Positions 1 to 64,000 of a stretch of DNA of 64,000 nucleotides are shown here, one piece after another. The translations under genes and the position numbers were made by a program. The stretch's first letter is position 1; the number at the start of each line of letters is the position of its first letter. The notes below the pieces were generated by a model that was not told the origin of the DNA, did not search any database, and saw only the letters and a program-made list of their open reading frames with translations. The stretch comes from Chrysophaeum taylorii (taxonomy: Eukaryota; Sar; Pelagophyceae; Pelagomonadales; Pelagomonadaceae), in contig JAQMWT010000174.1 in the NCBI GenBank assembly GCA_029834535.1, positions 17,742 to 81,741 on the forward strand, written 5' to 3'.

Positions 1-480
1 GGCCGAGGGGCGGAGTGTCCCGAGGAAAGCCTTGCGGAGCTCGGCGACTTTCATCTGGCGCGTGCCGGGCTTGCCGTCGGTCCTAGGGACTTGGAGCTTG
101 AGGCCCATCAGCTTGGCCCTTCGCACGAGGTCCATCCTTTTTGCCGTCTTGATCGATGTTGGCGGCAGCTCTTCGCACAAGGCCGCGAGGGCATCACGTT
201 GAGCATCTCGGGTGGCCTCCTGAGCAGCAAGCCGTTCGCCCGTCGAAGGCTGCGGCGCCTGAACCACTAGACCCTGGCATACTTGTGTTCGAACTGGTCG
301 AGGAAGGCGTCGAGCTTCTTCCAGCCGATCTTGACGTAGTTGACCGGCCGCTACAGCTGCTCACTGCCGTTCAGTTGATTCTTGAACTTCATGACAAGCC
401 GATTCTTGATATTCTCGCTTGCGTACTTTTGCTTCTCGCTCCTCGCGCCCTCCTCGTGTATCTTGCAGCTGTCACCACTA
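1..480 (-). pseudogene. Remnant of an unknown basic protein in repeat R (copy 1)
   Basis: The minus-strand frame matches the better-preserved version at 47041-47640: a Lys/Arg-rich stretch, a Trp/Phe-containing block, then an Ala-rich end lying outside this window. An in-frame TAG sits at the equivalent place in both copies (near 351). I do not recognise the family. It is probably a transposon-encoded protein, since it exists only inside a repeat. No intact start is visible. Confidence 0.4.
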
Positions 481-826
481 ACTAATAAACCAAAGGCCGG
501 CCCAGTGCATGGGGCGTCGGCTATTTACTCCCAGCACCGTGGCGCGTGCAATCAGAGTCGCCGGGCGGTCAGAGGGCACGTAGATGGTATGTCGCCAGTT
601 GCCACGGTCTTGAGCGAGGGAGTACCATATTTTAAACACATCTTCGTGCTTATGTAAAATATTATGCGTGCCTTGATGAGACCCGGCCGTACGTGAACTT
701 TCTTCGCCTCGTTTTTGAGACCGCGGACATTCGGACTCACTGTCAACTTCGTCGTCAACTTCCTTCCTCGCCCCCCGGCCATACCTCGTCCCGATGCGAA
801 CGTCCCGGAAGCCAACCGGCCCGTTC

Positions 827-927
827 GGGAGGCGAACAGGTGCCAACCTACGCCGGGAGGACCGGTGCCCTCGCAAGGGAGGCGAACAGGTGCCAACCTA
901 CGCCGGGAGGACCGATTCCTTCACAAG
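827..927. repeat. Two-unit tandem repeat, 50-bp period
   Basis: The block containing GGCGAACAGGTGCCAACC occurs twice, 50 bp apart (TGCCAACCTA at 841 and 891). The same two units are present in repeat R copy 2 (about 47975-48060), and one inverted unit lies near 49970-50010. It belongs to repeat R. Confidence 0.8.
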
Positions 928-977
928 GAGCGGGCTCAGAAGGCACCGTCCTCCATCGCGAAAAGTATGGCGCTATG

Positions 978-1098
978 CACCAGCCTGTCCCAGTGACACG
1001 CCACTGACACACCACGCACGCGCCACGCACGCGCCACGTCGCCTGTCCAGACACTAGGTCACATGCCACGTTCACTTCATACACACATGACACTCATG
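978..1098 (+). repeat. copia1 5' LTR (121 bp)
   Basis: Starts CACCAGCCTG and ends CACTCATG. It matches 6060-6180 at 118 of 121 bases by eye. It contains a short internal CACGCACGCGC tandem. The ends are not the usual TG...CA, so the exact boundary is uncertain by one or two bases because of overlap with the target duplication. Confidence 0.85.
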
Positions 1099-1159
1099 CG
1101 GTTATGAGGCCCATGTTGTTCGTGTTCTAGCACGACGCTACCACTTGCGCGCGAGTGTC

Positions 1160-2041
1160 ATGTCGGCCACCGAGCTCAAGGACGCACGGAAGCGCCAGCC
1201 GGACATCGTCAGCCAGCTCCGCGCTTTCACCCCCGACGGTGATGCGGTGTAGGACGCGACGCACCTGCGACAACTCGAACAGGACGTCGTGGACTACGTC
1301 CAATTCCTGGGTGATGATACCGGCTCCATCAGGCTCCCGCCGTTGACGCCCGATGCCGACCTGCTCCTGCTCTGCCTCCTGCGCCGCGGCACCGCGGCGG
1401 AGGCGCGGCGCATTGTCGACCGCTGCCAGACTGGTGCCGACGCTTTGGACCGCCTACGCCGCCGCTTCGCCTTCAACAGCAAGACCGAACTCCGCCAGCA
1501 CCTGCACGATCTGTCCTTCATCTCGTTCGGCACGCCCGACCTTTACCTCGCGGCCTTCGAGCGTAACATCACGGCCCTTGAGGCGCTGGGCGACACATTC
1601 ACCGACACGGACCGCACGCTCTGCTTCCTCGAGGGCCTCAAGGGACCCAAAGGGGGGGATGACATGGCGGAGGCCCACCGTCTTCTCGCGATTGAGTCCG
1701 CCCGGACAGGCACCTCGTACGACACCTTCATCAAGGTCTTTACCACGTACTGCCGCAACGCCGATATCAGCCGCGGCGGCTCTCGCGCACGCGCCCGCCA
1801 GACCGCCGCGCAAACTGCTGCCCCGCCCGGCCGCACCACGCTCAACTACGACTTCCGCCCAGACTGGACCCCAGTCCCGTTCTGCAGCAAGTGCTACGGG
1901 CTCTTTCACACCGCCCGCATATGCCCTGCCGACATCACGAGCCGTATTCCGTGCGCAATCTGCCGCTTCCCCACCCACACCACCGACGACTGCCCGCTCA
2001 AGGCTCCCGGCCCGGCTGGCAGCCCGGGGACGTCCTCTTGA
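1160..2041 (+). pseudogene. copia1 gag (capsid/nucleocapsid) with an early in-frame stop
   Basis: The first ATG after the LTR (1160) opens a frame interrupted by TAG at 1250-1252, then open to 2041. The C-terminal part has two adjacent CX2CX4HX4C zinc knuckles (CSKCYGLFH... and CAICRFPTH...) that in this family bind RNA during packaging. The middle is an alpha-helical region resembling copia UBN2-type gag. Pol follows in the -1 frame, overlapping the 3' end. The TAG may be a real lesion or may be read through; an internal start near 1289 would bypass it. Confidence 0.8.
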
Positions 2042-2980
2042 TCCGCGACCTCCGCAAGTTGAGGACTTTCCGGTACCGGGGCGCGCCACCCGCCCGCCCG
2101 GCCGCGCCGCCTCATGAGGCGCCCCCGCATGCCCCGCAGGCCCCTGAGCCCGCGCCGACCGCTGCCGCGGCCGCCCGCCGCACCACCGACGCCGGCCGGA
2201 CCGGTTACACCATCGGCGCGCGCACCTTTATGGCGCGCGGCATCGAGCCACCGTTGGTCTCTCCCGGCGCCCTTCACCTGCCGTTGACGTTGCTCTTCGC
2301 GGCCGCCGGGGCTATGCTCGGTCCCTGGCTCGACGGCAGTGTTGCGCTGACCGCTCTCCTCCTCGTCCCCGGCCTTGCATGCATCCTCCGCACTGTCCCG
2401 TTCCCGCTCCTGTGTCGCACAACGGCGCGGGCAGCCCGTGCCCGCGCGGCGCCACCAGACGACTACGAGGAGTGGCTCGTCGACTCCGCCTGCGACAACC
2501 ACACACGGCCCGAGTACAGCACGGTGGTCTCCTACACGAAGACGTGGCTGTCCTGCCTCCCGGGCGGCTTCTTCGACGGTGGACGCCACAGCCAAGCTGT
2601 CCGCGGACACGTAATCGAGAACGTCACGCTCCAGACTACAGACGGACACATCGACGTCACCATCGCTGCCGCCATTACGCCCTCGCTCCCGCGGCTCTTC
2701 TCGGTCGACCAGTTCGACAAGAGCGGGGGACGCTTCATCAGCGGGTCGCGCCCTCGCCTCGAGACGGGCGACGGCAAGATCATCCCCCTCATCAAGCTGG
2801 GAAAGGACTACGTGCTCATCACCCGGCACACGGGGACCGAACCGGCGACGGCCGGCACTGCGGCCGTCACCGCCCGCGGCCCCCGCCGCCGCCGCCGTAG
2901 CCGCCGCCGCTGCCGGACGCCGGCTCGCGCCGCGCGGCGTCTTTGGCTCGGCTTTCGTCTCCTCCCTCGTCGCGACCGCG
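2042..2980 (+). pseudogene. copia1 pol part 1: aspartic protease
   Basis: The frame overlapping the gag 3' end continues into a copia-type protease. WLVDSACDNHT at about 2494-2526 corresponds to the usual WxxDSGAxxH active site, with Ala where Gly is usual. A downstream block ending KLGKDYVLI matches the end of the copia protease region. The frame becomes Arg-rich nonsense after about 2870, where GCC/CGC runs occur, and the integrase resumes in another frame, so a frameshift lies between 2870 and 2985. Protease processes Gag-Pol inside the particle. Confidence 0.7.
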
Positions 2981-2983
2981 GTC

Positions 2984-4330
2984 TTGGCCGGCGCTATGGC
3001 TGCTGTGGCGTCGAGCCATGCCGTTGGGGCGGCAATGCTGCAGCACCCGAGCGCACGGCCGGTCGACCGGGTCCTCATGCCGAGCCTCAGCCTCGACGAC
3101 GTCAGCGCCCATCAGATGCTCAGCCACGCCAGCGATGACCGCCGGGACGCCGCCCTGAAGCGGCTCGGCCTTCCCGCTTTTGGGAAAAGCCGGCACCCCA
3201 TCTGCTGCACCCTCGGCCGCTTACGCAAGGCGCCCACGCATTCCACGACGACGAGCGCGACCACGGCACCCGACGGGGCCGTCGTTGAGGTCGACTTGCA
3301 AGGCCCCTTCAACCCGCCGACACTCGGAGGGGCACGGTATGGACTCGACTTCGCCTTTCGGCGCCCGGCTCGCCTGGCGAGCTCGCTCATCGCCAAGAAG
3401 AGCGACGCGGCGGGGGAGCTCCCCGTGCTCATCGCATCCGCGCGCGCGGCTGGGCTGCACCCAACTACCCTCCGCGCGGACTTGGGGGGCGAGCTCGACA
3501 ATCCGCACTTCCGTTCTGCGGCCGCCGCATCCGGCCTCGCCGTCGAGTACGTCGTCCCCGAACGCCACGTCAACGCCGCCGAGAACGCCCACATACGGAT
3601 TCTGGACGTGGCGCGCGCCAACGATGTCTTGGTCCGCAACGTGCTCCATCCCAAATTCGGGGGCTATTCCTACCTCTACGCCGTCCGCCAGGTGAACGTC
3701 GTCGGCGGCTACATCGGCGAGCACGAGGACATTAGCGGCATGGCGCCCTGCGGCTCGCTCGTTGCCTACCGCGTCGACGCCGCGAAGAACACCGAACGCG
3801 CATTGATCGGGATATACCTAGGATGTCGGCCCGAGGCCGGCCCCGGGTCCGTCTACGTTGTTCCAGCGCCGCGACCGGGCTGCATCCAGGACGACCTTCG
3901 CCTCGTGCGCACGACCGCGACCGTCCGCTTCCTCGCCGCACCGGGCACGCCTGTTACGACCGACTTGCTCCGCACCACTCTCGACAGCTTGCGTGCTGCG
4001 GCCACCGCCCCGCTCGGGGACGCCGACCCCCCGACGCGGCCACCGGCCCCGCCCCCTAGCTTTACCCAAGCCTGCAAGATTGCGCAGGCGTACGCGACCG
4101 CCACGTCGGCCGGCGAACCCGCTCCCGACCACGCCCCGCTACCGGGCCCGGGCTTGTTCGACGACGACCAGGACCCTGCCTTTTGGCACGAGGCGCCGCC
4201 CTCGACCTTCGTCTACGACTACGGACCCCCCGACCCGACGGCTCCCCGATCTCTTCGGGAGGCCCGTGGCCGCCCGGACGCGCCTGGCTGGACGGCGGCC
4301 GTCCTCAAGGAACACGGCGCCTTCTTCTAA
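2984..4330 (+). pseudogene. copia1 pol part 2: integrase
   Basis: A His-containing GAG-pre-integrase stretch (HQMLSHAS) is followed by an rve-type integrase core: VEVDLQGPF (first Asp), LRADLGGELDN (second Asp) and a Glu in VNAAENAHI. The copia-specific tail follows. The frame stops at TAA 4328-4330, but the same frame continues coding directly into the RT region, so the stop is a point lesion and not the natural end. Integrase inserts the cDNA into host DNA. Confidence 0.75.
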
Positions 4331-5931
4331 TTCGAGGCCATCCGCGTTGTAGCCGCCCGTGACGTCCCTGATGACGCCGTGGTCGTCGGCTGCATTACTG
4401 CCCTCGCCGTCGAGCGCGATGGCACGCAGGAGGTTCGCTTCTGCTACGACGGGGCTCAGGCCAAACGGACCGAGGCTGCGCACACGCTCGCCGTCCCGGA
4501 GGACCACGACGATGCGCCTTGTACCGTCACTGCGGTTTCACCCTCGTGCGCGTCGCCGTGTGCTGACAACAATACCGCGCTCGTCTTCGAGGCCGCCTGC
4601 AACCGCTACGGCCATGTCGCCTGCGCTGGGGACGCTCGGTGTGCCTACTTCCAATCTCACCCTCTCCTGCCCCATGAGCGCCGCTACATGCGCCCGCCTC
4701 GCCACATTGGCGACTACATGGCAGACCTTCCACCGGACCAACGATACGACCCGGCTCGCTCGCTGTGGCTCACGCTGAAGCCTGTCTACGGCCAGCCCCA
4801 TGCGGGCCGCAAGTGGTATGAGACGTTCGTCGAGTACCTCGACCTTCTTGGCTTCCTCGAATCGCCGTACCACCCCTGCTTCTTCTACCGCTATGAAGAT
4901 ACTGGGCCGCCGACGGTACTCATCAGCGTTGTCGACAACATTCCGCTCGCGGGCCATCCGGACGCTGTGGCTGAAGTACGCGCTGCGCTCAGCGACCGTT
5001 TTGTCATGAATGGGACGACGTCGCTCACGACATCTGCGGCATCACCCTCGACTACCGTGCCGATAGCTCTGTCTTCGCCCAACAGCGCCCGTACATCGAC
5101 AAGGTCCTCGGCCACCTCGGCTACGGCTCGATCACGGTCGGGCCTGCCACACCGATGCACCTGGACTTCGACGTCGACCCCAACGTACCCGACAAGATGG
5201 CCAACGGCGGCGACGTCCGTGCCGCGCTCGCCATCAACCCACGCGAGGCCCTTGGTCTGCTCATGTTCACGCGGGCGACGTTGCCCACCTTCGCGCGCAC
5301 GGTTCACGTCCTGGCCACCGCCGTAAACGTGTGGTCCGAGCGCCACGCTCGGGCCCTCGACCGCGCCCTGCGCTGGCTCGCGGCTCACCGGGACCTTGGC
5401 ATCCTGTTTTCTGCTGCCTACCGGGGCGCCTTCCACCTCGCTGCTTACGCGGACGAGAGTCTTGGCTGTGAGCTCGCTCGCGGTGCGCACGCCTCTGCCC
5501 TCTCGCGCCTCGGTGGTGCCGTGCTTCTCCAGGGGGCCTGCGTCTCCGGGGCCAGTCGGCGCGTCTCTGCGACGTGCCACAGCACGCCTGAGATTGCCAT
5601 CTTAGCCCTGTCTCACACTGTCCGTCGCCTTCTTGGCGTGCGCCACTTCATCCAGACCCTCGAGGGGGCCCGGCCGCCTCGCACCACGGTATGGTGTGAT
5701 AACCAACCGGCACTGAAGATCGTCCGTCGCCGTCTTCTGTCGCGCAACTTGCGCCATCTGCGTATCGCCCTCAATGCCCTCATTTGCGCAGTTGATACGT
5801 ACGACTGTGCCTACAAGTACGCCAAGACCAAGCTCAATTACGCCAACGTCTTCGTTTCCAACGAGGACGCTGACCTCTTCGACCGCGATACTGCCTTCCT
5901 CACCGGTCATGTCACCCCTGACCTCTCATAG
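4331..5931 (+). pseudogene. copia1 pol part 3: reverse transcriptase and RNase H
   Basis: In frame with the integrase after its TAA. It contains DARCAYFQS (first catalytic Asp block), KPVYGQPHAGRKWYE (copia KxLYGLKQxxRxW block) and ISVVDNIPLAG where family members have YVDDxLI; the second Asp of the catalytic pair is replaced. A frameshift near 5010 moves coding to the frame that carries RNase H to 5931: AYADESLG, STPEIAIL and VWCDNQPALKI. The altered catalytic pair plus frame breaks argue that this copy is inactive. Confidence 0.8.
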
Positions 5932-6059
5932 ACTCCTGGGGAGGTCCTACCTCGCTCGGTTCTTGTCCTTTTTCTCGCGCCCTTCTGATGCGCTTCGCTC
6001 CTTTCACGTGCCTCCTGCAGCCCTCTCTTCGCACCTGATCGCTTCGCTGGATGGGGAGG

Positions 6060-6180
6060 CACCAGCCTGTCCCAGTGACACGCCACTGACACACCACGCA
6101 CGCGCCACGCACGCGCCACGTCGCCTGTCCTGACACTAGGTCACATGCCACGTTCACTTCACACACACAGGACACTCATG
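6060..6180 (+). repeat. copia1 3' LTR (121 bp)
   Basis: Direct repeat of 978-1098, with three visible substitutions. It is followed at once by CGCTATG, the copy of the target site found just before the 5' LTR, and then by repeat R sequence (AGAGACTT) that also follows the uninterrupted site near 48122. Confidence 0.85.
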
Positions 6181-6198
6181 CGCTATGAGAGACTTGAA

Positions 6199-6224
6199 GC
6201 AAGGGGTTATCAATAACCCCTTGC
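6199..6224. repeat. Perfect 12-bp palindrome with a 2-nt loop
   Basis: GCAAGGGGTTAT and its exact reverse complement are separated by CA. A partly decayed version (GCAAGGGGTTAT, TG, ATAACCCA) lies at about 49865-49890, just outside the foldback-like element. It could be a joined pair of DNA-transposon ends, a hairpin or a terminator; only the symmetry is visible. Confidence 0.8.
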
Positions 6225-6235
6225 CTGAAGCAATG

Positions 6236-6311
6236 ACCAACAAACTAACTTCAGACCTCTCTCGAGCATGGGAGCCAGGCCGGGCCGACAGGAGCCAGTC
6301 CGGAATCACGG
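6236..6311. repeat. Short dispersed repeat shared with 40932-41008
   Basis: The stretch around CTAACTTCAGACCTCT...GAGCATGGGAGCCAGG...CCGGAATCAC occurs here and at about 40932-41008 with few changes. No coding signal is visible. In the second location it lies among Helitron-tail fragments, so it may be non-autonomous Helitron sequence. Confidence 0.6.
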
Positions 6312-6339
6312 GCCTGTAGACGAGGAGCGCCGAAAGGTC

Positions 6340-6474
6340 GGTCGGCGGAGAGTGACCATCAAGCTCGTCGCCATGCGACGAGGAGACCGCGATGTGACTG
6401 ACAACCAACTCATCGATAACCTTCCGTCTTCGCCCCCCGGCCATACCCCGTCCCACTGCGAACGTTCCGGCTGC
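6340..6474. repeat. Repeat R fragment, left flank of gypsy A
   Basis: Similar to repeat R around 725-812 (CGCCCCCCGGCCATACC, GCGAACGTTCCGG), in the same orientation as copy 1. It ends exactly where the gypsy A LTR begins. The complementary half of R, inverted, flanks the other end of a gypsy A element at 50024, which lets the original target be inferred. Confidence 0.7.
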
Positions 6475-6810
6475 TGTAGTGGTTTCTCTCTCAGACACCC
6501 GCCCCTCTTGGCCGGACCAGGGGCCTCAACAACCCTTTCTCCCAACCCGAATCGCGGGTGAAACCACCACACGCCCGATCTCAGCGTAATACCTCACGCC
6601 ATCACGAAATCGGACAATCAAAATGAGGGTAATAGCAAGAAGACAGCAAGAAAGCAGTACAAATGCCCGGTACATTGGGTTCAGTGGAAGTACATGTGAG
6701 GATGTCAAGATGGCACCCCCCCCCATAATTGCAAGGTCAGTACCAGAGCAACAATCAGGGTAAGTCAGGTGGCAGGCAGGCAAGTGGGGGGAATGGGCGT
6801 TACTGCCACA
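6475..6810 (-). repeat. Gypsy A 3' LTR (336 bp)
   Basis: On the minus strand it starts TGTGGCAGTAACG and ends ACTACA, the standard TG...CA form. It closely matches 50025-50359 (plus) and is related to 38948-39280 and 33858-34064 (gypsy C). Directly upstream on the minus strand is a purine run, AGGGGG, a plausible polypurine tract for plus-strand priming. Confidence 0.9.
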
Positions 6811-6845
6811 GGAGCCCCCTACTTGAGATGAAGTCGTCCTCAACT

Positions 6846-8894
6846 TCAAGGGTGACGAAGGTCACGCTCACGAATGGTACGATAAGCTCGGTCCGCTACA
6901 TCAGCAGGAACTTTGTTGCTGTGGAGGCCGAAGTTACTGACGAGGACATCGATTTCATTTGGGCGAAAACCAGTCACACAGGGTTCACAGCCCTCCATGT
7001 TTGGTCGTAAGCGTGTGAAGCTACCTCCGTCCGAGTCTTTGTATTCTGGTCTTAAACGTCGCTCAGCCAGAGGCTTAGTAGGATCAAAAACACGAGGATC
7101 ATCGCGCGGTCCCAAATCGGTATAGTAGTGAAGCGCAACTGTATCATTGTCGTGGTCATATTCTTCGTGGACTTCGGCAACATAGATACGCTTCTTCCAC
7201 GCGTTGGACCGTCCTTTGACCCTGAAAATCACGAACTTACCATGTTTGACACGGTCGCGGTCTGAAGGTAAATGCAGAGGGGCTGAAGAAGTGTCGATGG
7301 TTGGCAGTTTCAAAGGCACAATCTGTTGTACCGATACTACAGCCGATTCAGCATCATCGTCGTTGACGTCTTGAATTTCATAAACGACGGGAGAGATCTT
7401 TCTAGTAACCATGTAAGGTCCGCGCCAAATGGGCCGTAGCTTGTGGCGTGTCTTAGGCACGAAACGCAGAACATAATCACCTGGGGGAAACTGGATGTCA
7501 ATTTGGTGGGCATCATAGTTGAGTTTTTGACTCTCCGGTGCTTTCTGGTGAGCTCGTGTAAGGAGTCGACTATAAAATTCAAACTTGTTCTTAAAGTCCA
7601 CCAAAATCTGATGACGTGATTGCGGTAGATCACGCTGCTCACTCAAAAGATTGTAATCGGGTGGTGACAGGGGTTGCTTGCCAGTACGCATCATGAAAGG
7701 TGAAATCTTCGTTCCCGGAATGTACATCCTATTGTACATGAATTACACATATGGGAGGAAATTCGACCAGTCTGGCTGACGCTGTTCATCGATCGCAGTT
7801 TGCAAGAAAGCTTTGATGAATCGATTGACACGCTCAGTATGATTACTCTGAGGGTGATACGGAAGGGTAGTACGATGACGTACGTTGAATTGACGAACAA
7901 ACGTGCGAAATAACCTGTTCGCGAACTCAGTTCCATTACCCGTGACTATGCACCGTGGGAGACATCCCTCAAGTAAAATCTTGTCCACAGGCGCGTTCAA
8001 AATCGAATAGTCATGTTATGTGTTGATCAGAGCCAACTTCAAGAAATGCGATGATGCATCGTACATTGCGAGTATGTACGTGTACAGGTCAGCGCCTCGC
8101 AGAGGTCCAATCAAATCCATACCTAGGACATAGCAATCTCCGACGCGATTCGGTTGACAGAGCAAGCCATGACGCCTAGGCATGGTGGATCGAACCTTCT
8201 GGCAAAGAATGCAGGCATCGACGAACTCATTAACTGACGATGAGACGTTTGGCCACCAATACCGTTCTAAGATTCGATTCGCTGTGGAGTCTCGTCCTAC
8301 ATGGCCTCCGAACAATCCTCGGTGATGCATGGCGATTACACGCTTTCGCATAGACTGAGCGACCACAATAAGACGTTGAGAATCTGAATCATCGACCTTA
8401 TACAGCACGCTGCTATCAACCTCATATGGTACGGATGACTGCTCGTCTTGATCTTTCTGTTCAGAATCGAGATTTCGTCTGATGCGCTTGCATGTGTCAT
8501 CTTCAGCTTGTTCTTTCGCTCTCTCATCGAGAGTGATCTCGTCCCCCGCTTGATCCGCAAAAGGAAGACGTTCGACGGAGTCAACTGGCTCAGACTCGTA
8601 CGAGAATTGAGGCGGTTGTACGTTCTGTCGCGTACTAACTGCTACCATAGCTGCGGTGGGTCCGCTGTCCGTCGGCATAGGCATCGTCACCGACGAGAAG
8701 GTAAAACAAGCTGTGCCAGGTACATCGGTGGGGATTTCTTGGAAAATCAGAAAAGCTTCATTGATCGGTTCCCCGTCTTCGTCTTTCTCGATCAATTTGT
8801 CGATAGGGTTGCGCGACGGACAATCCGGGATGCGCATGCCAGGGGAATTCCCAGGCTTGTATCCGAGCTCCCGGTCGAACGCAGCAAGCCGCAT
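6846..8894 (-). pseudogene. Gypsy A pol C-terminal half: RNase H end, integrase, conserved C-terminal domain
   Basis: One frame with stops at 8016 and 7743 and otherwise open. From the N-terminus: a linker with GYKPGNSPGM; the integrase zinc-binding HHCC region (HHRGLFGGH, CILCQK); the catalytic core with MDLIGPL, TGNGTEFAN and a Glu in SNHTERVNR (D,D,E); then the gypsy C-terminal beta region and a domain with HGKFVIFR, IYVAEV and VALHYYTDLG ending near the LTR. The last domain is shared with gypsies B and D and could bind chromatin, though that is inference. Integrase inserts cDNA; the stops suggest this copy is dead. Confidence 0.8.
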
Positions 8895-8963
8895 AGCCCA
8901 TCGTGCTAACTGTCCAGACGTACGATTCGAATCCCGAAGAAACGTTAAATTACGATGATCAGT

Positions 8964-10765
8964 CTATAATTTCGTCTGATGACCTTCGATATAAAATCGG
9001 AAATTTTCAAGAGCGGAGAGTACTGCGAGGAGTTCCAAGCGCCGAGGATCATACTGACTCATCGACTTAGGCACGGTTCGGCTCCAGTACTCAATAGCTC
9101 TCTCTTCTATTCTTTCTCTTCCATCGTCGTCAACGACTGGTACCTTTTGAAGTAGGTAAGCACCCAACCCATGCGCGGAAGCATCAGTTCGAATGTAAAA
9201 AGGCAGCGAGTAATCAGGATGGTAGACGCCCGTCGAATTGACAATAGCCTCGATGATGGCATCCCAAGCTTCCTGGCACTCTTTCGTCCACTCGAATTTC
9301 ACGTCCGGCAACGTCAGTTGTCTTAATGGCCCTGCAACTTTCGCAAAATTCCTTATATAACGCCGGCAAAAACTCCCCATTCCAAGGAAAGATCGCACTT
9401 GCTTCTTAGGGTCAGCATCCGACAAAGTGCCAGGAATTGGCATGTGTCTGATGGCTTCTAAAGACCTTGGTGATGGAAGAAGTCCGTTCGGGGTGGATAA
9501 ACGACCCAAAAACTCAATGACTTCCTGCATAAAATGAATCTTCTTGATCTTGGCACTGTACCCGTTAAAGGCGAGATGGGGGATAACTTGCACAAGGCAC
9601 TGCAAGTGATTCTTTGTATCTGCGTGACCGGTGAGAATATCGTCGATATATGCCACGAGATCACGATATAGACATTTCGACAAGTCAGTGTGTTCGACTG
9701 CTTGCAAAACAAACTTCCGGCTGGTTTGACTCCCAAAGGTAGACGCATGTAGCTGTACGCTCCCAGATGACTAGTGAAGGTTACCACATCTTGTGCATCT
9801 AGCGACAATCGTAAATTGTGATAGCCCCAACGAATATCCACACTGGAACAACAGAACTTGTCGATGAGAAACATCAACGCGCCAGCCATGCTCACACTCG
9901 GCCAGCTATCATCCTTGAGCAATGCATCGAGGCGCCGTAGGTCGACAGCTGCTCTGTAAGCATTGGAAGTGCCAGGCTCAGCACCTTTATTAGGCAACAT
10001 CAAAATAGGGAAATCCCATGGAGAATTCGCGGGACGAAAAACTCCGTCTCGGGTCCATGCTTCAATCTGCATCCGCAAACAGTCAATCTTTTCTTTCGAC
10101 AACCGACATGGCGAGAGTTTGACGGGAGTCGGGTTCTCTTCTTTAAACCGGAGCGTCACTTCAGGTGAATCAACAGGTCTCATCACATCATCGAAAAATG
10201 CCCACGAATACGAGATTAAATGCTTCATCATCAGCTTCTCGTCCTCATCTAAAGCTGGATACTCTGTAATACCCAATTCAGTCATCACCTCTTCGACCTG
10301 CGCGACGGTCGGGGGGATGGCCTGCATGCTCTCTTGATCCGCTAAATGAAGAGGCATCACCGGTAAAGGTTGACCATGTTCGTCGTGAGGCGCGTCCGCC
10401 CACGGAACATCGTACTTATTGAAATACGCTGGTCGCTCTTTCTCGGTGCCTTCATCTTGAGCAGTTGCGGAGGGCTTGTTGTCGGCTTGGTTGCTCTGCA
10501 TAACCGTAGTGGCGACGGTGCCCCCTGCAAAAGATGGGGCCGTCCCAGGCGATGTAACCGAAGGTGGTGGCGGGGTGGTGGGGGCAGCAGCTAATGGTGC
10601 CGGACTCGCAGGAGAATAGAGTTCATCGGGCGAAATCCATGACACACTTCGAGTAACAGGGTCGAGCGTTGGAATGCGCGACTCTACAGCAAAAGGTGAA
10701 AACCGTAGAATATGGTGATCGGGTTGGGCTATCGTAGTCGTCGCAATATTTCGCAACTTGCCCAA
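8964..10765 (-). pseudogene. Gypsy A pol N-terminal half: reverse transcriptase and RNase H
   Basis: Starts with a Pro-rich linker, then the pre-RT block RPAYFNKYDVPW, and RT motifs FPILMLPNKG, AAVDLRRLD, VDIRWGYHNLRL, LRLPLGVKPAG and, after a frameshift near 9700, AYIDDILTG (the catalytic xDD box). RNase H follows with YIRTDASAHGLGAY and YDPRRLELLAV. A TAG at 8964-8966 interrupts ETDHRNL. The RT copies RNA to cDNA and RNase H removes the template. Up to 33 kb it is paralogous to gypsy B, but the two are clearly diverged in protein sequence. Confidence 0.85.
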
Positions 10766-10976
10766 ATTTCGAAGTTAAGGGTCAAACGAATGTGCACTGC
10801 TAGCGCGATCCGCGTCATAGTCGCGGGTGGCACCATACTGCCAAGCATCTTAATGGCTGCTATCTCTGAAACTTTCTCTCCCCATTGCCACGTAGCAGGA
10901 ACGGTCATAATTTTCCTGGTGCATCTGCGACGTGAGTGGACGGGTGTTCGAGAAATGAGGTCCTAGGTGGAGCTTA
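10766..10976 (-). pseudogene. Gypsy A methyltransferase, 3' fragment (motif X)
   Basis: Minus-strand coding remnants on the far side of NA1 contain MLGSMVPPATM, aligning with HLASVVPPDTL of gypsy D, the motif X-like end of a C5-cytosine methyltransferase. Earlier bases align with the region before it but contain a stop. It rejoins the fragment at 17704-18441 when NA1 and one copy of the target site (GCTTA/GCCTA) are ignored. It leads directly into the RT frame. Confidence 0.65.
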
Positions 10977-11165
10977 TAGAGAACAGTAAAAATCACTGTG
11001 CCTCTGGTAGAGAATGGTGGCAGTGGTAGTGCTGCCTTTCGTCCTGTCCTCTAACGACACAAAGAGCAGCACGGTGTGCGACACAGCGATTTAGTGGTTG
11101 TAGGTGTGAATGTGAGGTTAAGGGGGAGGGGGGTTCCTAACCCTAAATGGAATTTTCTATCTCTA
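10977..11165 (-). repeat. NA1 3' LTR (189 bp)
   Basis: Near-identical to 17504-17703, except for the length of a G run and small indels. Read on the minus strand it begins TAGAGATAGAAAATTCC and ends TTCTCTA. The adjacent internal sequence (minus: CTGCGAGGGCG) is a possible polypurine tract and is also present next to the copia2 3' LTR. Confidence 0.85.
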
Positions 11166-11362
11166 CGCCCTCGCAGATTGAACTCGGGAATGAGCGAAAT
11201 CTGGAACAAACAAAGCAAATGTCTGGCCAAGGACAAATGGATGTCGAGTCGTGAGGAGGTATTGAAGGAAAGTGTGCGAAGCGCATGGGAGATATAGAGG
11301 AAAACGAAACGCAGGTAATGTGTGAAGTGAGAAAGGAGAACGAGCGGAAGAGCGGAAGATAT

Positions 11363-11385
11363 AAAAAAAAAAAAAAAAAAAAAAA
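11363..11385. repeat. Poly-A tract (23 A on the plus strand)
   Basis: An uninterrupted run of about 23 A near the 3' end of NA1 (a T run in the element's sense orientation). It is a simple repeat and probably length-variable. It is not a poly-A tail of the element, because it is in the wrong orientation and inside the LTRs. Confidence 0.9.
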
Positions 11386-11528
11386 CATCGATCGTGAGTA
11401 AGAAGAAAAGTGGAGGAAGATGCTAAGTAGGCTAACGATGAAGTATGGCGAATGTTGTGCGAGAGCGCAGATCGTCATCTTGCTCGGTGGCTAATGATAT
11501 AGGGGACGGTGTGTGCCGGTGGATAAAT

Positions 11529-12711
11529 CCGAAGTGTCTGGGGGTGCATTTGAGTAGAGCAGGTGATCTAACGAAAAACAACAGGAGGGATCATGGGTCA
11601 GGCAGTCGGGAACTGTGCAGCAGACCAATGGTTGATCGACAGGCGAATAACGAGAGTGGCCGTAGGGATGAGATTCTATTGTGGCTAATGTTGGGCTAGT
11701 AAAGATTTGACGATGTGACGGAGCGCTAGCGCGATCCCATGAAGATATATGACCATTTAACCAAATCGGTTTCGACATGGTAAGGTAATCTTCGTAATGA
11801 GAGCGAGTAAGGCGGAGCTGTTTCTGGAAGATGAGAGAACCAGAATTGCCTGTCACATACGTGTCAAAGCTGTCGTCCTGAGTGTAGCGTGGGACAGCTG
11901 AAGCTAGGCTATGAGCGCCTAAAATGACGTGGGTGTAATCGTAGTGCGATGGTGATATCTTTATAAAGTTGTCTGGGGTTGGCCATAAATATGAAAACTC
12001 TAAATTTGCTGTAGCTTTGGGTTCGTAGTCTCGTGTAAGTCGCCAGTGGCTATCATCGAAAGATGATTGGGCGGAGACTGAGGTTTGCGAGTGTATCGCG
12101 TATGATGGTGGATACAGGCGCCGAAGTGTCTGGGGGAGCATTTGGTAGAGCAGGTGGTCTAACGAATCACAACAGGAGGGATCATGGGTCAGGCAGTCGG
12201 GAATTGTGCAGCAGACCAATGGTTGATCGAAAGGCGAATAATGAGAGTGGCCGTAGGGATGAGATTCTATTGTGGCTAATGTTGGGCTAGTAAAGATTTG
12301 ACGATGTCACGGAGCGCTAGCGTGATCCCATGAAGAGATATGACCATTTAACCAAATCGGTTTCGACATGGTAAGGTAATCTTCGTAACGAGAGCGAGTA
12401 AGGCGGAGCTGTTTCTTTAATATGAGAGAACCAGAATTGCCTGTCACATACGTGTCAAAGCTGTCGTCCCGAGTGTAGCGTGGGACAGCTGAAGCTAGGC
12501 TATGAGCGTCTAAAATGACGTGGGTGTAATCGTAGTACGATGGTGATATCTTTATAAAGTTGTCTGGGGTTGGCCATAAATACGAAAATTCCAAATTTGC
12601 TGTAGCTTTGGGTTCGTAGTCTCGTGTAAGTCGCCAGTGGCGATCATCGAAAGATGATTGGGCGGAGACTGAGGTTTGCGAGTGTATCGCGTATGATGGT
12701 GGATACAGGCG
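11529..12711. repeat. 592-bp tandem duplication inside NA1
   Basis: 11529-12120 and 12121-12711 are two adjacent copies starting CCGAAGTGTCTGGGG and ending GGTGGATACAGGCG, with about 20 visible differences. Both copies keep a long minus-strand frame, so the duplication repeats a coding block (TSVSAQSSFDD... and LTRDYEPKATAN...). Confidence 0.9.
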
Positions 12712-13896
12712 TGTGTCCTGTGCTGACGAGTCGGTGCCCTGTGCAGAAAATGCAGAAGTGTCGGGCAACAGAAGAGAATGCCTGAAGGCGATGGACTGCT
12801 TGAAGATAGTGTCCGTGCCAGGGGGAGAGTTGACTTCGAAGATATGGTCAGAGTCGCATCTTTCGTGTTCTATGTTGCAAAGTGATCCTGAACTGTGACA
12901 ATCGACTAATCCATTCATTTCATGTCCGGAGCCGTTGACATCAGAATCAAATGAAGCGTTTTCTCTATAATCAAACTTCCCTTGATGTACAAGCGCGAGG
13001 GAGCGTGGTGCATCCCTGGTGAATCGTGCAGTGACCGAAAGGGGAGACAGTCGACAGAAGGGTGTTGTCGATATGCGAGAGCTGTACAGTTTACAACGTG
13101 TAGGTAGCGTATGTTGCAAGAGAGGATTAGTCTGTGGACGGGGGATGTCCGAAGAATGAACATGATGTGAGGTCCTGTCCATAATGCGAGAACTGTCCGG
13201 CAATGAGTCATGCGAGACTGTGGCTAGCAGCGAGTGTGTGGGAATGAAGAAGTAGGTAGGCATGGCAGTTAACTTCCCTTGATTCGTAACACAATTGGGT
13301 GGGGCTAGCGGTATGCGGCAGTGACATTTGGTGGAATGCTTAGAGCAGAGCGCGTGTCCGACCTGTGGAGATTGGGAGTTATCCTCGCGGGTGCTACGGA
13401 AAGCATCGGCTGGGTGCGAATCGCAACGACGGCTGTTGGACGCAGAGTTCAGCAAGATGGAACCTGCAGTGCAAACGGAGAGGAGCGAACCTAGTGCGTC
13501 ATAAGAGCGTAGTACGCTAGTGCTGTCTGAGCTGTGTCCGAAACATGATTCCGATAACAATGTCGACAGATGCGAGATATGATCAGAACTGGACGAGGAT
13601 TTCGCGTTAAGTTGTGTTGTAACCGAACCATAGTGGTGCAGAGCTTCAACGTCAAGCATAGTGCTGGGAGGGACGTGAAGAGAGATGAGTAAAGGACTCT
13701 GCGTTCGGCTATCATTTGGTGGCGAGCATTTATTGCGCGAGACTAGCGAAAACTGCGAAATGTGGCGTTGGCGTGACTGAACTTCGTCTGCATATGGCAG
13801 CATGCTGGATAAAATCGAGCGAGGTGGAATGCTGAAACTTGAGAGATGTGACCTGCGAGAGACTGACGGAGGAGCGTGGGAGGCTCGGAATTGCAT
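12307..13896 (-). CDS. NA1 3' open frame, Ser/His-rich, unknown
   Basis: A 529-codon frame with no recognisable catalytic motif. It is rich in Ser, Thr, His and Pro, reflecting a pyrimidine-rich sense strand. Its C-terminal third is repeated in a second frame (11491-12219) because of the 592-bp tandem duplication. It could be a structural or filler protein of a non-autonomous element, or a frame open only by base composition. No start signal or partner supports expression. Confidence 0.35.
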   Translation of the reverse strand: MQFRASHAPPSVSRRSHLSSFSIPPRSILSSMLPYADEVQSRQRHISQFSLVSRNKCSPPNDSRTQSPLLISLHVPPSTMLDVEALHHYGSVTTQLNAKSSSSSDHISHLSTLLSESCFGHSSDSTSVLRSYDALGSLLSVCTAGSILLNSASNSRRCDSHPADAFRSTREDNSQSPQVGHALCSKHSTKCHCRIPLAPPNCVTNQGKLTAMPTYFFIPTHSLLATVSHDSLPDSSRIMDRTSHHVHSSDIPRPQTNPLLQHTLPTRCKLYSSRISTTPFCRLSPLSVTARFTRDAPRSLALVHQGKFDYRENASFDSDVNGSGHEMNGLVDCHSSGSLCNIEHERCDSDHIFEVNSPPGTDTIFKQSIAFRHSLLLPDTSAFSAQGTDSSAQDTRLYPPSYAIHSQTSVSAQSSFDDRHWRLTRDYEPKATANLEFSYLWPTPDNFIKISPSYYDYTHVILDAHSLASAVPRYTRDDSFDTYVTGNSGSLILKKQLRLTRSRYEDYLTMSKPIWLNGHISSWDHASAP

Positions 13897-14612
13897 TGAT
13901 GACGGAGCTTAGTGTCATCACAAATCGTCGGGGATTTGATCGTCGGGAGTCGCGTTGAAGCGGGGAGGAACGACGAATACTCATCAGGTCTTGGCGTGTG
14001 ACGGAGGTCCTTAGAAAGAGGGACTTCGGTACGTGCCTTGAATTGTGTTCCGGTGTAGCCAGAGTAGCCATGGGAGGCATGACTGATACGAATCGAAACG
14101 AATCTTGTCGTCGGTGGAATACTAATGCGCCCTCGTAATTCGAACTGGGTGAAATCTTCGAATTGCCGGTGTGACCGAGAGACCATGATTGCGAAACGAG
14201 CGCGGAGCCGGGCGGCGGTCGGAGGAGGCGCTTCAGCGGTGGCTGAGACGACAGTGTTCTGCGTATCATGAATCAAAAGGTGTTTGGGCATCGTACTGTG
14301 CGACAAGCGAGCGTGCGTCTCAGTTGACTGTGAGTGTACCAGGGGTATGGCGCAATGTTCGTAGTCTAAACCGAGAGGGGCGGTGAGCGTGCCGTCGCGA
14401 GTGCATTGTAGCCTGTGCGGTGTCTGGGCTTTAATCGGAATATGACATATGACGTCACACAAAGCGATGGGAGCTGAATCAGGCGTGATGGGACTGGCTA
14501 GTAGTGCCGGGAGCAGCATGTCGGGGTGGCGCTCAGAGATGAGGGTGGAACGTAGTCCACTTCTATCTTGGTTGCTGTGTGTCGCGGTACTATGGGCGTA
14601 AACAAATGACAT
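13730..14612 (-). CDS. NA1 middle open frames, unknown
   Basis: Two overlapping minus-strand frames. One contains FELRGRISIPPTTR, which resembles HALRGRISIDDLTG in the upstream frame (14498-15973), suggesting an old internal repeat in the protein. No known domain is visible. The frames overlap their neighbours at both ends, as expected of one long reading frame broken by indels. Confidence 0.3.
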
Positions 14613-15973
14613 GAAGTCAATGCTTGTGTCCCAGACGAGAATGCGATTATAGTCGTATGGTGAGGTTTCATTTTGTCTCTGCTGCAGTCAAATGCTTTGG
14701 AGGAAACCAATGGAGAAACCACGAACACATGGGTGGCGTCTGGTGGCCAAAGTTCCTGTGGGCGTGGCTGAGGTGACTCCAAAGTAGGATTCCTCCTTGG
14801 GTATGACTCAAGCGTTGCAATGAGTTCATGCTCGAGATCATAGTCGTCCATTAGATGACTCGAGGTGGTCGCGAATGAGCGATACGTCGACCTGGTGTCA
14901 GGGGAGACCGATGTGGTGCAGTGACCTGACTGGCGGAGGTAGCCGTGCTGGTACGATTCCAGCGGGTGCGCATAACTCTGCAGAGTACGGACATTGGCTT
15001 GTGCCTGATCTGCAGTCGTGCAGGGAGGCGAGATCGTCTGTGCTAATACGAATTGCAGCGACAGGGAAGGGTCAGGTGCCTGGGGGGCTGAGAGGCGGCC
15101 TTTGTCTTCCAGAGGCGAAGGGGTCAAGCAAAGCTGTAGCTTCGTCTCGTCGTGATCGGATAGGCGCAATGAGCTTGCACGCATGATCGTGGTGCGCTTA
15201 CCTGAGTCTTCATGATGTACCTTTATGTCCTGTGGTGGTGCTTCTGCGAACGGGACATATCTTAAGGATTGGTCCATTGGATGGGGTGCATCACCTATGA
15301 AGGAGACAGGAGCCACTAGCAGTGCGAGGTCAGGTGACAGAACGTTTGCGTGGTCGAGTAATTGAGCGTTGGACCTGAGCATCGTCTGCGTAGTCTGGAA
15401 CCGTGCTGTGCAGTTGGTTTGCGTTGTCCCGTCTGCTACATCAATGAGCTGGCTGGTGTAGCTTGCCGTTGTGGTCTTATCTTTCGTCTTGTCGTCCAAT
15501 AGAGACTGCGAGATAGTACTCGTTGCTATGTGCGAGACTTGAAGTAGCTGTTGAGCAGCTGTTGAGAGCTGAGTGCTCTCTTGTCTGGCAGTTTCTGTTG
15601 CTTTGGAGTTCCAAAGACATGATTGTGCAGCTTCAGACGTCTTGGCATTGGGGATTGCCAGAAAAAAACTCGTAAGTTCAAAGTCGGACGTCGGAAATTG
15701 CATCGAAAGACCTGTGAGGTCATCAATTGAAATACGCCCTCGTAAGGCGTGCGCGACGTGGTGCGGGCGCGAGCGACTTAGGTTGGTGATCTGAAGGTCG
15801 TGAGATACGTTGCGGCGCGGAGCGTCGATGGAAATGAGGGGTGTCGTGGTGTTAAAGGCGGTGACGCGGAGAGTATCGAAAAGCGTGTCATGCTCCAAGA
15901 GCGAAAGCGCGTGATGCGGGTGGTCCGAAGTCAGTGCCAAAAGGAGTGTGGCTCGCGGCTGACCTGTCTGCAA
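14498..15973 (-). CDS. NA1 central open frame, 491 codons, unknown
   Basis: Long minus-strand frame with an LRGRISI motif, a Thr/Gln-rich centre (about residues 130-200) and no membrane segment, zinc finger or nuclease motif that I can see. It does not match RT, integrase or protease. Length alone suggests some constraint or a recent insertion. Function unknown. Confidence 0.35.
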   Translation of the reverse strand: MQTGQPRATLLLALTSDHPHHALSLLEHDTLFDTLRVTAFNTTTPLISIDAPRRNVSHDLQITNLSRSRPHHVAHALRGRISIDDLTGLSMQFPTSDFELTSFFLAIPNAKTSEAAQSCLWNSKATETARQESTQLSTAAQQLLQVSHIATSTISQSLLDDKTKDKTTTASYTSQLIDVADGTTQTNCTARFQTTQTMLRSNAQLLDHANVLSPDLALLVAPVSFIGDAPHPMDQSLRYVPFAEAPPQDIKVHHEDSGKRTTIMRASSLRLSDHDETKLQLCLTPSPLEDKGRLSAPQAPDPSLSLQFVLAQTISPPCTTADQAQANVRTLQSYAHPLESYQHGYLRQSGHCTTSVSPDTRSTYRSFATTSSHLMDDYDLEHELIATLESYPRRNPTLESPQPRPQELWPPDATHVFVVSPLVSSKAFDCSRDKMKPHHTTIIAFSSGTQALTSCHLFTPIVPRHTATKIEVDYVPPSSLSATPTCCSRHY

Positions 15974-16610
15974 GGTAGGGCAGATGGGCGCGCGAGCTGG
16001 GATCCCGTGGTGGAGAGTATGTTGGCTGTGGAGGACAAAGCGTCATCCTCGCGAATGAGCATGGCTTTGGTTGCGGCCAATTCCGCGGATTGGGAGCGGA
16101 ATGCAGCCGTAGTTGTGGCCAACTCGCGTTGGAGCTCAGACGGAGGTGCATTGGAACTTGGATGAAGGAGGTGGAGTGTTGCTTGAGTGGGGACTCGAGT
16201 GGGGACGGAGGAATGGTCGTAGTCGTGGAATGCATAGTCACGCGGGTGGAGGGACAGATCGTAGGAACAGCGACTTTCGGAAGGTGATGAAGGTCTGTCA
16301 GGAGGGTCTGATGGTGGGGCGGCAGTAACTTGAGCCGCGGAAGGAGCTGTGGTAGAAATGGAAGTGCCGGGGCCGTCGTGGCCGTAGGTGGCATGGTATT
16401 GTGGACGGAGAGGACAGTCCGGAGGAGAGCGACTTGCGGAAGATGATGGATATCGGACAAGGGAATCCGACAGTGGGGCGGCATGAGCTTGAGCCGCGGT
16501 GGGGGCTTGGTCAGGGATGAAGGTGCCGGGGCCGTCGTGGCCGTATATGGCATAATCATCAAGGAAATTAGAGGTGCGGCGAGGGGGTTGACGAGGATGG
16601 TGGGGAACAT
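15888..16610 (-). CDS. NA1 Pro/Leu-rich repetitive frame
   Basis: Low-complexity protein with repeated blocks such as TATTAPA and LPRLKLLPPH at intervals of about 45 residues, showing tandem amplification of a Pro-rich linker. It lies between the gag-like protein and the central frame, where a retroelement would often have a flexible linker. Function unknown. Confidence 0.3.
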   Translation of the reverse strand: MFPTILVNPLAAPLISLMIMPYTATTAPAPSSLTKPPPRLKLMPPHCRIPLSDIHHLPQVALLRTVLSVHNTMPPTATTAPALPFLPQLLPRLKLLPPHHQTLLTDLHHLPKVAVPTICPSTRVTMHSTTTTIPPSPLESPLKQHSTSFIQVPMHLRLSSNASWPQLRLHSAPNPRNWPQPKPCSFARMTLCPPQPTYSPPRDPSSRAHLPYLADRSAASHTPFGTDFGPPASRAFALGA

Positions 16611-16719
16611 GTATATGTGGTGTAGCGGGAGTCGCCGATAGTGGGGAGTTAGGCTCCAGTGAAGGAGGTGGTGGCTCCGGTGGGGTTGGCGGAGTGAAGG
16701 GAGTAGTGTTTATTGGTGG

Positions 16720-17283
16720 TTATGTGTTCAACATTGCTGGTGCGATATTCGAACAAGGTGGAGTGTCCTCGTGAATGTGGGGTGTGCCAGGTTGTGAGTA
16801 ACCTTGGCTATGCCTGGGTCCGGAGGGAAGGCAGTGGGGTCTGAGACTTTGCCGCGGGATGTTTGACATCCGGTGGAGTTGTCGGCATGAGGGGGGGGTG
16901 ACCATCGAGATGATCGGGTCTTGGGTCGCGACTTCGGGAGAAGTTTGCTTGTGCTTGAGGGGAGTTGCCGTATGAATAGCTGGTTGGGGAGCTTGTTCAA
17001 GTTGCTCGTCTTGATCGAGTTGCACGTCTTGATCAAGTTGCTCGTATCGAGCTTCGATTGCGGCAGTGATTTTAGCTCTGAGATCAGCGTAATCGGCGGC
17101 GATTCTGGCTTTGCCAATAGCTTGATCAGGGGCGAGTTGATCCAAGAAATTAGCTTTGCGCCGTTGGCAATCCGCGGCGAACTTGGCAAATAAATCGGCT
17201 TGGAACTGTTGAATGAGAGCTTGTTGTGTAGCGAATTGCGTCGCTACTTCCAGACTCGGGACTTGTGGGTCTTGAGTCGCCAT
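16720..17283 (-). CDS. NA1 gag-like protein
   Basis: The start at 17283 (MATQDPQVPSL) is chosen because the related NA2 protein begins MATRDYTSPSL at 40131. The N-terminal 100 residues are predicted helical and Gln/Ala-rich, then come DQDEQLEQAP and a Ser/Pro-rich tail with TSPEVATQDP, which is also conserved in NA2 (TSREVATQDP). No zinc knuckle was found. Position right after the LTR and leader is that of gag, so it may supply or bind a capsid while enzymes come from copia2; that is inference. Confidence 0.5.
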   Translation of the reverse strand: MATQDPQVPSLEVATQFATQQALIQQFQADLFAKFAADCQRRKANFLDQLAPDQAIGKARIAADYADLRAKITAAIEARYEQLDQDVQLDQDEQLEQAPQPAIHTATPLKHKQTSPEVATQDPIISMVTPPSCRQLHRMSNIPRQSLRPHCLPSGPRHSQGYSQPGTPHIHEDTPPCSNIAPAMLNT

Positions 17284-17503
17284 CGTTTTCGGGTTGCGTT
17301 TTGCGCGTTGTTGGTTGCCTTTCACACTTTTTCACACTTGTTCACCAGTAGCAAGCGATGAGACTCGACTACGGTCTTAAAACTTTCAGGAACTTCAGGA
17401 GATTGCTCTTTTCTGGAAATCCTGATCCTTTGTCCGAGACGTCGATCGAGATCGATGTGTTTCGGAGGACGTTTCTCTACCAGTACCGGACTGGGTCCTT
17501 ACT

Positions 17504-17703
17504 TAGAGAACAGCAAAAATCACGGTGCCTCTGGTAGAGAATGGTGGCAGTGGTAGTGCTGCCTTTCGTCCTGTCCTCTAACGACACAAAGAGCAGCACG
17601 GTGTGCGACACAGCGATTTAGTGGTTGTAGGTGTGAAGTGATGAGGTTAAGGGGGGTGGGGGGGGGTGGGGTTCCTAACCCTAAATGGAATTTTCTATCT
17701 CTA
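17504..17703 (-). repeat. NA1 5' LTR (200 bp)
   Basis: Direct repeat of 10977-11165. The transcription start and polyadenylation sites cannot be placed from sequence alone. It is followed on the minus strand by a leader of about 220 bp that is shared with NA2 and, in part, with copia2 (CCAGGATTTCCAG block). Confidence 0.85.
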
Positions 17704-18441
17704 GCCTATTGCGCGTCACTGTGAAGGCAGGGCCGATAGCCGGGCGCGTAGATGAGAAACTGTCCACTATAATGAGCGGGTGACCACCTGTAAATCCCAA
17801 CGCTGGCCCGAACCGGTCCCGTAAATTCGGTGGTACACGCGACAATAACGGCAGTTCCAAGCGAACATTGCAAGCAAGTAGGCGCGTGCGCGAGCACAGC
17901 AATTCGGGTGTAATACTATAAAAATCGACAATGCGCGGCACATAAAATTGGTGATGCACAAAAGGGATCACTGATGGTTCCTGCTCGAGCGTCCATCGTC
18001 CAATTACATAAGGTGCGTTGCGGAAATGACGCAGGACCCAAGAAGTAGTAGTAGTGCCCTTGCGTGCGTCCCTGTAGTGCAAATTGGCAGTCGACCCATA
18101 GATACACGGCGGACTTGCGGGAAAATAATAATGCTTCAAAAATCCAAATGTCAATACGACAACACCAAGTCGTATGTACGACGATGAGATTTCCCTAACT
18201 CATGCAAAACATAGGGAATCTTCGGAAAATTGAGCTCAAAGATGGCTCAGGCTTGAGGGCAAGCATCCAAAGCCAGGACAATGCGAAATGAACTGCCATA
18301 TAGCTCATTGCATCGCCGGATACCCAACGTTGATCCTCCAGCGCCAGCAAAGTAGACGACGACAAAGGTGTAGGTGATGGGTATCCAAACCAAGGAGGCG
18401 TGCTTAGATAGCAGCTCCTTAGCGGTCGCCTCCATCTCCAT
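17704..18441 (-). pseudogene. Gypsy A C5-cytosine DNA methyltransferase, 5' fragment
   Basis: Contains motif I YFAGAGGSTLG (about 18354-18322) followed by a VLALDA block, motif IV ASPPC with catalytic Cys codon at 18104-18106, a motif VI-like LEQEPS, and a motif VIII-like CSRTRLLA. A stop at 18247 and a frame change separate motif I from motif IV. The gene is cut at 17703 by NA1 and resumes at 10976 with motif X. C5 methyltransferases transfer methyl from S-adenosylmethionine to cytosine. It lies between the gag/PR remnant and RT, as in gypsy D. Too damaged to be active. Confidence 0.85.
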
Positions 18442-18571
18442 ATCTGTTTTTTTTTTTCACTTCTTCATCTGGAGGTGGCTCAGGAGGAGGTCTGTCACTC
18501 AAGACACCCTCCTCGACTTCATCCTCGTCAACAGCAGCCGTGAGAGTTGCATGACAAGCGCCTTCAGTGGC

Positions 18572-19528
18572 TTATAGCTGCATGTTGACACATCCTCCAT
18601 GCGGAATGATCTCGCCTTCCATCTTACGCTGCAACTGCATAAACCACGCGTAAACCTCACCTGGGTCTTGGTGAGGCGAATACGAGATACGAGTCATACT
18701 AGCAGCTCCCTTCTTGATCTGAAGTAGCTCTTCTTCGTCACGAGGACGCGCTGAACCAGGGTCAGTATGATGCTGCGGAGTAGGCTCCGGTCGACTTCGC
18801 GGCGGCTGATCATCGGTTAGTGCCGATACAGCGTCATCTTCTTTGGGCGTAACACGCGTAGCATCCGGAGAGGTTGGCCGTGCCTCTCGAGCATGCGCCC
18901 GCGTGGATTCCTCCACCATTCGTCGAAGTCGATCGTTGTCGATCCGCTGCCGCTCCACTTCTGAGCGTTGTTGATGCGCGTCGCGGCGGGTGCGCTCAAG
19001 TTCTCGTATGACTTGCTCGATCTGCGACTGGTACATCTCGAATCGTTCATTATTGGTCTGCATAATCTCGGGGTCGGTATCCACGCAAAAATCTGTCGCT
19101 CTCGTATTCGCGGATGGTGGCCTAGGAGGTGCACTCTCCTCTGGTCCACGCATCGCCGTAAACGGTCCGGGTTCCGCTCGAGATGGTTCCGTAGTATTCA
19201 TCGCACGTTCATAGGGTCGTGCGTACGGGAACGTCGGCTCACCTGGTCTTGAAGTTGCGTCTGGCTCAACCGTAGCTCCCCCTTCGCCAGCGCGTGGATC
19301 CGGAAGGATGATCACGCTTGGGGGGTTGTCGAGGCTGTCCGATGACCTTGCCTCTCTTCTGATGCCGCTTTCCTCGGCTTCCGGCCGTGGAAAGGGCGTA
19401 CTGAACGGTGTTCTTCCAATAGACGAAAATGGAGTCGCTGCACTGAATCGTTGCAGACGCTCCTGTGCGTCCCGAAACCACGGCGGTCGTTCTGTCATTG
19501 GCCTCTCTGCCATGACCGCGCTTTGCAC
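18572..19528 (-). pseudogene. Gypsy A gag, internally deleted
   Basis: Resembles the start of the gypsy C polyprotein (PPWFRDAQERL near the N-terminus), has an Arg/Glu-rich coiled coil (ELERTRRDAHQQR...), then abruptly joins MEGEIIPHGGCVNMQL, which in gypsy C lies about 900 residues later, after the protease. The missing part covers capsid, zinc finger, protease and most of the beta domain. The likely start is the internal Met-Ala-Glu-Arg (19511) or Met-Thr-Glu-Arg, by analogy with gypsy C. Confidence 0.7.
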
Positions 19529-19969
19529 GGATAATAGGTCTAATCCGAACGCTCACAACTCGCTTGTTGTATTCTTTTTCGTCGGACGACAATTGCCGGC
19601 AGCCGTCTGACTGCGCGCTGTGCCGGTGCGCTGGAATTACGGAAGTTTCGCCTTGCGCGTGAAGACTATGGGCGGGCTTCCCGGTGCTGTCGCTCGCCGT
19701 CAGGGAGGTGGCCTGCCTCGCGCGAGCTAGGTTAGGACTTATAACAATGCCACTCAGTTACGATATGCAAAAATATGCAAAAATGAGTCGTAGTGACTCC
19801 GCTCCCAGTTCGATCTGAATCACGCAAAATGAACCCCGCGGCGGTACCCGTGATCCCCTGGATCTTCACCCACAAATGCGTCGGCTTCGTACTCACTCTA
19901 CCGTTACGAACCGACTCGCCACCGAAAAGGAGGAGATCGATAGTCCGGGAGTTGGACTATCGATTCCCG
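19529..19969 (-). other. Gypsy A leader (5' untranslated) remnant
   Basis: No gene. It shares blocks with the gypsy C leader (TTGCCGGC...CTGACTGCGCGC; CACAAA...CGTCGGCT; AGTCCGGGA). It contains the inverted repeat ATAGTCC...GGACTAT at about 19940-19960 and two ATATGCAAAAAT units near 19765-19783. It ends CGATTCCCG at the copia2-a LTR; CGGGA here and CGGGA at 50373-50377 fit the two target-site copies of one copia2 insertion. Confidence 0.6.
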
Positions 19970-20164
19970 TAGATGACAGTAATCACGACTGTGTTACCCT
20001 TCAGCAGAGTGTGAGAACAGTGGTCGTCTGTCCTCGAATCTGTCTCTTAATCGAGGACAGCCGGTGTGAATAACACCGCGTTTTCTTAAATCAAAGGTGG
20101 CAAAGTTAAGTGAACTAACCCTAGAACACGTGGTACTAACCCTATTTCGGATTTTTTATATCTA
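19970..20164 (-). repeat. copia2-a 3' LTR (195 bp)
   Basis: Reverse complement of 50378-50572, of equal length, with scattered differences. Ends TAGATATAAAAAATCC... and ...TACTGTCATCTA. It contains GTTATTCACACCGGCTGTC and CCACTGTTCTCACACTC blocks shared by both. The adjacent minus-strand TGTGAGGGCG is the likely polypurine tract. Confidence 0.85.
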
Positions 20165-20206
20165 CGCCCTCACAGATTGAACATGGGGAGCGAAATCTGG
20201 ATCAAA

Positions 20207-22997
20207 CTAAGCTGGAAGCGTCTTACCATCGACAAGAGTGTTCTGGACAGAGTCGTACGGTGGACGAGCAGCTGAAAGAGTGACTTGATGGAAGGGTGGG
20301 GAGGATGAAGTGGAATGAACGCCGTAGGCGTTTTTGAACTTGTGAAATAAGTTGCGTTGAAGGAGCTTCGAAAAATGATCAGCGACCTGGTAGAGAGTAG
20401 GACACCAGAGAGGTCTAATGATCGAGTTAGCTTGGTAGTCACGAATGCGAAATTCTCGTAAGTTGATATGACGAGAAGGAGCACTGACTTTAGGATGATT
20501 AGCGACATGTATTGCACTAGCGTTGTCAATAAGTAAGGGGATAGCGCGAGCTTGATCACACGAAAACAGATAGGGGTGGGAGGAGAAAGGCTTTTAGAAC
20601 CAGTGACATTCATCAGCGGCTGCGCTGGCGGCGATGAGTTCAGCTTCCATGGTGCTCTTGGCAGTGAGAGTCTGGCGTTTGCTAGACCAAAATACGAGAC
20701 TGCCAAAGACGAATATACATGCACCAGAATTGGATCGTAAGCGAGGGTCAGAACGATCAGCAAAGCTTGCATCAGTAAAACAGATAATAGGTGAACGAAG
20801 ATGATGCAGTTCAGGATAGTGGGCGATCAGATGCTGAATAAAGGGGGTAATAGACGGGCAGTCGGATGAATAGTCAAGGGAATCATTCGGGGTGCCCTCT
20901 AAATAGCGAAGTATAACATATAAGTGCAGAAGATGGGTTTGGTCAGGGTTGTGCATCCCTTTGCAGCATTTGTTGCACAAGGTGGTGATGTCCGGTCGAC
21001 ATGTGACAGACAAATAAATGCTGGTGCCACAATAGAAAGGGAAGTTTTGGCGTAATACATCCAAGGTAGTAGCCAAGTCCGAGAGAAGTTTAATATAAGG
21101 TTTTTGGACGAGGATGTCCGAATAGGGCACGTCCAGGCTATGTAGATTGAGCTTATCCTCAGCAAGCATCTTGTTGATCTTCGCTGCAACATTCATAGTG
21201 AGATGACCAGCGGGGACATTGTAGTGGACATCGATGCCTAGAAAGGATCGGATGTTGTCATGCCATGTACCCTTGCCATATTCGGTCTCCAGAGGGGTGC
21301 GAAGAGACGCAATTTTGGCAGTGTGGGTACCGGTGATCAATAGGTCATCGACTGAAACGGATAGTAATACCCATTGGTTGATAGAGCGATCCCAATTGAT
21401 AAAAAGACAAGTATCGACTTGTGAGCGTTCGAACTCATGTTGTCGAAGAAATGAGTCGAGCTTAATGTTCCACAACAAAGCTGACTGTTTGAGGTCATAG
21501 AGAGCCCTGACGAGTCGGAGAGCGAGTTTCGACTCTGGGTGGTTCTTCTGTATCTGCTGGACAAGATTTGGAGAGACACGTATTCCTCGAGGAAAGTCGA
21601 TCCATACCGGGCGATCGAGTGCGGATTGGATGAATGCCTGGGGAATGTCCGCGTGCGCGACAGGGAGCTTGTGCTTCACAGCAATGGCGAGCAGTAGCTG
21701 GTTGGTAGCGAGCATTGCGGTTGGTGAGGATGTGGCATAGACGTCAATACCTACACGTGCCAATAAACCTCGGGCGACTAGACGGGCTTTATAGCGGCCT
21801 GGAGTGCCGTCAGCGAAATACTTGATCTTCAGCACGAGCTTTGTCGAGATGGACGAACGGTCTGGTAGTAAAGGCTCAAGCTGGAATACACCATTGGAGC
21901 ACAATCCTTCAATTTCCTTGCGAATCGAAGCGATGTGCTTTTGCTTGTCTTCTTCGCCGAGTCCTTTAAGTTCGACAATCTTTTCCGGCTCATAGACGAT
22001 ATCTTCAGCGGTCACAAGTTGTAACACGACGTGATCGAGGTGTTGCAAATTATAGTCCACGACTTCTTGTATAATGTCTTGATTCGGATCACTTTGACTT
22101 AGGAAGAGGTGTCCGAGTTCGCCAGAATCATGCATGAAGGCATGCCTGTGACGAGAAGCTAGATGGTAGTGCTGATGCGCGGAGATGTCCCATAATAGAG
22201 AGGAGCCCATACAACATAATTCTTGGTTCCATCGATGCGCATAATACTCTGCCGGTGACATTTCGTCATGGCACATGTAGTTCTCGAGAACAGAATTGTC
22301 GTTATCAAGGTGGTGAACCAACACATACGAGTGGTATGGCTTCCTGGGGAAGTCAACGTACAAGAGTTCCGCGTCGGTTCCTCTCTGCAAATCCAGTGCG
22401 GTGCCGCCCATGATACCATAGTCTTGTGTGGTAGTTGCTAGGAGACATCCTTTCGGGACATCATTGGGCGGCTTAGCTTCTCTTCGAATGTTGAGAGCAG
22501 AGGCGATGCTGGCGGCGTGGCCCTGGTGCAGAGCGCAGACACTGATGAGGAACATCAATTTACCGGACATGTTGGCTGTGGCGTGAGTCGTGGATTGCTC
22601 TTGCTGGTACTTCCAGTTGCGACCATACTCTGAGGCGAGAATGCGTCTGGTAAAGAGTTTTCCATCGTCAACACGTTTCACGATGTAGAGTTGATCCTTA
22701 GGGATGCGGAATCCACGTTCGTCATTGAGAGCTGCCTTGAGTTTATCGCTCTGGTTGCGATGCACGAGAACTGGAGTAAAACCTGGATCGTCGAGAACTA
22801 CCTCTAGGCGATCTTTTCGTTTGGGCATTGGGATCCTACCATCCGGTGGAGGTGGCCGGTTGAGGAACGAAAAATCCTGTTCAGGTGTCGCGTCGCTGAC
22901 GGGACTTGAATCAGCAGCGGGAGTTGGATCCAGTTCTTTGTGTTTGTCGTCATCGCTAGGTTGGTAATCGTGCTCGTCTTCGTGAGTCTCGCCCTCA
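20207..22997 (-). pseudogene. copia2-a reverse transcriptase and RNase H
   Basis: Reads from an acidic linker into RT: KARLVARGLL, ADIPQAFIQS (first Asp), RALYDLKQSALLWN, SVSVDDLLITG (canonical DD) and SFLGIDVHY. RNase H follows: ICFTDASFAD, SKRQTLTAKSTMEAEL and, after an in-frame TAA at 20594-20596, IDNASAIHVANHP and SRHINLRE, ending at TAG 20207-20209. Apart from the TAA the catalytic residues are intact. The RT frame is separated from integrase by a frameshift in a run of seven A (minus), so the break may be an assembly error. Confidence 0.85.
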
Positions 22998-24098
22998 TTT
23001 TTTTGATTCCTGTCTAATTTCCGGCATTTGCTGTTCGCTGATGCCTGGTAGCGGGTCCTCTTGTCGTGCCTTTGGTGGGATCTGTGCAAGTGCTTTGATC
23101 CGTTCGATCTCCTCGTTTCGGTTGACTGGCATGTCCGCGTCGACGTGAAAGTCGTTTGAGGTAACGATTTTTCCGTATCGCCCTTGATGTACAAGCAGGA
23201 TATAGCTGTGAACATCACGGACAAATCGGTCCGTACCGGGGAGGTTCGGGAGATAGTTGTTGCTATGGAAGTAAGAGGCCGAGACGCTGGAGGGTTCCAG
23301 TTTGTGACTTTGAGGGTAGACAAAAGTGACAGGTTCGCCAAAGGGGAGAAGCTTCAAGAGCGGTGCCGTGGGCGACATGATACGCCGGGGAACGGTGCAT
23401 GGCATGTGCGTGCGCGAGGGCAGGCCGTGAGAGCGCTGGTTGTCGGCTTGGATCTTATGCAGGAGAGCAAATGGGTGATAATACTCAGCGGCAATAGACT
23501 TTCCTTCGATGCGTACACTGCGAAGGTTGGGAAGACGAACCACGGTGCCGCGGGTGTTTTCTTTTATTATGTTTTCAGCAAAGTTCCGCAGGTGTAGGTG
23601 GCGACCAAGGATTTGGAATTGGAGGCCAAGCTGCACCTTGAGAGGGTGGAAGGCTTCGGAGCGAAAAGTCGAGAATGCGTCCGAGGATATGATCTTCACA
23701 TGGACATCGAAGTCGACTTTGATGACGTTAACCACATAGAAGATGCCGGCCAGAACATCTTGTGCGTCTAATTTCCGTAGGAAATAGTCCCATTTGTGTG
23801 CTGAGATGATACACACGAAGTGCATGATATAGCGAAATCCGCCGTAGCACTTGTGGATGCTCGGGTATGACACATCCATGTGGAGGTGTTGGCCAGGAGC
23901 ATAGGCCACTTCGTCCTGTGACCAGGAAGTGTTATTGTGGCGGAAGCTGACATGCGATTGACAGCGCTTGCATTCGCTGCAGTCTTGCAAATACCGATCA
24001 TCACCTAGGCGGAGATTCGTTACATTAGCGGCAATCGTGCGGCGAAGAATCTCTGGTTGCTGGTGGTGTATGCGGTGCCAGCGAGTGGCCAAAAGCAC
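22995..24098 (-). CDS. copia2-a integrase
   Basis: Starts within a GAG-pre-integrase block (TRWHRIHHQQPE), then CSECKRCQSH as zinc-binding Cys pairs, then the catalytic core: HMDVSYPSIHK (Asp), ISSDAFSTFRSE (Asp) and NFAENIIKE (Glu). The C-terminal copia region and a Lys/Glu-rich tail follow. Open for 367 codons, then shifted at the A7 run near 23000. It joins viral-type cDNA to host DNA. Confidence 0.85.
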   Translation of the reverse strand: MLLATRWHRIHHQQPEILRRTIAANVTNLRLGDDRYLQDCSECKRCQSHVSFRHNNTSWSQDEVAYAPGQHLHMDVSYPSIHKCYGGFRYIMHFVCIISAHKWDYFLRKLDAQDVLAGIFYVVNVIKVDFDVHVKIISSDAFSTFRSEAFHPLKVQLGLQFQILGRHLHLRNFAENIIKENTRGTVVRLPNLRSVRIEGKSIAAEYYHPFALLHKIQADNQRSHGLPSRTHMPCTVPRRIMSPTAPLLKLLPFGEPVTFVYPQSHKLEPSSVSASYFHSNNYLPNLPGTDRFVRDVHSYILLVHQGRYGKIVTSNDFHVDADMPVNRNEEIERIKALAQIPPKARQEDPLPGISEQQMPEIRQESKK

Positions 24099-25951
24099 TC
24101 ATTTGGCGTGCTGAGTGGTGCCGGGCTGGCGCAAGGGAGGCAATGCGGCAGTCGAAGCGCTGGGGGGGCTGGGTCGCTTGTCGACTCGGATCTTAGCAAC
24201 GGTTGCCTCGGCAAGAAGCGTCTCGAGGTTTGTCGATTTGCTTGGTTTGCGGATCGCATAATGGTGAGCATCTGCAACGGCATTGAAGAGGGAGGTGAGG
24301 TTCAGGTCTTCCTCTGCTAGGAGACGGCTGGAGATGGCTGAGAAGAATTCTGCAACCTGGTGGATGTCTCCAGAGCCGGGGATGCCATGGCGTATTATAG
24401 CCCATTCGACGTGAAGGTTCACGTGGTGGTGCGATTCGTGGAATGCGAGGACAGCGCTGTACTTTGCCTGCAACATGTGGTGCGGGACGGCGTTGGCCAG
24501 TGCCTTGAACGCGAAGTACGGCGGGTGCTGGTTAAACAGTCGGAACAGTCCCGGGTCCGAGTGGTATCCAAATTTTGCGATTTCGTTGAGGGTCGCGTAA
24601 CGTATGTGGTCTTGAGAGATCAGCAGCAAGGCATTGGAGTTGCTCGTGTTGGTTGGGTACGAGCCAGTAACCGAGTAGCACTTGGTGCTCTTCTGAAGTG
24701 TGTCTCCGATGTGGCCGACATAGTCCGCGTAAGTGGGGCGTGCTTTGGACATTACGAGTCCCTTGGGGTCATCGAGATAAATTCGCCCTTGTGAGTCGAT
24801 CGCGGCAAAGCCAGGATGCGAACGATTCATATAGTGGACCCAAGTGGACGGGCGCGAAAAGCTGTGAGCGGCGGCCAAGGAGGTGGTGTAAGCGACGACC
24901 AGAAAGGCGGTGCCCTTGGGAACATCCAGGGAAAAGGAGTGCGTTGGGGAGAAGACTGCGGGTTGATGAGAACAGTCGAAAGTCTGAGGGGGCCTGGAAT
25001 GAAGGGTGAGGGAGGCGCGCAGGAAGTAGCCACAGGCGACGGCAGTAGCGGCGGTGCTGGTGATGGCGCCATCCAAATGGTAAGCACATTGAGACTCTGA
25101 GGCCTGAAAACAGCGGATGGTATTCCAAGCGGCGAGAGTGGGGGGTTGCGACAAATGGTTGTGCAGGAGCGTGAAAACCAGTAGGTGGGAAATGGACGTC
25201 ATTGTGGCGTAGGGGGTGCCGTCGGCATCTAAACCGAGATCCGTGAAGGGCTTGTGAGACGTGCGAGCATTTGGCAGATGCGGGCATTATCGGAAATCGA
25301 GAGTTTCGAGGCGTTTGCGGGCTTGTAGGAGTAGGTGGCCTTGTGCTGGTAGTAGTCCAATGTGGAACGGGGCACTGTACCACGAAGGACGGGTTTGGCG
25401 ATCCAGAGATCGTCAGGGATGGTGTGACTGGGATCCAGGAGAGGAACCATGATCGGAGGTGAGGTTAACCAAGTAGAGGCGGTTTTCTCGAGGTTGTAGC
25501 CAGTGAGCGGGAGCCGGGCATACACAGCGAGATAGCGTGTCTTGCTGATGACATCACCAAAAGCAGAGGCATTGGTAGACGCCGGAATGGCGGAAGTAGC
25601 CTAAGCGCTGATAACCTTTGGCGAGTTGAGCATGCTCATGGTGAGTTCGGGGGTTGGGAGGTACGTTCTCGACAATGGCATAGGTCGGGAGCGTGCAACG
25701 AACGAAGCGGCGTTGTTCTTTGACAAAAAGGCCGGCGGTGACCGGAGTGGCATAACCGTCGTGTTCTTTCATTACACTCAGATGTTGGCAGGGCAATGTA
25801 AAAACTGCGAGGTCGAATGCAGGGAGTCTTATTTTGCCGGTTTGGAGTGCGGCATTGAGTTTTCGGAGATCCGCATAGTGCTTGGCATGCGGAAAGAGGT
25901 GTTGCGCACGCGTGCGCAGGATATCGTTGAGTTCGCAGGTAACTACGACAG
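24099..25951 (-). pseudogene. copia2-a extra region between protease and integrase, unknown
   Basis: About 1.85 kb (about 600 codons across three frames: 25554-25951, 25229-25525 and 24099-25202) lies where copia elements usually have only a short linker. The best block includes IDSQGRIYLDDPKG, HIRYATLNEIAKFGYHSD and many His/Phe residues. It is not similar to anything I know and not similar to the gypsy methyltransferase. Two frame changes and a stop are present, but flanking enzymes are fairly intact, so it seems to belong to the element and not to be a later insertion. Confidence 0.5.
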
Positions 25952-27132
25952 TTAGGCGTTTGTCGAATCGTTCGCGAAAAGTGTCGAAACCTTCCTGGTG
26001 GAGTCCCCTGCAATAATGGCTGTTTTGAGCAGAGGGGTATGTGTTTGCAGAGAGAGGTCTGCGGAGCCACTGAATGCGTGGTGGACGACAGGAGATTTGA
26101 TGTTGAGCACTTCAGTAAGATACACGGAATGATTTTGTAACTTCGCGAAGTCAAGCGTGTGCGATTGTGAGCGTGTCTTTGCGACATGCTTTGTGATGTG
26201 TGCAATCTCATCGTGGTGGGATATTCGTTTTCTTGTGTGAAAGCTAACCACAGTGGCGAATGTTTGCCGGGGATGGGATGGCAGGGACAACAGGCCGTTA
26301 GGCTTGCGAGCGGCAAGTACGACGGCGGTCTTTCCTATAAGTGTTGCGTAATTGTGGGGGTCTGAGGTCGAGGATTTTAAGAGCTCATACAGGTAGGGCT
26401 CGTGAGGCAGTGGCGGGTCTGTTGCTTGTACATGCAGAGCTTTGAGCTGGGATGTTGCAATAACTTGAAGACCTTGTCGAAATTGCGGGACTACCATAAA
26501 TACGAGATATAATACGTAACCTGTGTTGTCTTTTGTATCCTTTGAAGAGAGACCTGCAGCCTGCAGATACAACGGTTTAACGCCGATAAAGTGACTGGTA
26601 AGAGTGCCTCGTCCCATATGGATGGTATGTTCGGGAATGCGGCGGATGGTCTCGGGAACAAAATTTTGAATTGTGCGCGTAAAGCAAAAAGATGCGCCAC
26701 CGTCAATCAATGAGGTTTCTGTGCCGGGGCCGTTGCAGCCGTGCAAGGAGCTAGTTTTCTTTGAGGTGTTGTTTGGAGTGTAAGTTGTACAAAGAAAATC
26801 TGCGACTCGTGTGGAGATAATGGATGAAGTCGGGAAATTCGTCATCTGGGGGTTTGGTGCCGGATGAAGTAAGGTGTGGTTGTCGGCACAGGCGTCGTCG
26901 GTAACCATCAGGGGAAAAGCCGACTCTTGTGGAGGGCACGCATGTAGTCATTGTGACATTTGGCGTAGGCTTCGGCGGTGTCTTCTTCATATTGGGTTTC
27001 GGGAATGGCGTCGGCGCAGAGGTCTAGCTGATCTTTGTCGTCATAGAAGCCGAGATGCCCTTTGTCTTCTTGTTCATCGGTTTCGGCGTCGTCCTCATCA
27101 GGTTGATCATCTTGTGGATCGGACGTTAACAT
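25952..27132 (-). pseudogene. copia2-a pol start and aspartic protease
   Basis: An ATG at 27132 opens an acidic N-terminal segment (MLTSDPQDDQPDEDD) just after the gag stop. A frame change near 26920 leads into the protease: SLIDGGASFCFT at about 26710 corresponds to the DSGAS/DTGAS active site, with Gly in the middle position. Downstream blocks (GVKPLYLQ, FMVVPQFRQG) fit the flap and second half only loosely. It would cleave Gag-Pol. Copia2-b has the same start at 63655. Confidence 0.6.
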
Positions 27133-27156
27133 CTGGAGAAATTAGAGATAGAAAAT

Positions 27157-29110
27157 CTAAAGAAATTCGGCGGCGTCAGCTTCGGCTTCGGAAAGAAGTA
27201 TCTCGTCGGAAATGGTGGTGATGAGGTTAATGAGCTTGTTCATATGCTCGGAGCTAGACGTATGTTGGCGACCGGCTTGGCTAAGATTTCGTATGGTTTG
27301 GAGTTTGCGACGAACTTCACGAAGGGGGACCTTGAAGCGTTGGTCTGGAGTAGACGGTTTGGGTGGATGAGGTTGTGTTGGGAAGGTGACCTTTCGAAGA
27401 TGCGGGTGCTCGCGTTTGTCAGGGGTGACAGGAGGAGCGCGGGGACGGTGCTTGTTCTTCTGTGGGGTGACAGGGGTGGCCTTGGCCTTAGGATTGTCAT
27501 TGACGTCGTAGTAAGACGGGGAGCGAGGATTAGGAGGCTTTTTGCCTGGAGGGGGCTTTTTGACGTGCCGCGAAATTTGCTTCTTGCGGTAGGCGTGCAG
27601 TTGGTGAATGAGGTCATTGTCTTCCTCTTGATCAAGGTTGGCTTCCGTGAGAAAAACGGCGACGGGGTCGGTGGCTTCAATGGGGTCCGGTGGGGTTTCG
27701 TCTTCAGAGGGAGAGGTTTCATCATCGTCTTCGGTGAGGTGGAGACCATGACGGCGGGAGCGAAAGCGTGGGTTGTCTTTATCCTGTGTTGGCAGACGAC
27801 CAAAGTCCGTAACGAAGCGCAAAGGCTTGAAGTTGAGAGTGGGGTGAGGCTTGAGGTGAGCCAAAAAGTTGCGCTCGAACGTTGAAATGACGGTGATGCG
27901 AGCGATGAGCTTAGGAAGGTGGTGGGTGGCGTCCTTGTCTTCGTCGAGTAACAGCGAATCGTTGGGAGTGCGCAAACAGTTAGCAAGACGTGCAAAGCCC
28001 TTGATGTGTGTTGGGGCGCGGGAGTCAAGCAAGCTTGGGGGGTACTTGAAGCGGAGAGTTTGGTGAATTTCTTCGAGGATCTTGACGTCGGGAAGTTGGA
28101 GAGAAGCATCCGTGGTGATCTGGCGGAGTTGCTGCTGGACATGACGCATGTAGTCGATGTAGTGAGCTGGCTCGTGGATTTCAGGGTTGAACGGCGTGTC
28201 CAGAAAGGCATTGTAAACATAATGCGCATGATGGATGTGGTTCTGGCCCGTATGGTTATCGAGTGAGTGCGAGGCGAACTTGTAGCACGAATTCGAGTCC
28301 TATCGGGTAGGAGGATCCGAGTGCATCGATTTCGTCGTATGCTGGATGCTCGACGGAGTCGCTACCGGCATGTAGGAAACGGCGAAATAGGGGGTGTACG
28401 GTCTCGCGGAGATATACGATGAAGTCGGCTTCTTTTCCTTGGAGATGCGGTTGAGTGATCGGATATAACTTGCCTTTTGTCATATCGGTCGGGTCCTTGT
28501 CTTGGTTCTTGAGTTCTTGGAGCTTTGGCTCGTGGACGTTGTCCAGGAAGTGTTTGCCGAACTTGCGGTAGACACCCTTGTAGTATACGTAACGGCCTTG
28601 GAAATCTTGCGTGTTCCCGGCGGTAGAGTGGTTGTCGGGGTCCTTGTCGTATTCGTCGATACCGTGGCTTAGGAGAGCGTCAGCGAGATCGTTCGATCCG
28701 CGCAGGACGGATTCCCACGTGTAGAAGCCCTGTAGGAAGGACTGAGTTATACCTGTTTCAGGCATCAGATGTTCGACGAACAATTGCATGACACGAAATG
28801 AAAGCATCTGGGGTGTGACTTGAGCGTTGTCCATCGACTTGAGGACGGCGCTAGGGGGGTCACTAAAGGTGTTGACCTTAGACTTGGGATCTTGTTGAGC
28901 CGGAGTGGGAGGCGGAGCCGCAGCAGCGACGGCAGGTGGTGGTGCTTGCGTTGCTACACTTGGGTGGCCAATGCGCGTATTTGAGCCATCATGCGAGTTT
29001 CTTGGTCTTGCATTTCTTGTTTATGCCGAGCTTCGTACGCTTGAGCTTGCTGTTGCGAAACGAACTTCTTGTTCTTTCATCTCCTTTTGGAGTTCTTGGT
29101 TCGTCGGCAT
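27157..29110 (-). pseudogene. copia2-a gag
   Basis: Starts at MPTNQELQKEMKEQE (ATG 29108-29110), the same start as copia2-b at 61687. A Gln-rich helical N-terminus and a Pro/Ala linker lead into a capsid-like helical region (VMQLFVEHLMPETGI, YIDYMRHVQQQLRQI) and a basic tail with KKQISRHVKKPPPGKK, which may bind RNA in place of a zinc knuckle. Frame breaks lie near 29040 and 28256. Ends at TAG just before the pol ATG, which is preceded by a pyrimidine-rich CTCCAG. Confidence 0.75.
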
Positions 29111-29161
29111 TTTGCTTGGGTTCAGGAACGTCAGTTAACTTGACTTGTCTGGAATTCCTGG

Positions 29162-29490
29162 TATGGCGGCACAGAAAAAAAAAAAAACTTCCCGACCCCC
29201 GGGTGACAAAGGGGGTACTCACCGACTCGCCCTAGACCTCACTGAACAAGGAAAACACGGACGCGGGGTCGGATAAGCTCGCCACACACCTTGCTCACGC
29301 TCACCAAGCCTCTCAACAAGATGGAGAGATGGAATATGATAGCAAGGAAACTACAAGAATACAGCAAGAATGCTTCTCACAAAAGAGAGGTATGATGTCA
29401 CTAAAAAGATCGGGAAAGGTGTCCCGTTGAACGGGTATCGAGCCTCGAGAGAGGGGGGATAAGCCTTAGCGGTCAGGAGTTGCCGCCACA
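29162..29490 (-). repeat. Gypsy B 3' LTR (329 bp)
   Basis: On the minus strand TGTGGCGGCAACTCC...GTGCCGCCATA, with imperfect inverted ends (TGTGGCGGCA and TGCCGCCATA). Matches 50612-50940, 61313-61635 and, less closely, 39342-39645. Preceded by the purine run AGGGGAG (minus), the likely polypurine tract. Confidence 0.9.
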
Positions 29491-29520
29491 GGACTCCCCT
29501 GGTGAGAACACGAGCTGCCC

Positions 29521-31240
29521 TCAGCGAGTCCGGCGAGAAGCACGAGCCTTGGCTGAATGAGCATCTCGAGAACGAATCTTCTTGTAGGCACGTTCAACGA
29601 CAGGTTCAGGAACGCGTCCACCACGTACAGTGAACTTAGGAATCAATACATCGATCTCATGCGGGGCGAAGTCGGTGACACAAGGAGTGGTACTGTTGTT
29701 GACCTTGGTCTTGTCGGTGAAACTGCGACCGTCCACGTCCTTGTATTCCGGCTTAAGCTTGCGAGTAGAGAGACGTGAAGTAGGCTTGTAATAAGAAACC
29801 TTGTCATGGGGACCGAGATCAGCATAGAAATGCAGAGCGACTCGATCATTCACAAAATCATAGGGTTATAAACTTCAGCGACATAAATCTTCCTTCGCCA
29901 ATCGGACCGTTTATTATCCGGAATCCTACTGATAACGAACATACCATGCTTGTAATCATCCCGAAAGGTCTCCTTGGGTTTGGGCACAGCTCGATCGACC
30001 ACTGGAGAAACCATCACAGGGGTAATCTGACTAACATGAACACAACGGCGTGTTTAGGATAATCAAGATACTCAATCCCGTAAGTGACCGGGGACAAGCG
30101 TTCCAAAATAACGAATGGACCGCGCCATTCCGGTCGAAGCTTGTTCTGAAGAAAAGGGATGTAGAGCAGAACATGTGAACCTTCTTCATACTCCACATCA
30201 ACATGGTCCGTATTATAGGCGAGGCGTTGTTTACGAAGAGCCTTCTCACGAGCTTCGTTCACCGTAGCGGTATAGAACTTCAGCCTCTCGCGAGTCTCTG
30301 CCACAACATCGGAGCGAGTTTTCGGCAAGCGGCGGACATCAAGATCCATGATCGTGTAATCGGTTGGCAATAAAGGCTGCCGGTTAAGACGAATCATGAA
30401 AGGTGAGATCTGAGTCCCCGGAATAAATTTACGATTATAACAGAAAGCAATATACTCCGCGAATTCGGGCCATTCCGTGATCTTGCGGTTCTGAAGGCAC
30501 GCACGGAGGAAAGCCTTGATAAGGCGGCTGACCCTTTCCGCAGGATTAGCCTGAGTATGATGCGGAATCGTGGTACTATACCGAACATCGAAAAGATGAC
30601 GAAACTCCTCCATCGACTTGTTGACGAACTCTTTCCCATTGTCGGTACGAATCCTCGGAGGTATATAACCTTTGAGTAATATATTCGCGACAAAAGACTC
30701 GAGGATTGACTCAGCAGTCTTATGGTGTAGTACGTCGAGAATCAAGAAATGGGAAAATTGATAAAAAAAAACGATGAGCTATGTCTCAGGACCAGCACTG
30801 GGCAAAGGTCCAAACAAATCCATACAAAGGACGACACAATCACCATCATACGCCGGTTGCTGAAGCAGACCTGCTCTCTTTGGTTCATGCGTACGAGCTT
30901 TCTTGCACACTATGCAACCAGCAATGTAAGCACCCACCTCATTAGACATATGAGGCCACCAAAAACGTTCAAGTATCGACTGCACTGTACTTTGACGACC
31001 CATATGACCACCATTAAGAGGTGTGTCATGGTACAATCGGATGATGCGCGTCCGTGAAGTTCGGGGTGCGACTATCATCGGGTGCGAGTAGGGTGCGGCA
31101 CGGTAGAGAACTCCTTTCACCACTTGATGGAGATAATGGGCCCCGTACCGACGAAGAGAATGGCCCTGAGCCATGCGATAACGAATGTCCTCACAAGTAG
31201 CATCAGTGGTCTGCTCTTTGGCTATCTCCTCCAAAGTCAA
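29521..31240 (-). pseudogene. Gypsy B integrase and C-terminal domain
   Basis: Three frames (30779-31240, 30014-30745 and 29521-29853) that align in order with 59550-61282 of gypsy D. They hold the HHCC zinc region (YHDTPLNGGH, CIVCKK), core motifs MDLFGPL, RTDNGKEFVN and the Glu of ANPAERVSR, then the SH3-like region and a C-terminal domain ending RASRRTR. Breaks lie at about 30760 (an A9 run), 30010 and 29860. Confidence 0.85.
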
Positions 31241-31247
31241 ATTATCC

Positions 31248-33300
31248 TTAATATAATATGAATCTTGTCGATGTACTCTTGGTGATCATCGGCATCACGG
31301 ACAATACTAGGCTGGGTCTGAAGTCGTTGCTTATGACGTTCTTTCGTAGCATGAGACGTGACCAATTGCATCGGATCATCGAGGTCTTCATCCTCTTCCT
31401 CCACAGGCAACTCAGTCGTAACAAACGACAGAATGACATGGCACCCAGGTAAAGGTACTCATTAATCATCAACAGAACGAGGGAGTTCTTGGCACACTAG
31501 ATACGCGTGGTTCAAGGGTTCGCCAAACTCGTCCGTCTCGATGACATGAACTATAGGATTACGAGAGAGACAGTCACGGATGCTCATTCCCGGCGACTTC
31601 CCTGGCTTGTAACCCAATTCAGGATCAAAATTGGCGAGCCGCATCGCCCATCGAGCCAACTGCCCAGACGAGTGCTTCGCCTTTCGTAAAAACGTCAAAT
31701 TGCGATGATCTGTTTCAAGGATCGTCCTGTGACCTTCAATATAAGAGCGGAAATGCTCAAGAGAAAGAATAACTGCCAGGAGCTCTAGCCGGCGAGGCTC
31801 GTAGTTCCGCATCTCTTTCGGCACAGCTCGGCTCCAATACTCAATTACTCGTTCCTCTCGTGTCACCTTGCCGGTTTCGTCCTTGATTTCCACGAGCTGA
31901 AAAAGATACGCACCCAGACCATCCTTGGAAGCATCCGAGCGGATCTGAAAAGGAAGATCGTAGTCAGGATGATAAACTCCACGAGAATCCACCAAAGCTT
32001 CGATGATCGTGTCCCATGCCTTTTGGCACTCAGGCGTCCACTCAAACTTAACGCCTTCAAGACACAATCGCCTAAGCGGCTCCACAATCTTCGAATAATT
32101 CTTCACATATCGGCGGCAATAGTTGCTCATACCAATGAAAGATCGAATCTGGGTCTTCGGGGACGTATTGGGCAACGTACCGGGAATCGGCATCTGCTGC
32201 AACGCTTCTAACGTCTTGGGATTCGGCTTCAAGCCTTCCGGAGTCGAAATATGTCCCAAAAACTCGATTTCATCCTTGAGGAGGTGGAACTTCGAAGTTC
32301 GTCCACTATATTCTCGCTGTGCTAAATGGCACAACACTTCAAATAAAACTTGTAAATGTCGATGGAGTTCATCCGATCCCATCATAATATCGTCGACAAA
32401 CGCGACCAAGTCCTTATACATCCATGTGGACAAATCGCTAGCCATCTGCTTACAAAAGAGAGCTCCTGCTGTTTTTACTCCTAGAGGCAAGCGCAAGAAA
32501 CTATGGGCTCCAAGTGGACTAACCATCGTAACAGGGTCCTGAGCAGCGGCGTCCAAACGTGTTATGATAACCCCATCGAATATCAATGCACGTCCGCCAA
32601 CGGCGCATGGCAAGAAAAGCCAAAGCATCATCTTGACGAATATTCGGCCAACTGTCATTGACCAGCTGATCATTGAGCTGACGCAAGTCAACGGCAGCAC
32701 GAAAAGCATTCGACGTCCCGGCCTCTTCTTAGGCAGCATCAGTACAGGAAATCCCCACGGAGAGTTCGCCGGTCGGATGACTCCATCGCGACACCACTCA
32801 GTGATCTGCTTTCTGAGACACTCGAGCTTTGCTGGCGTCAACCTATAAGGCGTCATCTTGATCGGTCGTGGGTTTGCGTCTTTAAAGCGTAGAGAAACCG
32901 GTGGCGAGTCCACGGGTCTCATAATCGGATCAAAGAAAGCCCACGCGTATTGCACGCAATGGCTCAACATCATCTTCGCATCATCATCCAGATGCGGTTG
33001 TCGGGAATTCCTAGATCTCGAACAACCTTCTCAACTTCTTCCTTCGTCGGAATTACGACTTTCATCGCATCATTGTCCTGACGTGCTCGGGATCTGCGGT
33101 AACGGTACACCGTCCGCATCGCGCGGCGCATCCTTCCATGGCACAGAACTTTTCTTCGTATTTGAACCTCACCTCAGGGTGGCTCCTATTGATCTTTTCA
33201 CCTTTGACGCGCACATTCGGCTCTCCTTACTTTCGGCTCCTGTTCAGGTTCAGGATCCGGCGGAACGTCCACTTTGATTGTCGGGGGCAGCAGAAAAAGC
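31248..33300 (-). pseudogene. Gypsy B reverse transcriptase and RNase H
   Basis: Aligns with 57450-59560 of gypsy D. RT has AFVDDIMMG (catalytic box), LGHISTPEGL and RSFIGMSNYCRRY. RNase H has IRSDASKDGLGAY and EPRRLELLAV. Compared with D it lacks seven bases after LPKK and two bases before RLDAAAQ, so about 40 residues between are read out of frame and the frame is then restored. It retains homopolymer lengths that keep the frame open where D is broken. Confidence 0.85.
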
Positions 33301-33359
33301 ATGAGCCGTCCCCGGCGCATCTGTTGGAAGCGGAAGCATAGGAACTTCTAGCGGTTCCC

Positions 33360-33857
33360 ATTTAGTGGGATCCTGGAGATCATCTTGACACCCACTTAAC
33401 GACACGAGTACGCGTATTTAACAGCGGAATCTTACGTGACGAAAGGTGGTGTCGGAGATTCGCAAATACTGCTCAAAGGATCGATCTGTCGGGCTCAACG
33501 CGGTCGGCAGGACTTCACCACTTTGGCGGAAACCTCTGGTCACGGAGTTGTGCAGATCGACTGCTAAAATCGCAAGAGTATCTGGAGGGACGACAGACGC
33601 TAAATGTTTGAACGAATCTGTCTTAGACAAGCTAGCCCAATCATGATCCACCGGCATCGAGCAACTCGGCCGTCATCTTGAGAGTCAAAGGCTGAGTGTC
33701 CGAGCGATGCGGTCCCAAACGAAGAGGAACTCGCGTAACGGTGTGCCGTATCTGTTGCTTCTAGGGACGAGCCAAGATTCATTCAGCCAAGAAGGTGGCA
33801 TTCATCAGCTAACCAAGCTCAGCAAATCTTCGCTGCATGTTCACACGTCTTCGGACC
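33360..33857 (-). pseudogene. Gypsy B methyltransferase, C-terminal third
   Basis: Aligns with 56950-57440 of gypsy D: the target-recognition region, PVDHDWASLSKTDSFKH and motif X-like LASVVPPDTLA, followed by the linker to RT. Motifs I to VIII are absent because the element is truncated at the gypsy C border. Several indels are present. Confidence 0.8.
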
Positions 33858-34064
33858 ACTTGTCTGAACCACGGGTGGTTCACCAACCCAACAATCGCCA
33901 CGCGACGCTGCTCATTCAGAGTAGGGTGATTTCAAGAAAATTACAAATGCCCGTAAGGGTCCAGTGGAAGCGCGGTAATGCGTCCATGGACGCCCCCATA
34001 AATCAATCAGCCACAACATAAAGTCAGGTGGCAGGCACAAGTTCAAATGGGCATTAGTGGCACA
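33858..34064 (-). repeat. Gypsy C 3' LTR, truncated
   Basis: Matches the inner two thirds of 38948-39280 (TCTGAACCACGGGTGGTTC, TTACAAATGCCC, AAGTCAGGTGGCAGGC) with many small deletions. The outer end is lost where it meets gypsy B. Confidence 0.7.
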
Positions 34065-34485
34065 TAAGCACCCTGCCAGACATCGTCTCGATTCAAGGTG
34101 AGACTGACGAATGAACGTCAAGCTCGGTGAGCTACATCACAGGAGATGAACATTCCGCTTCAGGCGAAATCAATTCATCAGGCGAAAGTCAGTTCACAGC
34201 CGTCCACATTCGTTCGTAGACGAGTGAAGCTACCTTCAGGGTCTTTCTTCTGGTCTCAAATGTCGCTCTTCATCCGTTTTTCATCCTCATTTAAAGCGGG
34301 GTGGTCTGTAATGCCCAGCGCAGCCATCACCTCTTCGACCTGCGCGACGGTCGGAGGGATGACTTGCATGCTCTCTTGATCAGCTAAATGAGGAGGCACC
34401 ACTGGTACAGGATAACCATGGCGTCTTAGGCGCGTCGGCGGAACTGCGCACGTCTGAAATACGCTGGTCGCTCCTTCAATGTGCC
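34065..34485 (-). pseudogene. Gypsy C pol: N-terminal piece fused to the extreme C-terminus
   Basis: About 34081-34265 aligns with the end of gypsy A pol (6810-7065), and 34266-34485 aligns with its pre-RT region (10230-10480, including QAIPP-type and ERPAYF blocks). About 3.2 kb coding RT, RNase H and integrase is missing between, with a clean join near 34265. Confidence 0.7.
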
Positions 34486-34489
34486 TTCC

Positions 34490-34740
34490 TCTTCAGCGGT
34501 CGTAGAGACGTGGTTGCTCATCAGCAGTGACGACAACAGCGGTGACGTTTGAAGTTTGGCGAGCTGGAAAACAGCTCTTGTGGACATGAGTCCAAAGCCA
34601 ACACAATCGAAAGAGGTTCCATAGCTCATTGCATCGTTGGATCCCCAAACTCGATCCACCAGCGCCGGCGAATAAACGACGAGCTGAGATCGGTTCCACC
34701 AATCAGCTTCTAGTCGTCCTTCGTCTTCTTCATTCAGTTC
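34490..34740 (-). pseudogene. Gypsy C methyltransferase stub (motif I only)
   Basis: Minus strand encodes RLFAGAGGSSLGIQRCNELW at about 34675-34616, motif I of a C5-cytosine methyltransferase and nearly the same as gypsies A and D, then runs out of frame into the pre-RT linker. Motifs IV-X are deleted. An acidic segment upstream connects to the end of the gag-PR frame. Confidence 0.75.
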
Positions 34741-34757
34741 CTTCTTCTGGAGGAGGT

Positions 34758-37700
34758 TCAGGAGGGTCTCACAGCTAAGACCTCCTCCTCGACTGTCTCA
34801 TCTTCGTCAGCTGAAGCAGTCGCAAAACAGACTCTTGTATCCTCTTCAGCGGCTTCCAGCTGTACTTTGACGCAACCTTCATGTGGTATGATCTCTCCCT
34901 CGATCATGGGTACCTCAGGGTCGAGTCCAATAGGTCCTGTGCCAACATGCTCCACAGCCACGTAAACTTCGTTCGGCTCGTGGAAGCAATATGACGACAA
35001 AGAGTTTGGTATCACACGCAAATCAGGGTAGAGCGAGCGATAAGGGCGGTAGGCCTGACCTCTCATCAGTGGCGCGTCACAGACAAGCTCCAGCACATAA
35101 GGATGGCCGGGTGCGAGATAGTGGGTCTTAGTCACAAACGCGAAGTGAGGGACGACGGTGGGATCCTCACGGGAAACCTGACTTTGTCCGCCCGTACCCG
35201 CAGAAATCTCACAACCATGCGCGTCTAGCGGAGGATGCTCTGGGTCAGTGCGATGGTGCTCGGCTCTAGCCTGGATGGACCGAAGCAAGCTATCATACCG
35301 CCAAGGAGTAGCAAATGGCTGCCACTGCTTCTGGTTCCCGTCGTGTATGGCGAGCTTCGCCGTCGGGAACATAGGAACCACTGTTGGAGTCGCATCGAAC
35401 GCTTCGTTGAAGAGGACAACGCCCTGGTGGTCCTGAAGCGCATCGGGATCTCTACTTTTCAGAACTCCAATGGTAACTTCAGAGCGACGGAAAATGGCCA
35501 ACTCGGAAGCGTAATCCATGATAGAACCCAAAAGTCGTAATTCTCGCGCTCCTAGTAGTAGCTGCCCATTCGTCTGCCCCACGAAAAACATCAGCAGAGT
35601 GGAAGTTCCAGGCGTCATAGAAACGCGCAAGATAATCCATTCGCGAATAGCCGCTCCCGAACCACCTGATCCGCTAAGAGTGCGAGTAGAGTTCAGCGCC
35701 TGGCGATAAATGATCTTATTTTCACGTCTGAGCTTGTTGTAAAGCACGTGATCGATGTATGGCGAGTCAGCCATACCATCCAGCCCAGCTGCAAGGACCG
35801 AATAAGATGCACCATCCTGAGACACGACGGCGACAGGGATATACGTCAAACATGTCAACTTCGTCCCGTCGTATGTCACTGCTTTGTTCTCACGATGATC
35901 GGGATGACTAGCTGTATTCATCGCTGTCTGCGGGCAGAACTCATCGAAATCAGAGCTAATGCTCGGGCATGCAGCGGAGCCAGTGGCAAGATCGTCTGAT
36001 GACGGCTCCACAGCGATGGCCATCAATTGGTCTCGACCAGTAAACCAGCTTGGGTCCTCGTCTTTCGACATCTCCCCTCCGTCTTGACTGGAGATGATAG
36101 ACGCGACTTTGCGTACCTCAGCACTCCGACTCTCTTCTGCCGTCCATGCGTCCTCGGTGATCACCAAAAAGGAGGGCGGTTCCATGGGTTCATCACAAAA
36201 GGAGTGCTCTTCTGGTGTTACATCACCACGGCTCTCATCCTCGTCGTCTCCGCTGATCACATTGCCGTCAATCAGCGCCGCATTCTGCACCGTGCATCCA
36301 TTGAATCGCCTAGGGCCGCCCTGATCTTCATCAAGCACATCGAGCCACTGGGAGGCGGCGCCGGCACTGCACTGGCTGGGGTTGGCCTGCTGCTGTGTCG
36401 ACTGGGTAGCTTGGCGTAGCAACGACAGGGTGTTTAGTGCCTGCGCAACGTCCTCCGATCTCAGCGTGCGCGATGCACTCTGCTGCTGCACCACTGGTTG
36501 CTGAACCATCTGCTGCGGAGCGGCTGCGATTACCTGTTGGGGACCTGCACCTGTGCCCTGCGCAGCAGTGTAGACGACCTGTGGGGGTGGCGTAAATGGT
36601 GCTTGAACGCGCCGCGTCACGGCAGCTTGATTAGCCGTGACCGTTTGTCGACATTGGGCCTGTCCTTCTGCCGTCGGTGGGAAGCCTGCAGCCTTCAACG
36701 TTCGGGCAGCGCGAGCTTTCCGATCAGAATTTCCAGGCTTAGGACACACCCCACCATCGTGCCCGTAATAAATATGCTTCCCACATTTCAAGCACGTCAT
36801 CAACGCATAGCGTAACTCAGAGTCGAGGTTCTCCGGCAGCCGACCTGACGCGTCAGAGCTGGTGACATAACCTGCTAGCTGCTGCTGCTGATACCATTCC
36901 TTACGCGTACGGTGGGGCTTGTCTTTTGGGACTTTGGTCTTTTTTGGATCTTCATGCTTGTCGCTGGACGTCCCCACCTCTGGCATCGCGTCCAATTGCA
37001 AGGCAAGTTGGAACGTCTGGTCTAGCGTTTGGTCCGGGGCCGAGATCCGCGCAAGGTGAATGTCGTGTCGGAGCTTTTCAGACGATAACCCTCGAAGAAA
37101 GTGCATCCGAAAAGCTTCGGGTTCCACCGGGTTCTTAGAAGCAGCTCGCCATAGTCCAAATTTTTGGACCCACTTGCTGACGTACTTGGAGAGCGGAAGG
37201 TTGCCTTGCGTCATCGTGTACCACTCATACTCCAGTTGCTCTGTAGTAGCTCGAGGAGGGCAGGGCAATAGGAGTGCTTCTTCGATTTTGGCCAAGTACT
37301 CCTCGTCGTGCTTACGGATTTCCGCCTTCGAAACACGTCCGCGTAAATACCCTTTCCATAGTGGCTTGTGCTCGTCTTCCCACTTGTTATAAACAGTCAT
37401 GGGAGCGAGTTGATATTCGCCACCGATCATGTTCATGGCGCATGAAGGACGGTCGAGCCTTAGCTCGATGATCCGCATCAGTTGGTTCCACCACGTCCGT
37501 ACTTCGTCACGCGCCTTGACAATAGGGCCTTGGAGTGTCGGGAAGTTCAACCTGTGCATCCCCGTCGGACCTCTATCGATGCTGATGGTATCATCGAACT
37601 CATCATCGTCGCCAGAAGGATCGAAGTCAGGTGCAGAGGGCCTCCGCCGTATTGGTTCGGGATGCTTTCGAGGCGGGGGGTCGTCTGCACGAGTCGCCGC

Positions 37701-38480
37701 GGCGTCGTCCGCTAGTTCCGGTCTGGCGCGATCAACGTCAGGTGATGGTGGTCGCTTGTCTCGGACTCGCATGGCCTCTTTGAGCTCACGCCGCAGCTTC
37801 TCGGCCTCGTGCCGCTGAAACTCGGCCTCTCGACGATATTGCTCGACGAGGGTAATATCGAGAGATGGTGGATATTCTTCTCGAGCTCGTCGCGTATCTT
37901 CGATTTCTCGTCGAAGCCGTTCATTCTCGGCTCGTTCATGCTGAACTGTCCGACGCTGAAGCTCAGCGTCTCGGTATTGGCGTTGAGACTCTTCTCGCTC
38001 GTATTCCATCGTCCCTTCGAGATAGTGGATCTTAGAGCGATATTCTCCAACTTTTTCGAGGAGGGTGCGCATAAGCGCAGGATCCCCCTCTATCTTTTCT
38101 TCTCCAGCAATCGCAGAGTAAGGTGGGGCCGGCGGTGCTCGAGTCACCGGCTCCCGGATTGCAGCTGGAGTTCCTGGGTCGGACCGTAGTCGTTCCGTAC
38201 GGATCGTCTCGTCTTCTCGTACGTGCACGGGCATAGGCGTTGGCTCGCCCCCGACTACCGTTGCAGGTATAGGTTCTGGGGCTGTCATGGCCCCCACCTC
38301 TTCACTTTCTGGAGTGCGCACTTCTGGCCGGACAGCCGTATCCGCCGCACTCTCCACTGGTATCTCCACTCGTTCGCCACCCGTCCCGACATCTAGCCGT
38401 CTTCGGAGGGATGACTCCATCACTGGGGTGATGACTCGCCGCAGACGTTCCTGGGCGTCCCGAAACCACGGGGCCGTCAT
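34758..38480 (-). CDS. Gypsy C Gag-protease polyprotein, 1240 codons, uninterrupted
   Basis: Starts at ATG 38480 (MTAPWFRDAQERL). Residues 150-260 form a long Arg/Glu/Gln coiled coil. Capsid-like helices lie at about 310-520 (LRGLSSEKLRHDIHLARI). A zinc finger of CX2CX7HX4C form is CLKCGKHIYYGHDGGVC. A Gln-rich linker is followed by a retropepsin-like domain at about 910-1020 with GLDGMADSPYI in place of DTGAS, and LLGARELRLLG as its second-half motif. A beta-rich segment (THYLAPGHPY...) resembles the region after protease in other gypsies. An acidic end leads to the methyltransferase. Intact although the rest of the element is deleted, which is notable. Confidence 0.85.
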   Translation of the reverse strand: MTAPWFRDAQERLRRVITPVMESSLRRRLDVGTGGERVEIPVESAADTAVRPEVRTPESEEVGAMTAPEPIPATVVGGEPTPMPVHVREDETIRTERLRSDPGTPAAIREPVTRAPPAPPYSAIAGEEKIEGDPALMRTLLEKVGEYRSKIHYLEGTMEYEREESQRQYRDAELQRRTVQHERAENERLRREIEDTRRAREEYPPSLDITLVEQYRREAEFQRHEAEKLRRELKEAMRVRDKRPPSPDVDRARPELADDAAATRADDPPPRKHPEPIRRRPSAPDFDPSGDDDEFDDTISIDRGPTGMHRLNFPTLQGPIVKARDEVRTWWNQLMRIIELRLDRPSCAMNMIGGEYQLAPMTVYNKWEDEHKPLWKGYLRGRVSKAEIRKHDEEYLAKIEEALLLPCPPRATTEQLEYEWYTMTQGNLPLSKYVSKWVQKFGLWRAASKNPVEPEAFRMHFLRGLSSEKLRHDIHLARISAPDQTLDQTFQLALQLDAMPEVGTSSDKHEDPKKTKVPKDKPHRTRKEWYQQQQLAGYVTSSDASGRLPENLDSELRYALMTCLKCGKHIYYGHDGGVCPKPGNSDRKARAARTLKAAGFPPTAEGQAQCRQTVTANQAAVTRRVQAPFTPPPQVVYTAAQGTGAGPQQVIAAAPQQMVQQPVVQQQSASRTLRSEDVAQALNTLSLLRQATQSTQQQANPSQCSAGAASQWLDVLDEDQGGPRRFNGCTVQNAALIDGNVISGDDEDESRGDVTPEEHSFCDEPMEPPSFLVITEDAWTAEESRSAEVRKVASIISSQDGGEMSKDEDPSWFTGRDQLMAIAVEPSSDDLATGSAACPSISSDFDEFCPQTAMNTASHPDHRENKAVTYDGTKLTCLTYIPVAVVSQDGASYSVLAAGLDGMADSPYIDHVLYNKLRRENKIIYRQALNSTRTLSGSGGSGAAIREWIILRVSMTPGTSTLLMFFVGQTNGQLLLGARELRLLGSIMDYASELAIFRRSEVTIGVLKSRDPDALQDHQGVVLFNEAFDATPTVVPMFPTAKLAIHDGNQKQWQPFATPWRYDSLLRSIQARAEHHRTDPEHPPLDAHGCEISAGTGGQSQVSREDPTVVPHFAFVTKTHYLAPGHPYVLELVCDAPLMRGQAYRPYRSLYPDLRVIPNSLSSYCFHEPNEVYVAVEHVGTGPIGLDPEVPMIEGEIIPHEGCVKVQLEAAEEDTRVCFATASADEDETVEEEVLAVRPS

Positions 38481-38947
38481 CTAATTTTGTTTTTGTCGTC
38501 AAATCAGCAATTTGCCGGCTACTGCTTGACTGCGCGCTTGAGCCGGTTTGCTAGAGGATATGGTCGTCCTCCCCGGCCTACCTGTTCTGGGAGATGGCTG
38601 TCTCCCCCAGGCGAACTCTTTTTTTTTTTTCTCGGTTGTCTTGAGGATATGGTTGTCCTCCCCGGTCTGCCGTTCTGGGAGCGATGGCTTACTCCCCGCT
38701 CCCCAGGCGATTGTTTTTTTCGAGACTCACGACAACGCCCGCTCACGTTCGAACACGCCGAACGCTTGTTCCGCTTCGCGTATCGGAGTGACACCCTCGA
38801 TTCGCCGGAACCGCACTCACAAACACGTCGGCTCTGCACTCGCCCAAAGCCTGAACACCGATTCGCCGCCGGGCGCGGGAGACTGACAGTCCGGGATTCG
38901 CGTAACAACAACCCCGGAAACTGTCAGTTCCCGTTTCTGAGACCACC
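38481..38947 (-). other. Gypsy C leader with an 89-bp tandem duplication and primer-binding site
   Basis: No gene. GAGGATATGG... at 38554 and 38643 starts two copies of an 89-bp unit, each ending in a T run (CTTTTTTTTTTT and TTGTTTTTTT). The sequence next to the LTR reads, on the minus strand, TGGTCTCAGAAACGGGA (about 38930-38945), identical to the bases after the gypsy A-type LTR at 50361-50377. It begins with TGG as expected of a tRNA primer-binding site; the tRNA is not identified. Confidence 0.65.
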
Positions 38948-39280
38948 TGTGGTGGAAACTCAGCTCACCCGCCCCTCTTCGCCTAACCGTCGGTCACAAC
39001 GTGACCGCTCAACTGTCCTGAACCACGGGTGGTTCCACCACACGTCCAACCAAGCGCTCACACTCCGCTCACGCCATGCTGTCGAACATTCAATTGAGGG
39101 TAATTTCAAGGAAACAGCAAGAAAGCAATACAAATGCCCGGTACATTGGGTCCAGTGGAAGCGCAGGTGAAGGTGTCAAGATGACACCCCCCCATAAATG
39201 CAAGGTCAATACCAGGGCAACAATCATGGTAAGTCAGGTGGCAGGCAGGCAAGTGGGGGGAAATGGGCATTACTGCCACA
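38948..39280 (-). repeat. Gypsy C 5' LTR (333 bp)
   Basis: On the minus strand TGTGGCAGTAATGCCC...TTTCCACCACA (TG...CA). Same family as 6475-6810 and 50025-50359 over its first two thirds; the last third is diverged. Confidence 0.85.
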
Positions 39281-39645
39281 CAAGGCTCGTGATTCTCGTC
39301 GAGCTCGCTGAGGGCAGCTCGTATTCTCACCAGGGGAGTCCTGTGGCGGCAACTCCGGACCGCTAAGGCTTACCCCCTCTTTCTCAAGGCTCGATACCCG
39401 TTCAATGGAACGCCTTTCCTTACTTTCCTAGTGATGTCATACCTCTCCCTCGAGAGAGCCGTATTTTGCTATCATAAATCGACTCTCCAGCCTCAAGTTG
39501 AAGGGCTTGGTGAGCGTGAGCAAGTGGTGTGGCGAGCATAACCGACCCCGAGTCCGTGTTGGCCTCGTTCAGTGAGGTCTAGGGCGAGTCGGTGAGTACC
39601 CCCTTTGTCACCCTAGGGTCGGGAGTGTTTTTCTGTGCCGCCATA
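39281..39645 (+). mobile_element. 3' end and LTR of another gypsy D-type element
   Basis: 39296-39341 matches the end of gypsy D pol and polypurine region (CTCGCTGAGGGCAGCTCG, CAGGGGAGTCC). 39342-39645 is a 304-bp LTR with the TGTGGCGGCA...CCGCCATA ends. It is more diverged than the B and D LTRs. The right border cuts the gag-like gene of NA2, so the element entered NA2. The rest was lost, apparently where gypsy C abuts. Confidence 0.8.
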
Positions 39646-40131
39646 GCCAGGGTCCGGAGTGACGGCTGTTGAGGCCGAGACTTTGGCCTGGGGTGTTTGA
39701 CTTCCGGCGGGGTGGACGGCAGAAGGTGGTGGTTGTCCATGTTCGAGAACTTGTTGGACAGCATGAGGGGGGGTGACCATCGAGACAGTCGGGTCTTGGG
39801 TCGCGACTTCGCGAGAAGTTTGCTTGAGGGGGGTCTCCGTTAGAACAGCTGGTGGGGAAGCCTGTTCAGGTTGCTCGTCCTGGTCGAGTTGCTCGTTCAT
39901 AGCCTCGATTCTTGCGGCGAGCTTATCATAGTCGGCAGCGTGTTTTGAGGCGAGCGCCGCATATGCTGCAGCATTTGTGTCAAGGCGTTTTGCGAATAGC
40001 GCATCAAGTTCGGCATCGAAATCAGCTTTGATGTCGTTTTGCTGTTGCAAAAGCCGGAGAGCTTGTTCTTGTGATGGAATGAATTGCATCAAAAAATCCA
40101 GACTCGGACTTGTGTAGTCGCGAGTCGCCAT
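39646..40131 (-). pseudogene. NA2 gag-like protein, 3' truncated
   Basis: Starts MATRDYTSPSLDFL. Gln/Ala-rich helices (QEQALRLLQQQNDIK, AAYAALASKHAADYD) are followed by NEQLDQDEQPEQ and TSREVATQDP. Same architecture as the NA1 protein at 16720-17283 but diverged by about half of residues in the N-terminal region. The end is interrupted by a gypsy LTR. Confidence 0.5.
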
Positions 40132-40343
40132 CGTTTTCGGGTTGCGTTTTTGCGCTGTTGTTGGTTGCTTTCACACTTTTGCACCGGTAGCAAGCGATTA
40201 GATTTGACTACTGTCTTAGAAACTTCAGGAACCTCAGGAGATTGCTCTTACCTGGAAATCCTGGGTCTTTGTCCGAGACGTCGATCGAGAACGATGTCTT
40301 TCGGAGGGACGTTTCCCTACCAGTACCGGACTGGGTCCAAACC

Positions 40344-40530
40344 TAGAGACATGGGGAAAATCACTGTGCTCCTGGTAGAGAATGATGGCAGTGGTAGTGC
40401 TGCCCTGACGCCCTGTCCCTAACGACACAAAGAGCAGCACGGTGTTCGACACAGCGATTTTATTGGTGATTGTGTGTGAGTGATAAGAGGGGGGGGGGGG
40501 TACTGACCCTAAATCAATTTTCTATTTCTA
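40344..40530 (-). repeat. NA2 5' LTR (187 bp)
   Basis: Similar to the NA1 LTRs, including CTGGTAGAGAATG.TGGCAGTGGTAGTGCTGCC (read in blocks) and the terminal TAGAG/TTCTA ends. Contains a run of 11 G near 40490-40500. Confidence 0.8.
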
Positions 40531-41080
40531 CCCCACATGTGCTGCGCAATACCGATAAGCCCCCTCCCATCGTCTACACGCGCACTGTCGTCTACGACGA
40601 GGTCCTCGGGTAGCCGCCCTCTCTCCCGCAGCAGAGTCGTCGGGTTCAGAGCTCAGCAGGCCGCAGCACCGACTCATGCGTGTTGAACAGAGAACGAAGA
40701 AGTGGAACACCCTTAGAAGGACGAGTGTTTGCGAGGGACCGGGTCGAATTGAGCGCATAATTAAAGGGTCTAAGCTTTGGCTCCAAGTGGACTTACTGGC
40801 CTGCACTTGAAGGCGAGTGTTTGCGAGGGACCGTCGAAGTCAGCACAGCACAAAACTGCGAGGGGTTTGAGATTTGGGACCAAGTGAATGTGGGGTTAGA
40901 GATTGGGACCTGGTGAACTTACTGGCCTGCTAACTCACTAACTAACTTCAGACCTCTCCCGAGCATGGGAGCCAGGCCGGACCGGCAGGAGCCGATCCGG
41001 AATCACAGAAGAAAATCGCGCAGTTGGGGCAGAGGCGAGGGACTTACCGGCCTGCACTTGTAACTAACTACCTCTAGACA
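40531..41080. mobile_element. Helitron-derived tail fragments
   Basis: 40531-40590 matches the sequence after the Helitron helicase remnants at 55216-55275 and 49014-49075 (TGCTGCGCAATACCGATAA, GTCTACACGCGCACT). Downstream, variants of AACTTACTGGCCTGCACTTG recur at about 40785, 40925 and 41045, together with AGTGTTTGCGAGGGACCG twice. No coding capacity remains. Also contains the short repeat shared with 6236-6311. Confidence 0.6.
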
Positions 41081-41762
41081 TACTAAGGGGCTCTGTCTAT
41101 CGGGAGTCTATGTACACTACTAGGTTAAATGGTGGCCAGGGGTTGGCAACGGACAGAATCCAGGCCGGTTGGAGCTTGATAGTCAAAATCAGGCAAGAAA
41201 CTATGGGATCAAAGGCCGGAGATTAGCCCACATTCGTCGCATGGTAGGTGGGTGTGCGCTGGAACACGATTTAATAAAACACGCTAGTTGCCATGTCGGC
41301 ATGCAACAACAACAATGACTAGGCCTTCCTGTGTACTGATGCCGTCAACCTTTGTCATGAGCACAACCGTGGCACGGACTTGAGAAAAGCCGCTTTATCC
41401 ACCCACTGATCGTGCTTTGGGTGTCGATCTACGGGTGCCGGAATCTGTTCAGCGCTCACTGCAGAACCACCGTCCCTATACTTCATCGACGGGAATTTTT
41501 TACTGCACATGCCATCAACTAGCAGATGATGTTGCTTTTCCGCGGCGTTGATGTTTGCGGAGCGCCCTAATTTGGCCAGTTTAGAAGTGCTCGCGCGCGT
41601 GCTTTACGTCTAGCATCGTGGACGCAGAAATTTAGGCAAAAAATCGGAATCTTGCCGGACATTCATGCTCTTTATTGCACTTGGCAACTAAACTAGACAA
41701 GAACACAGCTTTCGTTTCCTACACCTGCTTCGTGCAAAAGAGGAGACGCTCGAATCAGCACA
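41081..41762. other. Intergenic, no gene seen
   Basis: Mixed-composition DNA between the Helitron fragments and the FIG4-like gene. I see no long frame, repeat match or RNA gene. Its right end presumably includes the 3' untranslated region of the minus-strand gene. Confidence 0.5.
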
Positions 41763-43622
41763 TCAGGGTGTGAAGCTAGTAGTCATGCGCTGTGACTCTA
41801 TGTCAATGCGCTCATCGCTTTGAGATGGGATTGAACCAGATGCTACGACAGTAAGTGCTCCAACTTCATTGAAAAGCATATACTTGTTATCAACCCGAAC
41901 ATACAAATCGTCTGACAGCCGGCCGAAACAACAAAGTATGAGGTTACGCAGCCCTGCACTCTCCCCAAATGTGTCACTTGAGCTCCCGCGACTTGGCAGC
42001 TCTTCGAAAACATTATGGGGGTCCCTGAGGCTGGTCAACTTCCCAGAAAAATCACGGGCGATTCCGGCATTTCGCAAGTCTCCACAATTATCGAGGGGGT
42101 TCCTGACGTGACTCAACACGATGTCCTGGGGTGGTTTGCGCGCAAAACAACGAACGTCACCTTTAAGTCCTAGAGGAAGAGAGCCTGGGGGATGTAAGGC
42201 GTGATGCTTGCTTGTGAGTAGACCGGTCCGGGCCAAGATGCCACGATCCACACAAGTACTACCGAGATGTCCTCTTGTGACATCGTGACAATTAGATGTC
42301 ACAAACTTCGAGTAAAGATTCACAGAATCATCAGTTAAGTAGCGCGACCGGACGGATGCTAACGACTCTAGGCACATTTCTTGCACATAAGTGTCTCGGG
42401 CTTGAGATAAGCTAAGAAGTTCAGAGAGAATATGTGCCATCGTACCACCGCGCGAGTACCCATTTCTTGATAACACTGAAAAAACTTTTCCGTCCATATC
42501 TGACTTTTTGACTGCAGCGTTTTCTTTGGAGTCAATGGAATTGCCTGCATTCTCGTAAGACACACCCATTCCTTCAAATTGAGAAGGGTTGAGTGCGGAG
42601 CCCAGATTTCTTCCTTCGAGTCGCGACATCGTAGCTGACGAAGAAGCCTGCCTCTCGGCACCCTGGCATTCGTTTAACACATGCATCGGGCGATCTCGCG
42701 CAATGCCCACGATGGCATCGAGTTCGTTGTTGACCTGTGCATGACCGCATCAAAGCATGTTTAACTCTATACATCATTAAAACAGGGTAAATATGACGTG
42801 CAGTCAAAACTAAACCCACAGCATGCATGTGCTAGGTCATTAAATAGCGCTGAAATTACAGTCGCAACGACATCACGAGCGAGTGTGTCCTGATACAGGC
42901 CGCGATACGGTCCACAAGACAAGACTGTCCCAATTCCTGCTGTCGCGGCAGTTTCCAAGACTGAATTAACATCACTCGGGTGAAGGTTGTGTTCCCTGAG
43001 GGCTGCTTCGAATTCCTGCCGTGATCTCGCATCGCGAAAATGACAACCAGTCGCGTCGACTTCATCACCACCGTAAGCTAGGATAGACGGATCAGCTGCG
43101 GCACGAGCGTACTCATGGTAATCAGCGAAGCCTTGAGATAAGGAACTCCTTGAGTCGACCCAGCCACTCTCCAACCACGACTGACGGCTTCCTTGGATCT
43201 CCGGCTTGAAAGACGCATCACGACAGTGACCTCGCGAGCCACGGCATCCTGCCCCTTGGGAATCTTGATGCTCCGCATCTCGAGTTCTATCAGGACAAAC
43301 AACTGTTTGACTCCTATGGGACGTGACCGGTAAGAGTTCATGCACCAGCTTGCGAAGTGTGATTTTAGCATCATCTCTTTTCGGTGAAAGACTCCTACGC
43401 GCAATGTCTGCACTCTCACTCTCATGTTTCGCCACGGTTGGCACCGCCACAGCCGTTGCCAATGAAAACTCTTGCCGCCTGCTGTCCGCACCTGTGATCA
43501 TCTTTGAATGACTTGCCACGTTTGAAGTCCACACTACAGCCATATGCCACACAGTCCGTACAATGGAACAGCACGTCTTGGCGGGGGGTAGCTGAGGTTT
43601 CAGAGGATTCTAAATTCACCAA
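41763..43622 (-). CDS. Probable C-terminal exons of the FIG4-like gene
   Basis: Minus-strand frames 43422-43622, 42767-43552 and 41763-42710 follow the FIG4 core without an obvious new start. FIG4 proteins have a long variable, Ser-rich C-terminus. LTDDSVNLYSKFV near 42310 resembles the acidic/Tyr/Phe segment near the FIG4 C-terminus, and FADYHEYARAA near 43130 is another Tyr-rich block. Exact splice sites are not resolvable by eye; several short GT-AG introns are possible. Alternatively the last frame is a separate unknown gene. Confidence 0.45.
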
Positions 43623-43639
43623 CTCATCGCATTATTGCC

Positions 43640-46011
43640 AGCACATGTGCCGTAATAAGCCTAATTGCTGACACTGGTAAGGTGTACTCTCGACATACTG
43701 TTTCTGGCCATCTTGCGATTCAGGGGTGGACAAAGTCGGAAGAGCACGGCGTCTAGGCAGGGGAGCGGTCGAACTCTCCCACTTTTGGCAACTCTCACGC
43801 GCAAGCGTGATTGGCGCGCAGAAATCATACGAAAAGGTTTTGTCAAATCGAGTTAGCTTGTGGGGTCTGTGGATGCGCTCAAACCGCAACTCTCCAAGGT
43901 ACGTGTACACGTTACTGACAACGGCAGATCCCGCGTCTGCACGCTCTGTTTCGAAGACTATTAGAGCACTTCGCCACCAAACCGACAACGCCTATTGCTC
44001 GGAAGTTACGCGGGTGCATAAAATATATCGCTCGATACTACATGAATAAAACAAGAGTCCCAGAGCACGCTGGCTACCACCTCTGCCTGACGCTCACATC
44101 TTCGAACAACCCGCATACGCTTCTCCGAATTCTCTTTGTTCGGCAGGCACTGCCTGTCTGTGCCAACAATCATGTTGTTCCCACTATCTTCGTGCGGTGA
44201 GAATACCAACTCTTCATCAGATGACGAAAGCCAAGGTTCTCGACGAGCTCTCATCGAAAGGGGGGTGCCAATTTGGACATGAAAATTATGCAGGTAGTAG
44301 TCAGACTCTAACTCCCATAGCGGCAGGTCACTAAGATGGCTCTCACTAGGCATATAGTTACCTAAGAAAACATTCATAGCATCTTGTTTGAGGCGATCAG
44401 TAAAAGCATTTGAGTAATATCGTCGTATGGATGTGAGGAGCTCCTTGTGTTTCGTCGTTGCCCCGATGTCGTTGAATTGTTTAGCTGCATGCGTACTTGA
44501 CACGGATGATGCCTGTGGTGATGTGCCCATTTTTTTATGCGCTTCAGAACCCCCGTACTGCAAAGAAATCAAGTCACCAACTGTTGAGTACAGTTCCATC
44601 AGAATAAGTATCATCTGGTTGTTTGACTCAAGTGTGGGTGATTGGCGCGCACCTGCAAACACAAATCCAATAAACAGCACAAAATTTGGCTATTCGACAA
44701 AAAAATGGGCGCTCTCGGTCCACCTGTGGCCGCAAGTATCTTCCCCAGAGCATGCGCCCCAACAGTAAACTGAGCAACATTCGTCCTATCCAGGCAATCG
44801 ATACAATTAGTCCTGAGTACACCACTTTGTTCTAGATGTTGCGATGTCGAACGATGTTTCAGATATTGCAGGTGTTGAGAAATCGAAAAATCATGTAAAC
44901 GTAATTGCTGCCATTTCGAACCAAGGGTTGATCGCAAAGGGTGCACACTCAAATCGCTCCCTTGCGCAGCTCCACGTATTGCCATATTTCGGGGCTTGGA
45001 ACAAAAAAAGTTTGTCTGCCATATGGTCCACCTTGCGACATCATCAAGAGCATCCAAAACGTTTAGGTCACGATGTTTAGACACTTGCGAGAAGTCAAGC
45101 GCACAGTAACGGATCTTGACAATGCCACAGGAGCACAACAGCCGTGGAAACTTGGCATCTACATGGAAACAAGAATAGCCAGCGGCTCTCGCAGTTAAAA
45201 TGGAGGTTGAGGGGTGGGTATCAAGTGTTCTGAACCAACTACTGCTTGCATTCTGACTACTTTCGAAATCCTGATTAACATGCTCAATAGATCGTCGTAA
45301 CTCATGACTGACGATCATCTCCCGTTCACGGCGCTCAGTTTGCTTTGTGAGATCCAGAACAATGACTGGAGCATAATAGCGCTGCAGAAGATCAGCAAAG
45401 TGCAAGCGAGTAGCTGCATAGGTAGGATCCACGCGATGCAAGACAATAGGGGGCTTGGGCATGGTAACAGAAGTTTCCTGGGTCCAAAAGGTGGGAATAG
45501 ATCCTCGCACTTGGACATAGCTCGATAGTATTCCCTCCAACGCGCCTTCCTCGTGAACAATTTGCTCCACTTCGACATCGTTAGCGACTTTCCCCGAGTC
45601 GCTCACTCCTCGTTTTAGATAACGTGTGCCAGCAAAGTAACGGGAGCGTCGTGCAACGAGAGCAACGTTCACAATGCGCCCAAAAAACGAACACTTGCGC
45701 TGCACATACGCTCCGTGTACCAATGGCATGATCCAGACACTTGCGGAAGCCCAGCCAAGAGCCTCCACAAATTCCTTCGTCATGTGTGCATTCCACAAAT
45801 ACATATCCTTAGGTTTCGGATTCGCACCTCGACACGAAGCTGCCAAGGCGGCTGTCATATTGTGCTGCAATGTGCGCGTTAAATCATAAGTGTAGCTGAA
45901 GAAAAAATCCTTCGTCAAATCGATAAATTGGAATAATCCGAGGTATCGTTGTTCAGCAATTTCGCGATGCCTAAGGCTAGCTAACACTTGTCTCACATTG
46001 ACTTCACACTG
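43640..46011 (-). CDS. FIG4: FIG4-like SAC phosphoinositide 5-phosphatase, core exons
   Basis: The only clear cellular gene. FIG4 removes the 5-phosphate of PI(3,5)P2 on endosomal/vacuolar membranes and works with the Vac14-PIKfyve complex. Exon block about 46011-44724 contains DLTKDFFFSYTYDLTR, RYFAGTRYLKRGV, VEVEQIVHEE, SYVQVRGSIP, and the catalytic CX5R loop NCIDCLDRTN (Cys codon 44803-44805). A 71-nt GT-AG intron (44653-44723) rejoins the frame into LISLQYGGS and RRYYSNAFTDRLKQDAMN (to 44042). A 50-nt intron (43992-44041) leads to SVWW and IHRPHKLTRFDKTFSYDF, all typical of FIG4 and not of Sac1. The N-terminal 150 or so residues are not located; a small exon starting at ATG 46118 is possible. 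Confidence 0.85.
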
Positions 46012-46118
46012 GTTTTGTAGGAGCACGTCGGGTTTAACCGACGATTGACATCAGACACGAGTGCTCGGAACAGCGTTTTTTCGTTCGTCGCACTCTTTTC
46101 AGGCTTAACAGGGATCAT

Positions 46119-47040
46119 CTCTGTCGACTTAACCGCGTATATCTGTGGAAGTTAACTATGCAGTGGGCTGCTTCAAGTGGAAACTCAGTCACGCATACAT
46201 TACACCCATCAATTCGACCAACCTTGCGCCTTAAAAACGGGAGTTACGATGTAGAATCATCTGAAGACACTATTCTCACCGCTGGGAGACTATGTGAACA
46301 TAATAGCAATCCAAGAAACGGGGAAAACCAAGCAGACCATACCCAGTTGCAATCTAAAGCATGTGCATTATTGAAGGATTTCAAATACACTAACTCTCGA
46401 CAGGCCGCCTTGAGTCTTATTGCCTTCGCGAGTCACTCAATCTCGACAGTCCACCTTGAGTCTTATTACCTTCATGGATCATCTCCAGCATTTCTTTGAG
46501 CTCGGGTTTGGAATATGAGCACCCATCCTCACTCACCACTTCACCAAGTCTGATTATAATGCATCAGGTTTACTTGACAACGCGCAATTCGATCAAATCA
46601 CAAGCTCACCGTGAGTTGACATTGGCACACGATCTCGTCACTTTCAGCACATGATACCTATCGCCTGCCACTTAAAAAACACAACTTCGCGCAGCACTGC
46701 CCCAACTGAGTCTGACGTTTGTTGCAGCCGATCACATAAAGATGTGAAATTGTCTGGTAGAAGATGAACCTGCCATCTTCCTCACTTACACACGCTTCAA
46801 GTAGTCACGCACTTCTCTAAACCAAATCGCGTGGGTTCACATTTCAAATTCATCCTCAGAGTTCTTCTTACAATGTAGATAATCTCTCTCTCTCTTTCTC
46901 AACGGAACGAATGGACCCTGATGTGCCTACATACTACACTTGTATAAATGACGTACATCTAGACGAACTACTGCTGTGCACGCCCTGACGGATTCGTCCG
47001 CCAGGCGCCCTCGGGCTGTCAACCGCCCGCAAAGGCTGGC
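46119..47040. other. Upstream region of the FIG4-like gene, no gene seen
   Basis: AT-richer DNA with a short CT-repeat (about 46886-46901). It presumably contains the promoter and perhaps missing N-terminal exons of the FIG4-like gene. A 113-codon plus-strand frame (46158-46499) shows no family resemblance. The degraded repeat R coding region begins at 47041. Confidence 0.4.
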
Positions 47041-47640
47041 TTAAGACGCGGCCATATCGACGTCGGAAGCGGCAGAAGACGCAGCGGTGGGCGGGAACGG
47101 TGCGGCGGGCGCGGGCGCGGGAGCGAACGGAGCGGGCGCCGCGGCTTTGGCCGAGGGGTGGAGTGTCCCGAGGAAAGCCTTACGGAGCTCGGCGACTTTC
47201 CTCTGGCGCGTGCCGGGCTTGCCGTCGGTCCTAGGGACTTGGAGCTTGAGGCCCATCAGCTTGGCCCTTCGCACGAGGTCCATCCTTTTTGCCGTCTCGA
47301 TCGACGTTGGCGGCAGCTCCTCGCAAAGGGCCGCGAGGGCATCACGTTGGGCATCTCGGGTGGCCTCCTGAGCAGTAAGCCGTTCGCCCGTCGAAGGCTG
47401 CGGCGCCGAGGGCTTGAACCACGTGACCCTGGCATACTTGTGTTCGAAGTGGTCGAGGAAGACGTCGAGCTTCTTCCAGCCGATCTCGACGTAGTTGACC
47501 GGCCGCTACAGCTGCTCACCGCCGTTCAGCTGATTCTTGAACTTCATGACAAGCCGATTCTTGATATTCTCGCGGGCGTACTTTTGCTTCTCCCTCCTCG
47601 CGCCCTCCTCGTGCCCTCCTCGTGTATCTGGCAGCTGTCA
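47041..47640 (-). pseudogene. Remnant of an unknown basic protein in repeat R (copy 2)
   Basis: A minus-strand frame of about 190 codons: a Glu/Lys/Arg-rich start, KFKNQLNGGEQL, TAG near 47508, NYVEIGWKKLDVFLDHFE, then RRAKLMGLKLQVPRTDGK and an Ala/Pro-rich C-terminus ending at TAA 47041. The TAG is present in both R copies. I do not recognise the family. A basic domain plus a low-complexity tail would fit a DNA-binding or nucleocapsid protein, but this is a guess. Confidence 0.45.
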
Positions 47641-48131
47641 CCACTAACTACTAAACTAAAGGCCGGCCCAATGCATGGGGCGTCGACTATTTAGTCCCAG
47701 CACCGTGGCGCGTGCAATCAGAGTCGCCGGGCGGTCAGAGGGCACGGAGATGGTCTGTCGCCAGTTGTCACGGTCTTGAGCGAGGGAGTACCTTATCTTC
47801 GTGCTTATGTGAAATGTTCGGAGTGCCTTGATGAGACCCGGCCGTACGTGAACTATCTTCGCCTCGTTTTTGAGACCGCGGACACTGTCAACTTCGTCGT
47901 CAACTTCCTTCAACGCCCCCCGGCCATACCTCTTCCCGCTGCGAACGTTCCGGAAGCCAAACGGCCCGTTCGGGAGGCGAACAGGTGCCAACCTACGCCG
48001 GGAGGACCGGTGCCCTCGCAAGGGAGGCGAACAGGTGCCAACCTACGCCGGGAGGACCGATTCCTTCACAAGGAGCGGGTTCAGAAGGCACCGTCCTCCA
48101 TCGCGAAAAGTATGGCGCTATGAGAGACTTA
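47041..48131. repeat. Repeat R, copy 2
   Basis: 47150-48122 matches 1-965 throughout, including the two-unit 50-bp tandem. It then continues TATGGCGCTATGAGAGACTT across the point where copia1 is inserted in copy 1, showing the uninterrupted target. At 48132 it is itself interrupted by the foldback-like element. Confidence 0.85.
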
Positions 48132-48390
48132 AAGGTTGAGTGTACAATCAGGGTAAGGGTCAAGAGCGCGTCATTTATCATCTTTTTTGGCATCGCGTGC
48201 GGCGAGTCGCGAACGACAATGCTCCCACAACCGAAGTCTCTAGACGAAAGGGCCCACAGGTAGCCCGTAAGGAAAGGGGCAAATGAATCCAATCTTCTAG
48301 AGATCCCGTGCCGCGCTTCGTGCCCCTTGGCGGCGCCGAGTCCGTGTTCTGTTTCGGAACGTGCTGACTCAGCAACAAAATCCTTCTTTA

Positions 48391-48455
48391 AACTTCTCAA
48401 AACTTCTCAAAACTTCTCAAAAATTCTCAAAACTTCTCAAAACTTCTCAATACTT
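48391..48455. repeat. AACTTCTCAA minisatellite (left arm)
   Basis: Six to seven imperfect copies of a 10-bp unit with AAA/ATA variants, mirrored by the array at 49433-49600. Confidence 0.9.
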
Positions 48456-48669
48456 CTCTTGTTTTCAACGGTCAAAATGTCTGCCTAGTAAGTAGAACAG
48501 AGCCGTTCAATCGGATAAAGTGGGCCAAATTGTAAAATTGTCAAATTGTCAAAATAGACCTGTGAGGAAGCTATGACACTTACCCCTGTCTACGTATCTT
48601 GTAGAATCGTTTCTTTAGTCGACTCTCCCCCTTTCGTATCACTTTATCATAAGAACGCACAAGTGCAGG

Positions 48670-49400
48670 CCCGTACGTTCACCTAGTCCCAATCTCTAAC
48701 CCCAGTAAAGTTCACCTGCTCCCGTTAATTTCACCTGGTCCGCAAGCTCACCTAGTCCCAATCTCCAACCCCAATAAGTTCGGCGTAAACCCACACCCAC
48801 TCACCCCACTCTCCTTTGAGCTCGTCGCTCTCACCCCCGCCGATCTAAGCTGTTTTGATCCGCACACGCCGCTAGCCTTTGAGTTTACTATAAAACCCCG
48901 AGTAAGCTCACCTGGCCCCAGTAAGTTCACCTGGTCACTAAGTTCACCTAGTCCCAATCTATAACTCCAGTAAGTTCACCTAGTCCAAGTAAGTCCACCT
49001 GGTCCCAGTAAGTTCACCTACAGTGCGCGTGTAGACGCCGGGAGGGGGGCTTATCGGTATTGCGCAGCACGTGTGGGGTAGGGTGGTGTCGTCGACCCAG
49101 AAGAGGATATCCTCGGGGTTGCGATCGACAGAGAGCCACGTAGAGCTGGACGCGGCAGAAGACGGGCTTGGGCAAGAGGATGCCGACCTTGCGGGGCGTC
49201 TGCCCCTGGCTCTTGTTGGTCGTTTGGCGTCGGCGGGGCTTAAGGGATGCTGGTTCGAGGAGCCTCGGTGACACGACGCGATCGATCATGTATCTGGTAC
49301 CGTTGCAGTGGCCGTGCGACGGGTCGAGGTTGCGAAGACTTTAAGCTCGCGATCAAAGTCAGCATGCCGCTGGTTGTCAGGGAGTCGAAAACTCGACTGT
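48670..49400 (-). mobile_element. Helitron remnant Hel-1 (helicase C-terminus and tail)
   Basis: Minus strand encodes HCNGTRYMIDRVV-type and TTNKSQGQTPRKVGIL blocks, then PVFCRVQLYVALCRSQP, the closing motifs of the Helitron Pif1-type helicase. The tail holds tandem variants of AGTTCACCTAGTCCCAA and ends near AAGTGCAGGCC. It lies within the foldback-like element. Rep and helicase N-terminal motifs are absent, so it is dead. Confidence 0.75.
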
Positions 49401-49432
49401 AAAGATTCTACTTACTATATGGACATTTTGGC

Positions 49433-49600
49433 CGTTGAAGACATGAGAAGTACTGAGAAGTATTGAGCAGAATTGAGAAGCTCTGAGAAGTTCTGAGAAG
49501 TTCTGAGAAGTTTTGATAAGTTTTGGGGATTTTTGTTAAGTTTTGAGAATTTTTGAGAAGTTCTGAGAAGTTTTGAGAAGTTTTGAGAAGTCTTGAGAAG
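49433..49600. repeat. TTGAGAAGTT minisatellite (right arm)
   Basis: About sixteen imperfect copies of the 10-bp unit, the reverse complement of the left-arm array and longer than it. Antisense reading gives an artefactual KTSQNFSELL repeat protein, which is not a gene. Confidence 0.9.
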
Positions 49601-49860
49601 TTTAAAGGAGGATTTTGTTGCTGAGTCAGCACGTTCCGAAACAGAACACGGACTCGGCTCCACCAAGGGGCACGAAGCGCGGCACGGAGTTTCTATAATA
49701 TTGGATTCATTTGCCCCTTTCCTTACGGGCTACCTGTGGGCCCTTTCGTCTATAGACTTCGGTTGTGGGGACCTTGTCGCTCGCGACTCGCCGCACGCGA
49801 TGCCAAAAAAGATGATAAATGACGCGCTCTTGATCCTTACCCTGGTTCTACTCTCAAACC

Positions 49861-50024
49861 TTCGAGCAAGGGGTTATTGATAACCCATTTCTTAACCCTT
49901 AACCTGATCGCCGACTGCGGTTGCGATGGAGGACGGTGCCTCATGAATCCTGGGCCTTGCGAGGGCATCCGCCCTCCCGGCGTAGGTTGGCACCTATTCG
50001 CCTCCCGGGCGGGCCGGTTGGCAG
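49861..50024. repeat. Inverted repeat R fragment, left flank of the duplicated gypsy A
   Basis: About 49930-50024 is the reverse complement of R around 815-965 (GTAGGTTGGCACCT, GGGCCGGTTGGC). It ends GGCAG at the LTR. Together with the fragment ending at 6474 (reverse strand: GCAGCCGGAACG) it reconstitutes an uninterrupted R sequence with GCAG duplicated. Confidence 0.7.
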
Positions 50025-50359
50025 TGTGGCAGTAACGCCCATTCCCCCTACTTGCCTGCCTGCCACCTGACTTACCCTGATTGTTGCTCTGGCACTGACC
50101 TTGCAATTATGGGGGGGGTGTCATCTTGACATCCTCGCCTGTACTTCCACTGAACCCAATGTACCGGGCATTTGTATTGCTTTCTTGCTGTCTTCTTGCT
50201 ATTACCCTCATTTTGATTGTCCGATTTTGTGATGGCGTGAGGTATTACGCTGAGATCGGGCGTGTGGTGGTCTCACCCGCGGTTCGGGTTGGGAGAAAGG
50301 GCTGTTGAGGCCCCTGGTCCGGCCAAGAGGGGCGGGTGTCTGAGAGAGAAACCACTACA
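50025..50359 (+). repeat. Gypsy A-type 5' LTR (335 bp)
   Basis: TGTGGCAGTAACGCCC...AACCACTACA, near-identical in inverse orientation to 6475-6810. Followed by TGGTCTCAGAAACGGGA (50361-50377), the primer-binding region seen in gypsy C, so this is a 5' LTR and not a solo LTR. The rest of the element would lie beyond copia2-b, outside the window. Confidence 0.85.
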
Positions 50360-50360
50360 G

Positions 50361-50377
50361 TGGTCTCAGAAACGGGA
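50361..50377 (+). promoter_or_regulatory. Gypsy A primer-binding site
   Basis: TGGTCTCAGAAACGGGA, one base after the LTR end; identical in the gypsy C leader. TGG pairs with the CCA end of a tRNA. The tRNA species is not determined. Confidence 0.55.
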
Positions 50378-50572
50378 TAGAGGTAGAAAATCTGAACTAG
50401 GGTTAGTACCCCCTGTTCTAGGGTTAGTTCACTTGACTTCGCCACCTTTGATTTAAGAAAACGCTGTGTTATTCACACCGGCTGTCCTCGATTAAGAGAC
50501 AGATTCGAGGACAGACTACCACTGTTCTCACACTCTGCTGAAGGGTAACACAGTCGTGATTACTGTTCTCTA
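50378..50572 (+). repeat. copia2-b 5' LTR (195 bp)
   Basis: TAGAGGTAGAAAATCTG...TACTGTTCTCTA; same length as 19970-20164. The ends also match the NA1 and NA2 LTR ends. Confidence 0.85.
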
Positions 50573-50611
50573 GGTATTGGGCACCAGTCCCGGTATCAGC
50601 AGAGTCCCCGG

Positions 50612-50940
50612 TGTGGCGGCAACTCCTGACCGCTAAGGCTTCCCCCCCCCTTCTCTCGAGGCTTGATACCCGTTCAACGGGACACCTTTCCCGATCTTTT
50701 TAGTGACATCATACCTCTCTTTTGTGAGAAGCATTCTCGCTGTATTCTTGTAGTTTCCTTGCTATCATATTCCATCTCTCCATCTTGCTTGGAGGCTTGG
50801 TGAGCGTGAGCAAGGTGTGTGGCGAGCTTATCCGACCCCGCGTCCGTGTTTCCTCGTTCAGTGAGGTCTAGGGCGAGTCGGTGAGTACCCCCTTTGTCAC
50901 CCGGGGGTCGGGGAGGTTTTTTTTTTTCTGTGCCGCCATA
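50612..50940 (+). repeat. Gypsy D 5' LTR (329 bp)
   Basis: TGTGGCGGCAACTCC...TGTGCCGCCATA with a T10 run near its end. The bases after it, CGTGGTGGAGTACACGAG, may include the primer-binding site (TGGTGGAGTAC). Confidence 0.9.
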
Positions 50941-51371
50941 CGTGGTGGAGTACACGAGATCGTGCGACGACATCGGTCGCCGACGAGCGAGTGCTGCCGT
51001 ACGTGTTGTATTACGAGGTCCGGATTTGTACGTGCGCCCTGATCAAGCACACGGAGTTCCATTGGACCGGTTTGCGTTGAGAATATACGCGAACGTTGTT
51101 TGTGTTCGTACGATCCGAGTGACGACGAATACGCGTGCGAGTTGGAAATCGCAGCGCATTCTCCCGGGAATTGATTTTGGTATAGCTGAACGGTGGAAGC
51201 TGTTTAGCGAGTGGGATCGCTACCCACGGGCATTTTTGAATTGCCAGCGGATTGGAATTCCGTGAGTGCTGTTTTTACAGCGACAGATAGCGTTGTTGGA
51301 ATCAACGTGAATTACTTCGAGTGATCGGATCCGGACGTGTTTCGAGATTCTTGATCGAAATTTGATACGGT

Positions 51372-54300
51372 ATGGAGATAAACGCAGACGTGCGTGAGGA
51401 AGAATCTCCTCCAGTTCTTCCCGCCGCCCCTGAGATAGGCCGCGAGGAAGGTGAATTAAGAGAGGCCGAGGCAGTCGACGTTGCTGACGTGCCCCCTGAT
51501 GTGCCTCCGGATACTGCCATTTTTTCGCCGTTGAGTCCAACGACTCCGGATCGTGGCGAGCGTGTTACTATTGAGCGCGGATCTGCAGCCCGAAGTCGAC
51601 TTCGTGAAGACCTCGAGCGGAGACGTCGCGAAAATGAACGATTAGCTGAGCTTTTTGCTCGTGAAAGGGCTGAAGCGAAAGAGGAAGCGGCTCGACGAGA
51701 AGTTGATATGCTCAATGATGCATTACAGCAAGAGATCGAGACCTCGAAGACCCTACGCGAAGAGGTTGAACGATTTCGTCGTGAACGAGATGAATTGTTA
51801 GCCGAACGTGCGCGTCGGGAGAGTAGCCGCGAACGACCCGTGAGTCGACCCGAACCGGAAACGCCCGTGAGGCCGCCTGAACCGGAAAGGAACACTGAAA
51901 CGGGGAATGAACCTCCGCCCCGAGTCGATACGGAGAATGAGGGTAGGGCGGACATTGAGAATGAAAGTACGAAAATTTTACGGGAATTATCGCGGGGAAT
52001 ATCGCAGACGGTTGCCAACGCCTTCGAAAAGGGCAACTTGAGCCGATCCCATCGACCCACTTCCAGTTTGAAGCCTGATAACTTCAAACTCGTCATCGAC
52101 GGCCGAGACCAACGGCAATTTAATTTGGATTCGGCGGCGATGATGCATACTTTAGCAGATGACCATTACTCGGTCGAGAAATTACGTTACTTACTACCTG
52201 TGCATCTACGGGACACCGTTGCACCAATTTTTGAGGAACACTTGCAGAAATACGAGGAGCTCTGCGATGAGCTACCACACGGTCCGTCGTTTTACTTGAA
52301 ATTAGATACTGACGATGAAGAGCATGGAGTCTCGGTTCGTCGTATCCGTCGTCTTAACAAGACGTATTGCGACAAGATTTTGGATTATTTTAGATCGACT
52401 TGCCGACCTCCGCGCACGCAGCAGGAGCTGCTTGACAAGCTGCGGAAGGTCACCCAGGCTTCAGTTCCGAAGAAGTCTGGGGAGCGGCACGTCCAAACGT
52501 ATTGTACCAGATTCCAATCTGAAGCCTTGGAGTTTTGTTCCGTGTCCAGCCGCACGATGGATGATGTCGATATCCTCGACCAGCTTATCAGTGGATTGAC
52601 GTCCAAGGAGTTGAGGACCCGTGTGCGGACTATGAGGAGCGGACATCCTGATAGTTACGTGACTTTTAAGTCGATGGTAGCGCTTATTACGCGGCTCGAG
52701 AACGACTTACGAAAGTTGATGGAGGAGGAGAAGGACCAAGGCCCACCTAATCCGAAATCGAATAAACCGCCGCGAGGGCGGGGAGTTCGAGCTATGGCCT
52801 CCGATCAACAAGCCAAGCAAGATGCGGATAAACCGTCTGGGAATACGGATCCGCTGATTTTACGAGATCCTTTTCTGTGGGGCAAGAGAACGTGCCCGCA
52901 CTGTGGGTTCTTCTGGACCACCCATGATGAAGATGAACACGGAAATCGCGTAGTTTGCAACCGCGATCCGGATCGTTACTACTGTGCAATGTGGAAGCGA
53001 ATTCGTAAGCAGAAGAAGCAGCCCATATCGCGGTCCGATTGGGCAAAGCGTGATGATGCATCTAATGCGAACGCCACGCACGGATCGGAGCCTTCTAATG
53101 AAATTCAAACGGCCCTCACCGATCTTGGAACCACAATGGCGACCATGGTGAGCGAGGTCAGAAGCATCAAGGATACTACGTCGTTTTCTACACGACAGCG
53201 AGACGGACGATCACCTTCTAGACGATCGTCGCGCCGACATCGAAGCCAGAGCCCTAATCGAAAAGCCCATACTGCTCAAGACAGCCCGAGTCCTTGCCGT
53301 CACCGGAGCTCTAGTCGCAATTCGCGCCGGCGCCGACGTCATCGACATTACGATGACGAGTATGACGGAGGCCGATATCAGGATAGTTCGGGACATTCGA
53401 GCGCATCTTTCGCGTTCCAATCTTTATGCGACGCGCCGCCAATGTCGGGGGTTGTCTTTTACCCGACGGCGCGCCCTGCCCGAGTCTCCAATGATGTTGC
53501 CGATGTCGCTGTGACGAGCAGCGTTTGCAACAGGAGCAACATACCACCAACTACATCGTATATGGAAGCAATGTCAGATGCTACTTGGGATTCTCCGCAC
53601 TACTGGGAAGACTCAGATTCGGAGACTGACGAACCCATGCCGCAGGTTCCAGTGTCCCCCCATTCGTCAATGTGCATGTCTTGCAGGGCAGTTTACGATG
53701 ATGACGTTAGACCTTGTGAGTTGACGTCGAGGACGACGTCTTCTTTTCCTACGGGGCCCCCCGAGACCGTTTTAGCCGATGTTTTGGCCGATACATTTTT
53801 GGTCGCAGCAGAACAGACCACGGTGGCGCCGGTGGAGGAGAAGTTGACGGGAATGTCCGATTTGTTGGACGAGCAGCGATTACCAGAAGAGATAAAGGAG
53901 GAGATATATGTGCCTCCGATTGAGAGGTGTCAGAATTTGTTGTCAGCGAAACTGGGAAATGAAGAAGCAGCCGAAGCGGCGAGCGCCAATATAGATTCAG
54001 CGGCAAGATGTAGTACGCCAGATATAGCAGCGGTGACGATGCAGATTCCGGGCGATGCGAAACCGGAGATACGATGTCATCACACTGCACTGTCGCCGAG
54101 CGATGGGGAAAAGATCGAGCAAGACCTCATCACCATCGGTTGCCTGGACCCTGGTACCCTTACGTTTATAGTGGGTCATATTTATAGACGACGAAACGGG
54201 CCGAAGTTTGCAACGACTTTAGGCGTGGATGGGATGGCGGATGTCTCTTATATTTGTCGTGGGATGGTTGAAAAACTGGAAAAGGATAGCATCATCTTTG

Positions 54301-54599
54301 ACCGGGGCGATCTTCGAGTCGAGCGCACCTTGTATGGGTCAGGATTGAACAAAACGACTATCCACCAATGGGTTGCATTGCGGATTGCGCTTGCGGACGA
54401 CGTTGCCGTTCCAGTTGTTGCTATTGTGGCCGATACTAATCATCTATTTTTGCTGGGAGCGCGCGATATTCGGGTGTTTGGAGCCATAGTGGATTACCCG
54501 CGGAATCGCATTGCGTTTCTACGCACACAAGTCGCTTACGGGCGCAAGAAGTTAAAGGTGCAGGATCGACGAGTAGATTCTCCGATTTTGACGTCCTAA
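51372..54599 (+). CDS. Gypsy D Gag-protease, 1075 codons
   Basis: Start at ATG 51372 (MEINADVREEES). Acidic N-terminus; long Arg/Glu coiled coil at about 70-160; capsid-like helices at about 220-460 (YFRSTCRPPRTQQELLDKL, LDQLISGLTSKELRTR); a Cys/His zinc-binding segment (CPHCGFFW...VVC); an Arg/Ser-rich patch; and a retropepsin-like domain near 950-1060 with GVDGMADVSYI instead of DTGAS and FLLGARDIRVFG as second half. Ends at TAA right before the Helitron insertion; in gypsy C the same protein continues into the beta domain, so this stop probably results from the interruption. Assembles the particle and processes it. Confidence 0.85.
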   Translation: MEINADVREEESPPVLPAAPEIGREEGELREAEAVDVADVPPDVPPDTAIFSPLSPTTPDRGERVTIERGSAARSRLREDLERRRRENERLAELFARERAEAKEEAARREVDMLNDALQQEIETSKTLREEVERFRRERDELLAERARRESSRERPVSRPEPETPVRPPEPERNTETGNEPPPRVDTENEGRADIENESTKILRELSRGISQTVANAFEKGNLSRSHRPTSSLKPDNFKLVIDGRDQRQFNLDSAAMMHTLADDHYSVEKLRYLLPVHLRDTVAPIFEEHLQKYEELCDELPHGPSFYLKLDTDDEEHGVSVRRIRRLNKTYCDKILDYFRSTCRPPRTQQELLDKLRKVTQASVPKKSGERHVQTYCTRFQSEALEFCSVSSRTMDDVDILDQLISGLTSKELRTRVRTMRSGHPDSYVTFKSMVALITRLENDLRKLMEEEKDQGPPNPKSNKPPRGRGVRAMASDQQAKQDADKPSGNTDPLILRDPFLWGKRTCPHCGFFWTTHDEDEHGNRVVCNRDPDRYYCAMWKRIRKQKKQPISRSDWAKRDDASNANATHGSEPSNEIQTALTDLGTTMATMVSEVRSIKDTTSFSTRQRDGRSPSRRSSRRHRSQSPNRKAHTAQDSPSPCRHRSSSRNSRRRRRHRHYDDEYDGGRYQDSSGHSSASFAFQSLCDAPPMSGVVFYPTARPARVSNDVADVAVTSSVCNRSNIPPTTSYMEAMSDATWDSPHYWEDSDSETDEPMPQVPVSPHSSMCMSCRAVYDDDVRPCELTSRTTSSFPTGPPETVLADVLADTFLVAAEQTTVAPVEEKLTGMSDLLDEQRLPEEIKEEIYVPPIERCQNLLSAKLGNEEAAEAASANIDSAARCSTPDIAAVTMQIPGDAKPEIRCHHTALSPSDGEKIEQDLITIGCLDPGTLTFIVGHIYRRRNGPKFATTLGVDGMADVSYICRGMVEKLEKDSIIFDRGDLRVERTLYGSGLNKTTIHQWVALRIALADDVAVPVVAIVADTNHLFLLGARDIRVFGAIVDYPRNRIAFLRTQVAYGRKKLKVQDRRVDSPILTS

Positions 54600-55590
54600 C
54601 TACTAATCGACAGATGTTTGTTTGTTTGTTTGTCTGTCTGTTTGTCCCTCGATTTAGGGTAAGGATCAGGTAGGCGCGAGAGCCAGACAGTGATCCTCCA
54701 AGCCGTCTACGGCGACCTCGCAGACTATTTCCACGACCCGCGGCGGCTCTTTCAGCGCGCCATTCTCACGCCCCGTCGAAACGATGTTGTCGATGCTGAC
54801 AACGTGCGCATGACCGCGGCCTTTTTTTCCCGGAGACGAGGCGTCGGAGTTCTTTTCGGCTGACTAGGCTGGGTCGGAAGACGACGCCTCGCTCTTTACA
54901 GTAGAGTTTTCAACTCCCTGACAACCAACGGGATGCTGACTTTGAGCGCGAGCTTAAGGTCTTCGAAACCTCGACCCGTCGCACGGCCACTGCAACGGTA
55001 CCAGATACATGATCGATCGTGTCGTTGTCACCGAGGCTCCTCAAACCTGTATCCCTTAAGGCCCGCCTACGCCAAACGATCAACAAGAGCCAGGGCCAGA
55101 CGCCCCGCGAGGTCGGCGTCCTCTTTCCCAAGCCCGTCTTCTGCCACGTCCAGCTCTACCTGGCTATCTGTCGATCGGCATCCCCGAGGATATACTCATC
55201 TGGGTCGACGACTCCACCCTACCCCACACGTGCTGCGCAATACCGATAAACCCCCTCCCAGCGTCTACACGCGCACTATAGGTGAACTTACTGGGACCAC
55301 GTGAACTTACTGGGGTTTGAGATTGGGACTAGGTGAACTGAGTGACCAGGTGAAACTGGGACCAGGTGAACATACTGGGGTTTTTAGAGTAAAGGTTTTA
55401 GAGTAAACTCAAAGGTTGGCGGCGCGTGCGGATCAAAGCAGCTTAGATTGGCGGAGGCGAGAGCGACGAGCTCAAAGGAGTTGGTGTGAGCTAGGTGAAC
55501 TTACTGACCAGGTGAACTTATATGAAGCTTACTGGGACCAGGTGAACTTACTGGGGTTAGAGATTGGGACTAGGTGAACTTACTGGCCTG
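54600..55590 (+). mobile_element. Helitron remnant Hel-2 inserted between protease and methyltransferase
   Basis: Starts near a TTTG/TCTG simple repeat (54614-54650). Codes in broken frames for FQRAILTPRRNDVVDADN, NSLTTNGM, GHCNGTRYMIDRVV, TINKSQGQTPREVGVL and PVFCHVQLYLAICRS, the last third of a Helitron Pif1-like helicase. The tail carries repeats of AGGTGAACTTACTGGGACC ending at CTTACTGGCCTGCACTTG near 55595. Gypsy C reads through the equivalent position, so this is an insertion that splits the gypsy D frame. Confidence 0.8.
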
Positions 55591-57573
55591 CACTTGTTCA
55601 TAACAACTTATGACGAGAGCAATCCCGTGGTAGTTCAGGTTTATGGACAACAGCACCATGCGATGCAACAAAGCCTGAGCACAGTTGAGAACCGAGTCTA
55701 CGCTCGCTTGTGCAAGATTGAAGACCTCCAGCGTCCACCGCCGAAACGAGCGGGAGCTTCGACGACTTGGGGAGTTCCTCCAGTTACGCCTTCTCAAAGT
55801 TCGAACAGCGATGCTTATGAAGTGAAAGCCTATGCTGCGCGCACGATGAAGGTCGAGCCTGGGCGCACCTACTGCGTGCCAGTCGCTCTTTCAGAGCCCG
55901 TGGAAACTGGGCAAGTTTTCGTTGCTACGTCTTCTGGGTACGAGCAACTCGGGGTAGTCGATGGAATGTGTTCTTCTCCTGAGGATCATGATAAGTTCGC
56001 AGCTCGAGTGGCGATATCCTCTACCCAGGATGTGCCGACCGTGATCACTCAAGGTGAAGTCCTTGCTTTGGGCGATATTGTTCGTTTTGATGACGAGCTG
56101 AATGCTGAGACGGTCGACGATTTAACGAAGGATGGTGAAGCCGAATCTAACAAGGCTAACCTATCATTCACTGTTTCGGTCGCAAGCCATCTTACTCAAG
56201 GCAATGCGGCTCCTGAACTGATGCTTTTGAGCTCAGTGCAGAAGGCGTCTCCTTCTGCCGATAAGAAGAAGAATTCTCGTCAAGAATCGCTCGGTAACGA
56301 CGATTTCGACCGACGAACTGACGAGGAGGAAAAGAAATGCCGAGAAGTTACAGAATGCGAGATTCGCCGAAGGTTTGAAAAGGTCCACTGGGTGCCGATC
56401 ACGTATCGCAAGGTTGTGATGCTCTTCAGCGGCGCCGGAGGAAGTACTTTAGGACTGCAACGAGCGAACGAGTTGTGCGGGACGTCGTTTCGAGTCGTCC
56501 TTGCTCTTGACTCGTCAACAGCTGCCAACAAGGTTCATCAGAAGAATTTTCCGAAGATACCTGTGGTCCAGCACACGCTCTGTGGACGATATGACTCGAC
56601 CCTCCGGTTGATCAAGGCTTATTTGCCTGAAGCGGAATGGTCATCGTCGATGTGTATAGCGTCTCCGCCCTGCGTTCATTCCGCACTCTGCAACTTGACA
56701 TCCAGAGATGTTGGCAAGGGTGTTACGGCCACTAACTGGACGATGAAGCTGTGCAAGATGGCTGGCTTCATGATGTGGCTGATTGAACAGGAGGCGTCCA
56801 TTATTTCGTATATAGCGCGCTTACACCCTTACGTGTACGTCGTCAATTTTCATGATATCACACCTACTCTGATGAGCTCTCGCGTGCGATTGTTGGTTTC
56901 CAGTCACCCACTGCACTTGCAAGAGGCTCCGAAGACATGTGTGAACATGCAACAAAAATTTGCTGCAGCTTTAGGTTATGCTCATGAACGCCACCTTCTC
57001 CAGCTGAATAATCTTGGCTCGTCCCGAGAAGCAACAGATACGGCTTACACCGTTACGCGGGTTCCTCTTCGTTTGGGACCGCATCGCTCGGACACTCAGC
57101 CTTTGACTCTCAAGATGACGGCCGAGTTGCTCACGATGCCGGTGGATCATGATTGGGCTAGCTTGTCTAAGACAGATTCGTTCAAACATTTAGCGTCTGT
57201 CGTCCCTCCAGATACTCTTGCGATTTTAGCAGTCGATCTGCACAACTCCGTGACCAGAGGTTTCCGCCAAAGTGGTGAAGTCCTGCCGACCGCGTTGAGC
57301 CCGACAGATCGATCCTTTGAGCAGTATTTGCGAATCTCCGACACCACCTTTCGTCACGTAGAGATTCCGCTGTTAAATACGCGTACTCGTGTCGTTAAGT
57401 GGGTGTCAAAGATGATCTCCAGGATCCCACTAAATGGGAACCGCCAGAAGTTCCTATGCTTCCGCTTCCAACAGATGCGCCGGGGACGGCTCATGCTTTT
57501 TTCTGCTGGGCCCCCCGACAATCAAAAGTGGACGTTCCGCCGGATCCTGAACCTGAACAGGAGCCGAAAGTAA
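55591..57573 (+). CDS. Gypsy D beta domain and C5-cytosine DNA methyltransferase
   Basis: Open frame in which the first about 12 codons are Helitron tail. Beta-rich segment (AARTMKVEPGRTYCVPV... to ITQGEVLALGDIV, about 55850-56090) resembles the dUTPase-like region after protease in some gypsies. Methyltransferase from about 56401: motif I LFSGAGGSTLG (56422 on), VLALDSS, motif IV ASPPC with catalytic Cys codon 56671-56673, motif VI-like IEQEAS, motif VIII-like SSRVRLLVS, a short target-recognition region, motif IX-like LTLKMTAELLTMP and motif X-like LASVVPPDTL. It should methylate cytosine in DNA using S-adenosylmethionine. Glu-Gln-Glu where ENV is usual is atypical. The frame shifts near 57412 into RT; coding after that point in this frame is spurious. 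Confidence 0.88.
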   Translation, partial: HLFITTYDESNPVVVQVYGQQHHAMQQSLSTVENRVYARLCKIEDLQRPPPKRAGASTTWGVPPVTPSQSSNSDAYEVKAYAARTMKVEPGRTYCVPVALSEPVETGQVFVATSSGYEQLGVVDGMCSSPEDHDKFAARVAISSTQDVPTVITQGEVLALGDIVRFDDELNAETVDDLTKDGEAESNKANLSFTVSVASHLTQGNAAPELMLLSSVQKASPSADKKKNSRQESLGNDDFDRRTDEEEKKCREVTECEIRRRFEKVHWVPITYRKVVMLFSGAGGSTLGLQRANELCGTSFRVVLALDSSTAANKVHQKNFPKIPVVQHTLCGRYDSTLRLIKAYLPEAEWSSSMCIASPPCVHSALCNLTSRDVGKGVTATNWTMKLCKMAGFMMWLIEQEASIISYIARLHPYVYVVNFHDITPTLMSSRVRLLVSSHPLHLQEAPKTCVNMQQKFAAALGYAHERHLLQLNNLGSSREATDTAYTVTRVPLRLGPHRSDTQPLTLKMTAELLTMPVDHDWASLSKTDSFKHLASVVPPDTLAILAVDLHNSVTRGFRQSGEVLPTALSPTDRSFEQYLRISDTTFRHVEIPLLNTRTRVVKWVSKMISRIPLNGNRQKFLCFRFQQMRRGRLMLFSAGPPDNQKWTFRRILNLNRSRK

Positions 57574-58784
57574 GGAGCGAGCCGAATGTGCGCGTCAAAG
57601 GTGAAAAGATCAATAAGAGCCACCCTGAGGTGAGGTTCAAATACGAAGAAAAGTTCGATGTGCCATGGAAGGATGCGCCGCGCGATGCGGACGGTGTACC
57701 GTTACCGCAGATTCCCGAGCACGTCAAGGACAATGATGCGATGAAAGTCGTAATTCCGACGAAGGAAGAAGTTGAGAAGGTTGTTCGAGATCTAGGAATT
57801 CCCGACAACCCGCATCTGGATGATGATGCGAAGATGATGTTGAGCCATTGCGTGCAATACGCGTGGGCTTTCTTTGATCCGATTATGAGACCCGTGGACT
57901 CGCCACCGGTTTCTCTACGCTTTAAAGACGCAAACCCACGACCGATCAAGATGACGCCTTATAGGTTGACGCCAGCAAAGCTCGAGTGTCTCAGAAAGCA
58001 GATCACTGAGTGGTGTCGCGATGGAGTCATCCGACCGGCGAACTCTCCGTGGGGATTTCCTGTACTGATGCTGCCTAAGAAGGGAGCCGAGGCCGGGACG
58101 TCGAATGCTTTTCGTGCTGCCGTTGACTTGCGTCAGCTCAATGATCAGCTGGTCAATGACAGTTGGCCGAATATTCGTCAAGATGATGCTTTGGCTTTTC
58201 TTGCCATGCGCCGTTGGCGGACGTGCATTGATATTCGATGGGGTTATCATAACTTACGTTTGGACGCCGCTGCTCAGGACGCTGTTACGATGGTTAGTCC
58301 ACTTGGAGCCCATAGTTTCTTGCGCTTGCCTCTAGGAGTAAAAACAGCAGGAGCTCTCTTTGTAAGCAGATGGCTAGCGATTTGTCCACATGGATGTATA
58401 AGGACTTGGTCGCGTTTGTCGACGATATTATGATGGGATCGGATGAACTCCATCGACATTTACAAGTTTTGATTGAAGTGTTGTGCCATTTAGCACAGCG
58501 AGGATATAGTGGACGAACTTCGAAGTTCCACCTCCTCAAGGATGAAATCGAGTTTTGGGACATATTTCGACTCCGGAAGGCTTGAAGCCGAATCCCAAGA
58601 CGTTAGAAGCGTTGCAGCAGATGCCGATTCCCGGTACGTTGCCCAATACGTCCCCGAAGACCCAGATTCGATCTTTCATTGGTATGAGCAACTATTGCCG
58701 CCGATATGTGAAGAATTATTCGAAGATTGTGGAGCCGCTTAGGCGATTGTGTCTTGAAGGCGTTAAGTTTGAGTGGACGCCTGA
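57413..58784 (+). pseudogene. Gypsy D reverse transcriptase
   Basis: Pre-RT block (KFDVPWKDAPRD), then RT motifs ITEWCRDGVIRPANSPWGFP, AAVDLRQLN, CIDIRWGYHNLRL, LRLPLGVKTAGALF; after a shift at 58359-58361, AFVDDIMMG with the catalytic Asp pair; after a shift at 58553-58556, the thumb and connection (RSFIGMSNYCRRY). Each shift equals loss of one T relative to gypsies A and B. All catalytic residues are present. Confidence 0.85.
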
Positions 58785-60036
58785 GTGCCAAAGGCATGGG
58801 ACACGATCATCGAAGCTTTGGTGGATTCTCGTGGAGTTTATCATCCTGACTACGATCTTCCTTTTCAGATCCGCTCGGATGCTTCCAAGGATGGTCTGGG
58901 TGCGTATCTTTTTCAGCTCGTGGAAATCAAGGACGAAACCGGCAAGGTGACACGAGAGGAACGAGTAATTGAGTATTGGAGCCGAGCTGTGCCGAAAGAG
59001 ATGCGGAACTATGAGCCTCGCCGGCTAGAGCTACTGGCAGTTATTCTTTCTCTTGAGCATTTCCGCTCTTATATTGAAGGTCACAAGACGATCCTTGAAA
59101 CAGATCATCGCAACTTGACGTTTTTACGAAAGGCGAAGCACTCGTCTGGGCAGTTGGCTCGATGGGCGATGCGGCTCGCCAATTTTGATCCTGAATTGGG
59201 TTACAAGCCAGGGAAGTCGCCGGGAATGAGCATCCCTGACTGTCTCTCTCGCAATCCTATAGATCATGTCATCGAGACGGACGAGTTTGGTGAACCCTTG
59301 AACCACGCGTATCTAGTGTGCCAAGAACTCCCTCGTTCTGTTGATGATGAAGGAGTACCTTTACCTGGGTGCCATGTCATTCTGTCGTTTGTTACGACTG
59401 AGTTGCCTGTGGAGGAAGAGGAAGAAGACCTCGATGATCCGATGCAATTGGTCACGTCTCATGCTACGAAACAACGTCAGAAGCAACGACTTCAGACCCA
59501 GCCTAGTATTTTCCGTGATGCCGATGATTACCAAGAGTACATCGACAAGATTCCGGATAATTTGACTTTGGAAGAGATAGCCAAAGAGCAGATCACTGAT
59601 GCTACTTGCGAGGACATTCGTTATCGCATGGCTCAGGGCCATTCTCTTCGTCGGTACGGAGCCAATTATCGCTATCAAGTGGTGAAAGGAGTTCTCTACC
59701 GTGCCGCACCCGACTTGCACCCGATGATAGTCGCACCCCGAACTTTACGGACGCGCATCATCCGATTGTACCATGACACACCTCTCAATGGTGGTCATAT
59801 GGGTCGTCAAAGTACAGTGCAGTCGATACTTGAACGTTTTTGGTGGCCTCATATGTCTAATGAGGTGGGTGCTTACATTGCTGGTTGCATAGTGTGCAAG
59901 AAAGCTCGTACGCCTGAACCAAAGAGAGCAGGTCTGCTTCAGCAACCGGTGTATGATGGTGATTGTGTCGTCCTTTGTATGGATTTGTTTGGACCTTTGC
60001 CCAGTGCTGGTCCCGAGACATATCTCATCGTCTTTT
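58785..60036 (+). CDS. Gypsy D RNase H and integrase zinc domain
   Basis: Begins after an AAA run (58790-58792) that is AAAA in gypsy B. RNase H: IRSDASKDGLGAYLF, YWSRAVPKEM, EPRRLELLAV, LETDHRNLTFL. An acidic linker with EEEEEDLDD follows, then the integrase HHCC domain (LYHDTPLNGGHMGRQ, AGCIVCKKAR) and the first core Asp (MDLFGPLPS). Breaks at a T5 run (60034-60038) immediately after it. Confidence 0.85.
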
Positions 60037-61282
60037 TGATCCATTTTCTCATTTCTTGATTCTTGACGTACTACACCATAAGACTGCTGAGTCAATCCTC
60101 GAGTCTTTTGTCGCGAATATATTACTCAAAGGTTATCTACCTCAGAGGATTCGTACCGACAATGGGAAAGAGTTCGTCAACAAGTTGATGGAAGAGTTTT
60201 GTCATCTTTTCAATGTTCGGTATAGTACCACGATTCCGTATCATGCTCAGGCTAATCCTGCGGAAAGGGTCAACCGCTTTATCAAGGCTTTCCTCCGTGC
60301 GTGCCTTCAAAACCGCAAGATCACGGAATGGCCCGAATTCGCGGAGTACATTGCTTTCTGTTACAATCGTAAATTTATTCCGGGGACTCAGATCTCACCT
60401 TTCATGCTTCGTCTTAACCGGCAGCCTTTATTGCCAACCGATTACACGATCATGGATCTTGATGTCCGCCGCCTGCCGAAAACTCGCTCCGATGTTGTGG
60501 CAGAGACTCGCGAGAGGCTGAAGTTCTATACCGCTACGGTGAACGAAGCTCGTGAGAAGGCTCTTCGTAAACAACGTCTCGCCTATAATGCGGACCATGT
60601 TGATGTGGAGTATGAAGAAGGTTCACATGTTCTGCTCTACATCCCTTTTCTTCAGAACAAGCTTCGACCGGAATGGCGCGGTCCATTCGTTATTTTGGAA
60701 CGCTTGTCCCCGGTCACTTACAGGATTGAGTCTCTTGATTCTCCTCCCGAACGCCGTTGTGTTCATGTTAGTCAGATTACCCCTGTGATGGTTTCTCCAG
60801 TGGTCGATCGAGCTGTGCCCAAGCCCAAGGAGACCTTTCGGGATGATTACAAGCATGGTAAGTTCGTTATCTTTCGGATTCCGGATAATAAACGGTCCGA
60901 TTGGCGAAAGAAGATTTATGTCGCTGAAGTTTATGAACCCTATGATTTTGTGAATGATCGAGTCGCTCTGCATTTCTATGCTGATCTCGGTCCCCATGAC
61001 AAGGTTTCTTATTACAAGCCTACTTCACATCTCTCTACTCGCAAGCTTAAGCCGGAATACAAGGACGTGGACGGTCGCAGTTTCACCGACAAGACCAAGG
61101 TCAACAACAGTACCACTCCTTGTGTCACCGACTTCGCCCCGCATGAGATCGATGTGTTGATTCCTAAGTTCACTTTGCGTGGTGGACGCGTTCCTGAACC
61201 TGTCGTTGAACGTGCCTACAAGAAGATTCGTTCTCGAGATGCTCATTCAGCCAAGGCTCGTGCTTCTCGCCGGACTCGCTGA
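60037..61282 (+). CDS. Gypsy D integrase core and conserved C-terminal domain
   Basis: In the frame resumed after the T5 run: RIRTDNGKEFVN (second Asp), ANPAERVNRFIKA (Glu), the gypsy SH3-like region (YEEGSHVLLYIP, RPEWRGPF), then a distinct domain from about 60850: KHGKFVIFR, KKIYVAEVYEPYDF, RVALHFYADLGPHD, LKPEYKD, and a basic tail RASRRTR. The last domain is shared with gypsy A despite overall divergence. Its place is that of a chromodomain in chromoviruses, but it is not a canonical chromodomain. Confidence 0.85.
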
Positions 61283-61312
61283 GGGCAGCTCGTGTTCTCA
61301 CCAGGGGAGTCC

Positions 61313-61635
61313 TGTGGCGGCAACTCCTGACCGCTAAGGCTTACCCCCCCCTCTCTCGAGGCTTGATACCCGTTCAACGGGACACCTTTCCCGATCTTCT
61401 TAGTGACATCATACCTCTCTCTTGTGAGAAGCATTCTTGCTGTATTCTTGTAGTTTCCTTGCTATCATATTCCATCTCTCCATCTTGTTGAGAGGCTTGG
61501 TGAGCGTGAGCAAGGTGTGTGGCGAGCATATCCGACCCCGAGTCCGTGTTTTCCTCGTTCAGTGAGGTCTAGGACGAGTCGGTGAGTACCCCCTTTGTCA
61601 CCCGGGGGTCGGGAAGGTTTTTCTGTGCCGCCATA
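61313..61635 (+). repeat. Gypsy D 3' LTR (323 bp)
   Basis: Direct repeat of 50612-50940, with scattered substitutions and a shorter T run. Followed directly by the copia2-b leader. Confidence 0.9.
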
Positions 61636-61686
61636 CCAGGATTTCCAGACAAGTCAAGTTAACTGACGTTCCTGAACCCAAGCAAA

Positions 61687-63650
61687 ATGCCGACGAACCA
61701 AGAACTCCAAAAGGAGATGAAAGAACAAGAAGTTCGTTTCAAAATAGAAATGCAACAGCAAGCTCAAGCGTACGAAGCTCGGCATAAACAAGAAATGCAA
61801 GACCAAGAAACTCGCATGATGGCTCAAATACGCGCATTGGCCACCCAAGTGCAAGCAACGCAAGCACCACCACCTGCCGTCGCTGCTGCGGCTCCGCCTC
61901 CCACTCCGGCTCAACAAGATCCCAAGTCTAAGGTCAACACCTTTAGTGACCCCCCTAGCGCCGTCCTCAAGTCGATGGACAACGCTCAAGTCACACGCGG
62001 ATGCTTTCATTTCGCGTCATGCAATTGTTCGTCGAACATGTGATGACAGAAACAGGCATAACTCAGTCCTTCCTACAGGGCTTCTACTCGTGGGAATCCG
62101 TCCTGCGCGGATCGAACGATCTCGCTGACGCTCTCTAAGCCACTGTATCGACGAATACGACAAGGACCCCGACAACCACTCTACCGCCGGGAACACGCAA
62201 GATTTCCAAGGCCGTTACGTATACTACAAGGGTGTCTACCGCAAGTTCGGCAAACACTTCCTGGACAACGTCTACGAGCCAAAGCTCCAAGAACTCAAGA
62301 ACCAAGACAAGGACCCGACCGATATGACAAAAGGCAAGTTATATCCGATCACTCAACCGCATCTCCAAGGAAAAGAAGCCGACGTCATCGTATATCTCCG
62401 CGAGACCGTACACCCCCTATTTCGCTGTTTCCTACATGCCGTTAGCGACTCCATCAAGCATTCAGCATACGACGAAATCGATGCACTCGGATCCTCCTAC
62501 CCGATAGGACTCGAATTCGTGCTACAAGTTCGCCTCGCACTCGATAAGCATACGGGCCAGAACCACATCCATCATGCGCATTATGTTTACAATGCCTTTC
62601 TGGACACGCCGTTCAACCCTGAAATCCACGAGCCAGCTCACTACATCGACTACATGCGTCATGTCCAGCAGCAACTCCGCCAGATCACCACGGACGCTTC
62701 TCTCCAACTTCCCGACGACAAGATCCTCGAATAAATTCACCAAACTCTCCGCTTCAAGTACTCCCCAAGCTTGCTTGACTCCCGCGCACCAACACACATC
62801 AAGGGCTTTGCACGTCTTGCTAACTGTTTGCGCACTCCCAACGATTCGCTGTTACTCGACGAAGACAAGGACGCCATCCACCACCTTCCTAAGCTCATCG
62901 CTCGCATCACCGTCATTTCAACGTTCGAGCGCAACTTTTGGGCTCACCTCAAGCCTCACCCCACTCTTAACTTCAAGCCTTTGCGCTTCGTTACGGACTT
63001 TGGTCGTCTGCCAACAAAGGATAAAGACAACCCACGCTTTCGCTCCCGCCGTCATGGTCTCCACCTCACCGAAGACGATGATGAAACCTCTCCCTCTGAA
63101 GACGAAACCCCACCGGACCCCATTGAAGCCACCGACCCCGTCGCCGTTTTCTCACGGAAGCCAACCTTGATCAAGAGGAAGACAATGACCTCATTCACCA
63201 ACTGCGCCTACCGCAAGAAGCAACTTTCGCGGCACGTCAAAAGCCCCCTCCAGGCAAAAGCCTCCTAATCCTCGCTCCCCGTCTTACTACGACGTCAATG
63301 ACAATCCTAAGGCCAAGGCCACCCCTGTCACCCCACAGAAGAACAAGCACCGTCCCCGCGCTCCTCCTGTCACCCCTGACAAACGCGAGCACCCGCATCT
63401 TCGAAAGGTCACCTTCCCAACACAACCTCATCCACCCAAATCGTCTACTCAGACCTACGCTTCAAGGTCCCCCTTCGTGAAGTTCGTCGCAAACTCCAAA
63501 CCATACGAAATCTTAGCCAAGCCGGTCGCCAACATACGTCTAGCTCCGAGCATATGAACAAGCTCATCAACCTCATCACCACCATTTCCGACGAGATACT
63601 TCTTTCCGAAGCCGAAGCTGACGCCGCCGAATTCTTTAGATTTTCTATCT
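61687..63650 (+). pseudogene. copia2-b gag
   Basis: Starts MPTNQELQKEMKEQE like copia2-a. Gln-rich helices, Pro/Ala linker, capsid-like region with YIDYMRHVQQQLRQI, acidic DDDETSPSEDE and a basic tail. Frame breaks near 61985, 62040 and 62135, a GAA-to-TAA stop near 62732, and another break near 63160. Closely matches copia2-a in inverse orientation. Confidence 0.75.
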
Positions 63651-63654
63651 CTAG

Positions 63655-64000
63655 ATGTTAACGTCCGATCCCCAAGATGATCAACCCGATGAGGACGACG
63701 CCGAAACCGACGACCAAGAAGACAAGGGCATCTCGGCTTCTATGACGACAAAAGATCAGCTAGACCTCTGCGACGACGCCATTCCCGAAACCAATGATGA
63801 AGATGACTCCGCCGAAGACTACGCCAAACGTCACAGTGACTACATGCGTGCTCTCCACAAGAGTCGGCTTTTCCCTGATGGTTGCCGACGACGCCTGTGC
63901 CGACAACCACACCTTACTTCATCCGGCACCAAACCCCAGATGACGAATTTCCCGACTTCATCCATTATCTCCCACATGAGTCGCAGATTTTCGTTGTACA
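63655..64000 (+). CDS. copia2-b pol start, cut by the window end
   Basis: ATG at 63655 opens the acidic segment MLTSDPQDDQPDEDDAETD as in copia2-a, directly after the gag end and a TTTTCTATCTCTAG stretch. The protease would begin just past the window. Confidence 0.6.
   Translation, partial: MLTSDPQDDQPDEDDAETDDQEDKGISASMTTKDQLDLCDDAIPETNDEDDSAEDYAKRHSDYMRALHKSRLFPDGCRRRLCRQPHLTSSGTKPQMTNFPTSSIISHMSRRFSLY

Follow-up and report, generated by a model that had tools for sequence, protein, structure and literature searches.

A C5-cytosine methyltransferase domain is, in all probability, a fixed component of Pol in a large Ty3/gypsy family of Chrysophaeum taylorii, a pelagophyte alga and thus a stramenopile. 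This reading of the sequences is based on homology over the domain, its place in the element, selection, the kept Cys and Arg residues, and the single-ORF architecture of intact copies.

The Ty3/gypsy element and its methyltransferase domain

The window, i.e. the whole stretch of 64,000 nucleotides analysed here, holds one copy of the element, nested in a member of a Ty1/copia family. Its parts, and the adjoining copia sequence, are:

50612..50941, + strand: 5' LTR of the Ty3/gypsy element (identical to the 3' LTR at 312 of 323 aligned bases, 3 gaps)
51366..54599, + strand: ORF of 1077 codons (stop to stop) for gag and a protease-like region, with a protease-like motif near its end recognised by eye
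54600..55560, no strand: about 960 bp carrying short repeats and no matching coding sequence; absent at the corresponding point of the L055 ORF
55561..57573, + strand: 670-codon ORF, comprising a linker and the methyltransferase domain
56398..57264, + strand: predicted C5-cytosine methyltransferase domain, ORF residues 280-568 (motifs, profiles, fold model)
57399..58433, + strand: reverse transcriptase (RT), first part, in another frame (RVT_1 13.2 bits only, below cut-off)
58785..60059, + strand: RNase H and integrase zinc-binding region (PF17917 96.4 bits, PF17921 63.9 bits)
59963..61282, + strand: integrase core and C-terminal part, in another frame (PF00665 35.0 bits, cut-off 32.6)
61313..61636, + strand: 3' LTR (alignment with the 5' LTR)
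61637..64000, + strand: start of the Ty1/copia-family element hosting the gypsy insert (joined flanks in L058 and L060; the left flank ends at 50611)

The two LTRs are direct, and a 5-base duplication (CCCGG/CCAGG, one mismatch) is possible by eye. The flanks of the gypsy element (50612-61636), at 50212-50611 and 61637-64000, lie side by side in loci L058 and L060, copies of the copia family that lack the insert. The first part of the copia element (61637-64000, + strand) runs off the end of the window.

In the window copy the coding sequence is disrupted: gag, methyltransferase, RT and integrase lie in separate frames, the RT continues from 58546 in yet another frame, and the stretch of about 960 bp splits gag/protease from the methyltransferase ORF. 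Repeats of the GTGAACTTACTGGG type occur in that stretch (54600-55560). The gag/protease-like ORF (51366..54599) gave no Pfam match, protease included; its VDGMADV is what we take, by eye, to be the protease motif.

Locus L055 has a single ORF of 3063 codons from gag to integrase. A protease-like motif at 1050 (by eye) is followed by the methyltransferase from 1439, RVT_1 at 1997-2161 (45.8 bits), RNase H at 2231-2368, H2C2 at 2552-2610 and the rve integrase at 2628-2721; RT and RNase H thus precede the integrase within one Pol, as is the rule for Ty3/gypsy. A comparable single ORF of 3067 codons (L057) lies about 24 kb away on the same contig (G000:C5). An earlier note on this DNA had placed the domain between gag/protease and RT, and this position is confirmed, with the protease recognised by eye only.

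Motifs and conserved residues

That note had also named a series of C5-methyltransferase motifs, and all of them were found in order and at their coordinates in one open frame (ORF 55561-57573, + strand). Motif names and the roles of catalytic residues follow general knowledge of these enzymes.

56422..56442, + strand: motif I, LFSGAGG (translation of ORF 55561-57573)
56500..56511, + strand: LALD (translation of ORF 55561-57573)
56662..56673, + strand: motif IV, SPPC with the candidate catalytic Cys92 (Cys in 40 of 40 copies)
56785..56787, + strand: E130, candidate motif VI Glu (39 of 40 copies; alignment and model disagree)
56875..56895, + strand: motif VIII, SSRVRLL (R162 in 40 of 40 copies, R164 in 39 of 40)
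57190..57210, + strand: motif X, LASVVPP, GN replaced (translation, clade alignment)

Residues were counted in 40 of 46 loci (L009-L054), those in which a single frame holds an almost complete domain; L023, L028, L032, L037, L043 and L053 were left out. Cys92 is present in every one of the 40, its preceding Pro91 in 39, and the motif I glycines likewise in 39, the remaining copy lacking that region. The SPPC Cys and the R-x-R pair also occur in the more distant clade C (see below). Motif VIII keeps R-x-R and lacks the Q, the motif IX Arg is absent in all three clades examined, and motif X has AS (clades A and B) or GS (clade C) in place of GN, with VPP conserved.

E130 directly follows a strand (123-129) in the fold model, and its spacing had suggested the catalytic Glu. 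We withdrew it as a firm assignment because alignment to the enzyme P0122 sets other residues opposite ENV: EASII of the window copy and EPSVI of clade C stand opposite EPSII of EPSIIVFENV, and non-ENV residues follow. Judged from its sequence, the domain is likely, if not assured, to be enzymatically active.

Homology of the domain

The Pfam profile PF00145 matched the window domain with 27.6 bits (24.1 for the whole ORF; cut-off 22), with only profile positions 2-52 aligned. Scores were below this cut-off in three longer ORFs of sister copies (18.4 to 21.5 bits), the L055 polyprotein having 18.4 bits. TIGR00675 reached 18.8 bits, far under its cut-off of 100.65, and a PHROGs DNA methyltransferase family matched the first part of the domain only (E 5.9e-8). 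From the window copy alone, the evidence for a methyltransferase is genuine but thin. In clade C, PF00145 scored 36.5 bits in L062 and 35.6 bits in L063, over two stretches each, the best being residues 220-283 on profile positions 260-321 in L062 and residues 10-93 on positions 7-72 in L063; in L062 it matches both ends of the domain.

Profile comparison extends the homology. A profile of the three clades (A3) was compared using hhalign, with column shuffles as controls. With six C5-methyltransferases, four from phages and two from a database, it gave a probability of 98.5 and a score of 108.8, the maximum of 60 shuffles being 22.9; with eight more bacterial enzymes (14-enzyme set) the values were 98.2 and 101.9 (maximum of 40 shuffles, 24.5). 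The C-terminal half alone scored 35.7 with the 6-enzyme set (maximum 19.5 in 60 shuffles and 24.1 in 40) and 38.7 with the 14-enzyme set (maximum 21.4 in 40). With a Dnmt2-rich set this half scored 25.1, which was equalled once in 60 shuffles (that value is possibly spurious), while a second control of 40 shuffles reached 22.7 at most. A “Dnmt2-like” label was dropped because the C-terminal half was not distinct with this set.

A partly guided fold model has a Rossmann-type methyltransferase fold that is matched by C5-methyltransferases; a single-sequence structure prediction (pLDDT 33.7) was useless. The C5-methyltransferase identity proposed in the earlier note thus holds: the family HMM matches above its cut-off, profile comparison exceeds the shuffles, and the fold model agrees and has a Rossmann-type core.

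Sequence searches beyond this genome returned little. In the PDB, phmmer gave three Dnmt2 chains (E 0.037 to 0.076), a profile of close copies gave Dnmt2 and one unrelated chain, and a further search gave Dcm-type and Dnmt2 chains, all insignificant. Among 5.8 billion proteins (candidates between about 370 and 1170 residues long) there were zero relatives at E <= 0.001; profile A1 found just two PF00145 proteins among public proteins (E 6.6 and 9.6), and viral contigs yielded no relative. Not even a protein from C. taylorii's own copies surfaced in the public protein sets, presumably because repeats were masked before annotation, so the absence of relatives elsewhere says little. Similar elements in other genomes may be missed for the same reason. 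No transcript or protein of the gypsy domain was found in public sets, which seem to omit C. taylorii repeats.

Copies, clades and selection

Copies were sought in a 70.8 Mb assembly of 697 contigs; the published C. taylorii assembly, from Illumina, Nanopore and PacBio reads, is given as 71 Mb in 702 contigs, and the main text of that paper has no word starting with transposon-, retro- or repeat- (PMC10366177). The 670-codon ORF has at least 75 matches (66 of 1560 candidates scored), and 15 of the 30 best are stop-free across the matched stretch. Clade A includes the window copy, and clade B is 82-84% identical to the window domain. Clade C was found via one of the decayed copies in the window:

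17684..18456, - strand: decayed methyltransferase copy, clade C
33421..34702, - strand: pieces of a decayed methyltransferase copy, some of them weak
10732..11050, - strand: weak piece of a decayed methyltransferase copy

Clade C has at least 154 matches (150 of 694 candidates scored). Of the eight clade C loci fetched, two (L062 and L063) encode the complete domain in a single frame, and it is 42-43% identical to the window domain; the three clades are about 42% identical at the extremes. For the RNase H/integrase of the window element, counted irrespective of a methyltransferase domain, there are at least 100 matches (99 of 1192 candidates scored).

Median dN/dS values (Nei-Gojobori) for the domain were 0.24 within clade A (325 pairs of 26 copies), 0.19 within clade B (66 pairs of 12) and 0.055 between clades A and B (312 pairs; dN 0.118, dS 2.1, near saturation). 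The same A-versus-B comparison gave 0.024 in RT (14 A and 3 B copies), 0.098 in the protease-like part (21 A, 10 B) and 0.157 in the linker (23 A, 12 B), so that constraint on the domain is above that on protease and linker and below that on RT.

A separate methyltransferase in a Ty1/copia family

A second methyltransferase was noticed in another retroelement family. PF00145 has at least 57 matches in the genome (123 of 474 candidates scored), the window gypsy copy not being among them. One of the 57 is a Dnmt2 gene (L001) and one an SNF2-linked host gene (L002); among the 55 others, the eight that were read (L003-L008 and those in L058 and L060) form one family. Their domain lies upstream of RT and has TLPCQHLS, and in most of the eight also IVENVPP; the ORF of L060 matches RVT_2 (Ty1/copia RT) with 97.9 bits. 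With the 14-enzyme set this domain gave an hhalign probability of 95.0 and a score of 58.2, versus 20.5 for 40 shuffles, with the alignment confined to motifs I to VIII; its profile (A2) found nothing in the PDB. Its dN/dS is 0.12 (28 pairs of 8).

The gypsy and copia domains are without profile similarity to each other (hhalign probability 0.7). In a tree whose deep order is unreliable, the two fall into separate clades of their own (support 100/100 each) with long branches, and eight Dnmt2 rows form a clade that excludes nine gypsy rows (98/100), again with very long branches. Judged by these comparisons, two LTR superfamilies in one genome carry separate, unrelated predicted C5-methyltransferases.

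Host methyltransferases and CpG footprint

The host Dnmt2 gene (L001) matches CTAYLR_008533 of C. taylorii with 100% identity; its locus adjoins a light-harvesting-like gene. L002 (G000:C621:16962-20237) has C5-methyltransferase and SNF2 matches within a single ORF of 2086 codons and is, from this domain pair and without a tree, probably a host gene of the DNMT5 type. DNMT5 is a maintenance-type enzyme in other species. For related algae, PMC9998398 reports DNMT5a in pelagophytes, heavy linker methylation in Aureococcus, and the disappearance of CG methylation in a diatom upon loss of DNMT5a alone.

Lasting 5-methylcytosine at CG in the element copies should raise C-to-T change there. We counted differences at third codon positions within clade pairs, which are not independent. 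In clade A, C/T differences before G numbered 542 of 11927 (0.045), with 0.048 before A, 0.038 before C and 0.037 before T; G/A differences were 0.052 after C, 0.093 after G, 0.024 after A and 0.006 after T. In clade B, C/T differences were 0.026 before G, 0.063 before A, 0.006 before C and 0.051 before T. CpG observed/expected ratios were 1.17 for the window element, 1.33 for L055 and 0.99 for the copia locus L060, and for the host-gene loci 1.26 (L001) and 1.46 (L002). By both measures, pairwise third positions and observed/expected ratios, the gypsy copies have neither a raised C/T rate before G nor CpG depletion. This speaks against dense, persistent CG methylation of the gypsy copies; transient methylation of cDNA, methylation of RNA and efficient repair lie outside its reach.

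Comparison with known systems

Retroelement-borne C5-methyltransferases are of a known kind, and the precedents in dinoflagellates and a charophyte to which the earlier note had pointed are in print. PMC5890265 describes them, evolving under purifying selection, in Symbiodinium (LINE and DIRS elements) and in Klebsormidium (a gypsy element). The SymbioDIRS enzymes methylated CG in yeast, with retroelement activity there in two cases; KnitGypsy-Dnmt3 showed no activity in yeast, a result its authors call inconclusive; and SymbioLINE-Dnmt elements are CG-poor (PMC5890265). A 2025 paper describes LTR Copia and DIRS elements with DNMT3 in streptophytes and dinoflagellates (PMC12344493), and a 2019 opinion article mentions DAM or DCM, treated jointly, in Ty3/gypsy and DIRS elements of several groups including stramenopiles, which are thus already named in general (PMC6338049). 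Among the open-licence papers that our searches listed, there was no report of a retroelement C5-methyltransferase in a pelagophyte, nor of a single genome in which two LTR superfamilies carry C5-methyltransferases unrelated to each other. A pelagophyte joins the few lineages with such retroelements, with two separate families, gypsy and copia, in one genome.

Nearest in architecture is KnitGypsy-Dnmt3 of Klebsormidium nitens, where the methyltransferase also lies inside an LTR gypsy Pol ORF under purifying selection (PMC5890265). That domain is Dnmt3-related, whereas the C. taylorii domain aligns best with bacterial and phage enzymes in a comparison set without Dnmt3; the host is a charophyte rather than a stramenopile, and the repeats are DIRS-like in arrangement rather than two ordinary LTRs. 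SymbioDIRS-Dnmt3 and SymbioLINE-Dnmt share with our elements the combination of multiple copies and selected C5-methyltransferases, but belong to DIRS and LINE rather than LTR gypsy and copia elements, and SymbioLINE copies are CG-poor while the C. taylorii gypsy copies are not (PMC5890265). The Copia elements of PMC12344493 resemble our copia family in bearing a C5-methyltransferase; theirs is reported as DNMT3; the C. taylorii copia domain, described here by its motifs, has TLPCQ and IVEN. Bacterial C5-methyltransferases around P0122 (L074-L081) share the motif order and a similar C-terminal stretch, TVTR...GPH...LTLKM.AELLTMP...SVVPP in the gypsy domain versus TIT...HP..R.LT.RE.AR.QTFP...GNA(I/V)PP in the bacteria; the gypsy domain is about 20% identical to P0122-type enzymes, has a shorter recognition region, lacks the motif IX Arg and GN, and does not clearly keep motif VI.

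Possible roles of the domain

The earlier note had gone further and suggested that the element methylates its own or host DNA. What stands of its interpretation is a selected, standing Pol part of a multi-copy Ty3/gypsy family; the methylation of element or host can be put forward only as an inference, given the disrupted frames of the window copy, an ambiguous motif VI, a motif X without GN and the absence of a CpG footprint. That the domain is an active enzyme methylating the element's new cDNA or its RNA in the particle is, in our view, evenly balanced between true and false; that the substrate is specifically the cDNA is a more tentative proposal. Synthesised within Gag-Pol, the domain would be packaged alongside RT and integrase and so meet the element's own nucleic acid, where it could methylate cytosines of the fresh cDNA, or of the RNA, inside the particle. 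A methylated incoming copy might then pass for host DNA, or escape degradation or editing; in a host with DNMT5a-type methylation, unmethylated cDNA could stand out. In this scheme we infer expression, packaging, catalysis, substrate and benefit. For DIRS elements, marking of their own cDNA to pass as host DNA was proposed by De Mendoza et al. 2018 (PMC5890265).

An active enzyme is suggested by the profile homology over the domain, with PF00145 matching either end of the clade C domain in L062, the fold model, the kept SPPC Cys and R-x-R, the low A-versus-B dN/dS, the intact single ORFs of L055 and L057, the separate copia family with its own methyltransferase, and CG methylation in yeast by similar enzymes (PMC5890265). 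Against it speak the unclear ENV of motif VI, the missing Q of motif VIII, Arg of motif IX and GN of motif X, the lack of CpG hypermutability with CpG observed/expected above 1, the absence of its transcript or protein from the public sets (which seem to omit the repeats), and the missing yeast activity of KnitGypsy-Dnmt3, called inconclusive by its authors (PMC5890265). Several of these points would also fit a fold kept without methylation, as a nucleic-acid-binding or base-flipping module that, for example, holds RNA or cDNA for RT or guides integration: motif VI is ambiguous, the motif IX Arg and motif X GN are lost in three clades, and a CpG footprint is absent. We consider this somewhat unlikely, as a mere binding fold needs neither Cys92 (40 of 40 copies) nor R-x-R (39 of 40), both found in clade C as well.

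Less probable again is an enzyme acting mainly on host or integrated DNA, which would mark the insertion site or the element, thereby lowering both the element's expression and the damage to its host. This is named as a possibility in PMC5890265, and the DNMT5-type host gene could keep such marks; but in the copies C/T change before G is not elevated and CpG is not depleted, and the gypsy family is numerous. It is very improbable that the resemblance is due to chance or that the domain is a captured passenger heading for decay. The window copy, broken and aligning over only the first 51 PF00145 positions, would by itself allow this; the shuffle controls, the low dN/dS over near-saturated dS and the intact long ORFs argue against it.

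If the packaged domain is active, it would offer a test case for an element using the mark that usually silences it, and for how maintenance-only genomes regain marks. The C5 genes of the host's own that were found are Dnmt2 and the DNMT5 type (maintenance), and one could speculate, though we regard it as quite unlikely, that de novo methylation is supplied by the retrotransposons, the gypsy and copia superfamilies of C. taylorii having acquired unrelated C5-methyltransferases separately. If true, a genome limited to maintenance methylation would continually draw new DNA methylation from its retroelements. The existing long reads (PMC10366177) may reveal methylation over the copies without new culture.
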